A stretch of DNA of 64,000 nt, taken from positions 1 through 64,000 of the forward strand of contig NZ_CVSO01000002.1 of NCBI RefSeq assembly GCF_001180105.1. The letters are read 5' to 3'. Position numbers and translations under genes: made by a program. Numbering within the stretch: the first letter of the stretch is position 1; every line of letters begins with the position of its first letter. Under the pieces are notes generated by a model. That model saw only the letters and a list, made by a program, of their open reading frames with translations. It was not told the DNA's origin and searched no databases. This document shows positions 1 to 64,000 of this stretch, piece after piece. The DNA is from Candidatus Pelagibacter communis (GTDB lineage: Bacteria; Pseudomonadota; Alphaproteobacteria; Pelagibacterales; Pelagibacteraceae).

Positions 1-175
1 TGTAATTGTGCAAGTTGTTTCATTCAAACTAACAGGTAAAAGAATTTTTATGATGGCACCAATTCATCATCACTTTGAGAAAAAAGGTTGGGCTGAATCT
101 ACAATAGTCATAAGATTTTGGATTATATCACTTATTTTGGCAATGATTGGTTTAGCCACTTTAAAACTAAGATGA
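1..175 (+). CDS. mraY: Phospho-N-acetylmuramoyl-pentapeptide transferase, C-terminal end (partial)
   Basis: The window opens inside this gene; the reading frame runs from base 2 to a TGA at 173-175. The visible 57 residues contain the MraY C-terminal signature [14 protein letters not shown], the histidine-rich loop conserved in this integral membrane enzyme, followed by a final hydrophobic helix. MraY moves phospho-MurNAc-pentapeptide from UDP to undecaprenyl phosphate, giving lipid I. Its stop codon overlaps the likely start of murD (ATGA at 172-175), and it heads the wall-synthesis gene run that follows. The identification is firm; only the extent upstream is unknown. Confidence 0.95.
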
Positions 176-1476
176 AATCTACAAGGGAATTCTTCCAGAA
201 TAAAAAAATTCTAATTTATGGATATGGTAAAACTGGCAAGTCCGCCTTTAACTTTTTGAAAACAAAAAATAATTTAAAAGTTTTTGATGATAATTTACCT
301 TTAACAAACCTTCCTTATAACAAAAAGTTTACCAGAGGAAGTGATAGTATAAGGAACTTTGACTACGTTTTATTAAGCCCTGGGATAAATTACAGAAAAT
401 GTTTATTATCGAATGAAATAATAAAAAATAAAGAAAAGATCATCTCTGATTTGGATGTGTTTTATAAAAGTTTTCCAGAAAATTTTTTTATCACAATCAC
501 GGGAACAAATGGAAAATCAACAACTTGCAAACTTCTATATCAAGTTCTTAAGTCTCAAGGAATTCATACAAAATTAGTGGGTAATATCGGAAAATCTATT
601 TTATCAAATTATCATTTTACCAAAAAAACATTATTTGTTGTTGAAGCTTCTTCTTATCAAATCGAATATAGCAAATACTATAAAACTAATTTCGCAGCAA
701 TTTTAAATGTTTCAGTCGATCATCTAGAAAGACACGGCAATTTCAAAAATTACGTCCAAAGTAAAATTAAACTTATTTTAATGCAAAATAAAAGTTCCTA
801 CGCTTTTATAGAAAATAAAAATAAAATAATTGAAAAAGTACTAAATAAAAAAAAGATTAATTCAAAAGTTTTAAGAGTTGATGAGAAAATTTATTTGAAA
901 TTTCAAAAATTAATTAAAAATAATTATCTAAATAATAATGTTAATCAAAAAAATCTTATCTTCATTTTCAATATTTGTAATTTTTTAAAAATTAATTTGA
1001 AAAAGATTATACCTACTTTAAATAAATTTAAGGGTTTAAGATTTAGAAATGAAATTGTTATAAATGGTAAAAAAATTAAGGTAATTAATGATTCAAAATC
1101 GACATCCTTTTCCTCTACGCAAGAACTTATAGACACCAAGAAGAAGACTTTCTGGATTTTAGGAGGATTGCCAAAAAAAGGGGATAAATTTACATTAAGT
1201 AAAAAAGATTGTTTTAATTTAAGAGCCTATATATTTGGGAAAAATGCTGAATTTTTTGCAAAAAGACTAAAGGATAAAGTTCATTATCAAAAATTTAAAA
1301 ATATGATTTCTGCAATAAAGAAAATTAAAATTGACTTTAAAAAAGAACAGATGTCGAATGAAAAAATTATTCTTTTCAGCCCTGCATCAGCTTCTTTTGA
1401 TGATTTCAAAAATTTCGAGGATAGAGGAAAATATTTCAATTATCAGTTAAAAAAAATTGGAATTAATAGAAAATAA
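172..1476 (+). CDS. murD: UDP-N-acetylmuramoylalanine--D-glutamate ligase MurD
   Basis: Cytoplasmic Mur ligase that adds D-glutamate to UDP-MurNAc-L-Ala using ATP. An upstream in-frame ATG exists at 118, but it lies inside mraY; the ATG at 172 overlaps the mraY stop as ATGA and puts the first beta strand ([15 protein letters not shown]) at the normal distance from the N-terminus, so I place the start there (434 residues). The ATP loop GTNGKST is at residues 111-117, followed by the Mur central-domain stretch [10 protein letters not shown] and the carbamylated-lysine region. The C-terminal domain has the NDSKSTS motif and ends with [17 protein letters not shown], typical of MurD. It sits between mraY and ftsW as in other dcw clusters. 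Confidence 0.95.
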
Positions 1477-1479
1477 GAT

Positions 1480-2586
1480 ATGAATTTTTCTTTATATAAT
1501 TGGTGGAAAAATATTGATAAATTTTTATTTTTTTTAATAATCTTGTTAATTTCTTTAGGTATTTTTTTTTCACTTGTTTCAACTTCTTTAATTGCATCTA
1601 CCAAACTTGAAACAACAAGTTATTATTTTTTTTTTAAGCAATTTATTTATACTCTGATAGGAATTTTCACAATTTTCTTTTTTTCCTTACTTGAAGAAAA
1701 AACTTTTTATAAACTGTCACTAGTTTCTTTTTTGATAATATTTTGTGCCTTAATTTTAGTCCCAATTATTGGTGTGGAGGTTAAAGGCTCTAAAAGATGG
1801 TTAGATATATTCTTTTTTCCAAGGTTCCAACCAATCGAAATACTTAAACCATTTTTAATAATCATACTATCAATGATACTTACATCTGAAAAATATTCGA
1901 ATAAGTATGCAAGATATCTTTTAAGTTTAATCGCAATCATTCCAATTATCCTTTTACTATTTTTGCAGCCAGATATTGGACAAACATTATTAGTATTATC
2001 TCTTTGGTTAAGTCTCATATTTGTTTCAGGTATAAATCTTATATTTTTAATTATTTTTATATTAATTGGTTTATGCACTTTGTTTCTGATGATTAACTTT
2101 ATCCCGAAATTGAATTACATAAAATTTAGGATTGATTCATTTTTTGATTTAACTTCAAAAGGAAATTATCAGTCTGAGAGAGCATCAGAAGCAATTATGA
2201 ATGGAGGTTTTTTTGGAAAAGGTATCGGAGAAGGCACTTTGAATGTTAGAGTACCAGAAGCCCATACAGATTATGTTATAGCCGTAATAGCTGAAGAATT
2301 TGGAATAATATCAATAATAGGAATTATTTTAATATTTCTATGTCTTATTTTTAGAGTTTTCAAAAAAGTATCAACTGTAGAAGATGAATGTTTCAAATTA
2401 ATACTTGTTGGCTCTGTAATGTTAATTCTTTTTCAAGTTTTAGTTCATATTGGAGTAAATATTAGATTTTTACCTACAACAGGAATGACTTTGCCATTTC
2501 TTAGTTATGGAGGTTCCTCTATAATTGGTTCCTCGATATTAATAGGAATAATTTTAAATTTAACAAAGAGAAAAATAGATAAATGA
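1480..2586 (+). CDS. ftsW: SEDS-family septal peptidoglycan polymerase FtsW
   Basis: Integral membrane glycosyltransferase of the SEDS family that polymerises lipid II at the division septum together with a class B PBP. The 368-residue protein is almost wholly hydrophobic with about ten membrane segments. SEDS hallmarks are present: GSKRWLDI near residue 103, QPDIGQT near 160, the extracytoplasmic loop ending EAHTDYVIAVIAEEFG, and the C-terminal GMTLPFLSYGGSS. Position between murD and murG supports FtsW; the second SEDS gene of the window (39844) is in the rod-shape operon and is RodA. It overlaps murG by four bases (ATGA). Confidence 0.94.
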   Translation: MNFSLYNWWKNIDKFLFFLIILLISLGIFFSLVSTSLIASTKLETTSYYFFFKQFIYTLIGIFTIFFFSLLEEKTFYKLSLVSFLIIFCALILVPIIGVEVKGSKRWLDIFFFPRFQPIEILKPFLIIILSMILTSEKYSNKYARYLLSLIAIIPIILLLFLQPDIGQTLLVLSLWLSLIFVSGINLIFLIIFILIGLCTLFLMINFIPKLNYIKFRIDSFFDLTSKGNYQSERASEAIMNGGFFGKGIGEGTLNVRVPEAHTDYVIAVIAEEFGIISIIGIILIFLCLIFRVFKKVSTVEDECFKLILVGSVMLILFQVLVHIGVNIRFLPTTGMTLPFLSYGGSSIIGSSILIGIILNLTKRKIDK

Positions 2587-3647
2587 GCTCCATGATAATA
2601 AGCACTGGCGGGACAGGAGGACACGTTATACCAGCTAAGGTATTTTATGATTATTTTAAGGAAAAATTTAATGTAAAAATAATTTCAGATAAAAGAGGTC
2701 TAAATTTCATTGAAAAAGAAAATTATAATGTAAATGAAATTCATATCCCACAATTTAAAAAAAATTTTAGTATTTTAATATTTCCTTTTTTTTTAATTGC
2801 TTCGTTTTTAAAATCCTTATTTTTCCTTAAAAAAGAAAATCCAAAATTGCTTTTATCTACAGGCGGATATATGAGTATTCCACACTGCTTAGCAGCAAGA
2901 ATTTTAAATATTAAAATATTCCTTTTTGAACCCAATTTAGTAATTGGGAGATCTAATTTATTATTGTTAAGATTTTGCAAAAAAATATTTGCTTATGAAA
3001 CTAATTTAAAAAATTTACCCTCAAAATTTTTGTATAAACTTAAAGTAATCAAACCCATAGTTAGAAAAGAATTTTTGAGACAAAAAAAAACCTCACCATC
3101 TGATAAAGAATTAAAAGTTTTAATAATTGGAGGAAGTCAAACAGCAAAAAAATTAGACACTATCTTTCTTAAAGATATTTTAAGAATCTCAAAGATGATA
3201 AACCTAACTATATATCACCAAACTAGTGAATCTAACCAAGAATATTTAAAAAACTTTTATGAACAAAATAGTATTACAAATAAAGTTTTTACTTTTGAAG
3301 ATAAATTAAGTGAAATTATGTCATTGTGTGATTTTGCAATCACACGCGCTGGAGCATCTACTTTGTCAGAATTAGTTTCTTTAAAGATCCCATTTCTAGC
3401 AATTCCTTTTCCTTTTTCAAAAGATGATCACCAATATTTTAATGCAAAATTTTATGTGGATAAAAATTTTGGTTGGCTTATTAATGAACATGAGATTTTT
3501 GAAAACTATTTCTATCAATTTTATGAAAAAAATATTCATAACAAACAAATGTTAGATAACAAAGTAGAAAAAATGAGTAATTTTATTTTTGAAGGATCAT
3601 GGTCTGAAAACCTTAATATGATAGAACAAACTTTTTATGAAAATTAA
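2583..3647 (+). CDS. murG: Lipid II synthase MurG (GlcNAc transferase)
   Basis: Membrane-associated GT-B glycosyltransferase that adds GlcNAc from UDP-GlcNAc to lipid I on the inner face of the cytoplasmic membrane. The glycine-rich N-terminal loop GGTGGH is at residues 9-14, and the sugar-nucleotide site ITRAGASTLSEL followed by IPFPFSKDDHQYFNA lies in the C-terminal domain. Length 354 is normal. Two start codons are close together (2583 and 2592); the first overlaps the ftsW stop as ATGA, so I keep it, though MIISTGG from the second would also fit the family. The 3' end overlaps murC by 11 bases. Confidence 0.95.
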   Translation: MSSMIISTGGTGGHVIPAKVFYDYFKEKFNVKIISDKRGLNFIEKENYNVNEIHIPQFKKNFSILIFPFFLIASFLKSLFFLKKENPKLLLSTGGYMSIPHCLAARILNIKIFLFEPNLVIGRSNLLLLRFCKKIFAYETNLKNLPSKFLYKLKVIKPIVRKEFLRQKKTSPSDKELKVLIIGGSQTAKKLDTIFLKDILRISKMINLTIYHQTSESNQEYLKNFYEQNSITNKVFTFEDKLSEIMSLCDFAITRAGASTLSELVSLKIPFLAIPFPFSKDDHQYFNAKFYVDKNFGWLINEHEIFENYFYQFYEKNIHNKQMLDNKVEKMSNFIFEGSWSENLNMIEQTFYEN

Positions 3648-5037
3648 TCTAGGAAAAAAAGAAATAATCCATTTCATTGGCATAGGAGGCATTGGTATGA
3701 GTGGATTGGCATTAATAATGAAACAACTTGGTTTTAAAATACAAGGAAGTGATATTTCAGTAAATAAAAACATTGAAAGACTTAAAAAAAATAATATTAA
3801 AATTTTTACAAAACACAAAATTTCCAATCTAAACAAGGCTAATATTATTGTCATATCCTCAGCAATTAAAAATAATAATATTGAGCTAAACGCAGCTAAG
3901 AAAAAAGATTTACCAATTTACAAAAGAGGAGACATGCTTGCACACATGACCTCATTAAAAAAGAATATTGTTGTTGCAGGTTCACATGGAAAAACTACTA
4001 CAACCTCATTGATTGCAAATGTTTTTTCAAAAGCCAAGTTAGATCCTACAATAATAAATGGAGGTGTGATAAATTCAATTAACAACTCGGCCAAATTAGG
4101 TAAAAGCGAATGGTGTGTACTCGAGTCTGATGAGTCTGATGGTAGTTTTATTAAAGTCCCATTCACTTATTCAATTATTACTAATATCGATAGAGAGCAT
4201 ATGGATTTTTATAAATCTGAGGATAATTTAAAAAAGCATTTTGAAAAATTTATTTCAAACGTTCCCTCTTTCGGCAAAGCATTTTTGTGTATTGATGATG
4301 TCAATAATAGAAGTTTACTTAAAAAAAATCTTGTTAAAAACTATTTTACTTATGGTGTTAATAAAGATTCTAATTTTAGAATTACAAATATAAAGTACAA
4401 ATTAAATAGGTCAATTTTTGATTTAATTATAAAAATACCTAATAAAAAAAAGATAAGTGTCAACAATATAGAAATCCCTTTAATTGGATTTCATAATATA
4501 AGTAATGCGGCTGCAACATTTGCATTAACTTCTCATATAGGAATATCTACAAGCTTAATAAAAAAAAGCCTCAAAGATTTTCAAGGGGTTGAAAGAAGGT
4601 TTAATAAAGTTTTTGATTTTAATGGTGTAACTTTTTTTGATGATTATGCTCATCACCCAACTGAAATTAAAGAAGTTTTAAATGGTGTAAAAAAAAGCTT
4701 TTTAAACAAAAAAGTCATATCTATTTTTCAACCACACAGAATTTCAAGACTAAATGATTTAAGCAATGATTTTAGCAAATCATTTAAAAATTCAGATCAA
4801 GTATTATTATGCCCCGTTTATAAGGCAGGCGAAAAAATTAAATTGAAGTTTAAATATGAAAAATTTGCTAAAGATATATCAAAAAATTCAAAAGCGTTAG
4901 TAATTATGGTTAATCAAAAACAAGACCTTGTAAATTTCTTCAAAAACAATTTAAAAGGAAATGAAATTGTAATTGGAATGGGTGCTGGATCAATATCTGG
5001 ATGGTTAAAAGAGCTTAAAAATTTTCTTAAACAATGA
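3637..5037 (+). CDS. murC: UDP-N-acetylmuramate--L-alanine ligase MurC
   Basis: First Mur ligase of the stem peptide, adding L-alanine to UDP-MurNAc in the cytoplasm. The N-terminal domain carries HFIGIGGIGMSG (residues 12-23); the ATP loop GSHGKT is at 115-120; ESDESDGSF and NIDREHMD follow in the central domain; the C-terminal domain has DDYAHHPTE and FQPHRISR. At 466 residues it is full length. It overlaps murG upstream and murB downstream by a few bases, which suggests translational coupling along the run. Confidence 0.96.
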   Translation: MKINLGKKEIIHFIGIGGIGMSGLALIMKQLGFKIQGSDISVNKNIERLKKNNIKIFTKHKISNLNKANIIVISSAIKNNNIELNAAKKKDLPIYKRGDMLAHMTSLKKNIVVAGSHGKTTTTSLIANVFSKAKLDPTIINGGVINSINNSAKLGKSEWCVLESDESDGSFIKVPFTYSIITNIDREHMDFYKSEDNLKKHFEKFISNVPSFGKAFLCIDDVNNRSLLKKNLVKNYFTYGVNKDSNFRITNIKYKLNRSIFDLIIKIPNKKKISVNNIEIPLIGFHNISNAAATFALTSHIGISTSLIKKSLKDFQGVERRFNKVFDFNGVTFFDDYAHHPTEIKEVLNGVKKSFLNKKVISIFQPHRISRLNDLSNDFSKSFKNSDQVLLCPVYKAGEKIKLKFKYEKFAKDISKNSKALVIMVNQKQDLVNFFKNNLKGNEIVIGMGAGSISGWLKELKNFLKQ

Positions 5038-5939
5038 ACATGCAAGAAATTAAAACCTTTAAAGATCAAAATAATTCTAATCTAAAATTTGATTTCTCTC
5101 TTAAAAATTTGAATTGGATGAATATTGGTGGATCAGCAAAGGTTTTTTTTAAACCAGAAAATTTAAAAGAGCTAATAAGTTTTTTAAAAATAGTACCAAA
5201 ATATAAAAAACATGTTTTAGGAGCGGGATCTAATCTTTTAATTAGTGAAAAATTGGGGGAAAAAATTTTTATTAAGTTAGGTAAAAATTTTAGCAATATA
5301 TCATTGATTGATGATAATAAATTAGTTGCTGGCTGTTCATCTTTAGATAAAAATGTTTCTGATTTTGCCTGTGAAAATGGTTTATCTGGTTTAGAATTTT
5401 TGTCTTGTATACCAGGCTCAGTAGGTGGTGGTATAAGAATGAATTCTGGATGTTTCGGGTCTGAATTCAAAGATTTTTTAGTTTCAATTCAGGTAGTAGA
5501 TTTTGAAGGAAAGGTAAGCTCGATTAGAACAAAGGATATTATTTTTGGTTATAGAAAGTGCAATTTACCTAATGATTTAATCTTTTTAAGTGCCACATTT
5601 GAATGTAAAAAAAGTAACAAGGAATTTATAAGAAAAGAAATTGAAAGACTAAAAAAACTTAAAGAATCATCTCAACCATTAAGAGTCAAAACTGGTGGGA
5701 GTACTTTTAAAAATCCAGTAAAAAGTACCGAAAAAAAAGTTTGGGAACTTATTCGTGAAAGTGTGCCTGAAGATATTAGTTTTGGGGATGCTAAAATTTC
5801 ATCTAAACATAGCAATTTCTTTGTTAATTCAAAAAATGCCTCTTTTTCTGAGATGAACAAGTTGATTAATTTTGTGAAAGATGAAGTCAAAAAAAAAACA
5901 GGTATATCTTTGGATCTTGAGATAGAAATAATAGAATAG
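5034..5939 (+). CDS. murB: UDP-N-acetylenolpyruvoylglucosamine reductase MurB
   Basis: FAD- and NADPH-dependent enzyme that reduces enolpyruvyl-UDP-GlcNAc to UDP-MurNAc. The FAD-binding PP-loop shows LGAGSNLLI (about residue 62), then IPGSVGGGIRMNSGCFG, the GYRKC segment carrying the conserved Tyr and Arg, and TGGSTFKNP with the catalytic serine near residue 223. Its 301 residues and the lack of the long insertion of E. coli-type MurB suggest the shorter type II form. The start overlaps the murC stop (ATGA); the ATG nine bases inside murB could also serve. Confidence 0.95.
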   Translation: MNMQEIKTFKDQNNSNLKFDFSLKNLNWMNIGGSAKVFFKPENLKELISFLKIVPKYKKHVLGAGSNLLISEKLGEKIFIKLGKNFSNISLIDDNKLVAGCSSLDKNVSDFACENGLSGLEFLSCIPGSVGGGIRMNSGCFGSEFKDFLVSIQVVDFEGKVSSIRTKDIIFGYRKCNLPNDLIFLSATFECKKSNKEFIRKEIERLKKLKESSQPLRVKTGGSTFKNPVKSTEKKVWELIRESVPEDISFGDAKISSKHSNFFVNSKNASFSEMNKLINFVKDEVKKKTGISLDLEIEIIE

Positions 5940-6851
5940 ATGAAAAAAAGAATTCTTATTCTCGGAGGTGGTATCTCAGGAGAAAGGTCTATTAGTCTCA
6001 AAACTGCAAAAGCAGTGATGAACAGTATTAAAAAAAAATATTATTGTAGAATAGTTGAACCTGACGAAAATTTGACAAAAAATATTGACAGGTTTTCTCC
6101 CCATGTTGTTTTCAACGCTTTACACGGAAGATTTGGTGAAGATGGTTTCATCCAAACTTACTTAGAGAGCAAAGGTCTTAAATACACCCATTCAGGTGTC
6201 CTATCTTCCATGATGGCGATGGATAAAGAAATTTCAAAAAAAATATTCATTAAGAATAAGATTTTAACACCAAAATTTCAAAAAATAAGAATAGATTTAG
6301 ATAAAAAAAAAGTGATAAAATTTTTAAAAAAGAAAATTAAATTTCCTGTAGTTATCAAACCAATTAATGAGGGATCAAGTTTAGGTGTTTATATTTGTAA
6401 TGAAAAAAATATCGTTAAAAATCTTAATAAGCTTAAAGCTTATGATGAAATTTTGGTTGAAGAATTTATACCAGGAAGAGAAATTCAAGTTGCAATACTT
6501 GGAAAAAAAAAGCTAGGAGCAATTGAGCTGAAACCCAAAAGAAAATTTTATGATTATAAGGCGAAGTATAGTTCCAAAGCAAAAACGAAACACATTATTC
6601 CGGTGAATATTAAAATGAAAGAGTATAAAAAAGTGATGAACATTGCTTTGAAAGCTCACAAAGCTTTAAAATGTAGAGGAGTTACCAGATCAGACTTTAA
6701 ATTTTATAAAGGGAAATTTTATCTTTTGGAAACTAATACTCAGCCAGGAATGACAAATCTTTCATTAGTGCCGGAAATAGCATTATACCATGGAATGAAT
6801 TTCTTTTCATTAATAGACTGGATTATCAAAGATGCTTCAAAAAATAGATAA
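5940..6851 (+). CDS. ddl: D-alanine--D-alanine ligase
   Basis: ATP-grasp ligase making the D-Ala-D-Ala dipeptide for peptidoglycan precursors. It starts with ILILGGGISGERSISL, the family N-terminal strand and loop, then has NALHGRFGEDG, the grasp-domain loop KPINEGSSLGVY, EEFIPGREIQV, and near the end the metal and product site LETNTQPGMT. At 303 residues it has standard length. The start ATG follows the murB stop directly, and the end overlaps ftsQ by 20 bases, so the genes are almost certainly one operon. Confidence 0.95.
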   Translation: MKKRILILGGGISGERSISLKTAKAVMNSIKKKYYCRIVEPDENLTKNIDRFSPHVVFNALHGRFGEDGFIQTYLESKGLKYTHSGVLSSMMAMDKEISKKIFIKNKILTPKFQKIRIDLDKKKVIKFLKKKIKFPVVIKPINEGSSLGVYICNEKNIVKNLNKLKAYDEILVEEFIPGREIQVAILGKKKLGAIELKPKRKFYDYKAKYSSKAKTKHIIPVNIKMKEYKKVMNIALKAHKALKCRGVTRSDFKFYKGKFYLLETNTQPGMTNLSLVPEIALYHGMNFFSLIDWIIKDASKNR

Positions 6852-7506
6852 GAAAAATTATATTCTTTTTTACTTTATTATTTTTTTAATTCTATCCTCA
6901 ATACACAATTCAAATTTAAAATTAAATAATTTTTTTAATGTTAAAAAAATTGAGGTTCTTGGTTTAGATAAAAAAAATAGCATAATCTTGGAGAAAAAGT
7001 TAGTTAGTTTAATTGGATATAACATTTTTACACTGAAAAAAGAGTCATTTAATTTTATGAATTCTCTAAATTTTATAAAAGATTATAGTGTTAAAAAAAT
7101 ATATCCTAATCATGTAAAAGTTTTTTTTGAGTCAGCTGAGGCCATTAGTACTATAAAATATTTGAATGAATTAGTTGTTCTAGGAAATAACGGAAAAATA
7201 ATTAAATTAGAAAATTTACCAACCAATGTTCCTAAAATTATTGGTACTAAAAATATAAAAAAAGCTTTTCGAACTTTGAAAATGATAGATAAATCAGATC
7301 TTGAAATTGAAAAAATAATGATAATAGAATTTTTTCCAAGCGAGAGAATAGACGTAGAATTAAGAAATAAAAAAAAAATTAAATTTTCAACAAATTTATC
7401 AGTTGATAATTTTAATTTTGGTTCGAAACTTTTAAATGATGATGAGTTTAATAAATCAAGAATTATTGATTTAAGAATTCCTAATAAGATAATAACTTAT
7501 GATTAA
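6832..7506 (+). CDS. ftsQ: Cell division protein FtsQ
   Basis: Single-pass membrane protein of the divisome that links early and late division proteins through its periplasmic part. After a basic cytoplasmic start there is one membrane helix (about residues 10-25, rich in Phe, Ile and Leu), then a POTRA-like domain starting FFNVKKIEVLGL and a beta domain with PNHVKVFFESAEAISTIKY. At 224 residues it is on the short side for the family, mainly through a short cytoplasmic tail. The call depends partly on position between ddl and the ftsA-like gene, because FtsQ sequences diverge strongly. Confidence 0.85.
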   Translation: MLQKIDKKNYILFYFIIFLILSSIHNSNLKLNNFFNVKKIEVLGLDKKNSIILEKKLVSLIGYNIFTLKKESFNFMNSLNFIKDYSVKKIYPNHVKVFFESAEAISTIKYLNELVVLGNNGKIIKLENLPTNVPKIIGTKNIKKAFRTLKMIDKSDLEIEKIMIIEFFPSERIDVELRNKKKIKFSTNLSVDNFNFGSKLLNDDEFNKSRIIDLRIPNKIITYD

Positions 7507-8203
7507 TAAAGAATATCAATCTTTTTATTTTGCAATAGTTGGTCATAATCTACACATAAATTATTTTAGCTCTAATGACGATAATTTCAATTATCAAAAA
7601 AAATATCTGTTGCCAGACACGATAGATAATAATCTTAATTTAATAATATTATCAAAGTTCATTTCAGAAAAGATTAAAGACTTTGAGAAATATGTTGGAA
7701 ACTTTATTGAAAAAATAAATATAATTACAGATGCTAAATATGATCACTTCTCTTTAAGTCTAAAAAATAAATACGATTCAAATAAGATAAAAGAGACCGA
7801 TGTTGTTAGATTAATTAGTGATGCGAAACAACTTATTGTAAAAAACAATAAAGATTGCATTATACTACATATATTAATTGATAAATACATTCTTGATGGA
7901 AAAGAATATTTAGAATTTCCGGAAAATGTTAGTTATAAAGAACTAATTATTGATGTCAGCTTCATTACAGTTCACAGCTCTACTGTTAAAACATTAAATA
8001 AAATCTTTAAAGATTGTAATATTGAAGTAAAAAAAATCATTAGTTATCAATATTCAAATAAGTTCGCAGATAAAAGTGATATCAGTCCTTGTATCGCAGC
8101 AAAGAAAGTAATAGATGGCATCAACCCATCAGAAGTAATAACGCATAACATGCACACAAAAAAACAGGGTTTTTTCGAGAAAATGTTCAATTTTTTTGGC
8201 TAA
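7499..8203 (+). CDS. ftsA: Truncated FtsA-like division protein lacking the actin ATPase half
   Basis: The 234-residue product occupies the ftsA position after ftsQ but is little more than half the usual FtsA length (about 400 or more). The N-terminal 75 residues resemble a worn-down domain 1A: the phosphate-1 loop normally reading like LDIGTSK is replaced by FAIVGHN. Residues about 80-185 match the order of the FtsA-specific 1C (SHS2) domain: DVVRLISDAKQL, ILHILIDKYILDG, then IDVSFITVHSSTVKTLNKIF. The GGGTTD-type and adenosine-site loops of domain 2 are absent. The last 14 residues, KKQGFFEKMFNFFG, form an FtsA-like amphipathic membrane-anchor helix. The frame is intact, so it is probably a functional reduced protein, not a broken gene. 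Confidence 0.7.
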   Translation: MINKEYQSFYFAIVGHNLHINYFSSNDDNFNYQKKYLLPDTIDNNLNLIILSKFISEKIKDFEKYVGNFIEKINIITDAKYDHFSLSLKNKYDSNKIKETDVVRLISDAKQLIVKNNKDCIILHILIDKYILDGKEYLEFPENVSYKELIIDVSFITVHSSTVKTLNKIFKDCNIEVKKIISYQYSNKFADKSDISPCIAAKKVIDGINPSEVITHNMHTKKQGFFEKMFNFFG

Positions 8204-8270
8204 ATCTTGTATTGTTTTGTAACATAACTTGTTTTTTCTTTGATTTTACAGATGAATATAAGATCTCTTG

Positions 8271-9191
8271 ATGTCAATTTTAAAACAAAAAACTTTAAAA
8301 AAAGAAATAAGTTTATCAGGTATTGGCTTACATTCCGGAAAAAAGGTCAACATTAAACTAATTCCCCAGAGGCCAAATACTGGAATATATTTTAAAAGGA
8401 CTGATATAAAATCTAATAATATTATTTATCCAAGTGTTTTTAATGTATCGAGTGCCTCTTATTGCACTAAAATTTCAAATGAATATGGTGTATCAGTTTC
8501 AACTATCGAGCATTTAATGGCAGCATTATACGGCAAAGGGGTTGACAACTTGCTAATAGAAATTGACTCTGAGGAAGTTCCAATACTTGACGGATCTTCA
8601 AAAAATTTTGTTCAAGCTATAAATTCGACAGGTTTTGAAATAAGTGATCGACCGATCAAAATAATAACAATCAATAAAGAAGTGATTTACAAAGAGGGTG
8701 AAAAATCTATTTCTTTTAAACCAAGCAAGATAAGTTTAGAAATAGATTTTGAAATAAGTTTCAAAAATGAGTTAATCAATACTCAAAAAAATAATATTAA
8801 CATTTATATGGATGATTTGTCGGATATGTATAATTCAAGAACATTTTGTTTATATGAAGATATTGAAAAGCTCAAAAAGTTAAATCTCGCTAAGGGGGGT
8901 TCTCTGGACAACGCAATAGTTGTAAAACAAAACAAAATACTTAATAACGAAAAATTAAGAAATGAAAAAGAATTTGTAAATCACAAGATATTAGATTGTC
9001 TTGGAGACCTATATTTATCAGGTTTTAAAATGGTTGGTAAAGTTACCTCTTGTCATGGTGGCCACAATATCACCAATCAAGGCTTAAGAAAATTACTGAG
9101 CAAAAATGAAAATTTCTCAATTATTGAGCTAAAAGAGAAAAATATTCCTCATTCCTTTTTGAACAAGAATATTCTAAAATCTATCGCGTAA
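8271..9191 (+). CDS. lpxC: UDP-3-O-acyl-N-acetylglucosamine deacetylase LpxC
   Basis: Zinc amidase that commits UDP-3-O-acyl-GlcNAc to lipid A synthesis, so the cell makes LPS. The N-terminal signature SLSGIGLHSGKKVNI is clear; zinc ligands appear as His81 in TIEHLMAALYG and in the later NHKILDCLGD pair, and the catalytic histidine region is SCHGGHN. Length 306 is normal. A TTG precedes the ATG at 8271; I prefer the ATG. It follows the ftsA-like gene with a 67-base gap where ftsZ is found in many alphaproteobacteria. Confidence 0.96.
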   Translation: MSILKQKTLKKEISLSGIGLHSGKKVNIKLIPQRPNTGIYFKRTDIKSNNIIYPSVFNVSSASYCTKISNEYGVSVSTIEHLMAALYGKGVDNLLIEIDSEEVPILDGSSKNFVQAINSTGFEISDRPIKIITINKEVIYKEGEKSISFKPSKISLEIDFEISFKNELINTQKNNINIYMDDLSDMYNSRTFCLYEDIEKLKKLNLAKGGSLDNAIVVKQNKILNNEKLRNEKEFVNHKILDCLGDLYLSGFKMVGKVTSCHGGHNITNQGLRKLLSKNENFSIIELKEKNIPHSFLNKNILKSIA

Positions 9192-9218
9192 AGATTAATT
9201 AATTTTAAATTAGTCTTT
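9190..9218 (+). terminator. AT-rich hairpin after lpxC, possible weak terminator
   Basis: Bases 9190-9200 can pair with 9208-9218 as an 11-bp stem (one G-U pair) around a seven-base AT loop, starting within the lpxC stop codon. The stem is nearly all A-T and the following bases are not a clean T run, so termination would be weak; it may instead protect the lpxC message end or do nothing. Confidence 0.35.
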
Positions 9219-9232
9219 TATATTCTAATAAG

Positions 9233-10066
9233 ATGGTTTTTTTTAAAAATACATTATTGATACTTTATTTATGCGTGATGGTTTTAGCATGTTCAAAGCA
9301 AGAAAAGATTTCTGTTGTAGAAGAAAAAGATGCGGAGTCTCAAATGATTGAAGCATTTAAAGAAGGTTATGAAGAATTTGAAAATGGAGATGTACTCTTT
9401 GCTGCAAAGAAATTTAATGAAGCCGAACTTTTATTTCCACAATCACCTTGGGCACCAAAAGCAGCTTTGATGTCAGCTTATGTTTATTATTCTCAAGATT
9501 ATTATTATGATGCTGAAGCTGAGCTAATAAGATTTATAAAAACTTATCCAAAGCATAAGGATTTACCCTATGCACATTTTTTACTAGCTATTTGTTATTA
9601 TGAAAAAATTGTTGATGAAAAGAAAGATCTTGCTCCATTAATTAAAGCTAAGGATAAATTCAATTTTATTATTGATACATACCCTAACACTGATTTTGCG
9701 TTGGACTCTAAATATAAAATCGATTTAATAGACGATTATTTAGCTGCAAAAGAAATGTACATAGCATCACACTATATAAAAAAAAAGAAATGGATTGCAG
9801 CAATTAATAGATATAAAACTGTCATTGAAAAGTATGAAAAAACTATATTTGTCGAAGAGGCACTTCATAGACTCGTAGAGTTATATTTTACTCTTGGTTT
9901 AAAAAACGAGTCCCAAAAGTATGCCTCTATTCTTGGATATAATTATCAATCTAGTATTTGGTATGAGAAATCATATAAGATTTTTAACAAAAACTATAAG
10001 TCAAAGACTCAGCTTAGAAAAGAAAAAAAAAGTATTTTGAAAAAATTTAAAAAACTTTTCAATTAA
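9233..10066 (+). CDS. bamD: Outer membrane assembly lipoprotein BamD (ComL)
   Basis: Lipoprotein subunit of the BAM machine that inserts beta-barrel proteins in the outer membrane. A lipoprotein signal peptide ends in VLAC with the lipidated cysteine at residue 20. The mature part consists of TPR-like repeats with FENGDVLFAAKKFNEAELLFPQSPWAPKA and YPKHKDLPYAHFLLAICYY, matching the BamD five-TPR architecture; 277 residues is typical. It lies between lpxC and ligA as in many alphaproteobacteria, but recN, common at this place, is not present. Confidence 0.92.
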   Translation: MVFFKNTLLILYLCVMVLACSKQEKISVVEEKDAESQMIEAFKEGYEEFENGDVLFAAKKFNEAELLFPQSPWAPKAALMSAYVYYSQDYYYDAEAELIRFIKTYPKHKDLPYAHFLLAICYYEKIVDEKKDLAPLIKAKDKFNFIIDTYPNTDFALDSKYKIDLIDDYLAAKEMYIASHYIKKKKWIAAINRYKTVIEKYEKTIFVEEALHRLVELYFTLGLKNESQKYASILGYNYQSSIWYEKSYKIFNKNYKSKTQLRKEKKSILKKFKKLFN

Positions 10067-10067
10067 A

Positions 10068-12089
10068 ATGTTGAAAAAATCCAAAGCAAAAAAAGAATAT
10101 AAAGAAAAGATCAAGCAATATAAAAAATTTAGCAAACATTACTTCGAAGATAACGCACCAATAGTATCAGATCATGATTTTGATTTTTTGAAAAAAGAAA
10201 TTTTGGATCTTGAAAAGAAATTTGGTTTTACCGATAAAGACTCTCCCTCCAAAACTTTAGGATTTAAACCCTCCAAAAATTTTAAAAAATATCCTCACAG
10301 AGTTAAGATGCTTTCCTTAGCTAACGCTTTTAATGAGGAGGATTTGATAAATTTTGAAAAAAAAATTGTAAATTTTTTAAATCTTAATAAAAATTTTGAG
10401 TTTGAATATAGTGCAGAGCCTAAAATCGATGGCATTTCGGCCTCTATTACATATAAGTCAGGCAAACTAATCAGAGGCCTATCTAGAGGGAATGGAGATG
10501 AGGGAGAAGATATAACTCCAAACCTGAAGACAATATCTGATATTCCACATTATGTAGACCATAAAGATTTCCCTGATGAAATAGATATTAGGGGAGAAGT
10601 TTTCATCCAAAATAATGATTTTGAGAAAATGAAAGATAGTTTTGCTAATCCACGAAATGCAGCCTCAGGTTCGTTAAGACAAAAAGATCCTAAAAAAACT
10701 TCCATCATACCTTTAAAATTTGTTGCCTATACATTTGGATTTTCATCTGATCAAACAATGGACAAACAGACTAATTTTTTAATTAAATTAAAAAAATGGG
10801 GTTTTAAAACCTCAGAGTTAAATAAAAAAATTATAGGTATTAAAAATTTATTGACTAATCACCAAAATATAGAAAAAAAAAGATTTGAATTAAATTATGA
10901 TATTGATGGTATCGTTTATAAAGTTAATGATTTTGAACTCCAAAAAAGATTGGGATTCGTAACGAATGCACCAAGATGGGCAATAGCTCATAAATTTTCA
11001 GCAAGCAAATCTGTTACTGAAATTTTAAATATTGATATCCAAGTTGGTAGGACTGGTGCATTAACACCAGTAGCTAAGGTAAAGCCTGTAAATATAGGTG
11101 GGGTGGTGGTTTCAAATGCGACCCTTCATAATGAGGAAGAAATTTTGAGAAAAGACATACGTATTGGTGATACAGTTAAAATTGAGAGAGCTGGAGACGT
11201 AATACCCCATGTAATTTCGGTGGATTTATCAAAAAGAAAAAAAGAGTCTAAAAAATTTATCTTTCCCTCAAATTGTCCATCTTGCGGTTCAAAAACTATT
11301 AAAGAATTTAATTCTCAAACTAAAAAATACGATGCCATTCGACGATGTACAAGCGAAGGTTTTAAATGTGAAAAAATTTCTATAGAAAAAATCAAACATT
11401 TTGTATCAAAAGATGCACTTAACATCGATGGTTTTGGAAAAAAGATAGTCCAAAATTTTTGGGATATCGGTCTTATTAAACAACCGCAGGACATATTTAA
11501 TTTAGATTTTGAGAGAATATCAAATTTAGATGGTTGGGGTAGCTTATCAGTCGATAATTTAAAAAAATCTATTCAAAAATCAAAAAATATCTCATTAGAT
11601 AAATTTATATTTTCACTCGGTATAAGGCATATAGGTCAAGAAAATGCAAAGCTTTTAAGTGAATTCTTAAAGATTAAAGAAAATTTTTTTCGATTAAAAA
11701 ATAAAAATTACATCGAAGAACTGATTGACATTGATGGAATAGGTGAAACTCAATTAAATTCATTAAAGATGTTTTTCAATGAAAAAATAAATTTAGATGT
11801 TATTTCAAATTTATCACAATCATTAAATATTCAAAATTTTAAAGAAAAAAATAGCAGAGGAAAGCTTAAAGGTCAGGTTTTTATGTTTACTGGTAAACTT
11901 AGCAATATATCAAGGGCAGAAGCTAAATCGTTGATTGAAAATAATGGAGGCAAAATTGTGAGCAATGTAACCAATAAACTAGACTACTTAGTTATTGGAG
12001 AAAAACCCACTAGTAAAAAAGTAGATTTGGCAAAAAAAAATAAGATTAAGGTAATTGATCAAAAAACTTTAGAGAAAATGTTAAATTGA
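10068..12089 (+). CDS. ligA: NAD-dependent DNA ligase LigA
   Basis: Seals nicks during replication and repair using NAD. Domain order is complete: Ia region, adenylation domain with the nucleophile Lys119 in EPKIDG, HEEILRKDIRIGDTV-like OB fold, a four-cysteine zinc finger (CPSCG ... C ... C between about residues 404 and 428), helix-hairpin-helix repeats, and a C-terminal BRCT domain (FTGKLSNISRAEAKSLIENNGGK, TNKLDYLVIGEKP). At 673 residues it is full length. Only one base separates it from bamD. The 3' end overlaps the convergent peptidase gene by nine bases. Confidence 0.97.
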   Translation: MLKKSKAKKEYKEKIKQYKKFSKHYFEDNAPIVSDHDFDFLKKEILDLEKKFGFTDKDSPSKTLGFKPSKNFKKYPHRVKMLSLANAFNEEDLINFEKKIVNFLNLNKNFEFEYSAEPKIDGISASITYKSGKLIRGLSRGNGDEGEDITPNLKTISDIPHYVDHKDFPDEIDIRGEVFIQNNDFEKMKDSFANPRNAASGSLRQKDPKKTSIIPLKFVAYTFGFSSDQTMDKQTNFLIKLKKWGFKTSELNKKIIGIKNLLTNHQNIEKKRFELNYDIDGIVYKVNDFELQKRLGFVTNAPRWAIAHKFSASKSVTEILNIDIQVGRTGALTPVAKVKPVNIGGVVVSNATLHNEEEILRKDIRIGDTVKIERAGDVIPHVISVDLSKRKKESKKFIFPSNCPSCGSKTIKEFNSQTKKYDAIRRCTSEGFKCEKISIEKIKHFVSKDALNIDGFGKKIVQNFWDIGLIKQPQDIFNLDFERISNLDGWGSLSVDNLKKSIQKSKNISLDKFIFSLGIRHIGQENAKLLSEFLKIKENFFRLKNKNYIEELIDIDGIGETQLNSLKMFFNEKINLDVISNLSQSLNIQNFKEKNSRGKLKGQVFMFTGKLSNISRAEAKSLIENNGGKIVSNVTNKLDYLVIGEKPTSKKVDLAKKNKIKVIDQKTLEKMLN

Positions 12090-13778
12090 TTGTAAAAGCC
12101 ATTTTTTTTCATTCAAAGACAAAAATTTATGAATTTTGGAATATACCTCAAAATGATAGTTGATTAGATATTTCTTTTCTAGAGAAGATAACAACCTAAC
12201 ATTTACCAAACCCATATCAATTGGCGCAAGGGTTAAGTTTTTAAAAACCAAATTATTTTTTTCTTTTTTGATATAGACCAAATTTTCTATTCTAATTCCG
12301 TATTTTCCCCTTGAGTAAAATCCTGGCTCATTACTTAGTATCATACCTTCTCTTAACTTGATATAATTTCTCTTGGAAATTGCCTGTGGACCTTCATGAA
12401 CATTTAAAAAATAACCAACCCCATGTCCAGTACCATGGCTAAAATCTTTTTTAACTTTTTTAAGACATCTTCTTGCTAATTTATCAATATTTGATCCAGT
12501 CTTTTGTTTTGAGATATTTGCAGTGGCTACTGCAATATGTCCTTTTAAAACTCTTGTGAAAGTATCTTTTATGTTTTTGGGTTGTTCTTTAAAGGCAATG
12601 GTTCTTGTAACATCAGTGGTTCCATAATTATATTGTCCGCCTGAGTCACAGAGGTATATATCATCTCGTTTAATCTCTCTACATGTTTTGTTTGATGAAC
12701 GGTAATGAATAATTGATCCATTTTTACCAGTTGCTGATATAGTATTGAAGCTCGGAAACAAATAGTTTTTATTTTGTTTTCTAAAAGATTCTAATTTTTT
12801 TTCAGCATCAATTTCAGAAACTTTTCTTTTTTGATTTTTCTTAATCCAGTATAAAAATTTGGTAACTGCCACACCATCATAAATATGGCTTTTAATTGTA
12901 TTTTTTATTTCTACTTTATTTTTTATAGATTTCATAAAATATAAAGGATCACCAATATTTGAAATTTTAAATTTTAAATTTAATAAATTTTCAAAAAAAA
13001 AAGAACAAGTGGTTTTATCAATTATTATTTTTTTTGCGTTTAAATTATTCAAAAAACTAATTATTTGATTTTCATTGAAAAAAGATGTTTTGATAAAATC
13101 TTTTTTTTTTTGAATATAAGAAATATTTTTGATATTTGAAAAAAAACTTATTTTTCCTTTTTTGTTAAGTATGACTCTACAATTAGGTATTGGACTGAAC
13201 GGATTGTCTCTTCCTCTAATGTTTAAGAGCCAAGCAACATTTTCTGGTGCTGTAATAAAAATATGGTCTGCTCCATCTTTTTTTAAAATCTGAATTAATC
13301 TTTTAATTTTATTATTTGCTGTTTCCCCGACTATATCTGGTTTTAATGTATAAAATTTCTGAGATTTAAAATTTTTTGAAATATCCGATTTTATCAATGT
13401 GGTATTTATTGGAGATAATTTATTTTTGTTTCTAAAATAATAATTCAAGTTTCTAGAGGTGAAAACCATTGGATCGAATCCCAAGTTTAAATTCGGATTT
13501 AAAATTTGATAAGGAAGTTTTTTTGGAATTTCTAATATTTGAAAATTTTTTCCTGCTTGAATTTTTGCCTGTTCAACGTATCTTCCATCAACAAATAGAA
13601 AGTTTTTTTTTTTTAATATTATTGCTAGTCCAAATGATCCATCAAAACCTGTAATAGTTTTGAGTTTATCCTTGCTGGCAAACTCAGAAAAGTATTCATC
13701 ATTCTTTGGAATTATATAACCATCTATTTTGTGATGATATAATCTATTTTTTAATTCTTTTAATTTTTGTGGGATCAT
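12081..13778 (-). CDS. Xaa-Pro aminopeptidase (M24 family, aminopeptidase P type)
   Basis: Cytoplasmic dimetal peptidase removing N-terminal residues before proline. The C-terminal pita-bread domain has the metal ligands in order: the aspartates of CDSGG and TTDVTRT, the histidine in GTGHGVGYFLNVHEGP, and glutamates in NEPGFY and IRIENL. Two creatinase-like domains precede it. A longer frame starts at 13805, but the ATG at 13778 overlaps the helicase stop as ATGA and gives MIPQKLKELKNRL, so I choose it (565 residues). It is likely cotranscribed with the helicase upstream. Confidence 0.9.
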   Translation of the reverse strand: MIPQKLKELKNRLYHHKIDGYIIPKNDEYFSEFASKDKLKTITGFDGSFGLAIILKKKNFLFVDGRYVEQAKIQAGKNFQILEIPKKLPYQILNPNLNLGFDPMVFTSRNLNYYFRNKNKLSPINTTLIKSDISKNFKSQKFYTLKPDIVGETANNKIKRLIQILKKDGADHIFITAPENVAWLLNIRGRDNPFSPIPNCRVILNKKGKISFFSNIKNISYIQKKKDFIKTSFFNENQIISFLNNLNAKKIIIDKTTCSFFFENLLNLKFKISNIGDPLYFMKSIKNKVEIKNTIKSHIYDGVAVTKFLYWIKKNQKRKVSEIDAEKKLESFRKQNKNYLFPSFNTISATGKNGSIIHYRSSNKTCREIKRDDIYLCDSGGQYNYGTTDVTRTIAFKEQPKNIKDTFTRVLKGHIAVATANISKQKTGSNIDKLARRCLKKVKKDFSHGTGHGVGYFLNVHEGPQAISKRNYIKLREGMILSNEPGFYSRGKYGIRIENLVYIKKEKNNLVFKNLTLAPIDMGLVNVRLLSSLEKKYLINYHFEVYSKIHKFLSLNEKKWLLQSI

Positions 13779-15805
13779 TTTAATCTTTTTTGATATCTGA
13801 TCCATCCGGGACTTCTGAAGCTCTCATTTTCATTATCTATATCTTGATTAAATTCAAAATCTTGTTCATCTCTCTCAAGATTGCTATTCTTTTCAATAAA
13901 TTTTTCGGGAAGTTCGTCCACGAATCTTGATGACAAACTATCTATCCAGTCACCTTGGTAAAATCTATTCAAAGAAAACGATATAAAACTTAAATCTTTT
14001 GCTCTTGTTATGCCTACATAAGCAAGACGTCTTTCTTCTTCAAGACCATTTTGACCTTTCTCATCTATAGATTTCTGATGAGGAAACATTCCTTCTTCCC
14101 AACAAGGCAGAAACACTGCATCAAATTCCAAACCTTTTGATGCATGCATAGTCATTAAATTTATCTTCTCTCCGTCCCATTGTTGATCAATGGAGGTTGC
14201 TAGAGAGACATGCTCAAGAAAACTTTCTAAGTTATCAAATTCTTTCATTGCACTTAAAAGTTCTTTGATATTTTCAAGTCTATTTTCATTTTCTAAATCT
14301 TTTTTATCTTTTAGGGAGGCTGAATAACCAGATTCGTCTAATACAATCTGCAATAGTTTTACATGATTTATTTTCTTTATTAAGTGATCATTTCTCCATT
14401 TCTTAATCATATTTAAAAATGTTAAAAGCCCTAGTTTAGTTTTAGGTTTAATTAAATTTTGAGCAATTAAATTTTGGGAAGAAACTTCAAGTGATAAATT
14501 ATTTTTTCTTGCATAATCATTTATTTGTTTAAATGAACTTTCGCCTATAGATCTTTTGGGAACATTTACTATTCTTTCAAAAGCAAGATCATCTTTCTCA
14601 TGTTGAATGATGCGCAAATAAGCAATACAATTTTTAATTTCAGCCCTCTCGTAAAATTTAGTCCCACCTAGTATTCTGTATGGCAGGCCTATCTTCAAAA
14701 ATCTCTCCTCGAATTCCCTTGTCTGAAAAATCGCCCTAACAAGAATAGCAATATTATTATATGAATATTTTTTTTTAAGTTCGTTTTCAATTATGTCTGA
14801 TACACCTATAGCTTCATCTTTTCCATTTCTAAAACAATTTAATCTAATTTTTTCACCTTCAGCTTTATTTGAATTCAATTTTTTTCCAAGTCTATTTTCG
14901 TTATAAGAAATTAAGTGGGATGCAACATTTAAAATATTTTGAGTCGATCTATAATTATCTTCCAATCTAATAATTTTTGTGTTTTTATAAACTTTATCAA
15001 ATTCTAAAAAATTTTTGATCTCTGCACCTCGCCAACTGTAAATTGACTGATCATCATCACCAACACAGCAAATATTATTATGCAATAATGTTAAATGTTT
15101 TAGCCATTTGCTTTGAATATAGTTTGTGTCCTGGTATTCATCTACAAGAATATATTTAAACTTTTTTGAATAAATTTTGTTGATATCTTGATTTTCCTCA
15201 AAAATTTTAACACAATGAAGAATTAAATCTCCAAAATCGCATGCATTTAGGTCAGTAAGTTTCTCCTGATACACTTTGTAAACTTCTAACATGTTTTTCT
15301 CTAAAATCTGTCCCCTAGAGATTTTAACGTTTTTTGGATACCAACCAGAATTTTTCCATTTATTAATTAAAGCTAGCACAAAATTTGGAGAAATTTTTTT
15401 GATATCAATATTTTTACTTTTACAAATATTTTTAATTAATCTCTGCTGATCATCTTGATCTATTATAGTAAAATTTTGTGTTAAATTAATAGCTTTAGCA
15501 TGTTTTCTTAATATCTTTGCACATATTGAGTGAAATGTACCAAGCCATGGTAGACCAACCGCTTTCTTCTTAAGAATTAAACTAATCCTATTCTGCATCT
15601 CCCTCGCTGCTCTATTGGTAAAAGTTACGGCAAGTATTTCGTTTGGAAAGGCAAGATTTTTTTCAACAATATTTGCAACTCTTGAGGTCAGAACCTTAGT
15701 TTTACCTGATCCAGCTCCAGCAACAATTAAGAGCGGTCCTGAAGTATGCAAAACCGCCTCTTTTTGGAAATTATTCAATTTTTTTATATATTCAGAGTTT
15801 ATCAT
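13775..15805 (-). CDS. UvrD/PcrA-type superfamily 1 DNA helicase
   Basis: ATP-dependent 3'-5' DNA helicase for nucleotide excision and mismatch repair or removal of recombination intermediates. Helicase motifs are complete: NNFQKEAV (Q motif), GAGSGKT at residues 30-36, VDEYQDTN (II), GDDDQSIYSWRGA (III), LEDNYRS (IV), MTMHASKGLEFD (V) and YVGITRA (VI). At 676 residues it is slightly short for UvrD/PcrA because the C-terminal tail is brief. The choice between the uvrD and pcrA names cannot be made from sequence alone, so no symbol is given. Confidence 0.93.
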   Translation of the reverse strand: MINSEYIKKLNNFQKEAVLHTSGPLLIVAGAGSGKTKVLTSRVANIVEKNLAFPNEILAVTFTNRAAREMQNRISLILKKKAVGLPWLGTFHSICAKILRKHAKAINLTQNFTIIDQDDQQRLIKNICKSKNIDIKKISPNFVLALINKWKNSGWYPKNVKISRGQILEKNMLEVYKVYQEKLTDLNACDFGDLILHCVKIFEENQDINKIYSKKFKYILVDEYQDTNYIQSKWLKHLTLLHNNICCVGDDDQSIYSWRGAEIKNFLEFDKVYKNTKIIRLEDNYRSTQNILNVASHLISYNENRLGKKLNSNKAEGEKIRLNCFRNGKDEAIGVSDIIENELKKKYSYNNIAILVRAIFQTREFEERFLKIGLPYRILGGTKFYERAEIKNCIAYLRIIQHEKDDLAFERIVNVPKRSIGESSFKQINDYARKNNLSLEVSSQNLIAQNLIKPKTKLGLLTFLNMIKKWRNDHLIKKINHVKLLQIVLDESGYSASLKDKKDLENENRLENIKELLSAMKEFDNLESFLEHVSLATSIDQQWDGEKINLMTMHASKGLEFDAVFLPCWEEGMFPHQKSIDEKGQNGLEEERRLAYVGITRAKDLSFISFSLNRFYQGDWIDSLSSRFVDELPEKFIEKNSNLERDEQDFEFNQDIDNENESFRSPGWIRYQKRLK

Positions 15806-15839
15806 TTATTTTAAATCACTATAAATCATTTATAAAATA

Positions 15840-17405
15840 ATGAAAAATTTAAAAATTCGATCCTTTTCCATTAAAAGCTTTTTTAAGAGAAATAAAACTA
15901 AGAAGAGTTTTAATAAATTTTCTTTATTTATCAATGCGCAAATAAACAAAATTAAGTCAATCTTTTATCGATTTAGATTAAAAAATATAGAAGTTTATGT
16001 GGTTGAAAAATTCAGAGTAAATTACGCTTTATTCTTTCTTAGCATACTCTTCTTTTTGTATTTATTATACTTATCAATCCCAGGTATCTTAGTAAAGAAA
16101 TCGCTACAAAATGAATTAGAGACTAAACTTAAAAAGGAGTACAACTTTGAATTTGCATTGACACCTGAAATCAAATATTCAATACTTCCAAAGCCACACT
16201 ATGTTATTAGCGATGTAATTATATTTACTGAAAAAAGTAGTTATCAAAAAGAATTCAGTCAGATCAAAAAACTAAAAATTTTCATAAATCAAAATAATTT
16301 TATAAATAAGAAAATAGAAATTAAAAAAATTGAAATAAGTGAGGCAAATTTTTTTATTGAAAAATCGGATTTCAATTTTTTACAAAGATTTTTAAAAAAC
16401 GGTTTTTCAAGCAATTCTATTAAAATTCAAAAAAGTAAAATTTTTTATAAAAATGATCAAAATCAAATTGTTTCATTCTTAAACCTAAACAATATTTTTA
16501 TTTATTATGACGAGTTGAAAAAACAAAACATAATGTCTTCACAAGGTAAAATTTTCAATATTCCTTTTAGTTTCGAGTGGAAAAATGATAAAAATTTAAA
16601 TGAAAATTTAACAAAAATAATTTTGAATTCATTAAAACTAAATGTTACGAACAAATCTTTCATTGATGATAAAAAGAAAACCTTTAGAATTAATTTTAAA
16701 CGATCAAAATTAATTTTTGATTACTTTTTAGAGAAAGATAAAATTTTGTTAAAATCTAGCAACTCTTTTTTGGGAACAGATAAATTTTTTTATGAGGGTA
16801 CTGTTGATTTTGATCCATTCGACTTTAAAATAAAATCTAAAATTGATAAACTCGATTTAAGTGATTTAAATCCGAGTCAAAATATATTCAAAGAAATTTT
16901 CTCAAGAGATGTGTTATTAAATAACAATCTTAATGGACAATTTTCAATTTCTAGCAATAAGTTGATTAACGCTGTCTTTTTTAATGAAATTTTTTTAAAT
17001 TGGAATTTTGTAGGTGAAAAAATAGAGCTGAACAACTCCTTTATTGAAAATAAAAAAATTGCAAAATTATTATTTGAATCTGGAAGTATTTATAAAGAAG
17101 AAAATAGTTTAATGTTTCAAGGACTATTCAATTTTGAAATATTTAATATAAACAAATTTAATAGGAAATTTGTAGTTGCAAAAAAAAATCAGAAGGATAT
17201 CAAAAAAATTTCTTTTGGTATAAATACAAACCTCAATACAATGGATACAAAAATTTTTCATATTTCTATTAATGATAAAGACTCTGATGTAAACGAAATT
17301 CTTGATGAACTTATTTATGACTATAATAATAATTCAATTAAGGTTAATAATTGGATTAGTTTAAAAAGTTTTGTAAATAAAATTTTCTCTAGCTATTCAG
17401 GTTGA
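15840..17405 (+). CDS. AsmA-like inner-membrane-anchored protein
   Basis: The 521-residue protein has a basic N-terminus, one membrane helix at about residues 61-80, and a long beta-rich periplasmic part. The stretch after the helix (LKKEYNFEFALTPEIKYSILPKPHYVISDVII) has the AsmA pattern in which a short amphipathic strand is followed by P-P-residue and a D-V-residue pair. AsmA-type proteins act in outer membrane biogenesis and lipid transport, so that is the likely area of function, but the sequence is low complexity (Lys, Asn, Phe, Ile) and diverged. The 3' end overlaps convergent fumC by 13 bases. Confidence 0.6.
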   Translation: MKNLKIRSFSIKSFFKRNKTKKSFNKFSLFINAQINKIKSIFYRFRLKNIEVYVVEKFRVNYALFFLSILFFLYLLYLSIPGILVKKSLQNELETKLKKEYNFEFALTPEIKYSILPKPHYVISDVIIFTEKSSYQKEFSQIKKLKIFINQNNFINKKIEIKKIEISEANFFIEKSDFNFLQRFLKNGFSSNSIKIQKSKIFYKNDQNQIVSFLNLNNIFIYYDELKKQNIMSSQGKIFNIPFSFEWKNDKNLNENLTKIILNSLKLNVTNKSFIDDKKKTFRINFKRSKLIFDYFLEKDKILLKSSNSFLGTDKFFYEGTVDFDPFDFKIKSKIDKLDLSDLNPSQNIFKEIFSRDVLLNNNLNGQFSISSNKLINAVFFNEIFLNWNFVGEKIELNNSFIENKKIAKLLFESGSIYKEENSLMFQGLFNFEIFNINKFNRKFVVAKKNQKDIKKISFGINTNLNTMDTKIFHISINDKDSDVNEILDELIYDYNNNSIKVNNWISLKSFVNKIFSSYSG

Positions 17406-18781
17406 GTCATTTTTTTTGGATCAACCACTTTATCGAACTCTTTTTCATTTATTAATCCAGATTTAATTGCTTCAATCTTTAAAGTCGTTTTGTTATTAAG
17501 TGCTTTTTTTGCAATCATTGCTGCATTATCATAGCCAATTTTTGGAGCGAGCGCTGTAACGAGCATTAATGAATTGTTAAGATCATCTTTTATTTTAACA
17601 ATATCTGCTTTAATACCTTTAACGCAGTATTTTGAAAAATTTAATGAACTGTCAGCTAATAGATCTATAGATTGTAAAATGTTGTGGGCAATTAGAGGTT
17701 TAAATACATTTAACTCAAATTGACCCTGCGAACCTGCCAAAGTAATTCCAGTATGATTGCCAATAACTTTTACACAGACCATAGTAACAGCTTCACATTG
17801 GGTTGGGTTTACTTTACCTGGCATTATTGATGACCCAGGTTCATTTGCCGGCAAGATTAGCTCACCATAACCAGCTCTTGGACCAGATCCTAAAAAACGT
17901 ATATCGTTTGCAATTTTCATTAGACATACAGCTATAGTATTTAAAGTCCCTGAAAAATTTACAATTGCATCGTGGGACGCTAATGCCGCAAATTTATTTT
18001 CTGCAGGTATAAATTTTATTTTTGTAATCTTGCTAATCTGTCTACAAATTTTTATATCAAAGTTTTTTCTTGAATTTATCCCAGTTCCAACTGCAGTTCC
18101 ACCTTGTGCTAAATAATGAATTTCTTTTAATGAGCTTTCAATCCTGTCTATACAATTTTTTAATTGAGACACATAACCAGAAAACTCTTGCCCAAGAGTT
18201 AATGGTGTAGCATCTTGCAAATGTGTCCTGCCAACTTTTATGATTTTTCTAAAACTTTTTTCTTTTTTTTTTAATTGGCTAAGAAGATCTTTTAAGCTTG
18301 GTAACAATTTTCTATTAGTTTCTTTGACTATTGAAATATGCATTGCAGTGGGGAAAACATCATTAGTTGATTGAGATTTATTGACATGATCATTTGGGTG
18401 AACAGGTTTCTTTGATCCAATTTTTCCACCCAGTATTTGAATTGCACGATTAGCAATGACTTCATTCACATTCATATTAGTCTGAGTACCCGAACCAGTT
18501 TGCCAAACTTTCAAAGGAAAATTTTCATCTAATTTTCCTGAAATAACATCCCTAGAGGCTTTGATAATTGCATTAGATATACTGGTATCTATTTGTTTTT
18601 CTTTTTTATGAACTATTGCAGCAGCTAGCTTAATAATTGCAATAGATTTTATAAGACTTTTGTTTACAAAAATTTTTCCTATGTCAAAATATTTTTTAGA
18701 TCTTTGTGTTGAAGCACCCCAATATTTGTCCATAGGGACACTTATTTCACCCATGCTGTCGATTTCTTTTCTAAATTTCAT
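17393..18781 (-). CDS. fumC: Class II fumarate hydratase FumC
   Basis: Iron-free fumarase of the TCA cycle converting fumarate to malate. It contains GSGTQTNMNVNEVIANRA, HPNDHVNKSQSTND, the TxLQDATPLTLGQEFSGY stretch with the active-site region, and the fumarase/aspartase signature GSSIMPGKVNP at about residues 315-325. Length 462 is standard and the N-terminal GEISVPMDKYWGASTQRS is characteristic of FumC over aspartase. It is transcribed alone, converging on the AsmA-like gene. Confidence 0.96.
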   Translation of the reverse strand: MKFRKEIDSMGEISVPMDKYWGASTQRSKKYFDIGKIFVNKSLIKSIAIIKLAAAIVHKKEKQIDTSISNAIIKASRDVISGKLDENFPLKVWQTGSGTQTNMNVNEVIANRAIQILGGKIGSKKPVHPNDHVNKSQSTNDVFPTAMHISIVKETNRKLLPSLKDLLSQLKKKEKSFRKIIKVGRTHLQDATPLTLGQEFSGYVSQLKNCIDRIESSLKEIHYLAQGGTAVGTGINSRKNFDIKICRQISKITKIKFIPAENKFAALASHDAIVNFSGTLNTIAVCLMKIANDIRFLGSGPRAGYGELILPANEPGSSIMPGKVNPTQCEAVTMVCVKVIGNHTGITLAGSQGQFELNVFKPLIAHNILQSIDLLADSSLNFSKYCVKGIKADIVKIKDDLNNSLMLVTALAPKIGYDNAAMIAKKALNNKTTLKIEAIKSGLINEKEFDKVVDPKKMTQPE

Positions 18782-18838
18782 TTGGATAAGATATTAATTC
18801 TTATACATTAAAAATTACAAGAATAATATAGGAGCATT

Positions 18839-19210
18839 ATGACGAATTTTGAAAAAGTAGGTTTTTTTATGAAAACTTTTGGACAAGAGGTTAAAACTAC
18901 GGCTGGATTTGCCTCAGAAAAGATAAATAATCTAAGATTAAGTTTAATCGAAGAAGAGTTGGAGGAGTTTAAAGCAGCTTTAAAAAATAAAGATTTAAAA
19001 GAAGTGGCTGATGCTTTAACTGACATACTTTATGTAACTTACGGCGCAGGACATGCACTAGGAATTAATTTAGACAAATGTTTTGATGAAGTTCAAAATT
19101 CAAATATGAGTAAACTAGGTGAGGATGGAAAACCTATTTATAATCAAATTGGAAAAGTTATGAAAGGTCCAAAGTATTTTAAACCCAATTTAGAAAAATT
19201 TTTAAAATAA
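18839..19210 (+). CDS. MazG-like / phosphoribosyl-ATP pyrophosphohydrolase-fold protein
   Basis: Small (123 residues) all-alpha NTP pyrophosphohydrolase. The metal-binding pattern is visible: EEELEEF (residues 38-43) on one helix and EVADALTDILY (from 55) on the next, the ExxE...ExxD arrangement of the MazG/PRA-PH superfamily. Such proteins hydrolyse non-canonical or excess (deoxy)nucleoside triphosphates; the substrate here cannot be told. The ATG is preceded by AGGAG at 18830-18834. It is divergent from fumC and converges on the surface-sugar cassette with a five-base gap. Confidence 0.8.
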   Translation: MTNFEKVGFFMKTFGQEVKTTAGFASEKINNLRLSLIEEELEEFKAALKNKDLKEVADALTDILYVTYGAGHALGINLDKCFDEVQNSNMSKLGEDGKPIYNQIGKVMKGPKYFKPNLEKFLK

Positions 19211-19215
19211 CTTTA

Positions 19216-19893
19216 TCAATTTTTTTTAAATAATACATCTTGATAATGCATTGTTGGAAAATTGAATTTTTTACAAATACTAAAACCAGTGTTAGTTAAG
19301 ATTTTTTTGATCGAATTAAAGTCTCTATTTTTATAATGATTTCCAAATTGATTTTCTACGATTATGAATAAAACTTCGTTCAGTTTATTTCTACTACCCT
19401 CAATAACGTTGGCTTCAAATCCTTCAACATCAATTTTCAGAAGGCTTTTTTTAAGATTTATATTTTTAAAATAGATATCAATAGATGTTGTATCAACTTC
19501 GTATTCTTCTATGTAATTTCGACTCGTTCCTGCTAAAAAATTCTTGATTCTCAAATAGACAGATCTCTCATTAAATTCAGACATGGTAGATGTCATAGTT
19601 AAATTGTTAATATATATTTTTTTTTTTGAAATCTTATTATCAACTGCTTGATTGATAAAAGATATATTCTTATATTTTAAAAAATTATTCTTCAGATCAG
19701 CAAATATTTTTTTTTGCGGCTCAAAAGCATAGAATGTATCAACAGTTTTAAGATTTAATGCGTAAGTTAAAAACTCTCCTTTATGTGCGCCTACATCAAT
19801 TACAGTTTGAATGTCAAAATTATTCAGATAATTTATTATTCTTTTATGATGGAACCGTGATAAAGAATAAAAAAATTTTTCTAAAAATTTCAT
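19216..19893 (-). CDS. FkbM-family methyltransferase (first of a tandem pair)
   Basis: SAM-dependent methyltransferase of 225 residues. The SAM-binding strand and loop read VIDVGAHKGEF, followed by YAFEPQKKIF, NQAVDNK, and the FkbM-typical LLKIDVEGFEANVIEGS. FkbM enzymes O-methylate sugars or polyketides; next to a deacetylase and a formyltransferase the likely target is a surface polysaccharide or LPS sugar. It lies three bases after the second FkbM gene in the same direction, and is the last gene of the cassette. Confidence 0.85.
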   Translation of the reverse strand: MKFLEKFFYSLSRFHHKRIINYLNNFDIQTVIDVGAHKGEFLTYALNLKTVDTFYAFEPQKKIFADLKNNFLKYKNISFINQAVDNKISKKKIYINNLTMTSTMSEFNERSVYLRIKNFLAGTSRNYIEEYEVDTTSIDIYFKNINLKKSLLKIDVEGFEANVIEGSRNKLNEVLFIIVENQFGNHYKNRDFNSIKKILTNTGFSICKKFNFPTMHYQDVLFKKN

Positions 19894-19896
19894 TTT

Positions 19897-20760
19897 TCAA
19901 TAAATTTTTTGATACAAATTAGAAATATCAGTTTTATTTTTTTTGTCATATGCAGTTAAATAAAAAAAAGTTAAATCTGGACTCCCATAAATAAAGGATA
20001 GAATTGAGGCTTTAAGCAAATTTAAACTTTCCATTTTTGAAACATCATTAATTTTTTTTATAAAAATAGCGTCAGACCAAAATTGTTGAGTGGCAAAATT
20101 TTCATTGTTTCCCATTATGACTGGTTTCAATGTTCTTCCACCAAAGCCTAAAAACTTATGAAACATAAATTCTTTTCCATCTAAAAACGAGCTTACGTCT
20201 CCAAAAAGTGGTTGATTAATATACTGGTGAACAAACTCAACTTCGCTGACGATCATTAAAACTTTATCTAGTATTTTATTTGCGCCTTTAAACACATCTA
20301 ATTCTGCGCCTTGTATATCAATTTTTATGAAATCAAGATCATCAATTTTATTCAATTTTAAAAATTCATCTAAGCTAATAGTTTCTATCTCAGTTATTTC
20401 TTTTAAGTATGCAATATTTAAATTATTATAATTACGAATTAATTTTTCATTAGGCTCGTATAAAGAACTACAGACTGGATGATATGTTTGGTAAAATTTT
20501 CTTTTTTCTTTTTTTTCCCCTAAGGCAAATGGAAAAAATTCTATTCCTTTTTTACAAGTTGTATTAAGTTTTTTACATTCTTCTTCATCTACTTCAAAGG
20601 CATAAATTTTTGAATTTGGGAAATAGTCCAATAACTGATGAAAATTTTCTTTTGGATCTCCATAAGGATGAGCTCCGATTTCAGCGATTTTAAAAGATAA
20701 ATCCTTTTCGAATTTTTTAATCAAATCTATAAACTTTTTAAGTTTGTTTGGTTCATTCAT
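19897..20760 (-). CDS. FkbM-family methyltransferase (second of a tandem pair)
   Basis: 287 residues; begins with an FKIAEIGAHPYGD loop in the place of the usual VGAHxG motif, followed by YAFEVDEEEC, and the FkbM motif FIKIDIQGAELDVFKGA. A C-terminal extension of about 60 residues after the catalytic fold distinguishes it from the neighbouring 225-residue FkbM protein, and the two differ enough that they are not a recent duplication. Likely role is O-methylation of a surface glycan, inferred from the cassette. Confidence 0.83.
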   Translation of the reverse strand: MNEPNKLKKFIDLIKKFEKDLSFKIAEIGAHPYGDPKENFHQLLDYFPNSKIYAFEVDEEECKKLNTTCKKGIEFFPFALGEKKEKRKFYQTYHPVCSSLYEPNEKLIRNYNNLNIAYLKEITEIETISLDEFLKLNKIDDLDFIKIDIQGAELDVFKGANKILDKVLMIVSEVEFVHQYINQPLFGDVSSFLDGKEFMFHKFLGFGGRTLKPVIMGNNENFATQQFWSDAIFIKKINDVSKMESLNLLKASILSFIYGSPDLTFFYLTAYDKKNKTDISNLYQKIY

Positions 20761-20780
20761 TTCAAAATTATTTTTTTATC

Positions 20781-21689
20781 TTAGTTTACAAAAATTCTCT
20801 TTAAATTAAATAAGTTTTGTTTGTTTGTGTTAATACCAAATTCTGCTGAAGGACAAATTTTAATTCCATTTTTTTTTAGTAAATTAATTTCTCTTTTTCC
20901 ATATGTGTGTTTCAATCCTTCTGGATAACTATAGTGTTCAACTTTAATATTTGTTTTTTTCTTTATAGTATAAATAGAATTAGCAATTTCCTTTTTAACA
21001 TCTTCAAAATTTAAAAAAGAAAGTATAGTATGATTTATTGTATGACCACCTATTGAAAAATATTTTGATTTATTAAGCTTTTTTACTTGAGACCAATTCA
21101 TTTTTTTATCTAGAATATTATTCAAGTTAGATAATTTATCATTATATCCAATCTGCGATTTGATACTTGATACTAATTGTTCAAAATTAGTCTTAGATTT
21201 TTTTGCATGTCTACGAACTGAATTTAGAAACCTTATCTTAGATTTGTGAGTATTTTGGATTTTGAATTTCTTATTGAAAATATATATTAATTTCACAAAT
21301 TTAATTTTTTCAACCATTTGTTCAATTTTATCGATCCAACTCATTTCATTTTTATCGATAAAGTTTGTTGTAATATAAAAGGTAGCAAATAATTTTTTTT
21401 TTTTTAATATAGGAGCAGCAATTTTAAAATTATTATAAAAACCATCATCAAATGTTATACAATAAGAAAAATCTTTAAATTTTTTTTTCTTTTTCATCGT
21501 TAAATAAACTTCATCTAAAGAAATACATCTTCCTTTAGTTTCTAAGTCGTTAAGCACCTTGATGAAATCTTCTTTTAATAAGTGTTTTTTCGTATAATTT
21601 CTGATCTTAAAAGGATTTCTATCGATTACACCGTGAAAAAGAAAAATTGTGAGGCTTTTCTTTTTTAGAAATTTAGAATATTTTTTCAT
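20781..21689 (-). CDS. Polysaccharide deacetylase (NodB-fold, CE4 family)
   Basis: 302 residues with the carbohydrate esterase 4 fold. Motif 1 with the catalytic base and metal aspartate is FDDG (Asp81, Asp82), and the metal-binding histidines are in GGHTINH (His216 and His220). SYPEGLKHTYGKREI matches the downstream family region. These enzymes remove N-acetyl groups from sugars such as GlcNAc. Paired with the formyltransferase upstream (four-base overlap), a route of deacetylation followed by N-formylation of an amino sugar is an attractive inference. Confidence 0.85.
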   Translation of the reverse strand: MKKYSKFLKKKSLTIFLFHGVIDRNPFKIRNYTKKHLLKEDFIKVLNDLETKGRCISLDEVYLTMKKKKKFKDFSYCITFDDGFYNNFKIAAPILKKKKLFATFYITTNFIDKNEMSWIDKIEQMVEKIKFVKLIYIFNKKFKIQNTHKSKIRFLNSVRRHAKKSKTNFEQLVSSIKSQIGYNDKLSNLNNILDKKMNWSQVKKLNKSKYFSIGGHTINHTILSFLNFEDVKKEIANSIYTIKKKTNIKVEHYSYPEGLKHTYGKREINLLKKNGIKICPSAEFGINTNKQNLFNLKRIFVN

Positions 21690-22378
21690 CCATTTTCTCT
21701 TAAAAATTTTTTTTCTATATTTTTTTTTATCTCTTTAGGCATAAATGAATAGTATCGACCTATTTTTTTCTGTTTTAAGGATGGAATTTTTTTCTTATTC
21801 TTAATAAGTTTAATAAGATTTTTAACAATAGAAATACAACATAATGTATTAATTGATCTTAATTGATGTATCTTTACATTTTTGTTTAACTTTATTTTTT
21901 TTTTAAAAATGATATCACCATCATCAAGTTTGGTGTTTATCTTGTGTAAGCATGAATAAAGTTTAAAATTTTCGTGATATATAGACCAATAATGACTGTC
22001 TAACCCTCTAAATTCTTCCGGATCTCCTCCGTGTAAATTAAATATTTTATTTTTATATTTATTTATTATTTTTTTCTTAATTTTTCTAGTGCCAAAAACT
22101 ATTATAAATTTTATCCTGTTCATTTTCAGTATATTGATTACATTTTGATCATTAATATTCTTAACTAAATAACTTTTACTTTTAAAACTCATTTTTTTGT
22201 TTTGGAAAAATTTTTTTTTTTCATATATGTCTCTCTTTTTTTCAAACTGAACTTCTGTTGAAAACTTAGGCTTTAAGGTGCTGGTCTCGCAAATATTAAT
22301 CAATTCTTTAAATTCCTTAAAAATTTTATTTTCGAAATAGACGTGGTGAGTTGTGTATGTGGTAAACAAAGCAATCAT
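21686..22378 (-). CDS. Formyltransferase-fold protein, probably sugar N-formyltransferase
   Basis: 230 residues. The formyltransferase active-site triad is visible: Asn114 and His116 in NLHGGDPEEFRG and an aspartate in KLDDGDI (about residue 152-155). The length, lack of a C-terminal Fmt tRNA-binding domain, and neighbourhood of sugar-modifying genes argue against methionyl-tRNA formyltransferase and for transfer of a formyl group from formyl-tetrahydrofolate to a sugar amine. Its ATG is only seven bases from the 3' end of the tmRNA coding piece, so it may be read from the tmRNA promoter. Confidence 0.75.
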   Translation of the reverse strand: MIALFTTYTTHHVYFENKIFKEFKELINICETSTLKPKFSTEVQFEKKRDIYEKKKFFQNKKMSFKSKSYLVKNINDQNVINILKMNRIKFIIVFGTRKIKKKIINKYKNKIFNLHGGDPEEFRGLDSHYWSIYHENFKLYSCLHKINTKLDDGDIIFKKKIKLNKNVKIHQLRSINTLCCISIVKNLIKLIKNKKKIPSLKQKKIGRYYSFMPKEIKKNIEKKFLRENG

Positions 22379-22385
22379 ATTTTAA

Positions 22386-22641
22386 GGGGCGTTCTGTTGC
22401 CAGGTGCCCCAAACCCCGTTACTTAATTAATAAATTAATTAAGCAGCAAGAGCAAATTTATCATTTGCAATTGTAAATAGCCCGTCACGGTGGAACAATT
22501 CCGAACGAAAAAATAGCTTTTAGACACTCGTCGATCCTAGTTCACCCCCATAAGTTGTAAATGGTGGAGGTGGTGGGTACTGCCCCCACGTCCGCAATGT
22601 TTATTACGAAATTCGTTTATCGTCATAGTTGGAAAACCAAC
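22386..22641 (-). ncRNA. ssrA: Two-piece (circularly permuted) tmRNA, alphaproteobacterial type
   Basis: On the minus strand the order is acceptor piece first, coding piece second, as in alphaproteobacteria. The acceptor piece (about 22641 to 22562) starts with a GTTGG/CCAAC hairpin and ends with a T-arm-like stem (GTGGG/CCCAC) and CACCTCCACCA. After a 12-base spacer the coding piece begins at 22549 with GGGGGTG, which pairs with CACCTCC (one G-U), and contains GGATCGACG. The tag frame 22468-22439 encodes ANDKFALAA and a TAA, giving AANDKFALAA with the charged alanine. The 3' end at 22386 closes a GGGGC/GCCCC hairpin. tmRNA frees stalled ribosomes and tags their products for proteolysis. Exact ends of both pieces are estimates. 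Confidence 0.92.
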
Positions 22642-22647
22642 ACTATT

Positions 22648-22675
22648 AATATAAAAGTTATAATACAAGATTCAA
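22648..22675 (-). promoter_or_regulatory. Putative sigma-70 promoter of the tmRNA gene
   Basis: Read on the minus strand, TTGAAT (22675-22670) and TATATT (22653-22648) are separated by 16 bases, placing a start near 22641, the first base of the acceptor-piece hairpin. The thyX start codon on the other strand is only ten bases from the -35, so the two transcription starts overlap; on the plus strand TATAAT at 22659-22664 could be the thyX -10. Confidence 0.5.
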
Positions 22676-22684
22676 TAAAAAATC

Positions 22685-23635
22685 ATGAAGTTAACCAAAG
22701 AACAAACTCAAGAAATAAAAGACCTGCAGTCACAAGAGAACAGAACAAAAAGAGTCACCGCACCTAATCTTGAAAAAATATTATATGAGGCTATTCCTGT
22801 TTTAGACCACGGTTTTGTGAGAGTAATTGATTATATGGGTGATGACACATCTATAGTCCAGGCTGCAAGAGTATCTTATGGAAAAGGTACTAAAAAAGTT
22901 TCTACAGACAGTGGTTTAATAAAATACTTAATGAGACACTGGCACAGCACGCCTTTTGAAATGTGTGAAATAAAATATCATGTTAAGTTACCAATTTTTA
23001 TCGCTAGACAGTGGATCAGACATAGAACAGCAAATGTAAATGAATATTCTGCAAGATATTCAATTTTAGACAAAGAGTTTTATTTACCAAAAGGAGAACA
23101 TCTAGCTGCACAGTCAACAAATAACAGACAAGGTAGAGGAGAAGTTCTTAAGGGTGATCAAGCAAAAAAAGTTTTAGATTTGTTGAAGAATGATGCTGAA
23201 AAAACTTATCAGAATTATGAGTCTATGTTAAATGAAAGGTACGATGGCTCAAAAATTGACGAGAATAAACCTGGGCTAGCAAGAGAACTTGCTAGAATGA
23301 ATTTAACATTAAATACTTATACTCAATGGTATTGGAAAACTGACCTATTAAATTTAATGAATTTTTTAAGGTTAAGGGCTGATCATCATGCGCAATATGA
23401 GATCAGAGCGTATGCAGATGTAATGATGGATACATTAAAAAAATGGGTTCCAATTACACATGATGCTTTTATGGATTATAGAGTTGGTGGAACTGAAGTA
23501 TCGTTGAAAGGAAAAGTTATTTTAAAAAAATTAATTAATGGGGAAAAAATTGATATTGAAAACTCTGGACTTTCAAAGCGAGAGTGGAATGAGTTGATGC
23601 AGTCTTTTGGATTAAAAGACCACTTCATTAACTAA
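22685..23635 (+). CDS. thyX: Flavin-dependent thymidylate synthase ThyX
   Basis: FAD- and NADPH-dependent enzyme making dTMP from dUMP with methylene-tetrahydrofolate. The diagnostic ThyX motif RHR(x7)S is present as Arg112-His113-Arg114 to Ser122. The flanking [24 protein letters not shown] and [15 protein letters not shown] (C-terminal dUMP/FAD site) are also family-typical. At 316 residues it is at the long end of the family, comparable with alphaproteobacterial members. It is divergent from the tmRNA gene and followed after nine bases by the HAD/nucleotidyltransferase gene. Confidence 0.96.
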
Positions 23636-23644
23636 AATTTTGCA

Positions 23645-25033
23645 ATGATTGATACAATAATATTTGATCTTGATGGTGTACTAATTAACTCCAAAAACCT
23701 TCATTTTGAAGCTTTAAATAGAGCGATAAGTGATAATAAAATAAAATATCAAATTAGTTATGAGGATCATTTAAAAACTTATGATGGTTTACCTACTATA
23801 ACTAAATTACAGATTTTAAATAAAAAAAAACTTGTACCAAAAAAACTTAACAAAAAAATTAAACTATTAAAGAATAGATATACAAGAAAGTTGCTTGAAA
23901 AAAACCTACAATTTGACAAGGAAATATTTTCTATTTTTCAAAAACTTTCAAAAAAATATAAAATTGCAATAGCGACAAATGCGATAGATGAAACTTTAAA
24001 AATTGCAATAAAAAAACTAAGAATTCAAAAATTTGTTGATTATAGAATTTCAACTGAAAAAATTAAAAATCCAAAACCTCACCCAGAAATTTATTTGAGA
24101 TGTATGATAAATCTGTCAAGCAAGCCTAAGAATACTCTGATTTTAGAGGATTCTCATAATGGTAGAATTTCTGCAAAAGAGGCTGGAGCAAAATTAATGC
24201 CAATAAAATCTTTAGGCGATGTAAGTTATAAAAATATTATAAATTTTATAAATAATAAAAAATCAGAATTTTCAAAAAAAATAGATAACTGGGATGATGA
24301 TGAACTTAACATTGTTATACCTATGGCTGGTGAAGGGAGCAGGTTTGTTAAAGCTGGTTATACTTTTCCAAAACCAATGATTGAAGTTCATAAAAAACCA
24401 ATGATACAATTAATTGTTGAGAGCCTAGGTCTGAAAGGAAATTTTATTTTTATCGTTAGGAGGGAGCACATTGAAAAATATAACATTAAAGGCTTATTGA
24501 ATATGATGGCTCCAAATTGCAAAATTATTGCTATTGATAAACTAACTGAAGGAGCTGCATGCACGGTTTTGTTAGCAAAAAAGTTTATTAATAATAATAA
24601 ACCACTTGTAATTGCTAATTCTGATCAGTTTATAGAGTGGAGTCCATCTGAAACAATGTATAATTTTTCAACAAAAAAAATTGATGGTGGTATTTTAACA
24701 TTTAACGCAATTCATCCAAAATGGTCTTATGCAAAAGTTGATAACAATAACGTTGTAACAGAGGTAGCAGAAAAGAAAGTTATTTCAAACCATGCAACGG
24801 TTGGAGTGTATTACTGGAGGAGGGGAGATGATTTTGTAAAATATGCAGAGCAAATGATAAAAAATGATATAAGGGTCAATAATGAGTTTTATGTTTGTCC
24901 AGTTTTTAATGAAGCAATAAAAGATAAAAAGATAATCAAAATTTCTGATGTTGAAAATATGTGGGGCTTGGGAACTCCAGAAGATTTAGATTACTACCTT
25001 AAATATTATGAAAAAAAAAATGAGATTGGATGA
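23645..25033 (+). CDS. Fusion of HAD-superfamily phosphatase and sugar nucleotidyltransferase
   Basis: 462 residues made of two enzymes. Residues 1-205 are a beta-phosphoglucomutase-like HAD domain: DLDGV at 8-12 (nucleophile Asp8), ATNA as motif II, and KPHPEIYLR with LEDSHNG as motifs III and IV. After a short acidic linker, residues from about 222 are a nucleotidyltransferase: IPMAGEGSRFVKAG, then FPKPMIEVHKKPMIQ, and ANSDQF as the metal site. This resembles dTDP-glucose or CTP-dependent sugar-phosphate transferases. The pairing suggests making or recycling a phosphorylated sugar or polyol and activating it for a glycan or lipid; the substrate is unknown. Confidence 0.82.
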   Translation: MIDTIIFDLDGVLINSKNLHFEALNRAISDNKIKYQISYEDHLKTYDGLPTITKLQILNKKKLVPKKLNKKIKLLKNRYTRKLLEKNLQFDKEIFSIFQKLSKKYKIAIATNAIDETLKIAIKKLRIQKFVDYRISTEKIKNPKPHPEIYLRCMINLSSKPKNTLILEDSHNGRISAKEAGAKLMPIKSLGDVSYKNIINFINNKKSEFSKKIDNWDDDELNIVIPMAGEGSRFVKAGYTFPKPMIEVHKKPMIQLIVESLGLKGNFIFIVRREHIEKYNIKGLLNMMAPNCKIIAIDKLTEGAACTVLLAKKFINNNKPLVIANSDQFIEWSPSETMYNFSTKKIDGGILTFNAIHPKWSYAKVDNNNVVTEVAEKKVISNHATVGVYYWRRGDDFVKYAEQMIKNDIRVNNEFYVCPVFNEAIKDKKIIKISDVENMWGLGTPEDLDYYLKYYEKKNEIG

Positions 25034-25043
25034 TGTTATTTTT

Positions 25044-25835
25044 TTAAAAATATATTTTTTTTATTTTTTCAGCTAATTTTAGATAAATTTTTGAGATTAA
25101 ATGATCTGGCAATCCTTGAACAATTGGAATTCCAATGTCACCCTGTTTTCCAACTTCAGGACTAATTGGTATTTCTCCTAAAAATTCTTTATCAAATTCA
25201 TCCGCAGTTCTTTTTACCGCTCCTTCACCAAAAATATTATATTTTTTTCCATCATCTCCTAAAAAAAAACTCATATTATCAATTAAACCTAAAATTTTAG
25301 TTCCTAGTTTATCAAACATTTTTATTCCCCTTTTTACATCTTGAAGGGCTAATTCCTGTGGTGTAGAAACAATAATGACACCATCCATTTTAACTTCTTG
25401 TGAAAAAGTAAGTTGTGTATCACCAGTCCCCGGAGGCATATCTACAATTATAAAATCCAAATTTTTCCAAGCAACTTTTTGTGTAAATGTTTTAATTGCG
25501 CTAGTGACCATTGGTCCTCTCCAAATCATAGGAGTTTGTTCGTCAGTTAAAAAACCAATTGACATACATTGGATGTCGTATTTGTTTATTGGAATTAAGT
25601 TTTGACCATCACTTTCAGGTTTTTGATTTATATCAAACAACTTTGGTAAAGATGGTCCATAAATATCAGCATCTAACAAACCAACTTTACATCCTTGTTT
25701 GTTCAAAGCTAATGCAAGATTCGATGCAAAAGTAGATTTGCCTACTCCACCTTTCGCGCTTGATACTGCTATTGTGAATTTAGTGCCTATAATCGGGTTT
25801 TTAGTAAAGGTTTTTGCTCTTGTTTTTTCAATCAT
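25044..25835 (-). CDS. mrp: Mrp/ApbC-family iron-sulfur cluster carrier ATPase
   Basis: P-loop ATPase that holds and delivers Fe-S clusters. The deviant Walker A SSAKGGVGKST is at about residues 25-35, followed by LLDADIYGPSLPKLF, MPPGTGDTQLT and the conserved IDNMSFF. The usual Mrp form has an N-terminal MIP18 domain of about 100 residues; this one (263 residues) begins almost directly with the ATPase domain. The CxxC near the C-terminus found in many Mrp proteins is not obvious here, since the region reads MSFFLGDDGKKYNIFG. Gene is convergent with the HAD fusion (10-base gap) and divergent from hflK. Confidence 0.88.
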   Translation of the reverse strand: MIEKTRAKTFTKNPIIGTKFTIAVSSAKGGVGKSTFASNLALALNKQGCKVGLLDADIYGPSLPKLFDINQKPESDGQNLIPINKYDIQCMSIGFLTDEQTPMIWRGPMVTSAIKTFTQKVAWKNLDFIIVDMPPGTGDTQLTFSQEVKMDGVIIVSTPQELALQDVKRGIKMFDKLGTKILGLIDNMSFFLGDDGKKYNIFGEGAVKRTADEFDKEFLGEIPISPEVGKQGDIGIPIVQGLPDHLISKIYLKLAEKIKKIYF

Positions 25836-25881
25836 TGCTTCATTAAGTCCACTATTTATATGGAAGTTTTAACATACTTAA

Positions 25882-25910
25882 CTTGTTTTTCACATTAAAG
25901 ACACTATATA
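25882..25910 (+). promoter_or_regulatory. Putative promoter of the hflK-hflC-degP run
   Basis: CTTGTT at 25882-25887 (or TTGTTT one base later) and TATATA at 25905-25910 are 16-17 bases apart. A start about seven bases beyond the -10 would fall at the hflK ATG (25918), implying a very short or leaderless transcript. The CTTG core followed by CTATAT is also loosely like alphaproteobacterial heat-shock (RpoH) sites, which would suit these genes; this is inference only. Confidence 0.4.
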
Positions 25911-25917
25911 CATTGTC

Positions 25918-27018
25918 ATGGTCGATGATTTTAGAGGTAGAGGTGGAAGTCCATGGGGATCACCCCCTGGAGGAGGTTCAGGAAATGGATCTGGAAGAAG
26001 AGGTCCAACTCCACCGAATATAGATGAATTAATAAAAAATCTTCAAGATAAAATAAATAAATTTCTACCTGGGGGAGCTTCAGGTGGAGGAAAACCAATT
26101 ATTTTTGGACTTACAATTTTGGTTATTGTGTGGGCACTGAGCGGACTTTACAGAGTTTTACCAGATGAACAAGGTGTAGTTTTAAGATTTGGTAAATTTG
26201 TTTCAACAACACAACCTGGATTAAATTATCATATTCCTTTTCCAGTGGAGAGTGTTTTAACTCCCAAAGTAACAAAAGTTAATAGAATTGATATTGGTTT
26301 TAGATCAGAAAGAGATACAGGTTTTACATCAGGTGTTGTAGCTGATGTTCCCGAAGAGAGTTTAATGTTAACTGGAGATGAAAATATTGTAAACATAGAC
26401 TTTTCTGTTTTTTGGGTAATAAAAGATGCTGGAAATTTTTTATTTAAGATACAAGATCCTGAGGGAACGGTAAAAGCTGCAGCAGAAACAGCAATGAGAG
26501 AAGTAATAGCTAGAAGTGACATTCAACCAATTTTGACTGAAGGAAGGTCACAAATAGAGATTGATGCAAGTGAGATTATACAAAATATTTTAGATGAATA
26601 TCAAAGCGGAATTCAAATAACACAGGTACAAACGCAAAAAGCAGACCCACCAGATCAAGTAATTGATGCGTTCAGAGATGTTCAGGCTGCAAGAGCTGAC
26701 ATGGAAAGATCAAAAAACGAAGCTGAAGCTTATGCTAATGATGTAATCCCAAGAGCACGGGGTGAAGCTGAAAAAATCTTACAAGCTGCTGAAGCGTATA
26801 AAAAAGAGGTTGTTGCAAAAGCAGAGGGTGAAGCAAGTAGATTTACCGCAATTTTTAATGAGTACAAAAATGCAAAACAAGTTACACAAGAACGTATGTA
26901 TCTTGAAACGATGGAAAAAGTTTTAGCAGATATAGATAAAGTAATAATAGAGAAGAATGCAGGATCAGGAGTTGTTCCTTACTTGCCACTTCCAGAATTA
27001 AAAAAGAAAACAAATTAA
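25918..27018 (+). CDS. hflK: FtsH protease modulator HflK
   Basis: Membrane-anchored SPFH/band-7 protein forming, with HflC, a cage around the FtsH protease and controlling its access to membrane substrates. A glycine- and proline-rich N-terminus (about residues 5-35, typical of HflK) is followed by one membrane helix (about 60-78), then the band-7 domain starting LPDEQGVVLRFGKFVSTTQPGLNYHIPFPVE, and a long Ala/Glu-rich coiled coil (NEAEAYANDVIPRARGEAEKI). Length 366 is normal. It is adjacent to hflC with no gap. Confidence 0.95.
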   Translation: MVDDFRGRGGSPWGSPPGGGSGNGSGRRGPTPPNIDELIKNLQDKINKFLPGGASGGGKPIIFGLTILVIVWALSGLYRVLPDEQGVVLRFGKFVSTTQPGLNYHIPFPVESVLTPKVTKVNRIDIGFRSERDTGFTSGVVADVPEESLMLTGDENIVNIDFSVFWVIKDAGNFLFKIQDPEGTVKAAAETAMREVIARSDIQPILTEGRSQIEIDASEIIQNILDEYQSGIQITQVQTQKADPPDQVIDAFRDVQAARADMERSKNEAEAYANDVIPRARGEAEKILQAAEAYKKEVVAKAEGEASRFTAIFNEYKNAKQVTQERMYLETMEKVLADIDKVIIEKNAGSGVVPYLPLPELKKKTN

Positions 27019-27885
27019 ATGAAAAAAATTATTCTTCCAATAATTGGTGTTCTAGCTTTGACAGTATTCTTTTCAATTTTTATTGTAAAAGAAGTAAACC
27101 AAGCGATAGTACTTCAGTTTGGTGATCCAAAAAGAATTATACTTAAACCTGGTTTAAATTTTAAATTACCGTTTATACAAAACGTTGTATTTTTAGATAA
27201 AAGAATTTTAAATTTAGATGCTCCACCAGAAGAGGTAATTGCATCAGATCAAAAAAGATTAATCGTTGATGCATTTGCAAGATTTCAAATTGTGGATCCA
27301 TTAAAATTTTATATTTCTGTTGGAAATGAAAGAGTTGCTAGATCAAGATTATCAACAATTATTAACTCAAGAATAAGAAGTGTTTTAGGTACTCAAGAAC
27401 TTCAAACTTTATTATCTGAAGATAGAAATAAACAAATGGCTCTTATTCAAGAAGGAGTTAATAATGAAGCACAAAACTTTGGTATAAAAATAGTTGATGT
27501 AAGAATTAAAAGAGCAGACTTACCACAAGCAAACAGTGATGCAATTTATAGAAGAATGCAAACCGAAAGGGAGAGGGAAGCAAAAGAGTTTAGAGCAAAA
27601 GGAGCAGAGATGGCTGTAACAATTACTTCTACAGCTGATAAAGAAGTTACAGTTATTCTTGCAGAGGCTCAAAAAAAATCAGAGATCATGAAGGGTGAAG
27701 GTGATGGTCAGCGTAATAAAATATTCGCTGATGCTTTTGGAAAAGATGCAGAATTCTTCGCTTTCTATAGAGCTATGCAAGCTTATGAAAGAGCATTAAT
27801 AGGTGGTGAAACCTCTCTTATAATGTCACCTGACAGTGAATTTTTCAAATTCTTTGGAAACGTAAAAGCACAAATTAAAAATTAG
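27019..27885 (+). CDS. hflC: FtsH protease modulator HflC
   Basis: Partner of HflK. N-terminal membrane helix (residues 3-22), then the band-7 domain with VNQAIVLQFGDPKRIILKPGLNFKLPFIQNV, and a helical region with RMQTEREREAKEFRAKGAE and IMKGEGDGQRNKIFADAFGKD typical of HflC. At 288 residues it is complete. Its ATG follows the hflK stop directly, and the stop is five bases before the DUF2065 gene. Confidence 0.95.
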   Translation: MKKIILPIIGVLALTVFFSIFIVKEVNQAIVLQFGDPKRIILKPGLNFKLPFIQNVVFLDKRILNLDAPPEEVIASDQKRLIVDAFARFQIVDPLKFYISVGNERVARSRLSTIINSRIRSVLGTQELQTLLSEDRNKQMALIQEGVNNEAQNFGIKIVDVRIKRADLPQANSDAIYRRMQTEREREAKEFRAKGAEMAVTITSTADKEVTVILAEAQKKSEIMKGEGDGQRNKIFADAFGKDAEFFAFYRAMQAYERALIGGETSLIMSPDSEFFKFFGNVKAQIKN

Positions 27886-27889
27886 TAAA

Positions 27890-28075
27890 ATGGACGACTT
27901 AATTGTCGCTTTCGGTTTATTTCTCTTTATTGAGGGAATTCTTTATGCCTTATTTCCTTCAAAAATGAAAAGTATGTTAGAAAAACTAAAAATGGTTAAT
28001 GATAAACAATTAAGATCAGGTGGAATTATATTCGCTTTAATTGGTTTCTTTATTATATGGTTTATTAAAGGATAA
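27890..28075 (+). CDS. DUF2065 family small membrane protein
   Basis: A 61-residue protein with two hydrophobic helices (about residues 5-19 and 44-58) joined by a basic loop. The N-terminal pattern ALFPSKMKSMLEKL and the RSGGIIFALIGF segment match the DUF2065 (YjeT-like) family, which is often next to hflKC. Its function is not known; the position between hflC and degP suggests a role with the membrane protease complex. Confidence 0.75.
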   Translation: MDDLIVAFGLFLFIEGILYALFPSKMKSMLEKLKMVNDKQLRSGGIIFALIGFFIIWFIKG

Positions 28076-28080
28076 CGATA

Positions 28081-29478
28081 ATGAGGGCTCTCAGATCAAT
28101 ATTTTCAATTATAGTTTTTATATTTTTCAGTCACTCAGCAATTTCACAAGAAAGACCTGCTTCATTTGCTGATTTAACTGAAAAGTTAATGCCTGCCGTT
28201 GTAAACATTTCAACATCTACAACTGTTGTTAAAAACGTAAATCCTTTTCCATTTGAATTCCCGCCAGGATCACCTTTTGAAGACATGTTTAAAGAGTTTG
28301 GAACACCTCAAAAAAGAAAATCAAGCGCACTAGGCTCAGGTTTTATAATTGATAAAAAAGGAATTGTTATTACTAATAACCACGTAATTCAAGGCGCAGA
28401 AGATATATTTATTAGAACAAATGAGAATAAGGAATATAAAGCAAAAATTTTAGGAACCGATCCTTTGTCTGATGTTGCGGTTTTACAAATTATTACTGAT
28501 GATAAATTTGAAACAGTAAAATTTGGAAATTCAGATACTGCAAGAATTGGAGATTGGGTCATAGCAATTGGAAATCCATTTGGATTAGGTGGAACAGTTA
28601 CCGCAGGAATAGTTTCAGCAAGAAATAGAAATATTGGTATGGCACGTTATGAAGATTTTATTCAAACTGATGCATCTATAAACTCAGGAAATTCTGGAGG
28701 TCCGCTATTTAACATGAAAGGAGAAGTGGTAGGAATTAATACTGCTATATTAGGTCAATCAGGATCCATCGGTATTGGATTTGCTATACCATCAAACAGT
28801 GCGAAATTAGTAATAGATCAACTTTTAGAATTTGGTGAAACAAAAAGAGGTTGGTTAGGGGTAAGAATTCAAACAGTTACAAAAGAAATAGCTGATGTAG
28901 AAAAATTGAAAAAAGCAAGAGGTGCATTAGTTGCAAGTGTTGCGCCGGGCAGTCCATCAGATAAAGCCGGGATAAAGGATGGTGATATAATTCTAGAATT
29001 TGACGGAAAAAAGATTAATGAGATGCAAGAACTTCCTTTAATTGTTGCACAAACAAAAGTCGGAAAGGTTGTAAATGTTAAAGTTTGGAGAAATAAAAAA
29101 GAAATTACAAAAAAAATTACGTTAGGTAGATTAGAAACTTCTGAGGATTTTAAAGCAGAAAAACCAACAAAACCTAAAACGACTTTCATAGATGGATTAA
29201 AAATTGAAGTAAGAAAAATAACAAGAGATGATTTAGTTGAGAAAAAAATTCCATTAAATACAACTGGAGTTGTGATCACAAAGATAGATACCGAAAGTCC
29301 TATAAACTATTTAAAAGTTGGTGATTTAATAGTTGAAGCTCAAAAAAGAAATATTAAGAGTCCAACTGAACTAAATAATTTAGTAAATGCAGCTTTAAAA
29401 ACATCAAGTAAAACAATTTTAATAGCTGTGATTAATGATCAAAATCAAAAAAGATATATAGGTGTCAAACTAAAATAA
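28081..29478 (+). CDS. Periplasmic serine protease of the Do/DegP (HtrA) family
   Basis: Periplasmic protease/chaperone for misfolded envelope proteins. A Sec signal peptide covers residues 1 to about 22. The trypsin-like domain shows the triad His101 (TNNHV), Asp131 (LSDVAV) and Ser205 (GNSGGPLF). Two PDZ domains follow, the first with GWLGVRIQ and PSDKAGIKDGDIILEFDGKKI, the second more diverged around TGVVITKIDTESP. At 465 residues it is DegP/DegQ sized. Coupling with hflKC forms an envelope quality-control operon. Confidence 0.93.
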   Translation: MRALRSIFSIIVFIFFSHSAISQERPASFADLTEKLMPAVVNISTSTTVVKNVNPFPFEFPPGSPFEDMFKEFGTPQKRKSSALGSGFIIDKKGIVITNNHVIQGAEDIFIRTNENKEYKAKILGTDPLSDVAVLQIITDDKFETVKFGNSDTARIGDWVIAIGNPFGLGGTVTAGIVSARNRNIGMARYEDFIQTDASINSGNSGGPLFNMKGEVVGINTAILGQSGSIGIGFAIPSNSAKLVIDQLLEFGETKRGWLGVRIQTVTKEIADVEKLKKARGALVASVAPGSPSDKAGIKDGDIILEFDGKKINEMQELPLIVAQTKVGKVVNVKVWRNKKEITKKITLGRLETSEDFKAEKPTKPKTTFIDGLKIEVRKITRDDLVEKKIPLNTTGVVITKIDTESPINYLKVGDLIVEAQKRNIKSPTELNNLVNAALKTSSKTILIAVINDQNQKRYIGVKLK

Positions 29479-29479
29479 C

Positions 29480-30391
29480 ATGGACTACAAGTCCAAAATC
29501 ATTCTTATTGCTGGTCCTACAGCCTCTGGAAAATCAAAAATAGCAATCAACCTAGCGAAAAAAATCAATGGAGAAATTGTTAATGCAGACAGCATGCAAG
29601 TTTATAAACAACTTAAAATTCTAACAGCAAGACCTTCAGAAAAAGATCAAAAAACTATTAAACACCATTTATTTGGCATCATTGATGTGCGGAAAAGATT
29701 TTCGACTGGCCAATGGCTTAAAAAGTGTATCAAAATAATTAATCTAATTAGAAAAAAGAATAAAACTCCAATTATTGTTGGTGGAACTGGCCTCTATTTT
29801 AAAGCTTTAGTGGATGGATTAGTAAGCATTCCAAAGTTCAAACCTTCAGAAAAAAACAAGATACTTAAGCTTCATAAAAAATTGGGCCAAAAGCAATTTT
29901 ATAAAAAATTAGTCAAATTAGATCCTGTCTCTAAAAAATTTGTTAATTCAAATGATGTTAATAGATCAATTAGAGCGTACGAAGTTAAAAAGCTTACAAA
30001 AAAATCATTATACAAATGGTTTAAAGAAACAAAGACCTTTTTTGATAAGAATGAGTTTGTGATGACTTATGTGGATTATCCAAGAGACAAATTAATAAAG
30101 AATATTAAAAAAAGAATAGATAGGATGTTTGATTTAGGAGCCATAAAAGAAGTAAAGAAATTTAATCTCATTAAAATTAACAAACTGAATAGCGTTAATC
30201 ATGTGATTGGTATTAAAGAGATAAACACTTTTTTAAGTAAAAAAGCTGAATTGAACGATATTAAAGAACAGATATTAATAAAAACTAGACAATACGCCAA
30301 AAGACAGAGTACTTGGTCTCGAGGTCATATGATTAATTGGCACAAAATTGATCCAAAATCAAAAAATCCATTCAAAAAAATTTTAAAATAA
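29480..30391 (+). CDS. miaA: tRNA dimethylallyltransferase MiaA
   Basis: Transfers a dimethylallyl group to A37 of tRNAs reading codons that start with U. The P-loop GPTASGKS is at residues 12-19, followed by NADSMQVYKQLKILTARPS, the HHLFGI(I)D motif, and IIVGGTGLYFKALVDGL. The C-terminal RQYAKRQSTW region is typical. Length 303 is standard. It starts one base after the degP stop, so it is probably the last gene of that run. Confidence 0.96.
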   Translation: MDYKSKIILIAGPTASGKSKIAINLAKKINGEIVNADSMQVYKQLKILTARPSEKDQKTIKHHLFGIIDVRKRFSTGQWLKKCIKIINLIRKKNKTPIIVGGTGLYFKALVDGLVSIPKFKPSEKNKILKLHKKLGQKQFYKKLVKLDPVSKKFVNSNDVNRSIRAYEVKKLTKKSLYKWFKETKTFFDKNEFVMTYVDYPRDKLIKNIKKRIDRMFDLGAIKEVKKFNLIKINKLNSVNHVIGIKEINTFLSKKAELNDIKEQILIKTRQYAKRQSTWSRGHMINWHKIDPKSKNPFKKILK

Positions 30392-30404
30392 TTTCTGCTA
30401 AAAC

Positions 30405-30440
30405 TTGACCAATTAGCTCAACTTCAGCTAGATTGGCCAA
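30405..30440 (+). promoter_or_regulatory. Hairpin abutting the ilvB start codon
   Basis: Bases 30405-30417 pair with 30427-30440 as a roughly 12-bp stem with one A-C mismatch and one bulged G, around a nine-base loop. The 3' arm ends at the base just before the ilvB ATG, and no separate Shine-Dalgarno sequence is present between hairpin and start. A structure at this place would affect ribosome access, so a cis-regulatory RNA for branched-chain amino acid synthesis is a reasonable inference. Confidence 0.55.
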
Positions 30441-32207
30441 ATGTCTAAATTATATTCAGGTGCAGAAATTGTTTTCAAATGTCTTGAGGATCAAGATGTA
30501 GAATATATATTTGGTTATCCTGGTGGTGCGGTTCTTCCAATTTATGATGAATTAAAAAATCACGAAAGTATAAAACATATTTTAGTAAGACATGAACAAG
30601 GTGCGGGACATGCAGCAGAAGGTTATGCAAGATCCTCGGGAAAGCCTGGTGTTGTATTAGTTACTTCTGGACCAGGTGCAACTAATGCCGTTACTGCTTT
30701 GACAGATGCATACATGGACTCTATACCGTTAGTTTGTATATCTGGACAAGTTCCTACTCATTTAATTGGTACAGATGCGTTTCAAGAGTGTGACACAACA
30801 GGAATAACAAGACCATGCACAAAACATAATTGGCTTGTAAAGGATGTTAAGGACTTGTCAAAAATCATACATAAGGCTTTTGAAGTTGCCACAACAGGAA
30901 GACCAGGACCAGTTCTAGTTGATATACCAAAAGATATTCAGTTTCAAAAAACAAAATATGTTGGTTCAATCAAAAGAAAAAAACTAAACGGTAAAATTCA
31001 TAACAAATTTAATCAAAGTGAAATTGATCAACTTGTAAAGTTAATGATAAATTCATCAAGACCAATATTATATACTGGCGGAGGTGTAATTAATTCTGGG
31101 CCAAAGGCTAGCGAGTTATTAAGAGAACTCGTATCACTCACAGGTTTTCCAATAACTTCTACTTTGCAGGGCTTAGGATCATATCCTGGTGATGACAATC
31201 AATTTTTAGGTATGCTTGGTATGCACGGAACTTATGAAGCAAACAATGCAATGCATGATTGTGATTTGATGATTAACATTGGCGCGAGATTCGATGATAG
31301 AATAACTGGAAAGATAGATGAGTTTTCACCAAAATCGAAAAAAGTTCATATAGATATCGATCCATCATCTATCAATAAAAATGTAAAAGTTGATTTACCA
31401 ATCGTCGGTGATGTTTCTGAGGTGATGCTTTTGGTAATAAAGACTTTAAAGAAAAAGAATCCGAATTTTGCAAGCTCTAATAAAGAAAAAACTTCGAAAT
31501 GGTGGGAGAAAATTTCTGAATGGAGATCAGTCAACTCACTTAATTTTATAAACAGTGATAAAACTATAAAACCACAACACGCTATTCAAAGATTATATGA
31601 ACTTACAAAAGAAAAAGATACTTATATAACCACTGAAGTAGGCCAACATCAAATGTGGGCAGCGCAACATTATAAATTTAATAAACCAAACAGATGGATG
31701 ACGTCTGGAGGTTTGGGAACAATGGGATACGGTTTGCCCGCAGCAGTTGGCGTTCAAATTGCACATCCTGATAAATTAGTGGTTGATATAGCAGGAGAGG
31801 CCTCTGTGTTAATGACAATACAAGAGATGTCTACAGCAGTTCAGTATAATTTACCTATTAAAATTTTTATTTTAAACAACGAGTATATGGGAATGGTAAG
31901 ACAATGGCAGGAACTTCTTCACGAAAAAAATTATTCAGAAAGTTACACTGCAGCGCTTCCAGATTTTGTAAAACTAGCTGAAGCTTATGGATGTGTTGGT
32001 ATAAGGGCCAAAACTCCTGACGAACTTGATGAAAAAATTAAAGAAATGATAAACGTAAACAAACCAGTTATTTTTGATTGTCTAGTTGACAAAGAAGAAA
32101 ATTGTTTTCCAATGATACCATCTGGTAAACCACATAACCAAATGTTATTAGGTCCAAATGATCAAAAAGAAAATAAGATTACTGGAAAAGGAAAAACTTT
32201 AGTTTAA
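30441..32207 (+). CDS. ilvB: Acetolactate synthase large (catalytic) subunit
   Basis: ThDP-dependent enzyme condensing pyruvate to acetolactate (or acetohydroxybutyrate) at the start of valine, leucine and isoleucine synthesis. The N-terminal ThDP domain has the catalytic glutamate Glu52 in RHEQGAGH; the central FAD-associated domain and the C-terminal ThDP domain follow, the latter with GGLGTMGYGLPAA and NNEYMGMVRQWQ. The metal/ThDP motif reads GEAS where family members usually have an aspartate (GD). At 588 residues it is full length. It overlaps ilvH by one base. Confidence 0.95.
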   Translation: MSKLYSGAEIVFKCLEDQDVEYIFGYPGGAVLPIYDELKNHESIKHILVRHEQGAGHAAEGYARSSGKPGVVLVTSGPGATNAVTALTDAYMDSIPLVCISGQVPTHLIGTDAFQECDTTGITRPCTKHNWLVKDVKDLSKIIHKAFEVATTGRPGPVLVDIPKDIQFQKTKYVGSIKRKKLNGKIHNKFNQSEIDQLVKLMINSSRPILYTGGGVINSGPKASELLRELVSLTGFPITSTLQGLGSYPGDDNQFLGMLGMHGTYEANNAMHDCDLMINIGARFDDRITGKIDEFSPKSKKVHIDIDPSSINKNVKVDLPIVGDVSEVMLLVIKTLKKKNPNFASSNKEKTSKWWEKISEWRSVNSLNFINSDKTIKPQHAIQRLYELTKEKDTYITTEVGQHQMWAAQHYKFNKPNRWMTSGGLGTMGYGLPAAVGVQIAHPDKLVVDIAGEASVLMTIQEMSTAVQYNLPIKIFILNNEYMGMVRQWQELLHEKNYSESYTAALPDFVKLAEAYGCVGIRAKTPDELDEKIKEMINVNKPVIFDCLVDKEENCFPMIPSGKPHNQMLLGPNDQKENKITGKGKTLV

Positions 32208-32755
32208 TGTCGAAACCTAAATCAGCTTACAGTATCCCTGGAAAAAAACAAAAAAATGATACACATGTTATTGTTGTTTGGGTCGATAATGAGGCAGGTG
32301 TTTTAGCAAGAGTTGTGGGTTTATTTTCTGGGAGAGGTTACAATATCGAGTCTTTAGCAGTTGCTGAAGTAGATCCAAAATTAAATATTTCAAGAATTAC
32401 GATAGTCACAACAGGAACACCACAAGTAATAGAACAGATTAAACTCCAATTAGGAAAATTAGTACCTGTTCATAAAGTTGCTGATTTTATGAGAGGTGAT
32501 AAAAAAATCATTTTTAAAGAAATGGCTTTGCTAAAGATTGTTGGAAACAACGTAAAAAGAAATAAAGCTATTAAGTTTTGCAAAAAATTTAATCCTGTTG
32601 TATTAGATAAAACAAATAAATCAGTGGTAATACAAATAACTGCTTTAAGAAGAGAGATAGATACTATAATGAATGATCTTAAAAAGACTGGTCTAGTGAG
32701 TGTATCGAGAACTGGTGCTGTAGCAATGACTAGAGGGGCTGAAGTTTTTAAATAA
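32207..32755 (+). CDS. ilvH: Acetolactate synthase small (regulatory) subunit
   Basis: Regulatory subunit that activates the catalytic subunit and senses valine. After a 20-residue lead the ACT domain begins HVIVVWVDNEAGVLARVVGLFSGRGYNIESLAV, the strongest signature of this family; the C-terminal domain has VVIQITALRREIDTIMNDLKK. Length 182 is normal (symbol ilvN would be equally valid). The start ATG shares a base with the ilvB stop, which points to translational coupling and matched subunit production. Confidence 0.95.
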   Translation: MSKPKSAYSIPGKKQKNDTHVIVVWVDNEAGVLARVVGLFSGRGYNIESLAVAEVDPKLNISRITIVTTGTPQVIEQIKLQLGKLVPVHKVADFMRGDKKIIFKEMALLKIVGNNVKRNKAIKFCKKFNPVVLDKTNKSVVIQITALRREIDTIMNDLKKTGLVSVSRTGAVAMTRGAEVFK

Positions 32756-33793
<1,038 letters not shown>

Positions 33794-33830
33794 TTTAGAA
33801 CTAATAAATAACAAGTTTAACTCTTTTATT

Positions 33831-33858
33831 TTGCAATCTGTGCTAGAGAATGTATTAT
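33831..33858 (+). promoter_or_regulatory. Putative promoter of leuA
   Basis: In the 89-base gap after ilvC, TTGCAA (33831-33836) and TATTAT (33853-33858) are 16 bases apart, predicting a start near 33865 and a leader of about 18 bases before the leuA ATG at 33883. It suggests leuA is at least partly transcribed apart from ilvBHC. TATAAT at 33862-33867 is also present but has no well-placed -35. Confidence 0.45.
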
Positions 33859-33882
33859 CTTTATAATTAAATTTATTATTTT

Positions 33883-35457
33883 ATGAGCGACAAAGAAAAA
33901 GTTTATATTTTTGACACGACAATGAGAGACGGTGAGCAATCACCTGGGGCTTCAATGAGTGTTGAAGAAAAAATTCAAATTTCAAGAGTATTTGATGAGA
34001 TGGGAATTGATATAATTGAGGCAGGATTTCCAATTTCGTCTCCTGGTGATTTTGAAGCAGTTTCGGAAATAAGTAAAAGTGTGAAGAATTCTATACCGTG
34101 CGGTTTATCAAGAGCATTAAAAAAAGATATAGATGCTTGTCATGAGTCACTTAAGTTTGCAAAAAGATTTAGAATTCATACTTTTATCTCCACTAGTCCA
34201 GTTCATATGAAGCATAAACTTGATATGACTAACGACCAAGTTTTAGACGCAATTAAAGAAAGTGTAACTTACGCAAGAAAGTTTACTAACGATGTAGAGT
34301 GGTCTTGTGAAGATGGAACTAGAACAGATTTAGATTTTATGTGTAAAACTATCGAGCTAGCAATTAAATGTGGTGCGACTACAATTAATATACCTGATAC
34401 CGTTGGGTATTCAATTCCTGAGGAATTTGCGCGAACAATAACACATATAAAAAACAACGTACCAAACATTGATAAAGCAATTATATCAGCACATTGCCAT
34501 AATGATTTAGGTTTAGCAGTTGCAAATGCTTTAGCAGGATTGTCAGCAGGTGTAAGACAAATTGAATGTACTATCAATGGAATTGGAGAAAGAGCAGGTA
34601 ACGCTGCTTTGGAAGAAATTGTAATGGCTATCAAAACAAGAAATGATTTAATGCCTTATGAAACAGGAATTAAAACAGAACTTATAAGCAAAGCTTCAAA
34701 GATAGTTTCAAACGCAACTGGATTTCCAGTTCAATTTAATAAAGCGATAGTTGGTAAAAATGCTTTTGCACATGAGTCAGGAATTCATCAAGATGGAATG
34801 TTAAAAAATAGAGAAACATATGAAATTATGACACCAGAAAGTGTCGGTGTTAAAAAAACATCTTTAGTAATGGGTAAACACTCTGGAAGACATGCGTTTA
34901 AAGATAAGTTAAATGATTTAGGATATTCAGACTTAACAGATGATGTTGTACAAGCAGCATTTGGAAAATTTAAAGTTTTAGCCGATAAGAAAAAGCACGT
35001 TTATGATGAAGATATAATTGCTTTAGTAGATGATAGCTTAATTATTGATAATAAAATAAACGCGATCAACCTAAAATCGTTGAAGGTTTTTGCAGGTACT
35101 GGTGAACCCCAAAAAGCTGAGATGACACTGGATGTCTTTGGCGAAATTAAAAAAACTTCACAGACAGGAGACGGCCCTGTTGATGCGACATTTAAGTGTA
35201 TCAAAGCGCTATATCCTCATGACATGAAACTTTTATTGTATCAAGTCCATGCTGTAACAGAAGGGACTGACGCTCAAGCAACAGTGAGTGTCAAGATTGA
35301 GGAAAATGATAGATCTACTGTTGGACAATCTGCAGATACTGATACACTAGTTGCCTCAGCAAATGCTTACTTGAATGCTCTGAATAAAATGTTAATAAAG
35401 CGAGAGAAAAAAGCTATGAACGAAAGTATTAAACACCAAAAAGTAAAAGGAATTTAA
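33883..35457 (+). CDS. leuA: 2-isopropylmalate synthase LeuA
   Basis: Condenses acetyl-CoA with 2-ketoisovalerate, the committed step of leucine synthesis. The TIM barrel opens with IFDTTMRDGEQSPGASMS, has the metal histidines in SAHCHNDLGLAVANAL and the glycine-rich CTINGIGERAGNAALEE; HESGIHQDGML marks the linker. The C-terminal allosteric domain (from about residue 390) is present with QTGDGPVDATFKCIKAL, so leucine feedback is likely. Full length at 524 residues. The mreB ATG follows its stop directly. Confidence 0.97.
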   Translation: MSDKEKVYIFDTTMRDGEQSPGASMSVEEKIQISRVFDEMGIDIIEAGFPISSPGDFEAVSEISKSVKNSIPCGLSRALKKDIDACHESLKFAKRFRIHTFISTSPVHMKHKLDMTNDQVLDAIKESVTYARKFTNDVEWSCEDGTRTDLDFMCKTIELAIKCGATTINIPDTVGYSIPEEFARTITHIKNNVPNIDKAIISAHCHNDLGLAVANALAGLSAGVRQIECTINGIGERAGNAALEEIVMAIKTRNDLMPYETGIKTELISKASKIVSNATGFPVQFNKAIVGKNAFAHESGIHQDGMLKNRETYEIMTPESVGVKKTSLVMGKHSGRHAFKDKLNDLGYSDLTDDVVQAAFGKFKVLADKKKHVYDEDIIALVDDSLIIDNKINAINLKSLKVFAGTGEPQKAEMTLDVFGEIKKTSQTGDGPVDATFKCIKALYPHDMKLLLYQVHAVTEGTDAQATVSVKIEENDRSTVGQSADTDTLVASANAYLNALNKMLIKREKKAMNESIKHQKVKGI

Positions 35458-36492
<1,035 letters not shown>

Positions 36493-36498
36493 AAAACA

Positions 36499-37359
36499 AT
36501 GCAAACTAACAGAGATGATTTCATTATCGCAATCAGATCTGCATTTCTTAAAAAAGGAAACCAACAGAGATTTTCATTAATAGCTCTTATACTTTTTTCA
36601 ATTTTTATAATAGTGCTTGGTAAATATAATTTTAAAGGGGTAAACTTTTTAAAATTATCTATAAAAGAAATCGTTTACAGAACTACATTTATTGTATCTG
36701 TTCCAGAAAACTTTGTCATTAATAGCTATCATACAATAAGTGATCATTTTAATTTATATTCAAATTATGAAAATTTAAAAAAAGATTATGAGAGTCTTAA
36801 GGCGACAAAGTTAAATGCAGATTTCCTAAAATCTGAAAACGAAGCGCTTAAATCAAAGATTGATGATGTATCAACACAATCATCTGAGTTATTAGCAAAA
36901 GTAATTATAGATAAAAAAAGTCCGTTTTTAAGATCGGTAATAGTAAACAGGGGAAGTAAAGATAATGTGATATTGGGAATGGCGGTTTTAGATGAAAAAT
37001 TTCTTGTAGGAAAAGTTGTCGAAGTAAATTATTCAACATCAAGAGTTCTTTTATTGTCTGATTTAAATAGTAAAATTCCTGTATCTATAGAACCAAATGG
37101 TGTCCAATCAATACTTTCAGGAACTGGATCAAGTTTTGGAGAAATTCAATACATTAAAGAAGATTATGAAATAGAAAATAACTCTGAAATTTTCACGTCT
37201 GGATCAGGAGGAATTTTCCGTTCGGGAATTCCAATTGGAACAACGATTGGTGATGAGGAAATTGGTCTTGATACGATTAAAATTAAATTTCACTCAGATT
37301 TTTCCCAATTGCGTTTGGTAAAAATTGTATCTTTTGAAGAGGTTAAACAAAATGATTGA
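36499..37359 (+). CDS. mreC: Rod-shape determining protein MreC
   Basis: Inner-membrane protein with a periplasmic scaffold for the elongation machinery. One membrane helix (about residues 27-42), a coiled coil (about 85-130, KDYESLKATKLNADFLKSENEALKS), then the beta-barrel MreC core with VIVNRGSKDNVILGMAVLDEKFLVGKVVEVN and LLLSDLNSKIPVSIE, and the GIPIGTTIG region. Length 286 is normal. Overlaps mreD by eight bases if mreD starts at 37352. Confidence 0.93.
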   Translation: MQTNRDDFIIAIRSAFLKKGNQQRFSLIALILFSIFIIVLGKYNFKGVNFLKLSIKEIVYRTTFIVSVPENFVINSYHTISDHFNLYSNYENLKKDYESLKATKLNADFLKSENEALKSKIDDVSTQSSELLAKVIIDKKSPFLRSVIVNRGSKDNVILGMAVLDEKFLVGKVVEVNYSTSRVLLLSDLNSKIPVSIEPNGVQSILSGTGSSFGEIQYIKEDYEIENNSEIFTSGSGGIFRSGIPIGTTIGDEEIGLDTIKIKFHSDFSQLRLVKIVSFEEVKQND

Positions 37360-37861
37360 AATTTCAAAAATATCAATTTTAGGTAAAATTTTTAATTCTT
37401 TACCAATTATTATATTATTTATCTCAGTTCTTAATGAATTTGATTTTAACTATCTTAACTTTAAATATTTCTCTTTTAATTTTCCATTTATATTAATTTT
37501 TTACTGGAGCTTAAAAGGTGGAGAAAAGCTAGGATATGGCCTCGTTTTTATTGCTGGATTGATAAATGATGTCGTTGTTGGATTACCTATGGGTATAAGC
37601 AGTCTTTCATATCTGCTTATATGTGGTTTTGCGGTATACTTAAGAAATATCACACTGAGGCCAAACCTTGTTAAAGATTGGCTCTTTTTTCTGTTCACTA
37701 TTTCACTAGTGAATTCAATACTTTATATTGTTCTAATTCTATTCTTTGGAATAGACATGAATTTTTATTTCCTATTTTTTAATATTATTTTTACATTTAT
37801 GTTTTATTATATTTTTTCATATATTTTTGATTATTATTCAAAATTTAATATTACGAGATAA
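37352..37861 (+). CDS. mreD: Rod-shape determining protein MreD
   Basis: A 169-residue hydrophobic protein with about five membrane helices. Family features are the PFILIFYWSLKGGEKLGYGLVFIAGLINDVVVGLPMG segment, where the conserved GLxxDxxxGxPxG pattern is seen, and a short loop structure. A longer frame from a TTG at 37325 exists, but the ATG at 37352 overlaps the mreC end and is the more likely start. The call is helped by position between mreC and mrdA. Confidence 0.88.
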   Translation: MIEISKISILGKIFNSLPIIILFISVLNEFDFNYLNFKYFSFNFPFILIFYWSLKGGEKLGYGLVFIAGLINDVVVGLPMGISSLSYLLICGFAVYLRNITLRPNLVKDWLFFLFTISLVNSILYIVLILFFGIDMNFYFLFFNIIFTFMFYYIFSYIFDYYSKFNITR

Positions 37862-37863
37862 TT

Positions 37864-39843
37864 ATGTTTGGCGGTGGAGGAGATTCAGGATACAAAAAAC
37901 TTAGCACAGTAAATAGAAGAATGTTCATTATGACTGCTGCTAAACTAGTAATATTTGGTGGAATTATAACAAGACTTTTCAGTCTTCAAATAAATGAGAA
38001 TAAAAAATATTTAACTTTATCTGATAAAAATCGATTAAGAGAGTGGAGATTACCACCTGTCAGAGGAGATTTTGAAGATTTTTTTGGAAATAAAATTGCC
38101 AGCAATCTCAAAGTTTATCAATTACATGTGGTACCTGAGCAAGTTGAAGATTTTAGATATTTAATGATAAGACTTAGAGATATCTTAGATATAGACTCTA
38201 AAACTTTTAAAAAGATTTTGAAGAAAAAAAGTCAGCAAAAATCTTGGGAGACATTGATAATATCGGAGAACTTAAGCTGGGATCAGTTTGCAAAAATTAA
38301 TTTTTACCTTCATGAATTATCAGGCGCTAAACCTGTGCTTTCAGTTGCAAGAAACTATCCTTATAATGAAAAATTTACTCATTTACTTGGATATGTTGCT
38401 CAAGCAAGTGAAAAAGATTTAATTGAAAATGAAGTTATTAAAAAAAGTCACGTTCCCGGTCTAAGAGTTGGTAAAATCGGTTTAGAAAAAACTTATGAAA
38501 ATCAATTAATTGGCTCAAATGGTATTCAACGATATGAAGTGAATGCATATGGGAAACGAATTAACCAAATCGATTTTGTTGAAGGTAAAAAGGGAACCAA
38601 TATTAAACTAACAGTCGACACAGAAATACAAGCTCAATGTAACGAACTTCTTAAAGATAAAGCTGGATCAATATGTGTTATGGATATTTATACTGGTGAA
38701 TTGATTGCAATGCATTCTTCCCCATCTTTCGATCCAAATTTATTTTTATATGGAATAAGTCATGATAATTGGAATGAAATACTTAATAATCCAAAAAAAC
38801 CTTTAATAAATAGATCTATACAAGGTTTATATCCTCCAGGATCAACCATTAAACCAATTGTTGCACTTTCTGCACTTGAAAATGATGTGATCTCAACAAA
38901 GTTTAAAGTTAACTGCACCGGTAAAACAGAAATGTATGGACAAACATATCATTGCTGGAAAGATACAGGTCACGGTATAGTCAACTTAAGAGATGCTCTT
39001 AAAGTATCTTGTGATACTTTTTTTTATGAAATGTCACGAAGACTTGGAGTAGATAGATTAAATCTTACAGCAAAAAAATTTGGTTTAGGAGAAAAAGTAT
39101 TTAATGGGACTTACAACGAAGAAAAAGAAGGATTAATACCATCAACACAATGGAAAAAGAATGCACTAGGAAGAGGATGGGTTTTAGGAGAAACTTTAAT
39201 TACTGGTATAGGCCAAGGATATATGCAAACAACACCACTTCAATTGTGTCTTATGACTGCGCAATTGGCCAATGGAGGATTTAAAATTAAACCTAAGATA
39301 ATCTATGACAAAAATAGTGACACCTATGAAAAAATAAAGTCTGAAATGGAAAAAAATAGAATTGAATTATTAAGCGACTTTCAACAAGACGATGCATTGG
39401 TTGACTTTTCTTTAGAGAAGAAAAAACGTGATACTGATCTTTATAAACCTCTGTATAGAAACCAAGAAAATATAAAATTTGTTCTTGAAGCAATGTTTGC
39501 ATCTACAAATGAAGTTAGAGGCACATCTTATTCATCTAGAATAAGTGATAAAAAATACCAATTTGCAGGAAAAACTGGTACCTCCCAGGTCAAAAAAATT
39601 ACAGAAATTCAGAGAGAACTTGATTTGGATATATCCCAAATTCCTTATGAAGAAAGAGATCATGCTTTATTCGTAGCATTTGGACCATATGTTAATCCAC
39701 GGTATGCTTTAAGTGTTTTTGTAGAGCATGGTGGGGCGGGAAGTTCTGCTGCAGCACCCTTAGCAAAAAAACTATTTAAAAATATTGTTGATAGACACGA
39801 AGAGAGAGAAAAAATCAGAGAAAAAAGTTTAATGGAAATATAA
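37864..39843 (+). CDS. mrdA: Penicillin-binding protein 2 (elongation transpeptidase)
   Basis: Class B PBP that crosslinks peptidoglycan for cell elongation with RodA. N-terminal membrane helix (about residues 20-38), pedestal domain with the LREWRLPPVRGDFEDFFGN start, and the transpeptidase domain with the catalytic serine in PPGSTIKP, SCD in KVSCDTFFYE and KTGTSQ near the end. At 659 residues it is full length. It follows mreD by two bases, and rodA starts immediately after its stop. Confidence 0.95.
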   Translation: MFGGGGDSGYKKLSTVNRRMFIMTAAKLVIFGGIITRLFSLQINENKKYLTLSDKNRLREWRLPPVRGDFEDFFGNKIASNLKVYQLHVVPEQVEDFRYLMIRLRDILDIDSKTFKKILKKKSQQKSWETLIISENLSWDQFAKINFYLHELSGAKPVLSVARNYPYNEKFTHLLGYVAQASEKDLIENEVIKKSHVPGLRVGKIGLEKTYENQLIGSNGIQRYEVNAYGKRINQIDFVEGKKGTNIKLTVDTEIQAQCNELLKDKAGSICVMDIYTGELIAMHSSPSFDPNLFLYGISHDNWNEILNNPKKPLINRSIQGLYPPGSTIKPIVALSALENDVISTKFKVNCTGKTEMYGQTYHCWKDTGHGIVNLRDALKVSCDTFFYEMSRRLGVDRLNLTAKKFGLGEKVFNGTYNEEKEGLIPSTQWKKNALGRGWVLGETLITGIGQGYMQTTPLQLCLMTAQLANGGFKIKPKIIYDKNSDTYEKIKSEMEKNRIELLSDFQQDDALVDFSLEKKKRDTDLYKPLYRNQENIKFVLEAMFASTNEVRGTSYSSRISDKKYQFAGKTGTSQVKKITEIQRELDLDISQIPYEERDHALFVAFGPYVNPRYALSVFVEHGGAGSSAAAPLAKKLFKNIVDRHEEREKIREKSLMEI

Positions 39844-40968
39844 ATGTTTAAAGAAACAGCACTAAGTGGACAAACAACATTCTTTCAAAAATTAAGATCG
39901 ATGGATTATATTCTTTTAGTCTGCATTTTAATATTAGGTGTCATAAGTTCTTTAGCAATGTATGCAACTGACGGAGGTGAACTTTTATACCATACAAAAA
40001 GTCATGTTTTAAGATTTATAATTTTCTTTGGAATGATGTTTGTTCTTTCTTTCTTAAATATAAGATTTTGGCATGCAACTGGTTATTTATTTTATATTAT
40101 AGTTTTAGGATTACTTATATGGGCATCTCTTTACGGAATTACTGCCTCTGGTTCTCAAAGATGGGTCGATTTGTATTTTATAAATCTTCAACCGTCAGAA
40201 TTGATGAAAATTGCTATTATAGTTTGTTTTGCAAAATTTTATCACAGAGCCCAGATAAATCAGATTAATCACTTTAAAAATTTACTTGTTCCAATGATGA
40301 TATTGATTTTACCAATATTGTTAGTTGTCAGTCAACCTGACTTAGGTACCTCAATTTTAATTGCATTAAGCGGAATTATAGTGCTGTGGCTAGCAGGTAT
40401 TAACTTAAAATATTTTATATATTCAGGTTTGTTTTTATTAATTTCAATGCCTTTTGTTATTGCATTTTTAAAACCATATCAAAAACTTAGAATTTTAACT
40501 TTTTTTAATCCTGATAAAGATCCTTTAGGTGCAGGTTATCAAATTATTCAATCTAAAATAGCTATAGGATCAGGTGGTCTTACTGGAAAAGGTTTTTTAA
40601 AAGGAACACAAGGTTACCTTGAATTTTTACCTGAGAAACATACAGATTTTATTTTTACGTTATTTTCCGAAGAGCATGGTTTTATTGGGTCGTTAACACT
40701 TTTATTTATTTACGGCGTTATTATTTATAGAGTGATAGATATAGGAAAAAACGCTAGAAGTTTTTTTGGTAAACTATTTTGTTTTGGGTTTGCATCATCA
40801 ATTTTTGTATTTATCACTGTAAATATGTCTATGGTTTTAGGTTTATTACCAATAGTTGGTTCCCCTTTACCGATAATGTCTTATGGCGGTTCTTCAATGT
40901 TAGCAACGATGATAGGTTTTAGTATTGTGATGAGTACAAAAATTTATCAAAAGCAACTTATTGCTTAA
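39844..40968 (+). CDS. rodA: SEDS-family elongation peptidoglycan polymerase RodA
   Basis: Integral membrane glycosyltransferase acting with PBP2. About ten membrane helices; SEDS motifs include GSQRWVDLYFINLQPSELMKI, VSQPDLGTSILIALSG, the loop LEFLPEKHTDFIFTLFSEEHG, and GLLPIVGSPLPIMSYGGSSML. Length 374 is typical. The operon position after mrdA separates it from FtsW at 1480. No terminator is evident in the short gap after it. Confidence 0.95.
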   Translation: MFKETALSGQTTFFQKLRSMDYILLVCILILGVISSLAMYATDGGELLYHTKSHVLRFIIFFGMMFVLSFLNIRFWHATGYLFYIIVLGLLIWASLYGITASGSQRWVDLYFINLQPSELMKIAIIVCFAKFYHRAQINQINHFKNLLVPMMILILPILLVVSQPDLGTSILIALSGIIVLWLAGINLKYFIYSGLFLLISMPFVIAFLKPYQKLRILTFFNPDKDPLGAGYQIIQSKIAIGSGGLTGKGFLKGTQGYLEFLPEKHTDFIFTLFSEEHGFIGSLTLLFIYGVIIYRVIDIGKNARSFFGKLFCFGFASSIFVFITVNMSMVLGLLPIVGSPLPIMSYGGSSMLATMIGFSIVMSTKIYQKQLIA

Positions 40969-40969
40969 T

Positions 40970-40998
40970 TTGTCGCAATAATTTTTTACTTTGATATT
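40970..40998 (+). promoter_or_regulatory. Possible promoter before the DadA-like gene
   Basis: TTGTCG (40970-40975) and GATATT (40993-40998) have four of six consensus bases each and a 17-base spacer, with a start predicted near 41005, six bases before the ATG. This is the only spaced pair seen in the 42-base gap; support is weak. Confidence 0.3.
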
Positions 40999-41010
40999 GT
41001 ATCTTTAAGA

Positions 41011-42246
41011 ATGAGTAATACTAAAATTGGAATAGTAGGCGCTGGTATTCAAGGCGTTTGTAACGCTTTATTTCTTCAAAAAAAAAACTATGAAGTACAT
41101 CTTTTTGATAGAGAGGAACCTGGTTCAGCAGCATCATATGGAAATGCTGGTCATTTTTCACCATACGCATCTGTACCACTTAATAGACCAGACATATTAA
41201 CAGATGTTCCCGCTATGCTAATGAGCTCAACAGGACCATTAGCCTTAAAATGGAATTACGTTCCAAAAATGATTCCATGGTTTTTTAAATTAATTAAAAA
41301 TTGCACAACAAAAAAAATGATGCATACAGCAAAATACATGCATCAAATTTTAGATTTAGCATTACCTGCTTATGACGAACTATTTGACGAAATTGATCTT
41401 GATGGTTTGGTAAAAAAAAATGGCATAATGTATGTCTGGACGAAAAAAAATATAGCTAGTAGAGAATTAGAAATAAAAATAAGGGATCAACTTGGTGTAG
41501 AACAACAATTAGTAACTCCTGAAGAAATAAGTGATTTAGAGCCTAATTTAAAAAAATTTTATCATGGTGGAGTTTTTTATCCTAATGCAAGACACACCAT
41601 AAATCCTAGAAAAGTATTATTGAAATTATTTGATCTTTTTTTAAAAAAAGGCGGCAAATTTAAAAAAAATAACGTAGAAAATATAATTTTCAATGGCGAC
41701 ACACCAATCATAAAGACCCCCAATGAAAAAATAATTTTTGACAAAGTAATTGTTGCATGTGGAGCGTTTTCAAAAAAATTAACTGATAATTTAAATGAAA
41801 AAATTCCTTTAGACACGGAAAGGGGATATCATGTTCACTTCAAAAACTGTGAACATTTAATTTCAAGACCTGTTGTTTTTGCAAACAGAGGTTTCGGTAT
41901 GACACCAATGGAACAGGGTTTAAGAGTTGTTGGAACAGTAGAATTTGGAGGATTAGACAATCCACTTTCAAAATCCAGAATTAAAAATTTAATAGATAAT
42001 GCAAAATATATGCTTGATGGATTACCTGAGCATGAAGATGAATGGCTAGGATTTAGACCAACACTTCCAGACTTTTTACCAATTATTGGAAGTTCAAAAA
42101 ATCATAAAAATGTTTACTATTCATTTGGTCATCATCATTTAGGATGGACTTTAGGTGCAATTTCGGGAAAAATAGTATCAAAAATGATTTCGGGAGAAAA
42201 AACCAATTTAGATCTGGAACCCTACAGTTCTGTAAGGTTTAGTTAG
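41011..42246 (+). CDS. FAD-dependent D-amino-acid dehydrogenase-like oxidoreductase
   Basis: A DAO/DadA-fold flavoenzyme of 411 residues. The FAD loop GAGIQG is at residues 10-15, with the acidic end of strand 2 in LFDREEPGSAASYGNAG, and the DadA-like SPYASVPLNRPDIL next. C-terminal GFRPTLPDFLPIIGSSKNHKNVYYSFGHHHLGWTLG matches the conserved FAD/substrate region of this family. Likely oxidises a D-amino acid or related secondary amine; the substrate cannot be fixed. The following gene encodes an EamA transporter and may belong to the same unit. Confidence 0.85.
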   Translation: MSNTKIGIVGAGIQGVCNALFLQKKNYEVHLFDREEPGSAASYGNAGHFSPYASVPLNRPDILTDVPAMLMSSTGPLALKWNYVPKMIPWFFKLIKNCTTKKMMHTAKYMHQILDLALPAYDELFDEIDLDGLVKKNGIMYVWTKKNIASRELEIKIRDQLGVEQQLVTPEEISDLEPNLKKFYHGGVFYPNARHTINPRKVLLKLFDLFLKKGGKFKKNNVENIIFNGDTPIIKTPNEKIIFDKVIVACGAFSKKLTDNLNEKIPLDTERGYHVHFKNCEHLISRPVVFANRGFGMTPMEQGLRVVGTVEFGGLDNPLSKSRIKNLIDNAKYMLDGLPEHEDEWLGFRPTLPDFLPIIGSSKNHKNVYYSFGHHHLGWTLGAISGKIVSKMISGEKTNLDLEPYSSVRFS

Positions 42247-42248
42247 AC

Positions 42249-43145
42249 TTGATAAGAAAAATTAATTTTGCTTATATATTTTTATTTTTAGCAGTTTTAT
42301 TTTGGTCTGGAAATTTTTTGGTTGGAAAATATGCTAGTTACCATGAAATTCCACCCTTTTCTTTAAATTTTTATAGATGGTTATTTGCTTGGCTTATTTT
42401 AATACCATTTACATATAATGAAATTATTCTTAATAAAAATTATATAATAAATAATTACAAGTTTTTTATTTTGTTAGGAATAACAAGTGTTACAGTTTTT
42501 AATTCCATAGTTTATTATTCACTAAATTTTACTCAAGTTATTAGTGGTGTTCTTATGATTTCGACAATTCCAGTAATGATTATGTTCATCTCTTCGATAT
42601 TAAAGATCGAGAAAGCTAACAAATTTCAATTTATTGGAGTAGCATTATCATTTTTAGGTGTCATTACGATAATTACAAAAGCTAATTTTGACGTTTTAAG
42701 AAATCTTAATTTTAATAAAGGTGATCTAACTATGGTTGTTGCAATGTTATCTTGGGCGACATATTCAGCTTTACTTAAAGTAAAAAAACATGATGTATCT
42801 CAACTTTGTTTGTTACAAATAATTATTTCTTTTGGTCTACTGTTTTTAATTCCAGTTTATGTTTTTGAGTTTATTTTGGGTTATCGTATTGAAATTAACT
42901 TACCCTTTACACTTACGCTTACTTATGTTGTTTTATTCCCAGGCTTATTATCATTCATTTGTTGGATAAAAGGAATTTCATTAATTGGTCCAAACAGATC
43001 AGGAATATTTTTACACTTAATGCCAATATTAAGTGCGATAATGGCAATGGTTATTTTTGATGAGAGATTTATGTTTTTTCATGCATTAGGAGCTTTATTC
43101 ATTTTAAGTGGCATATTAATATCTAATAAGAGAATAAGTAATTAA
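42249..43145 (+). CDS. EamA/DMT-family transporter
   Basis: 298 residues with about ten membrane helices in two EamA repeats (FWSGNFLVGKYA near the start; the second repeat from about residue 158, MLSWATYSALLKV). Members export or import small metabolites such as amino acids. No ATG lies near the N-terminus; TTG at 42249 gives MIRKINFAYIFLFL and is two bases after the upstream stop. It leads directly (no gap) into the histone-deacetylase-like gene. Confidence 0.85.
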   Translation: MIRKINFAYIFLFLAVLFWSGNFLVGKYASYHEIPPFSLNFYRWLFAWLILIPFTYNEIILNKNYIINNYKFFILLGITSVTVFNSIVYYSLNFTQVISGVLMISTIPVMIMFISSILKIEKANKFQFIGVALSFLGVITIITKANFDVLRNLNFNKGDLTMVVAMLSWATYSALLKVKKHDVSQLCLLQIIISFGLLFLIPVYVFEFILGYRIEINLPFTLTLTYVVLFPGLLSFICWIKGISLIGPNRSGIFLHLMPILSAIMAMVIFDERFMFFHALGALFILSGILISNKRISN

Positions 43146-44039
43146 ATGAACTTACCAATAATAAACCACGATGATTATGTTGCAAAAATAAATGACGATA
43201 ATAAATTTCCCATAAAAAAATTTGGTGAGCTTGCAAAATATCTGATAAGTGAAGGTGTTACTAAAAAATTTATACAACCTGAATTTTGTTCTGTTGAAAC
43301 ATTAAGTAAAGCGCACTCAGTAGACTATATAAATAAAATTAAAAATAAGAATTTAGATACCCAATCTCAAAAAAAAATAGGCTTTCCTTTAAATGATAGC
43401 GTAGTTAATAGGTCATTTAGAGCTACAGGTGGAACAGTCTTAGCAAGTAAATTGGCTTTACAAAATCGTTTATCGTGCAACACAGCAGGTGGAAGTCATC
43501 ATGCAACACGAGATGAAGGAGCAGGTTATTGTGTTTTCAACGATGTAGCAGTTGCAGCTAAGCATGTGCTTTCAAAAAAAAAAATTAAAAAAGTATTGAT
43601 AATTGACTTAGATGTTCATCAAGGAAATGGAAATTCTGAAATTTTTAAAAAAGATAGATCAGTTTTTACATTTAGTATGCATTGTAAATCAAATTACCCA
43701 GCAAAAAAATCAAATAGCGATTTGGATGTTGAATTAAAAGATAATACCGAAGATAAGGAATATATTGATGTTTTGAAAAAGAATTTACTTATTTTAAACA
43801 AAGAAAACTTCGATTTGATTTTCTACATTGCTGGAGTTGACATTCATCATAATGATAGACTAGGCAAATTAAAAATCACAGATGAAGGTATAAAAAATAG
43901 AGAAGAATTAGTAATTTCTAATTTTTTTGATAAAAAAATTCCATTATGTGGGGTTTTAGGTGGCGGATATAACAAAGATTTTAAAAAATTAGTTGAGCTT
44001 CACGCAATTTTACATAAATCTTGTGCATCAATATTATGA
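43146..44039 (+). CDS. Histone-deacetylase-fold hydrolase
   Basis: 297-residue zinc amidohydrolase of the arginase/deacetylase fold. Family motifs are GGSHHATRDEGAGYCVFND (tandem histidines for catalysis), the zinc site DLDVHQGNG, the third metal residue in AGVDIHHNDRLG, and GGGYNKD. In bacteria these proteins act on acetylpolyamines or other acyl-amide small molecules, and sometimes proteins; the substrate is unknown here. The stop overlaps the msrB ATG (ATGA), suggesting coupling. Confidence 0.87.
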   Translation: MNLPIINHDDYVAKINDDNKFPIKKFGELAKYLISEGVTKKFIQPEFCSVETLSKAHSVDYINKIKNKNLDTQSQKKIGFPLNDSVVNRSFRATGGTVLASKLALQNRLSCNTAGGSHHATRDEGAGYCVFNDVAVAAKHVLSKKKIKKVLIIDLDVHQGNGNSEIFKKDRSVFTFSMHCKSNYPAKKSNSDLDVELKDNTEDKEYIDVLKKNLLILNKENFDLIFYIAGVDIHHNDRLGKLKITDEGIKNREELVISNFFDKKIPLCGVLGGGYNKDFKKLVELHAILHKSCASIL

Positions 44040-44407
44040 AAAAAATTAATTCAAAACTTTCTTCAGAACAAAAATTAGTTCTATTTGAAGAGGGTACTGA
44101 AAGACCAGGTTCAAGTATATTAAATGGAGAAAAAAGAGAAGGATCCTATCACTGTGTAAATTGTGATGTAAAATTATTCGACTCTAGTTCTAAATATGAA
44201 AGTGGTTCCGGTTGGCCTTCGTTTTACGACTCTTTACCCAACGTGTTTGAAACAAAAACTGATCATCATATTGGTTACGCAAGAACAGAATATCATTGTA
44301 AAAATTGTGGTGGTCATCATGGACATATATTTAATGATGGACCTAAACCAACTGGAAAAAGATTTTGTAACAATGGTATCTGTCTAAACTTTAAACCTAA
44401 AAAATGA
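44036..44407 (+). CDS. msrB: Peptide-methionine (R)-S-oxide reductase MsrB
   Basis: Repairs oxidised methionine. With the ATG at 44036 (overlapping the previous stop) it has 123 residues; a longer TTG frame from 44021 is less likely. Zinc cysteines are Cys40/Cys43 and Cys88/Cys91, SGSGWPSFYD is the family signature, GGHHGHIFNDGPKPTGKRFC carries the catalytic Cys111. Another cysteine, Cys116 in GICLNF, might act as resolving residue. Next to a deacetylase-fold gene and a small membrane protein with overlapping ends. Confidence 0.95.
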   Translation: MKKINSKLSSEQKLVLFEEGTERPGSSILNGEKREGSYHCVNCDVKLFDSSSKYESGSGWPSFYDSLPNVFETKTDHHIGYARTEYHCKNCGGHHGHIFNDGPKPTGKRFCNNGICLNFKPKK

Positions 44408-44745
44408 TTATTCAATATACACTTTTTTTATTTGGTTTAATTTGGTCATTCTCAATTATTAAAACCCAATCAATTTTTAACAAAAAAGTTGGATTAATAT
44501 TTAAAATATTTATTTCAAAAATTTCTTGGTTTTCTTTTTTAGCTGCTTGTTACTTTGGATTTAAAAATTTTTCAATTAAACTTACTTTTATTGGGATTTT
44601 TGTAAGTATATTGTTTGTTCAACTAAGTTTTTCGTTTATAAAAAAGAAACTTGTAGAAAAGTTTGATGAACAAAAATTACTTAGATTTAAGACTTTTTTT
44701 GAAATTTCTTTAATAATTTTGATACTTTATTTTATTTTATTTTAA
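44404..44745 (+). CDS. Small membrane protein of unknown function
   Basis: 113 residues with four predicted membrane helices (about 3-19, 38-53, 59-78, 97-113) joined by basic loops, no recognisable domain and no signal peptide. Its ATG overlaps the msrB stop (ATGA), so it is translated as part of that unit, and its end overlaps the convergent glutaredoxin gene by nine bases. I do not recognise the family. Confidence 0.65.
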   Translation: MIIQYTLFLFGLIWSFSIIKTQSIFNKKVGLIFKIFISKISWFSFLAACYFGFKNFSIKLTFIGIFVSILFVQLSFSFIKKKLVEKFDEQKLLRFKTFFEISLIILILYFILF

Positions 44746-44991
44746 AAGTTCTTTTAGTTTATTTTCTTTTTCTAAAGCCCTTAATTCAGTGTAACCACCT
44801 ACATGGTGATCGCCAAAAAAAATTTGAGGGATGGTTCTTTGACCGTTAGATTTTTTGATCATCTCATCTCTTATGTTTTCACCAGATGAAACATCTATTT
44901 CGCTAAACTTTAATTTATTTCTTTCAAGCAATCGTTTCGCTGCATCACAAAAATTACAAGAAGGGCCTGTATAAATGAGAATATTTTTCAT
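44737..44991 (-). CDS. Glutaredoxin (GrxC type)
   Basis: 84-residue thiol-disulfide oxidoreductase. The dithiol active site is CNFC (Cys12, Cys15) in YTGPSCNFCDAAK, and the glutathione-binding residues appear as TIPQIFFGDHHVGGYTEL with the conserved cis-proline (TIP) and GG. Reduces mixed disulfides with glutathione; adjacent msrB may draw on the same reducing system. Three bases separate it from the upstream DUF2805-type gene. Confidence 0.94.
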   Translation of the reverse strand: MKNILIYTGPSCNFCDAAKRLLERNKLKFSEIDVSSGENIRDEMIKKSNGQRTIPQIFFGDHHVGGYTELRALEKENKLKELLK

Positions 44992-44994
44992 TTC

Positions 44995-45288
44995 TTATAT
45001 ATAGTCATTTTTTTTTATTTTTCTTCTTATTTCTTTTCTAGATAATTCAAATTTTTTTCTATGTTTGATACTTTGGTTTTTAGCTCTTTTTCTCCAAAGT
45101 CTAAAAGAAGAGGGTTTCAATTTCTTTCTCATTATTTTAATTACGTCACTTTCAGAATATCCAGATCTTTTTTTTATCTCCTCAAAAGTGATGCGGTCCG
45201 CCCAGGCAGCCCACACAACCCAATCTGGACTCATAGAATTTGGTTCTGGATTTTTGACCTTTGTGATGGGTCTGTGACCTTTTTTCAT
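44995..45288 (-). CDS. TIGR03643/DUF2805-type small helix-turn-helix-like protein
   Basis: 97 basic residues. The pattern DWVVWAAWADRITFEEIKKRSGYSESDVIKIMRKKLKPSSFRLWRKRAKNQSIKH is the conserved core of this uncharacterised family: an acidic/aromatic helix, a helix-turn-helix-like GYSESDVIKIMR, and the SFRLWRKR motif. A nucleic-acid-binding role is plausible but unproven. It starts a leftward pair with the glutaredoxin; its 5' side is the structured gap described separately. Confidence 0.75.
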   Translation of the reverse strand: MKKGHRPITKVKNPEPNSMSPDWVVWAAWADRITFEEIKKRSGYSESDVIKIMRKKLKPSSFRLWRKRAKNQSIKHRKKFELSRKEIRRKIKKNDYI

Positions 45289-45352
45289 AATTTATTAATA
45301 AATATTAAAAATTTGCTTAATGCAATTTTTATGGAGTGTGATATATTGGATT

Positions 45353-45401
45353 TAGATAGTCCTATCTAGCCATCTTTAGCTCCCGGTTTTTTAGGACTAT
45401 C
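45353..45401. promoter_or_regulatory. Candidate structured element with two mutually exclusive helices
   Basis: Bases 45355-45364 pair perfectly with 45392-45401 (10 bp). The first arm is also part of a local hairpin, TAGATA (45353-45358) with TATCTA (45363-45368) around GTCC, so only one can form at a time. It lies in the 191-base gap between two divergent genes and could act as leader RNA on either strand. A TATATT at 45342-45347 would place a plus-strand start at the base of the stem. No known class recognised. Confidence 0.45.
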
Positions 45402-45479
45402 CTTCAAAAAAGCCTCTAAGCGTTATTTTTAGCACCACATCAATATTTTAGTTTTTGTGATAATAATTATCTTAATATT

Positions 45480-46247
45480 ATGAAATTAGGATTTATTGGA
45501 ACTGGTGAAATTACAAAAGCTTTAGTTATTGGCATCCTAGGATCGAGATTAAAGTTTAAAAAAATTTATTTATCAGAACGAAATAAAAAAATTTCTTCTT
45601 TTTTAAGAAAAAAAAATAAAAAAATTCAAATTGAAAAAGACAACCAGCTTTTAATTGATAAATCAGACTGGGTTTTCTTAGCCGTCACTCCAAATGTCGG
45701 CAATCAAATCATAGGAAAACTAAATTTTAAAAAAAAACAAGTTATTGTAAGCTTTATTTCAACAATACAACTTCCAAGATTAAAAAAATTAACTAAAAAT
45801 AATAAAAATATTGTCCGAGCAATTCCTTTGCCACCAATATCTCTAAGAAAAGGTCCAGTTCCAATATTTCCACCAAATAAAAAAGTAAAAAAATTTTTTT
45901 CACATTTAGGTACAGTTATTGAAATAACTAATGAAAAAAAATCTCTTAATTTCTGGTCAACATCTGGAATGATGGCTCCATTCTATGAACTTTTAAACAC
46001 TTTATCCAAATGGCTTATTTCAAAAGGTGTTAAAAAAAGTAATGCACAAAGTTATATTACTTCATTGTTCATAGCCCTATCTGAGAGTGCATATAGTCAT
46101 TCAAATAAAGATTTGTCAATTTTAGTGAAAAACTCACAAACACCCAAAGGACTTAATGAACAAGCTGTGCGATCATTAAGAAAATTGAAATTTTATAGTT
46201 CCACTGATAAAACCTTAAATGAAATTCTTAAAAGATTAAAAAAATAA
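45480..46247 (+). CDS. proC: Pyrroline-5-carboxylate reductase family protein
   Basis: 255 residues. The N-terminal Rossmann fold starts KLGFIGTGEITKALVIGIL and the ProC-type VFLAVTPNVGNQIIGKL and VIVSFISTIQLPRL follow; VRAIPLPPISLRKGPVPIF is the conserved segment with the proline pair. The C-terminal dimer domain is shorter and more diverged than in standard ProC (usual signature with PGGTT is missing; it has NSQTPKGLNEQAV instead). It may reduce pyrroline-5-carboxylate to proline or a related imine; I am sure of the family, less of the substrate. Confidence 0.75.
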   Translation: MKLGFIGTGEITKALVIGILGSRLKFKKIYLSERNKKISSFLRKKNKKIQIEKDNQLLIDKSDWVFLAVTPNVGNQIIGKLNFKKKQVIVSFISTIQLPRLKKLTKNNKNIVRAIPLPPISLRKGPVPIFPPNKKVKKFFSHLGTVIEITNEKKSLNFWSTSGMMAPFYELLNTLSKWLISKGVKKSNAQSYITSLFIALSESAYSHSNKDLSILVKNSQTPKGLNEQAVRSLRKLKFYSSTDKTLNEILKRLKK

Positions 46248-46252
46248 ATAAA

Positions 46253-46867
46253 ATGAGGGAAATTCTAAAAAACGTAAAAGAAAAACTGATTTCTAAGTAT
46301 TCAAAAAGTAATAATCCAAAAAAATTTAAACCAAGAATAAAAGCTAGAATAAGAAAAAATAAACATTTACTTGTCAAAAACATAGACAATTTTTTTGATT
46401 GGATTAAAGGAGCGGAAATAGTTGAGCTTAAAAAATGTAATACTAGTGAGGATCCTGTAAGACCTGAACTGGATAATAAATTTAGAACTAGTTATGGTAG
46501 AAAAATTTATGGAGTAAAATACAAAGGTGAAATTCATGCTGTAATGTGTTTTGCTTTTACTAACGAAATACCAAAAAGTGTTGAGGAATTAGATATGATG
46601 AGCAAAGATGCTTTTCTTCAAAGTATCCGTAGAGACTATCAAGTAGGAAAAATAGCGATTGCATATACAGTTTGGTCAAAAAAAAGAGGTGGAGGTAAAT
46701 TAATTGTAAAAGAGGTATTCAAATTAATTAAGAAAACACATCATTTAAATCGGCTAATTACTTTATCGCCACTCACAGAAATGGCTCGAAAGTTTCATTT
46801 AAGTAATGGGGCTATTCAAATACAAGTTAACGAGACCACCCAAAACTTTGAATACGAAAAAGTTTGA
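46253..46867 (+). CDS. Unknown protein with a GNAT-like C-terminal half
   Basis: 204 residues, strongly basic N-terminus (about 1-45). The rest resembles an acetyltransferase fold: strand GVKYKGEIHAVMCFAF, strand VGKIAIAYTVWSKKRGGGKLIVKEVFKLI where the RGGGK(L) turn followed by a helix is like the acetyl-CoA pyrophosphate loop, and a closing NRLITLSPLTEMARKFHLSNGA typical of GNAT helix 4. Assignment by eye only. Five bases after the ProC-like gene. Confidence 0.5.
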   Translation: MREILKNVKEKLISKYSKSNNPKKFKPRIKARIRKNKHLLVKNIDNFFDWIKGAEIVELKKCNTSEDPVRPELDNKFRTSYGRKIYGVKYKGEIHAVMCFAFTNEIPKSVEELDMMSKDAFLQSIRRDYQVGKIAIAYTVWSKKRGGGKLIVKEVFKLIKKTHHLNRLITLSPLTEMARKFHLSNGAIQIQVNETTQNFEYEKV

Positions 46868-46926
46868 AGTTCTTTTTCAAATGAAATACGTTTGATAAGT
46901 TAATTCTTATAATAAGGATCTAACTA

Positions 46927-48105
46927 ATGAACAGAAACTTATTCGTACTTTTTTTTAGTCAAATTTTTAGCTTTACAGCTGCACCAGTAACAGTTTTTCT
47001 AAGTGGTATTATTGGATCACAAATAAGCCCGTTGAAATCTTTATCAACTTTACCAATGTCAATATCTGTTGTTGGTATCGCACTGGGAGCAATTGTTGCC
47101 ACCAAAACAATGAGCTTATTAGGAAGAAGGACAGGTTTTATTATTGCAGCTATTTCTAATTCTTTAGTTTCTTTATTGGCCGCATATTCAGTTATGACTC
47201 AGAATTTTATTTTATTTTGTTTTGCAAATTTTTTTATTGGGGTTGGAATGGCATTTACTCATCAATATCGTTTTGCTGCAGCTGAAAGTGTTGATAAAGA
47301 GAAAATACCAAAAGCAATTTCAATAATTCTTTTAGGAGGTATAGTTTCTGCATTTATTGGTCCAGGCACAGCAAATTTTACAAAAAACTTTTTGTCAGAA
47401 CAATTATATGTTGGTTCATATGTATCCCTTGCGGTGTATATGTTTCTGCCAGCTATTCTTTTTTTATTTTACAAAAACAATACAATCGAAAAAAAAGATA
47501 TAAGTTTTATTGGTAGAGGCTATTTTGAAATTATTTCTCAACCTAGATTTTTACAAGCAATGGTAGCAAGTGCATTTGGATACGCAATAATGACCTTTTT
47601 GATGACTGCTACTCCAATAAGCATGCATGTAATGGAAAATATGTCATTAGATAAGACAAGTTTTGTTATTCAGATGCATGTTGCATCAATGTTTTTACCA
47701 TCCCTAATAACTGGAAATTTGATAAAGAAATTCGGACATAGCAAAATTATGTATGTTGGCCTGTTACTTTATGGTGTAACAATAGTCTTAAGTTTACTTG
47801 ACCAAACTTTTTTTAATTATTTAATTGCTCTGATTTTTCTTGGGTTTGGCTGGAATTTTTTATTCATATCAGGGACAAGTCTTCTGGTAACAACTTACAA
47901 AGAGCACGAAAAGTTTAAAGCTCAAGGTTTAAACGATTTTGTAGTTTATTCAGTACACGCAATAGGAAGTTTATCAGCAGGTATATTGTTAGTTTTGACT
48001 AATTGGAAGTTAATGAATATCATCTGTATTCCTCTAATAGCAATTATATTGATTACAATATTAAGAGCTGAATTTATTGAAAAAAAAATTAGAAATACTT
48101 TTTAA
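46927..48105 (+). CDS. Major facilitator superfamily transporter
   Basis: 392 residues and about twelve membrane helices. The first half has the MFS loop pattern around MSLLGRRTGFIIAA (between helices 2 and 3, G-x-L-x-R-R-x-G-R-like), followed by ANFFIGVGMAFTHQYRFAAAE, and the half-way loop near residues 190-200 (NNTIEKKDISF). Substrate unknown. A TATAAT sits 14 bases upstream of the ATG (46908-46913) without a clear -35. The 3' end overlaps the convergent terC-like gene by 17 bases. Confidence 0.85.
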   Translation: MNRNLFVLFFSQIFSFTAAPVTVFLSGIIGSQISPLKSLSTLPMSISVVGIALGAIVATKTMSLLGRRTGFIIAAISNSLVSLLAAYSVMTQNFILFCFANFFIGVGMAFTHQYRFAAAESVDKEKIPKAISIILLGGIVSAFIGPGTANFTKNFLSEQLYVGSYVSLAVYMFLPAILFLFYKNNTIEKKDISFIGRGYFEIISQPRFLQAMVASAFGYAIMTFLMTATPISMHVMENMSLDKTSFVIQMHVASMFLPSLITGNLIKKFGHSKIMYVGLLLYGVTIVLSLLDQTFFNYLIALIFLGFGWNFLFISGTSLLVTTYKEHEKFKAQGLNDFVVYSVHAIGSLSAGILLVLTNWKLMNIICIPLIAIILITILRAEFIEKKIRNTF

Positions 48106-48700
48106 AATCTTCGGCTACCTTTAGTATTTCTAAATCAACAAGACCACCAATTATCAATTGAATAGCAACAATTAAAATAAAGCCTAAACCTATATAAGCA
48201 ATCCACAAATGTTTTTGAATGTAGTTTGCAAGGTAAGTTGCAAGAGCACCTGTCAAAACGACTGATAGAACCAAACCAAAAACCATAAATCCGAAATTTC
48301 CTTTTGCAGCACCAACTACCCCGATAACGTTATCGAAGCTGATTGTAATATCCGCAAAAAGAACTTTATAGACACTTTGTATGTATGAGGGCTGTTTTGA
48401 TACCTTTGTTGGAGATTTAATTTTTTTGATCTCAAACAAATCTTTTCTTAAATCATTAACGATCCAAACTAAAAGTAAACCACCTAAAATTTTAATAAAA
48501 TAAAATTTGAACAAGTAGGTTGCAAATACAGCAAAAATAACTTTAAAAACTAAAGCACCTGCAACACCCCACAATATAATCTGTTTTCTGTGTTTAGGAA
48601 CAAAGTTAGCTGCTATTAGTCCAATTATAATTGCGTTGTCCGCTGCAAGAATTATATCTATGAAGATAATTTGTAAGAGTATAATAGATTGTTCAATCAA
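48089..48700 (-). CDS. TerC-family integral membrane protein
   Basis: 203 residues with about seven membrane helices. TerC motifs are IIFIDIILAADNAIIIGLIAANF, with the conserved Asp in the first helix, and later FADITISFDNVIGVVGAA with the second conserved Asp region. The family (YjbE/YkoY-like) includes metal, often manganese, exporters that serve exoenzymes. No ATG is near the start; TTG at 48700 fits and is preceded by a GAAG-like ribosome site. Confidence 0.85.
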   Translation of the reverse strand: MIEQSIILLQIIFIDIILAADNAIIIGLIAANFVPKHRKQIILWGVAGALVFKVIFAVFATYLFKFYFIKILGGLLLVWIVNDLRKDLFEIKKIKSPTKVSKQPSYIQSVYKVLFADITISFDNVIGVVGAAKGNFGFMVFGLVLSVVLTGALATYLANYIQKHLWIAYIGLGFILIVAIQLIIGGLVDLEILKVAEDFKKYF

Positions 48701-48804
48701 GATTCTTCAATAATATAAAATTTCTAATATAATTCAATTAAAAGTAGTGAAATTTTTTATTGATTTAAAGATTTAGACATAATCAAATAGGTTTTTAATA
48801 AATT

Positions 48805-48813
48805 AAGGAGGAG
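48805..48813 (+). promoter_or_regulatory. Strong ribosome binding site of the TRAP binding-protein gene
   Basis: AAGGAGGAG immediately upstream of the ATG at 48816 is the most extensive Shine-Dalgarno match seen in the window, where most genes overlap or follow without one. This suits a gene whose product is needed in large excess over its membrane subunits. Confidence 0.7.
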
Positions 48814-48815
48814 AA

Positions 48816-49784
48816 ATGAAAATATTTAAATACATTTTATCAATTTTTGTTGCCCTACTTGTATTTACTCATTCAAATGCTGCTGAAAAATGGGATATGG
48901 CTCTGGCTTATGGTGCCGGAAACTTCCATTCAGCAAACGCTACTGAATTTGCAAATAATGTAACAAAAAAAAGTAAAGGCAAACTCACTATAGTTACTCA
49001 TCCGGGTGGTTCTCTATTTAAAGGGGGAGAAATTTTTAGAGCCGTTAGAACTGGTCAGGCTCCAATTGGAGAAAGATTTATGTCGGCTTTAGGTAAAGAA
49101 GATCCATTACTAGAGATCGACTCACTTCCATTTTTAGCGACTTCGTATGGTGATGCTATGAAACTTTATAAGGCTTCAAAAGCTGAAATTGCAAAAAGTT
49201 TAGATAAAAAAGGACTTGTATTTTTGTATGCAGTTCCATGGCCAGCTCAAGGTTTGTACTCTAAAAAAGAAATTAATAGTGTAGCAGATCTTAAAGGTTT
49301 AAAATTTAGAGCTTATAACAGTGCAACTGTAAGAATTGCAGAGTTAACTGGAATGGCTCCAACTAAAATCGAAGCTGCTGAGATATCTCAAGCATTTTCA
49401 ACAGGAGCTGTTGAAAGTATGATTACTTCTCCAACAACTGGTAAGAATAAAAAAATTTGGGAAAATGGTGTAAAATATTTTTATGACATTGCAGCATGGT
49501 TTCCAAAAAACATGATTATAGCTAACAAAGAGGCGTGGAATAAGTTAGATAAAGCGACTCAAGATTTAATCATGAAAGAAGCAGCAGTTGCTGAGAGAAA
49601 AGGTTGGCAACTTTCTAAAATGGGAAACAAAAATGATAAAAAAGCTTTAGCTGATGCTGGCATGACTGTTGGTAAAGTTAATGCTGCTTTAAAATCTCAT
49701 TTTGAAAAAGTCGGTCAAACAATGTCTAAAGAATGGGCTAGTAAAGCTGGTTCGAGAGGACAAACTGTTTTATCAAAATATTAA
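48816..49784 (+). CDS. dctP: TRAP transporter substrate-binding protein (DctP family)
   Basis: Periplasmic binding protein of a sodium-coupled TRAP transporter. Sec signal peptide (residues 1 to about 22, ending SNAA). The mature protein shows VTKKSKGKLTIVTHPGGSLFKG, and LKGLKFRAYNSATVRIAELTG where the invariant arginine that binds the carboxylate lies, then AAEISQAFSTGAVESMITSP. Length 322. A carboxylate ligand is expected but not identified. Separated from the membrane subunits by a terminator-like hairpin. Confidence 0.92.
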   Translation: MKIFKYILSIFVALLVFTHSNAAEKWDMALAYGAGNFHSANATEFANNVTKKSKGKLTIVTHPGGSLFKGGEIFRAVRTGQAPIGERFMSALGKEDPLLEIDSLPFLATSYGDAMKLYKASKAEIAKSLDKKGLVFLYAVPWPAQGLYSKKEINSVADLKGLKFRAYNSATVRIAELTGMAPTKIEAAEISQAFSTGAVESMITSPTTGKNKKIWENGVKYFYDIAAWFPKNMIIANKEAWNKLDKATQDLIMKEAAVAERKGWQLSKMGNKNDKKALADAGMTVGKVNAALKSHFEKVGQTMSKEWASKAGSRGQTVLSKY

Positions 49785-49795
49785 CAATTTAAAAT

Positions 49796-49825
49796 AAAAG
49801 GCCATCTGTATAAGATGGCCTTTTT
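49796..49825 (+). terminator. Intrinsic terminator / attenuator between dctP and dctQ
   Basis: AAAAGGCCATCT (49796-49807) pairs perfectly with AGATGGCCTTTT (49813-49824) around GTATA, a 12-bp stem with a GC-rich middle and a T run at its 3' arm: a textbook intrinsic terminator. dctQ begins at 49831, five bases after, so partial read-through is required for the membrane subunits and would give more binding protein than transporter. Confidence 0.88.
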
Positions 49826-49830
49826 AAATC

Positions 49831-50313
49831 ATGTTAATTAAAATAGAAAACTTCCTTCATCGAGTTTATAAATTTTCAGGTATATTAGCAGCTATATTTC
49901 TCATACTTGTCGCAGTTTTCATTTTAATTGGAATATCATCTCGAATTTTTGATTTTTACATAAGAGGTTTGTCAGAGTATTCAGGATATTGTATGGCTGC
50001 CTCAACTTTTTTTGCGCTTGCTTATACATTTTCAGAAGGTGGCCATATAAGAATTACCTTATTTTTAGAAAAAATGGGTAGTCGACTAAAAAAAATATTT
50101 GAGCTTTGGTGTTTGTCCATTTCTTCAATTTTTTCTGGTTTCCTTTTTTTCTATTTCACCAAAATGTTATTCATTTCATATAAATTTCAGGAGAGAAGCG
50201 AAGGTGCTGATGAAATTTTAATTTGGATACCCCAGACAAGTTTAGCTTTAGGATCTTTAATCTTTTTTATTTGTATTTTACACCATCTATTTAAAGCACT
50301 GAAAAATGACTGA
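49831..50313 (+). CDS. dctQ: TRAP transporter small permease subunit (DctQ)
   Basis: 160 residues, four membrane helices. Matches the family through the GIFSSRIFDFYIRGLSEYSGYCMAASTFFALAYTFSEGGHIRITLFL-like stretch (the ...GHIR motif, residues 63-77 region) and the final IPQTSLALGSLIFFICILHH. The gene starts directly after the terminator stem with no visible ribosome site and overlaps dctM by eight bases. Confidence 0.9.
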   Translation: MLIKIENFLHRVYKFSGILAAIFLILVAVFILIGISSRIFDFYIRGLSEYSGYCMAASTFFALAYTFSEGGHIRITLFLEKMGSRLKKIFELWCLSISSIFSGFLFFYFTKMLFISYKFQERSEGADEILIWIPQTSLALGSLIFFICILHHLFKALKND

Positions 50314-51616
50314 AATTATATTAGCAATTTTTTTTATTACCGTTTTATTATTATTTCTAAGTAGTGGAGTATGGGTTGCTTTAAGCATGATTGGTGTCTC
50401 AGCCATTGCAATGGAATTGTTTACGTCAAGACCAGTTGGTGATGCAATGGCTACAACAATTTGGGGAATGTCATCTTCTTGGACACTTACCGCACTACCA
50501 TTATTTGTTTGGATGGGTGAAATATTATTTAGAACTAAATTATCTGAAAATCTTTTTGAAGGACTTTCTCCATGGATGCAAAAGCTTCCTGGGGGACTTA
50601 TTCATGTAAATGTTGTTGGTTGTGCAATTTTTGCAGCTATTTCAGGTTCCTCCGCGGCAACAGTTGCTACTGTAGGTAAAATGTCTATACCAGAACTTCG
50701 TAAAAGAAATTATCCAGAAAAAATATTACTTGGAAGTTTGGCTGGGTCCGGAACTTTAGGTTTGTTGATACCGCCTTCTATAATTTTAATAATTTACGGC
50801 GTTACAGTTCAAGAGTCTATTGCTAAGCTTTTTATCGCTGGAATTTTCCCCGGAATAATGATTGCAATTATTTTCATGACTTACGTTGTTATTTGGTCAT
50901 TGATGAATAAAAATAAAATGCCTGTTCTGACAGAGGAAATACCTTTTATCGAAAAAATAAAAAAATCAGGCAAACTAATTCCAGTAATATTGTTAATTGT
51001 TTCTGTAATAGGATCTATCTATTCGGGTGTGGCTACCGCAACAGAAGCAGCCTCATTAGGTGTAGTTGGTGCATTAATACTATCTTTTTTTCAAAAAAGT
51101 TTAACTGTGGATTCATTTAAAAAATCCTTGTTAGGAGCAACTAAAACTTCTTGTATGATTGGATTTATTCTTGCTGGATCAACTTTTCTTTCACTGGCCA
51201 TGGGTTTTACTGGATTACCTAGAAATTTAGCAATTTGGATAGATACAATGCAGCTCTCACCTTACATTTTAATTATTGTATTGATGATTTTTTACATAAT
51301 TCTTGGAATGTTTTTAGATGGAATATCTGCAGTTGTTTTAACTATGGCAATAATTGAACCTATGATTAGACAAGCTGGTTTTGATATGATTTGGTTTGGG
51401 ATATTCCTCGTCGTTGTTGTTGAGATGGCACAAATTACTCCTCCCGTTGGGTTTAATTTGTTTGTGTTACAAGGAATGGCAGAAAAAGATATGGGATATA
51501 TAGCAAGAAGTGCTTTTCCACTTTTTCTTTTAATGGTTTTAGCAACAATAATAATTATTATCTTTCCTGAAATAGCTTTATGGCTTCCTGAGAAAATGAT
51601 TCAGAATATAAATTAG
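50306..51616 (+). CDS. dctM: TRAP transporter large permease subunit (DctM)
   Basis: 436 residues with about twelve membrane helices, the sodium-coupled channel subunit. Family motifs: FVWMGEILFRT, GGLIHVNVVGCAIFAAISGSSAATVATVG, GSLAGSGTLGLLIPPSIILIIYG, and MLFLD-like IILGMFLDGISAVVLTMAIIEP, then ITPPVGFNLFVLQG. Full length. Its TAG shares bases with the TAA of the convergent TPR gene (51613-51616). Confidence 0.95.
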   Translation: MTEIILAIFFITVLLLFLSSGVWVALSMIGVSAIAMELFTSRPVGDAMATTIWGMSSSWTLTALPLFVWMGEILFRTKLSENLFEGLSPWMQKLPGGLIHVNVVGCAIFAAISGSSAATVATVGKMSIPELRKRNYPEKILLGSLAGSGTLGLLIPPSIILIIYGVTVQESIAKLFIAGIFPGIMIAIIFMTYVVIWSLMNKNKMPVLTEEIPFIEKIKKSGKLIPVILLIVSVIGSIYSGVATATEAASLGVVGALILSFFQKSLTVDSFKKSLLGATKTSCMIGFILAGSTFLSLAMGFTGLPRNLAIWIDTMQLSPYILIIVLMIFYIILGMFLDGISAVVLTMAIIEPMIRQAGFDMIWFGIFLVVVVEMAQITPPVGFNLFVLQGMAEKDMGYIARSAFPLFLLMVLATIIIIIFPEIALWLPEKMIQNIN

Positions 51617-52116
51617 TATTTAGACTCTTTTTTACCTTCAATAACCAACTTAAGATCTTTATATTCTTTGCATTTACAATCTTTAAGAACAGCAAGTCTT
51701 TCCTTGGCTTTGTCTAGTCTATTAGTAACCACAAATAATTCCCCCATGTATTCATTTATACCTACATGCTTAGGATCTAATTCAAGTCCCATTGAATAAT
51801 ATATTTCAGCATTCTCGTAATCACCAATTTTTCTGTGTGCAAAGCCTAAATAGTTAAGTGTATTAGGGTCTGCAGGAAATTTTTTATTATGTTTTAACAA
51901 ATATCCAATAGCTTTCTTGTAATGTTTTTGTGCTTTATCTGCTTTATTCTTTTTTTCGAATTTTTTTGCCTTATTAATCATTTTCTCTCCAATTTGGTAT
52001 TGGCTTACTGGTTTAGTTTCTCCACCACTGCCAGATCCTCCACTGCTACCTGCTGAAAATACAGGACTAGTAATAATAACAAATAATAAAACAGTTAAAA
52101 ATTTTTTATACATCAT
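51613..52116 (-). CDS. Secreted TPR-repeat protein
   Basis: 167 residues: a signal peptide (about 1-21, ending VFSA), a Gly/Ser-rich linker (GSSGGSGSGG), and at least two tetratricopeptide repeats, for example KADKAQKHYKKAIGYLLKHNKKFPADPNTLNYLGFAHRKIG and YENAEIYYSMGLELDPKHVGINEYMGELF. Probably a periplasmic protein-protein scaffold. Cotranscribed after pxpA (the ATG overlaps the pxpA stop), next to the TRAP genes; a link to the transporter is only positional. Confidence 0.75.
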   Translation of the reverse strand: MMYKKFLTVLLFVIITSPVFSAGSSGGSGSGGETKPVSQYQIGEKMINKAKKFEKKNKADKAQKHYKKAIGYLLKHNKKFPADPNTLNYLGFAHRKIGDYENAEIYYSMGLELDPKHVGINEYMGELFVVTNRLDKAKERLAVLKDCKCKEYKDLKLVIEGKKESKY

Positions 52117-52886
52117 TTAAACTTTTTTAACTCATCTAATGGCATTAGATCAAGATTATTTTTTTTTAAATTTTCTCTTACTTTATATGCCGTATCTAAA
52201 GATGAAAGATTGTCCCCATGTATACAAACTGAGTCAATTTCACACGGGATTTGTTTACCAGAGAGACAATTTAACGCTTGGTTTTTTACCATCTTTAAAA
52301 CGTGTTCTTGTGCTTTAACTGGATCTGTTATTAAAGCAGTACTTTTTTTTCTTGAAACTAAGTTCCCATCGTCTTCGTAATTTCTATCTGCAAAAATTTC
52401 ACAAGCAACTTTCATTCCTAATTTTTTTGCAGACAACTCCATTTTTGAACCTGTCGGAACTAAATAAATTAAATCTTTATTAATTTTGTAAATTGTTTTT
52501 GCAATAACAGTTGCCAACTCAATATCCTCACATGCCATATTATTTAGTGCACCATGAGGCTTGATATGTGATACACTGACTTCATTTTGTTGAGCAATAT
52601 CTTGAAGTATGTTGTATTGTTCTTGAATAAGTTTCTCGATCTCAATTGACGAAAGATTAATTCTTTTTCTTCCAAAATTTTCAGGATCATTAAATGATGG
52701 ATGTGCGCCAATACTTACACCGTTTTTTTTGGATATTTTTATAGTTTCTCTCATAGTATCTTCATCTCCCGCATGATAACCACAAGCAATATTTGCAGAA
52801 TTGACTATACCTAATAGTTCAGGATCATATTTATTTGAGTGGTGTTTAGATTTCTCACCTAAATCACAATTAATATTAATTTCCAT
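52113..52886 (-). CDS. pxpA: 5-oxoprolinase subunit A (LamB/YcsF family)
   Basis: 257 residues. Signature residues of the YcsF/PxpA family: INCDLGEKSKHHSNKYDPELLGIVNSANIACGYHAGDEDTM in the first 45 residues, IGAHPSFNDPENFGRK, HIKPHGALNNMACED, and SVCIHGDNLSS. PxpA with PxpBC hydrolyses 5-oxoproline (pyroglutamate) to glutamate using ATP. The partner genes start 27 bases away on the other strand. Confidence 0.9.
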   Translation of the reverse strand: MEININCDLGEKSKHHSNKYDPELLGIVNSANIACGYHAGDEDTMRETIKISKKNGVSIGAHPSFNDPENFGRKRINLSSIEIEKLIQEQYNILQDIAQQNEVSVSHIKPHGALNNMACEDIELATVIAKTIYKINKDLIYLVPTGSKMELSAKKLGMKVACEIFADRNYEDDGNLVSRKKSTALITDPVKAQEHVLKMVKNQALNCLSGKQIPCEIDSVCIHGDNLSSLDTAYKVRENLKKNNLDLMPLDELKKFK

Positions 52887-52913
52887 AATTTATGAGTTAA
52901 AGTATAACATGGC

Positions 52914-53591
52914 ATGATCAAAAATATATACAATCTTGGCGACGCAGCTTTATATTGTGATTTTGGCGACACTGTAAACAAAGAAACTAATCTTAAAGTA
53001 ATAAATTATTTTAATGATATAAGAAAAAAAAATATCACTGGTATAAAAAACATTGCACCCTCATATAATAAATTAATAATTTATTTTGATTTAGAACTTA
53101 CCAACTTTAAAAAAATTAAAGATGTCGTACGAAATCTAGATATTTCAACTTTTGAAGCTGCTAAAACAAAAGTAGTAAAGATACCCGTATGTTTTGATGA
53201 TGAGTTTGCGCTTGATTTAGAAAGGGTTGAAAAAAGGCTGAGTTTATCAAAAAAAGAAATAGTCAATCAATTAATATCTCAAAAATATTTTTGCTATATG
53301 ACAGGATTTATTGCTGGCATGCCTTTCCTTGGTGATATTGAAGAAAAAATTAGATTAGATAGGCTTGAAACTCCAAGAGTTAAAGTTCCAAAGGGTTCAG
53401 TAGGTATTACAGAACAATTCTGTAATATTTATACTTTTGAAAGTCCAGGTGGTTGGAATATTATTGGCAATTCACCTAAAAAAGTTTTTACTAAAGATCC
53501 AACTAAATTAACCTTAATAGATCCAGGTGATGAGGTAGAGTTCTTCGAAATTTCAAAAAAGGAATATTCAAAATTAAATGAGCAAAAATAA
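52914..53591 (+). CDS. pxpB: 5-oxoprolinase subunit B (KipI-like)
   Basis: 225 residues with the allophanate hydrolase subunit 1 (KipI) fold: NLGDAALYCDFGD near the N-terminus, KNIAPSYNKLIIYFD, VVKIPVCFDDEFALDLERV, and C-terminal FIAGMPFLGDIEE ... RLETPRVKVPKGSVGI and YTFESPGGWNIIGNSP. Partner of PxpC and PxpA in 5-oxoprolinase. Overlaps pxpC by 14 bases. Confidence 0.9.
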   Translation: MIKNIYNLGDAALYCDFGDTVNKETNLKVINYFNDIRKKNITGIKNIAPSYNKLIIYFDLELTNFKKIKDVVRNLDISTFEAAKTKVVKIPVCFDDEFALDLERVEKRLSLSKKEIVNQLISQKYFCYMTGFIAGMPFLGDIEEKIRLDRLETPRVKVPKGSVGITEQFCNIYTFESPGGWNIIGNSPKKVFTKDPTKLTLIDPGDEVEFFEISKKEYSKLNEQK

Positions 53592-54525
53592 CTTTAAAGT
53601 ATTAAGACCTGGCATAAATACCACTTTTCAAGATTTAGGAAGAGATAACCTATATCATGTAGGTCTTCCATTTAGTGGAGCAATAGACAAAAGGAATTTT
53701 TTAATCGCTAATTCAATAATTACAAATAGAGAGGATGATGCAGTATTAGAGTTTGCATACCAAGGTCCTTTACTTGAGTTTTCAGGTATTAAAACTTCTT
53801 TTGTAATCACAGGTAATGTTAATTTTAAAATAATTAAAAAAGACACTTCTGAAATAAAAGGAGAATGTTATAGAACTTATGATTTAGATAATAAAGATCG
53901 TCTTGATATTATATCAACTGAAAAGTCAGTTTATGGATACCTTTCAGTAAAAGGTGGTTTTAAGTTAAATAAATTTTGTAATAGTTATTCAACAACTGTT
54001 AGAGCGGAAATAGGTCCCAATGATGGAAAAAAAATAGAGATTGGACAGACAATAATTTTAAATTCTGCTGATAGCTCAATTAAAAAAAATTTAGAATACT
54101 TTAACTCAAAAATAGAATTTATAAGGGTAATAAAAGGCACAAACTTTGATTACTTTTCAGAAGACTCAATCAAAGATTTTACAAGTGAGGAATTTATAGT
54201 TTCAAAACTTACAGATAGAATGGGAATGAGATTAAATGGACCTAAAATTAAGAATTTAAATAAAACAAACATCAAATCAGAAGGATTAGGAAAAGGAGTA
54301 ATACAAGTTCCAGCTGATGGAGACCCTATAGTAATGCTTTCAGACCACGGGACAATAGGTGGTTATCCAAAAATTGCTGTTGTAATAAGTGCAGATTATG
54401 ACAAGTTAGCACAATGCCCACCTGGAGAAAAAATTAAATTCAAAATTGTAAGTCTTACGGAGGCAGAAAATTTATATAAAATTTATACTATGGAAACTAA
54501 GAATATAATTAATAAAATAAAATGA
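53578..54525 (+). CDS. pxpC: 5-oxoprolinase subunit C (KipA-like)
   Basis: 315 residues, biotin-dependent-carboxylase-like (allophanate hydrolase subunit 2) fold: VLRPGINTTFQDLGRDNLYHVGLPFSGAIDKRNF at the N-terminus, and the SDHGTIGGYPKIAVVISADYDKLAQCPPGEKIKF signature near the C-terminus. Together with PxpA and PxpB it makes an ATP-dependent 5-oxoprolinase. Ends four bases into the next transporter gene. Confidence 0.92.
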   Translation: MSKNNFKVLRPGINTTFQDLGRDNLYHVGLPFSGAIDKRNFLIANSIITNREDDAVLEFAYQGPLLEFSGIKTSFVITGNVNFKIIKKDTSEIKGECYRTYDLDNKDRLDIISTEKSVYGYLSVKGGFKLNKFCNSYSTTVRAEIGPNDGKKIEIGQTIILNSADSSIKKNLEYFNSKIEFIRVIKGTNFDYFSEDSIKDFTSEEFIVSKLTDRMGMRLNGPKIKNLNKTNIKSEGLGKGVIQVPADGDPIVMLSDHGTIGGYPKIAVVISADYDKLAQCPPGEKIKFKIVSLTEAENLYKIYTMETKNIINKIK

Positions 54526-55397
54526 ATTTAATCACAAGATTACCGGGTCCACTATTAGTTTTTTTTGGTGCTACTAGTTTAAGTTTTGGAGGGATGATTG
54601 TAAAATCTTTTGAGGGTGCCACATTATGGCAAATACTTTTTTGGAGATCTCTTTTTTTTATTTTAGTTGTATCAATTTTTTTACTAATTACTTATAAAAA
54701 AAATGTGTTTCATGCTTTCAAGAAATCAGGTTTCCCTGGTCTAATTGGCGGTATAGTTTTATCTTCAGGGTTTTGTGGTTACGTTTTTGCAATGTATAAT
54801 ACTACAGTAGCTAATGCTAATTTTATTATTCAAACTCAAACAATTTTTCTAGCAATCTTTGGATATTTATTTTTAAAGGAAAAAATTTCAAAATTAACTT
54901 TAATATCAATTATACTAGCTATCTCTGGCATTATTTTAATGGTTGGAGGATCTTTGTCACCAGGACAAATGTCTGGAAATATTGCAGCATTTATTATGCC
55001 AGTATCATTTGCAATCTTAATTATTATTATTAGAAAATACCCAGATGTAGACATGATACCGTTGCAATTAATTGCAGGAATAGTTGCAATGTCGGTTGGT
55101 TATTTTGTTGCAGGCAAAATTAACATTTCTTCATATGATATATTTTTAGGTTTTCTGGCAGGTTTTTTTCAACTTGGATTTGGTTTTATATTTATAACAA
55201 TTGGAGCAAGATCTACGCCTTCAGCAATTGTTGGTATCATAATGCTCACAGAAGCTATTCTTGGACCCCTTTGGGCATGGTTATTTGTTAATGAAAATCC
55301 TCCATTTATTGTTTTAATTGGAGGGTCAGTTGTATTATTCGCTGTATTACTACAGTTTTACAATGTTATTAAGTTAGAAAAAAAAACTATTTCTTAA
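54522..55397 (+). CDS. EamA/DMT-family transporter
   Basis: 291 residues, about ten membrane helices in two EamA repeats (GATSLSFGGMIVKS at the start; GFQ-type GFIFITIGARSTPSAIVGIIMLTEAILGPLWAWLF near the end). Translationally coupled to pxpC by ATGA overlap, which would fit transport of an amino acid such as glutamate or oxoproline but the substrate is not visible in the sequence. Different protein from the EamA at 42249. Confidence 0.87.
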   Translation: MNLITRLPGPLLVFFGATSLSFGGMIVKSFEGATLWQILFWRSLFFILVVSIFLLITYKKNVFHAFKKSGFPGLIGGIVLSSGFCGYVFAMYNTTVANANFIIQTQTIFLAIFGYLFLKEKISKLTLISIILAISGIILMVGGSLSPGQMSGNIAAFIMPVSFAILIIIIRKYPDVDMIPLQLIAGIVAMSVGYFVAGKINISSYDIFLGFLAGFFQLGFGFIFITIGARSTPSAIVGIIMLTEAILGPLWAWLFVNENPPFIVLIGGSVVLFAVLLQFYNVIKLEKKTIS

Positions 55398-55427
55398 TGA
55401 CGATTATCAAAAATATGCTAATATAAT
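55397..55427 (+). promoter_or_regulatory. Putative gcvT promoter
   Basis: TATAAT at 55422-55427 is a perfect -10 six bases from the 5' strand of the first glycine aptamer (55432), as expected for the promoter. The best -35 is ATGACG at 55397-55402 (four of six, 19-base spacer), overlapping the end of the upstream gene, so the -35 is weak. Confidence 0.45.
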
Positions 55428-55431
55428 CTAA

Positions 55432-55588
55432 TACGGGAGAGACTACATAGTAGCGCCGAAGGAGCAACCACCCCGGAAACTCTCAGGCAAAAGGACCGTA
55501 CATATTAACTCTGGAAAGAGACAAATTCTCGCCGAAGGAGCTAAAATCTCTCAGGCACCACGACAGAGGGGGTTGGAGAGTTAATATG
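55432..55588 (+). promoter_or_regulatory. Tandem glycine riboswitch controlling gcvT-gcvH-gcvP
   Basis: Two aptamers in series. Aptamer 1 is closed by TACGG (55432-55436) with CCGTA (55496-55500), aptamer 2 by CTCTG (55509-55513) with CAGAG (55564-55568). Both contain the conserved GCCGAAGGAGC core and CTCTCAGGCA. In addition, 55501-55512 pairs perfectly with 55577-55588, a 12-bp helix that covers part of the GGAG ribosome site and the start codon ATG (55586). It competes with the closing stem of aptamer 2 for CTCT, consistent with glycine-dependent opening of translation (inference). No terminator stem is seen. Confidence 0.95.
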
Positions 55589-56689
55589 AACATAAAAAAA
55601 ACTGCATTGTACGAATTACACAAAAAGCACAGCGCTAAGTTCGTTGAGTTTGCTGGTTATAGTATGCCAATCCAATATTCAGAGGGAATTGTAAAAGAAC
55701 ATAACATTACAAGAAATAAGTCTGGAATTTTTGATGTTTCACATATGGGTCAACTATTCATTAAATATAGTAATGATATAACAAGTAAACTCCAAGAAAT
55801 TTTGCCCACCGATCTTAAAAATTTAAAAATTAATCAGAGTAAATATTCATTTTTAATGAAAGAGAATGGCGGAATATATGATGATCTTATTATCACAAGA
55901 ATGAAAGATCAGTACATGATTATTTTAAATGCAGCATGTAAACAAAATGATCTTCAAATTATAAAAAATAAATTAAATGATCAAAGTTTAGATATAAACA
56001 ATGATTTGTCTCTTGTAGCAATTCAAGGTCCCGAGTCCAAAACAATACTTGAAAATGTAGTTTCAAATGTATCAAAATTAAAATTCATGAATGGTGAAAA
56101 CTTTTCTTTTGAAAACAATGAAATCTATATTACAAGATCTGGATATACAGGTGAAGATGGCTTTGAAATATCATTGCCTAATAAAATTGTAAACTCTTTT
56201 GTGGGAGAATTAATTTCTAAAGGTTCAACATTAATCGGGTTAGGTGCAAGAGACACTCTTAGATTGGAAGCAGGTTTGTGTTTGTATGGGCATGACATTA
56301 ATGAAAATACTAGCCCTGTTGAAGCAAATTTAAAGTGGGCAATTTCAAAAAACAGAATGAGTGATAATTTTACAGGGTCCCAAAAAATAAAGAAACAAAT
56401 AGAAGAAGGTGTATCAAAATTAAGGGTTGGTATTAGACCAGAAACTAGAGTGATTGCGAGAGAGTCAACAAAAATCTTTGATGAAAGAAACAATGAGATT
56501 GGAAAAGTTACAAGCGGTACATTTGGACCAAGTGTTAATGCATCAATAGCGATGGGTTACATTTCAAATTCTCACTCTAAAACTGATACAAAAGTTTTCT
56601 TAGAAGTAAGAGGAAAAAAAGTACCTGCCAATGTTTGTGATTTACCGTTTTATAAAAAAAGTTATGTGAAAGGAGAAGCTAATGTCTGA
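55586..56689 (+). CDS. gcvT: Glycine cleavage T protein (aminomethyltransferase)
   Basis: 367 residues. Transfers the one-carbon unit from the aminomethyl-lipoyl H protein to tetrahydrofolate, releasing ammonia. Family stretches: [70 protein letters not shown] and [18 protein letters not shown]. Control is by the glycine riboswitch in front. The end overlaps gcvH by eight bases. Confidence 0.96.
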
Positions 56690-57062
56690 TACAAAATTTT
56701 CAAAAGAACATGAATGGATTACACTAGATGGAGAGGTAGGAACTATTGGAATTACAAAACATGCAACTGAAATGTTAGGTGACATAGTTTTTGCTGAATT
56801 ACCTGAGAAAGGATCTAATGTTGAAAAAGATGGAACTGCGGGGGTGGTAGAGTCCACAAAAGCTGCTAGCGATGTATATACTCCAGTAAGTGGTGAAGTT
56901 GTAGAAATTAATCAATCAATTGTTGACGATCCATCAAAAATCAATGCTGACCCAGAAGGTGGAGCATGGTTTTTTAAATTAAAGTTAAAAGATAAATCAG
57001 AACTTGATACTCTTATGAATAAAGAAGAGTACGATAAATTTGCAAAGGAGACATCAGCATAA
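56682..57062 (+). CDS. gcvH: Glycine cleavage H protein (lipoyl carrier)
   Basis: 126-residue carrier that takes the aminomethyl group between the P and T proteins. Signature SKEHEWI at the start; the lipoylated lysine is Lys60 in [23 protein letters not shown] and [10 protein letters not shown] follow. Length is normal and the start has a GGAG ribosome site within the gcvT end. The stop TAA shares a base with the gcvP ATG. Confidence 0.97.
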
Positions 57063-59932
57063 TGTTACCAAATTCAGAAAAAGATTTTTTAAAGAGACAC
57101 ATTGGACCTTCTAAAGAAGATCAATCAAAAATGTTAAAAGAATTAAATTATAAATCACTAGATGATTTAATTGACAGCACAGTACCAGAAAAAATAAAGT
57201 TTAGAGGTGAATTAAATATTGGTGAATCAAATTCAGAATATGAAGCTTTGAGAAAATTAAGAGCAATATCAAAAAAAAATCAAGTTTACTCAAATTTTAT
57301 TGGTATGGGTTATTATGGAACTTATACACCTTATGTAATTTTAAGAAATATATTAGAAAATCCAGGTTGGTATACTTCATATACGCCTTATCAGCCAGAA
57401 GTAGCTCAAGGAAGACTTGAGATGTTATTAAATTTTCAACAAATGATTGTTGATTTTACTGGAATGGATATAGCTAATGCCTCTTTATTAGATGAGGGTA
57501 CAGCAGCAGCGGAGGCTATGGGCTTAAGTCACAGATTGAACAAAAAAGATAGTAATTTAGTTTTTGTATCTGAGGATTGTCATCCACAAACAATAAATGT
57601 AATTCAAACTAGAGCTGAACCGTTGGGTTTAAAAGTATTGGTTGGTAAAGAAGATGAGGTTCTAGACCAGTTAAAAGAAGATTTAGTTTGTGGAATTTTA
57701 CAATATCCTGGAACTCTAGGAGATATTAAAGACCCAAGTGAAGCAATTAGCAAAATTCATAAAAAGAATGGTAAGGCTGTATTAGCTTGTGATTTGTTAG
57801 CATTAGCAAAATTAAAAACACCAAGAGAACTTGGTGCTGACATAGCAGTTGGAAGCTCACAAAGATTTGGTATCCCAATGGGATATGGAGGTCCACACGC
57901 AGCTTTTTTTGCAACAAAAGATGAGTACAAAAGATCAATGCCAGGAAGAATTGTCGGTGTGTCAGTTGATAGACATGGTAACAAGGCATATAGATTGTCC
58001 TTGCAAACTAGAGAGCAACATATCAGAAGAGACAAGGCGACAAGCAACATTTGCACCGCCCAAGCTCTATTAGCAATTGTATCAGCAGCTTATTCTATTT
58101 ATCACGGACCAGATGGAATTAAGAATATTTCTGAAAGAGTCTCACAATTAGCAAAAAGTTTTGCCGATAAAATAAAACAGTCTGGATATGAACTTTATTC
58201 TAATTATTTTTTTGATACCGTCACAATCATTACTAAAGAAAAAACTGATCAAATTTATAAAAATGCTTTAAATCAAAAAGTTAATATACGTAAAGTAAAT
58301 TCTGAAATGCTTGCAGTTTCTTTTGATGAAAGAAAGAATGTTTATAGAGTAAATCAACTGTTAAAAATTTTTAACGCAGCAGAATCAATTAAAAAAGAGG
58401 ATCCTTCAGTAAGTTTACCTAATCTTCCAAAAAACTTATTGAGAACCTCAAAATATTTAGAACATCCAGTTTTCAACTCATACCATTCTGAAACTGAAAT
58501 GTTGAGATACTTAAAAAGATTAGAAGATAAAGATATAGCATTGAATAGAACAATGATTGCGCTTGGTTCATGCACAATGAAGCTAAATGCTGCCGCTGAG
58601 ATGATCCCAATTTCATGGAAAGAGTTTGCAGAACCTCATCCATTTGTCCCAATTGAACAAATGGAGGGATTCAGAGATCTATTTACTGATCTAAAAAATT
58701 GGTTGCGTTCCATAACTGGTTTCTCGGGTGTTTCTCTTCAACCTAATGCAGGTGCTCAAGGTGAATATGCGGGATTAATGGTTATACGAAAGTATCATTT
58801 AGATAGGGATGAGGCCAATAGAAACATATGTTTAATTCCTAGTTCGGCACACGGTACTAATCCGGCAAGTGCACAAATGACTGGAATGAAAGTTGTTGTT
58901 GTTAATTGTGATAAAGAAGGAAATGTTGATTTTGATGACTTAAAGAAAAAAGCAGAGCAACATTCTGAAAATCTTGGGGCATTAATGGTAACTTACCCAT
59001 CCACTCATGGAGTCTTCGAAGAAAAAATATCAGATATTTGTGAGTTAGTTCATAAACATGGTGGTCAGGTTTATATGGATGGTGCAAATCTAAATGCATT
59101 AGTGGGAATTGCTAAACCAGGAAATTTTGGTCCAGACGTTTGTCATATTAATTTACATAAAACGTTTTGTATTCCTCATGGTGGGGGAGGACCTGGAATG
59201 GGACCAATTGCTTGTAAAAAACATTTACAAGTTTACTTGCCCAACCACCCAGTAATAAAAGATTGTGGGCCAACTTCTGGAATTGGAGCAGTTTCTGCAG
59301 CCCCTTGGGGAAGCTCAAGCATTTTATCAATTTCTTGGATGTATATTAAAATGATGGGATCAACTGGATTAAAGCTTGCTACCCAAGTTGCAATATTGAA
59401 TGCAAATTATATAGCTCATAGATTAAAAGATCACTTTCCGATTTTGTACAAAGGGTCAAATGGCAATGTGGCACACGAATGTATTATTGATATTAGAAAA
59501 ATTAAATCAGAAACAGGAATAACAGAGGAAGATATTGCGAAAAGATTAATTGATTATGGTTTTCATGCACCAACTATGTCCTGGCCTGTGGCTGGTACAA
59601 TGATGATAGAACCAACTGAAAGTGAAAGTCTTACCGAAATAGACAGATTTTGTGAAACTTTAATTAAGATTAAAAAAGAAATAGACAAGATTAAGTCCGG
59701 GGAGTTTGATAAAGTAGATAACCCAATTAAAAATGCACCACATACTGATCTTGAACTGTCTTCTGACGAATGGAAACACAAATACACAAGAGAAGAAGCA
59801 GCTTATCCATCTAAATATTTAAAAACAAATAAATTTTGGCCTCCTGTCGCCAGAGTTGATAATGTTTATGGAGATAAAAATATATTCTGCACTTGTCCAA
59901 GTATTGATGAATTTAAAGAAGATGCAGCTTAA
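57062..59932 (+). CDS. gcvP: Glycine dehydrogenase (decarboxylating), GcvP, single chain
   Basis: 956 residues, the fused form in which the N- and C-halves of P protein are one polypeptide. PLP enzyme that decarboxylates glycine and loads the aminomethyl group on GcvH. The first half begins RHIGPSKEDQSKMLKEL and has GMGYYGTYTPYVILRNILENPGWYTSYTPYQPEVAQGRLE; the second half contains the PLP lysine Lys700 in NLHKTFCIPHGGGGPGMGP, and PSSAHGTNPASAQM. With gcvT and gcvH this gives the full cleavage set except the shared L protein. Confidence 0.98.
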   Translation: MLPNSEKDFLKRHIGPSKEDQSKMLKELNYKSLDDLIDSTVPEKIKFRGELNIGESNSEYEALRKLRAISKKNQVYSNFIGMGYYGTYTPYVILRNILENPGWYTSYTPYQPEVAQGRLEMLLNFQQMIVDFTGMDIANASLLDEGTAAAEAMGLSHRLNKKDSNLVFVSEDCHPQTINVIQTRAEPLGLKVLVGKEDEVLDQLKEDLVCGILQYPGTLGDIKDPSEAISKIHKKNGKAVLACDLLALAKLKTPRELGADIAVGSSQRFGIPMGYGGPHAAFFATKDEYKRSMPGRIVGVSVDRHGNKAYRLSLQTREQHIRRDKATSNICTAQALLAIVSAAYSIYHGPDGIKNISERVSQLAKSFADKIKQSGYELYSNYFFDTVTIITKEKTDQIYKNALNQKVNIRKVNSEMLAVSFDERKNVYRVNQLLKIFNAAESIKKEDPSVSLPNLPKNLLRTSKYLEHPVFNSYHSETEMLRYLKRLEDKDIALNRTMIALGSCTMKLNAAAEMIPISWKEFAEPHPFVPIEQMEGFRDLFTDLKNWLRSITGFSGVSLQPNAGAQGEYAGLMVIRKYHLDRDEANRNICLIPSSAHGTNPASAQMTGMKVVVVNCDKEGNVDFDDLKKKAEQHSENLGALMVTYPSTHGVFEEKISDICELVHKHGGQVYMDGANLNALVGIAKPGNFGPDVCHINLHKTFCIPHGGGGPGMGPIACKKHLQVYLPNHPVIKDCGPTSGIGAVSAAPWGSSSILSISWMYIKMMGSTGLKLATQVAILNANYIAHRLKDHFPILYKGSNGNVAHECIIDIRKIKSETGITEEDIAKRLIDYGFHAPTMSWPVAGTMMIEPTESESLTEIDRFCETLIKIKKEIDKIKSGEFDKVDNPIKNAPHTDLELSSDEWKHKYTREEAAYPSKYLKTNKFWPPVARVDNVYGDKNIFCTCPSIDEFKEDAA

Positions 59933-59938
59933 AATTTG

Positions 59939-61180
59939 ATGAAAATTGCTGTAATTGGGTCAGGAATTTCTGGATTAAGTGCAGCATATTATTTATCAAA
60001 AAAACATAAAGTTGATCTTTTTGAAAAGGAAGATCGATTTGGTGGACATTCTCACACATTAGAAATTTCAACCAACAATCAAAGTAAAAAAAAAATCCGT
60101 ACAGATATTGGATTTATAGTTTTTAACAAACATACATATCCAAACTTAATTAATTTTTTTAGCGAAATTGGAATAGAGATTGAAAAAAGTAATATGAGTT
60201 TATCATTTTTGGTAGAAGAAAAGAATTTAGAATACAGCGGTAAAGGAGTCCGAGGTATATTTTCTTATAAAAAAAATTTATTCGATCTTGATTTCCTAAA
60301 AATGTTTTATGAGATCATAAAGTTTTATAACAAGAGCTCTAAATTAGATGATATAGATGAAAATTTAAATCTTGGAACATTTCTTCAAAAAGAAAAAATG
60401 TCAGATTTTTTTGTTAATTATCATATTTTACCAATGGTATCAGCTATATGGTCAATGCCACCCGATAATGCAAAAAATATGCCTATTAAGTTTTTTTTAA
60501 AGTTTTTTCAAAATCATGGACTATTCAAGTTTAAGAACAGACCTCAATGGTACACTGTGAAAAATAGAAGTATTGAATATGTAAACGAAGTAGTAAAAAA
60601 AATTAGTGGGGAGCACTTTAAAAATTATAAAATTAATAAGGTTACAAGATCTAGTAACTCTGCACGCGTCTTCTATGGAGGGGATAGCGAATATTTTGAA
60701 TACGATAAAGTTGTAATTGCTACGCATGCAGATGAAGCTTTATCTATAATCGATGAGCCTTCTGATGATGAAAAAAGTATTTTGAGTAATTTTAAATACA
60801 AGAAAAACTTAGCAGTAATTCATTTTGATGAAACTGTTATGCCAAAAAAAAAGATTAATTGGAGCGCATGGAATACTTTTGTATCAGAAAATAATGATAG
60901 TTCAGTTACTTACTGGTTAAATTTATTACAGAATTTAGACATAGAAAAAAATATTTTTTTAACTTTAAATCCTCATTTCAATATCGATGAAAAAATTGTG
61001 ATTGATAAAATTCAATTCAGTCATCCATATTATGATCATAACACTTTAAAAAATCAAAAAAAATTAGATTTATTACAAAATAAACAAAATACATTGTTCT
61101 GTGGAAGTTATCATGGTTATGGTTTTCATGAAGACGGTATTAAATCAACATTAAATATGCTTAAATTCATTAATGATTGA
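59939..61180 (+). CDS. FAD-dependent amine-oxidase-like protein (COG2907 type)
   Basis: 413 residues. The FAD-binding loop is VIGSGISGLSAAYYLSKK, ending with the acidic LFEKEDRFGGHSHTLE, typical of the amine oxidase/desaturase group that neighbours DUF1365 and Cfa-type genes. Later GFIVFNKHTYPNLINFF and a C-terminal FCGSYHGYGFHEDGI. I use the ATG at 59939 rather than the TTG directly before it. It overlaps the DUF1365 gene by eight bases and is thought to act in fatty-acyl modification; the reaction is not known. Confidence 0.82.
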   Translation: MKIAVIGSGISGLSAAYYLSKKHKVDLFEKEDRFGGHSHTLEISTNNQSKKKIRTDIGFIVFNKHTYPNLINFFSEIGIEIEKSNMSLSFLVEEKNLEYSGKGVRGIFSYKKNLFDLDFLKMFYEIIKFYNKSSKLDDIDENLNLGTFLQKEKMSDFFVNYHILPMVSAIWSMPPDNAKNMPIKFFLKFFQNHGLFKFKNRPQWYTVKNRSIEYVNEVVKKISGEHFKNYKINKVTRSSNSARVFYGGDSEYFEYDKVVIATHADEALSIIDEPSDDEKSILSNFKYKKNLAVIHFDETVMPKKKINWSAWNTFVSENNDSSVTYWLNLLQNLDIEKNIFLTLNPHFNIDEKIVIDKIQFSHPYYDHNTLKNQKKLDLLQNKQNTLFCGSYHGYGFHEDGIKSTLNMLKFIND

Positions 61181-61940
61181 GAATTCATTTATATATACGG
61201 GCGAAGTCATTCATAAAAGATTCAAACCAAAAGAACATTTTTTTAAATACAGTGTATTTTCTTTACTAATTGATCTTAGCGAAATAAGACTTATAAATAA
61301 AAAAATTCCATTTTTTTCTTACAATAAATTTAACGTTCTAAGTTTTTTTGATAAGGACCATGGCGAGAGGGATGGTTCTGATTTAGGAATTTGGGTAAAA
61401 AAAAAATTAAAAGAAAAAGGAATAACTTCAGAAGAAATAAAGATTAAAATTCTTTGTTATCCTAGAATTTTTGGATATGTTTTTAATCCTTTAAGTATTT
61501 TTTTCATTTATAATAAAATTGATGAACCAATTGCAATTTTTTATGAAGTAAAAAATACATTTGGAGAACAACACACATATATATTCGAAATTAAACATCC
61601 AAACACACAAATTAAGAATGATTGTAAAAAGAAGTTTTTCGTATCTCCCTTTATGGATCTTCAATCAGAATATTTCTTTAAAGTATTATTACCCAATGAA
61701 AAATTGTCTGTAATTATTGACCAAAGAGACAAGGAAGGTAAGCTTCTGTTTGCATCCCAGGATGGAAACAGGTGTGATTTAACCTATAAAAACTTATTAA
61801 TTTGCTATCTAAAACACCCTCTAATGAGTTTTAAAGTCATATCAGCTATACATTTTGAAGCATTAAAATTGTGGATCAAAGGCGTTAAATTGATCAAAAA
61901 AAATATTAAAATTAAAAATAATTCGACCTTTGAAAACTAA
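61173..61940 (+). CDS. DUF1365 family protein
   Basis: 255 residues with the DUF1365 hallmarks: FIYTGEVIHKRFKPKEHFFKYSVFSLLIDLSE, LSFFDKDHGERDGSDLGIWVKK, PRIFGYVFNPLSIFFIYNKIDE and NTFGEQHTY. Its role is unknown but in many bacteria it sits between an FAD-binding and a Cfa-like protein, as here (overlaps both neighbours by 1-8 bases), pointing to a shared membrane-lipid pathway. Confidence 0.88.
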   Translation: MIENSFIYTGEVIHKRFKPKEHFFKYSVFSLLIDLSEIRLINKKIPFFSYNKFNVLSFFDKDHGERDGSDLGIWVKKKLKEKGITSEEIKIKILCYPRIFGYVFNPLSIFFIYNKIDEPIAIFYEVKNTFGEQHTYIFEIKHPNTQIKNDCKKKFFVSPFMDLQSEYFFKVLLPNEKLSVIIDQRDKEGKLLFASQDGNRCDLTYKNLLICYLKHPLMSFKVISAIHFEALKLWIKGVKLIKKNIKIKNNSTFEN

Positions 61941-63115
61941 TGATAAATCAAATTTCAGATAAAATTGTCTTTTCTGGTTTAAAGTTAATAAAGTACGGTA
62001 AGCTAAATGTAACAACTTACCAAAACAAAAAGTTGCAGTTTGGAGACGATGGTAATTTAGAGGTGAGCATTAAAATTAATAAGCCAGATTTTTCAAAAAA
62101 TATAATTGCAAAAGGTAGTGTTGGTTTAGCAGAATCTTATATGAGAGGGGATTTTGAAACAGATGATTTATCTAAGTTAATTGAATTAAGTGCTAAGAAT
62201 ATAAAACTAGTTCACAAATTCTCTGGAATACTGGACTTAACATATTTAAATTATTTAAAAAAATTCATTAATCGAAACACTAAAACAAAAAGTAAAGAAC
62301 ATATTTCAAAACATTATGATCTTGGAAATGAATTCTTTTCTTTATGGCTTGACGATTCACTAACTTATTCAAGTGCAATTTTTGAAAATGAGAAATCAAA
62401 TTTATACGAAGCACAAATAAATAAATATAAAAAACTTTCAAATCTACTTAAGCCAAAGTCAGGTGACAAACTACTAGAAATTGGATGTGGCTGGGGAGGA
62501 TTTGCAGAATATATCGGAAAAAACCACGATGTTAATCTTGATTGTATTACCATATCAAAAAAACAATATGAATTTGCCAAAAAACGTATCCATGATGCTG
62601 GCCTTAATGAAAAAATTAATATTCAGATGAAAGATTATAGAGATGTAAAACAAAATTATAATTCTATAGCCTCAATAGAGATGATAGAGGCTGTAGGTAA
62701 AGATTATCTAAAAAATTACTTTCAAACAATTAAGAAAAATTTGGTACCTGGCGGCAAAGCTGCAATTCAAGCAATCACAATAGACGATAACTTGTATAAT
62801 AGATACAAAAGGAAAGAAGATTTCATTCAAAAATATATTTTCCCTGGAGGCTTTTTGCCATCTAAGAAGTCAATATTAGATTATGTAGAAAAAACTGGAT
62901 TAAATTTTGATCAATGCAATTCTTACGGTTTACACTACAGCAATACGCTGAAAATTTGGAGAGACAAGTTTTCAGAAAGATGGGAAGAAATTTCAGATCA
63001 AGGTTTTGACAATACTTTTAAAAGAATGTGGAATTTCTATTTATCTTATTGTGAAGCAGGATTTAAATCAAAAAATATTGATTTAATTCAATTTTCTTTA
63101 ACTAATAAAGCATGA
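61940..63115 (+). CDS. Cyclopropane-fatty-acyl-phospholipid synthase family methyltransferase
   Basis: 391 residues. SAM-dependent enzyme acting on the double bond of phospholipid fatty acyl chains. Motifs: SKHYDLGNEFFSLWLDDSLTYSSAIFE, LLEIGCGWGGFAEYI (SAM loop), SIEMIEAVGKDYLKNYFQTI, and QKYIFPGGFLPSKKSI. Not all members form cyclopropane rings: some add a methyl group only and feed furan or methylated fatty acids. The flanking DUF1365 and FAD-binding genes favour the latter group. Ends by overlap into the DUF3833 gene. Confidence 0.9.
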   Translation: MINQISDKIVFSGLKLIKYGKLNVTTYQNKKLQFGDDGNLEVSIKINKPDFSKNIIAKGSVGLAESYMRGDFETDDLSKLIELSAKNIKLVHKFSGILDLTYLNYLKKFINRNTKTKSKEHISKHYDLGNEFFSLWLDDSLTYSSAIFENEKSNLYEAQINKYKKLSNLLKPKSGDKLLEIGCGWGGFAEYIGKNHDVNLDCITISKKQYEFAKKRIHDAGLNEKINIQMKDYRDVKQNYNSIASIEMIEAVGKDYLKNYFQTIKKNLVPGGKAAIQAITIDDNLYNRYKRKEDFIQKYIFPGGFLPSKKSILDYVEKTGLNFDQCNSYGLHYSNTLKIWRDKFSERWEEISDQGFDNTFKRMWNFYLSYCEAGFKSKNIDLIQFSLTNKA

Positions 63116-63654
63116 TAAAAATGAAAATAGTAAATTCAATTTTGTTGATAATTACTTTAGCTTTAGTTACAAGCTGTTCTAATAATATGAAACCAGAGGA
63201 TTTTAAAAATACAAAACCGAGCCTTTTAATTGAAGAATATTTTGATGGGAAAGTTAAAGCATGGGGAATTTTACAAGACCGAAGCGGCAAAGTTACAAGA
63301 CAATTTAAAGCAGACTTGGTTGGATCCTTTAAAGACAATGTTATAACTTTAGATGAAGATTTTTATTGGACTGATGGTGAAAAACAAAAGAGAACATGGA
63401 AAATAAAAAAAATTGATGACAATAACTATATTGGAACTGCTCCAGATGTAGTTGGAGATGCTACAGGTGTTCAATACGGATCTGCATTTAAATTTAAATA
63501 CGATTTGATGGTGCCTTTTAAAAATAAAAATATCAAAATTTCATTTGATGACTGGATATTTAAACAAGACGAAAAAGTTGCGATTAATCGTGCAAAGCTT
63601 ACTAAATTTGGATTTAAAGTTGGAGAACTTACCGTATTTTTTATGAGAGACTAA
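63112..63654 (+). CDS. DUF3833 lipoprotein
   Basis: 180 residues. A lipoprotein signal ends LVTSC with the lipidated Cys22 (the ATG at 63112 overlaps the upstream stop; an internal ATG at 63121 would also keep the lipobox). The body matches the DUF3833 pattern: IEEYFDGKVKAWGILQDRSGKVTRQFKADLVGSF, DEDFYWTDGEKQKRTW, and FDDWIFKQDEKVAINRAKLTKFGFKVGELTVFF. Family function is not known; this neighbourhood suggests a role in lipid modification or transfer. Its TAA shares the CTAA with the stop of the opposite gene. Confidence 0.8.
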   Translation: MIKMKIVNSILLIITLALVTSCSNNMKPEDFKNTKPSLLIEEYFDGKVKAWGILQDRSGKVTRQFKADLVGSFKDNVITLDEDFYWTDGEKQKRTWKIKKIDDNNYIGTAPDVVGDATGVQYGSAFKFKYDLMVPFKNKNIKISFDDWIFKQDEKVAINRAKLTKFGFKVGELTVFFMRD

Positions 63655-64000
63655 TCTTTAATTCGCTTCATCCCTTTCTCAAGAATCTTAAAATATAAAC
63701 CATTTGGAATTACTTGTAGAACCTTCATAATTGTTGTGAAAGACTTAGGAAAATGAATTTCAAAACCTTTTCTTTTTGTTAAGCCTTTAAACATTTGTTC
63801 TGCAGCAAACTCAGGAGATTTTATCATTGGCATTGGAAAATCATTTTGATCAGTCATGGGAGTTTTTATAAATCCAGGACTTACAAGAGATACTCTGACA
63901 TTACTTCTTTTGAGGTCAAAATATAAACTTTCAGCAAAACTAGATAAAGCCGATTTAGACGCACAATAAGCTCCCGCTGCAGGAAGACCTCTGTAACCTG
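63651..64000 (-). CDS. Short-chain dehydrogenase/reductase, C-terminal part (partial)
   Basis: The frame is open from the stop at 63651-63653 to the edge of the window at 64000, so the gene starts outside. The visible part contains the SDR catalytic YxxxK as YCASK in GLPAAGAYCASKSALSSFAESL, then VRVSLVSPGFIKTPMTD, the typical cofactor loop. A short C-terminal extension with hydrophobic patches follows (FTTIMKVLQVIPNGLYFKIL). An SDR is a frequent neighbour in Cfa/DUF1365/DUF3833 clusters, but here it is on the opposite strand. Substrate is unknown. Confidence 0.9.
   Translation of the reverse strand, partial: GYRGLPAAGAYCASKSALSSFAESLYFDLKRSNVRVSLVSPGFIKTPMTDQNDFPMPMIKSPEFAAEQMFKGLTKRKGFEIHFPKSFTTIMKVLQVIPNGLYFKILEKGMKRIKD

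Follow-up and report, generated by a model that had tools for sequence, protein, structure and literature searches.

The division locus of Candidatus Pelagibacter communis raises the question of whether an FtsA can persist without the parts that make it a nucleotide-binding, filament-forming protein. In the window analysed here (64,000 nucleotides, positions 1 to 64,000 of contig NZ_CVSO01000002.1) the place of ftsA is taken by a frame of 234 codons. Work on model bacteria gives the ATP cycle of FtsA, its polymerisation and its grip on FtsZ a central part in division, and SAR11 bacteria are among the most abundant in the sea. No report of a short or domain-2-less FtsA in SAR11 was recognised among the titles and abstract starts of the open-licence papers listed. 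A previous reading of the sequence alone had described the protein as the SHS2/1C half of FtsA plus the membrane anchor, acting as a plain adaptor in a cell with a complete MreB; a complete mreB is indeed encoded in the window (Table 1).

Identity and anatomy of the short FtsA

The gene order in the window is ddl-ftsQ-ftsA-lpxC, which puts the short gene at the division-cluster position after ftsQ. Its frame starts with ATG and runs uninterrupted to its end, and the eight-base overlap with ftsQ noted by the sequence-only reading was confirmed against the ftsQ frame at 6832-7506. The FtsQ of the window is itself strongly divergent, its POTRA_1 match staying under the cut-off.

The protein matched the Pfam family SHS2_FTSA (PF02491) over residues 94-157 with 27.3 bits, above the cut-off of 25.4, in agreement with the earlier assignment. 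The NCBIfam ftsA model (TIGR01174) was matched with 43.9 bits (E 1.6e-11, profile positions 50-183 of 371), which is far under its equivalog cut-off of 175.85; the long FtsA of the same genus likewise stay under this cut-off. Among PDB sequences a further profile gave four matches at E values up to 10, all of them FtsA. An AlphaFold model based on 54 aligned short forms reached a mean pLDDT of 83.7 and a pTM of 0.78, the C-terminal linker and anchor being weak and the remainder mostly confident. The best fold matches of this model were FtsA structures (Z 13.8-16.7), ahead of PilM (10.7-12.4) and general actin-fold proteins (about 10-11), and the similarity included the 1C/SHS2 part that the sequence-only reading had recognised. 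By sequence, fold and position the protein at 7499-8203 is thus an FtsA, and it fails one tested defining feature, namely domain 2 with the ATP site.

Table 1. Features of the short ftsA gene and of its surroundings in the window
Feature	Position	Strand	Basis
ddl, upstream marker gene	5940..6851	+	TIGR01205 265.2 bits, over cut-off
ftsQ-like gene	6832..7506	+	8-base overlap with ftsA; position and size; POTRA_1 15.9 bits (cut-off 23)
short ftsA, 234 aa	7499..8203	+	open frame; Pfam SHS2_FTSA and NCBIfam ftsA matches; AlphaFold model; fold search
1A, first segment (about residues 5-78), phosphate-1 decayed	7511..7732	+	structural match to FtsA from model residue 2-7 on
subdomain 1C, SHS2 fold (about residues 80-158)	7736..7972	+	PF02491 match 94-157; E. 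coli FtsA 55-195 aligned to profile 48-190
1A, second segment (about residues 160-190)	7976..8068	+	alignments and AlphaFold model
deletion scar, 140-141 residues missing (residues 189-329 of the G187 long form, 2A and 2B)	8069..8086	+	alignment
last helix before the anchor, residues 197-205, retained	8087..8113	+	model helix; structural alignment to 7q6i chain residue 389
GxNxxEV motif, residues 207-213, typical of short forms	8117..8137	+	motif counts, bits per column
C-terminal amphipathic membrane-targeting helix, about residues 222-234, KQGFFEKMFNFFG	8162..8200	+	conservation; model helix 225-233, low pLDDT
lpxC, downstream marker gene	8268..9191	+	TIGR00325 266.9 bits, over cut-off
mreB, complete, 344 aa	35458..36492	+	TIGR00904 481.7 bits, over cut-off, profile 2-330 of 334

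When aligned with mafft to long FtsA of the genus and of a second family of the order, the short FtsA showed a single large internal gap. Domain 1 is complete, comprising 1A as well as 1C, and the protein also keeps the last helix and the anchor, whereas 2A and 2B are absent as a single block. The long-form profile accordingly matched short loci at its positions of about 1-190, and in seven of 15 short-form genomes a second block, at about 345-390, was matched separately. In the fold search, model residues 6-208 could be superposed on chain residues 8-389 of 7q6i_D, the Vibrio maritimus FtsA crystallised with an FtsN peptide (Z 14.4, rmsd 2.4, 199 residues), the alignment extending past the missing domain. 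The description as a 1C half with an anchor was therefore correct for 1C and the anchor and too narrow for the rest, since both 1A segments and the final helix are also present. The size of the loss, previously put at about 180 residues, depends on the reference: it is about 140 residues against the long FtsA of G187 from the same genus and 186 against an E. coli-type model of 420 positions. Against G187 the junction was common to all ten short forms compared, within one residue of aligner placement.

Judged by sequence patterns, the loss of the nucleotide site claimed by the sequence-only reading extends to all 69 intact short forms of the sampled loci. Patterns for phosphate-1, phosphate-2 and the adenosine loop were each found in none of 69 short forms, in 40, 40 and 42 of the 43 long forms of the genus, and in 0, 1 and 6 of the six long forms of the second family. 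These patterns, like the motif patterns below, were custom-written after the alignment had been viewed; the ATP patterns were fitted to the genus, and in the second family two of them fail although domain 2 is kept there. Phosphate-2 and adenosine motifs are absent from the short FtsA because that part of the protein has been deleted, and phosphate-1 is not recognisable. In the second family, the long FtsA (L265-L270) carry DIR and, in most cases, DIQ where phosphate-1 and phosphate-2 normally have glycine, and judging from these residues nucleotide binding may be weakened there as well.

Compared with the known FtsA of E. coli, Thermotoga maritima and V. maritimus (7q6d, 1e4g, 7q6i), the short form shares the gene position, the 1A and 1C folds, the last helix, the anchor and the profile match, and has lost 2A and 2B together with the phosphate-2 and adenosine loops, the site for FtsZ and the contact that builds the longitudinal filament. 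The long FtsA of the genus (368-399 amino acids) occupy the same locus, have a very similar anchor and can be aligned across the whole of domain 1, but unlike the short form they keep domain 2 and, nearly always, the nucleotide patterns. PilM of type IV pili shares an FtsA-like fold with a 1C-type subdomain, and is reported to bind the short cytoplasmic tail of the membrane protein PilN in its 1A-1C cleft (PMC7613929, excerpt); it differs in being longer (chains of 336-357 residues), in having been solved with bound ATP or ADP and in its lower Z scores. The cytoplasmic domain of GspL/EpsL from type II secretion (4pht, 1w97, 5tkw) is likewise a reduced actin-like part at the membrane, but it belongs to another system and the match was weak (query TM 0.33-0.37). 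This GspL/EpsL domain is not known to have a nucleotide function. Fold ranking, PDB sequence matches and the division-cluster context all place the short FtsA nearer to FtsA than to PilM or GspL, and it is best termed a new variant of FtsA, for which the structural claim is strong and the functional claim a reasoned proposal.

Distribution, copy number and selection

To place the short form within the genus, we sampled loci through the neighbouring lpxC, which was matched in 143 of 201 genomes. The 130 loci compared consisted of the window, 120 of the loci from these matches, with contigs carrying long upstream sequence taken first, and nine further loci. They fell into 71 short and 44 long forms, with 15 undecidable loci that were mostly cut by contig ends, and no intermediate was seen. 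Intact frames measured 220-244 amino acids for the short (n=69) and 368-399 for the long form (n=43), counts that omit two short loci and one long locus with broken frames. Shared by 71 of 130 loci, the short length is therefore neither chance nor a local frameshift. In G217 (L230) ddl and ftsQ lie on the strand opposite to lpxC, and in G134 (L244) the other cluster genes searched for were absent from 18.7 kb around lpxC.

We also searched 218 genomes of the genus with a profile (completeness of at least 85% requested, the window's own genome added), and 194 of them matched. Among the 150 matches listed of these 194 we counted at least 109 intact short frames (220-248 amino acids), at least 19 intact long ones and 22 that were cut or broken. 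The other 24 genomes, including G242 (99% complete), were unmatched. A search with PF02491 across the order found FtsA in 72 of 198 genomes from nine genera. Forms of 233-245 amino acids came only from the window's genus, and the other eight genera had long forms; the 61 matches outside the genus measured about 378-420 amino acids, except two at contig ends (G248 and G253). Within the genus, PF02491 recognised FtsA in 11 genomes and failed to do so in at least 20, of which 18 do match the profile built in this analysis; short forms of other genera may therefore have escaped the order-wide search. For the same reason, a short FtsA too divergent for Pfam SHS2_FTSA is easily annotated as "FtsA absent". 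In a scan of named genomes, the matches listed comprised at least 55 loci (at least 36 short, at least 11 long and at least 8 cut), all titled Pelagibacteraceae, Pelagibacterales or Candidatus Pelagibacter. The short FtsA is thus a fixed form that is conserved across many species of one SAR11 genus.

The genome from which the window comes is an assembly of 80 contigs with a completeness of only 78%, which leaves room for the idea that domain 2 was lost by an assembly error or is encoded separately elsewhere. We regard this as very improbable. The short form is also present in the single-contig genomes G114, G234, G239 and G235, it accounts for the majority of the named loci listed above, and the ddl-lpxC distance, although taken in two slightly different ways, falls into two non-overlapping ranges of 1366-1453 and 1831-1928 bases. 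A second FtsA of normal length, which would have spoken against the sequence-only reading, was not detected with the long-FtsA profile in 15 short-form genomes, where the short gene alone was found. Two of these genomes are single-contig, G012 (with a frame-broken short gene) and G114, and in neither did the profile find anything else; the others are drafts of 89-94%, of which G188 and G173 hold only an ftsA fragment at a contig end. In the window's genome the FtsA model found the short gene and MreB and nothing more. A PF14450 match in the same genome was considered as a second FtsA and rejected, as it is MreB.

The gene might also be a decaying remnant that does little while FtsA is being lost. 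The protein does evolve fast: in five pairs from the window's clade, short FtsA identity was 71-75%, compared to 89-93% for LpxC and Ddl. However, dN/dS of the short ftsA was about 0.10-0.29 in ten of ten pairs (dS exceeded 1 in four of them, and one of the two dN/dS methods failed in two), within the range of 0.09-0.44 obtained for ftsQ over the same pairs and near the values of two long-form pairs, while lying above lpxC in all pairs and above ddl in most. The short ftsA is under purifying selection across many species of the genus, and decay is therefore unlikely; together with the many intact frames and the strong conservation of anchor and motif described below, this leads us to rate it as quite improbable. 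A few broken frames were seen, which could be either sequencing errors or real decay: in the complete genome G012 (L071/L099; short, with the frame change in an A-rich stretch), in G172 (L168; short) and in G010 (L134; long).

The anchor, a C-terminal amphipathic helix previously placed at residues 221-234 and here at about 222-234, is conserved in short forms to the same degree as in long ones (3.35 and 3.30 bits per column, respectively); the hydrophobic moment of the last 13 residues of the window's protein is unexceptional alone, about 10% of shuffles reaching an equal value. Between the last helix and the anchor lies the GxNxxEV motif, whose columns carry 2.97 bits in short forms and 1.45 in long forms. 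It was present in 63 of 69 short, 4 of 43 long and none of six second-family forms, and a looser N..E[VIA] pattern in 67 of 69, 13 of 43 and none of six, respectively. Fourteen long forms also have a similar ending of the type ..EV (or ..EI), seven of them being the closest neighbours of the short forms in the FtsA tree. The motif is therefore not confined to short forms, and from this pattern it may predate the loss of domain 2. Subdomain 1C is scarcely more conserved than 1A in short forms (2.16 vs 2.09-2.13 bits).

Origin of the deletion

Two histories can account for the distribution of short and long forms, a repeated loss of domain 2 at the same structural boundary or a single loss followed by exchange of ftsA between lineages. 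We consider repeated loss a tentative reading whose chances are somewhat below even. A tree of 12 neighbouring proteins places the short forms in four places with long forms in between, which amounts to three state changes if domain 2 could return and to four losses if it could not, and none of 200 bootstrap trees (43 rows) unites the short forms; these neighbour-gene trees have long branches at the outgroup and at G122. The boundary of the deletion lies at a domain border, and a grouping of the large short group with its seven long neighbours was not rejected on the FtsA columns (p-AU 0.317).

On the other hand, the tree of the shared FtsA columns keeps the short forms nearly together. On these columns a single short clade was not rejected (p-AU 0.68) and a grouping of the window's clade with the long forms G103 and G145 was weakly rejected (p-AU 0.045), the groups in all AU tests having been named after the trees were viewed. 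Combined with the junction common to ten of ten short forms, the FtsA tree leans towards one deletion and a later exchange of ftsA between lineages. A shared decay of the exposed 1A face could also draw the short forms together in this tree.

FtsZ, candidate partners and proposed function

No tubulin/FtsZ match was found in the window's own genome (78% complete), and a divisome without FtsZ was considered. We rejected it: FtsZ was present in 48 of 61 genomes searched, own genome included, and ftsZ lies about 15 kb upstream of ftsA in relatives, whereas the window is the start of its contig. FtsZ is probably missing from the window's genome because ftsA is only 7.5 kb from the contig start. In all 46 short-form loci holding ftsZ, the protein ends in (L/F/Y)EIPAFLRRQKN. 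Among 25 long-form loci, a comparison that leaves out five of the six second-family rows, 22 had an identical end, two differed in the last letter and one read FEIPAFLRKQKF.

The FtsZ peptide of T. maritima contacts subdomain 2B of FtsA (PMC5256927, excerpt), and deletion of 2B is described to abolish FtsZ binding, with 1C recruiting FtsQ and FtsN (PMC4281207, excerpt). In the filament of FtsA the longitudinal contact is made by IIA-IIB and lateral contacts by IC, and the tail of FtsN sits in the IA-IC cleft (PMC7613929, excerpt). From the anatomy and these published structures it follows that the short FtsA should neither bind ATP nor polymerise longitudinally through IIA-IIB. The statement of the sequence-only reading that no filament is formed is safe for the canonical longitudinal filament only, as the lateral IC-IC contact could survive.

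Our search for partners covered a few families. SPOR matches were obtained in six of 14 genomes (L271-L276) and appeared lipoprotein-like by eye; four of the six proteins match RlpA models under cut-off, one of them also FtsN under cut-off, and two match no NCBIfam family. No FtsN was identified among these 14 genomes, which may nevertheless encode a divergent one, and the best-studied partner of 1C may thus be missing. In L273 a transglycosylase gene (SLT_2, 239.9 bits) overlaps the SPOR gene from upstream. ZapA, an FtsZ partner that is not known to be a membrane tether, was found in 12 of 14 genomes. FtsE was over its curated cut-off in none of 15 genomes, all of which have ABC-ATPase matches, in a search where the controls pass only in seven of 14. 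Among the families tested (SPOR, ZapA, FtsE) no alternative FtsZ tether was identified.

The kept gene and the unchanged anchor suggest that the shortened FtsA serves as a simple, fuel-free adaptor. The best reading, which we consider rather probable, is that the domain-2-less protein is a nucleotide-free, non-polymerising membrane adaptor for septal synthesis. We infer that it has kept membrane binding, the lateral-contact surface of 1C and the 1A-1C cleft for the tail of a membrane partner. It would bind no ATP, form no IIA-IIB longitudinal filament and make no 2B-FtsZ contact, and would sit at the membrane as a monomer or as 1C-1C pairs, where 1C and the 1A-1C cleft would hold partners of septal wall synthesis at the division site. 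FtsQ, encoded by the overlapping gene, would be the first candidate partner. FtsZ would then be tethered by another reader of the same peptide or by a new contact. Caulobacter is also an alphaproteobacterium. It recruits FtsA late, with other FtsZ-binding proteins arriving earlier (PMC8429850, excerpt), which makes a loss of the tether role of FtsA easier to imagine.

Several findings count against this adaptor reading. No FtsN and no replacement tether were identified in the families tested, 1C is hardly above 1A in conservation, and two of the custom ATP patterns also fail in the second family. The FtsA-type peptide of FtsZ is also kept in all 46 short-form loci, which would be unexpected for an FtsA that has lost FtsZ binding. 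The short FtsA might instead still be the FtsZ tether, with the peptide binding to a new site such as GxNxxEV or the 1A face formerly under domain 2. The unchanged peptide, the enrichment and conservation of GxNxxEV in short forms and the lack of another tether in the few families tested are consistent with this. We nevertheless think it unlikely, though well worth keeping in mind: the 2B deletion abolishes FtsZ binding in other bacteria (PMC4281207, excerpt), the retention of the peptide may be due to other proteins that read it, such as ClpX (PMC5256927, excerpt), and the 14 long forms with a ..EV or ..EI ending all have 2B.

Returning to the adaptor, at least 109 species-level genomes have lost the parts known to serve the ATP cycle, polymerisation and the grip on FtsZ but preserve the remainder of FtsA, which is complete in close relatives. 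The short FtsA is in this respect a natural separation-of-function experiment. It sets the adaptor role of domain 1 apart from the dynamics of ATP and filaments, and the prediction is that FtsZ has either a different tether or one that has been relocated. We give about an even chance to the broader proposition that these bacteria would divide with a divisome lacking an ATP-binding, polymerising FtsA, in which the FtsZ peptide would be read by a new site centred on GxNxxEV or by an unrecognised tether and the ATP-driven polymerisation of FtsA would be dispensable for division.

In the complete genome G012, mraZ, ftsZ and rsmH (mraW) stand in succession (L099:572-3537, NCBIfam matches over cut-off), and ftsZ heads the division cluster and does not adjoin ftsA. 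At L099:5514-8381 a single frame of 955 amino acids has a murE match in the first half followed by a murF match in the second, with 951 bits to the MurE/MurF bifunctional model, just under the cut-off of 1023, and is an apparent murE-murF fusion.
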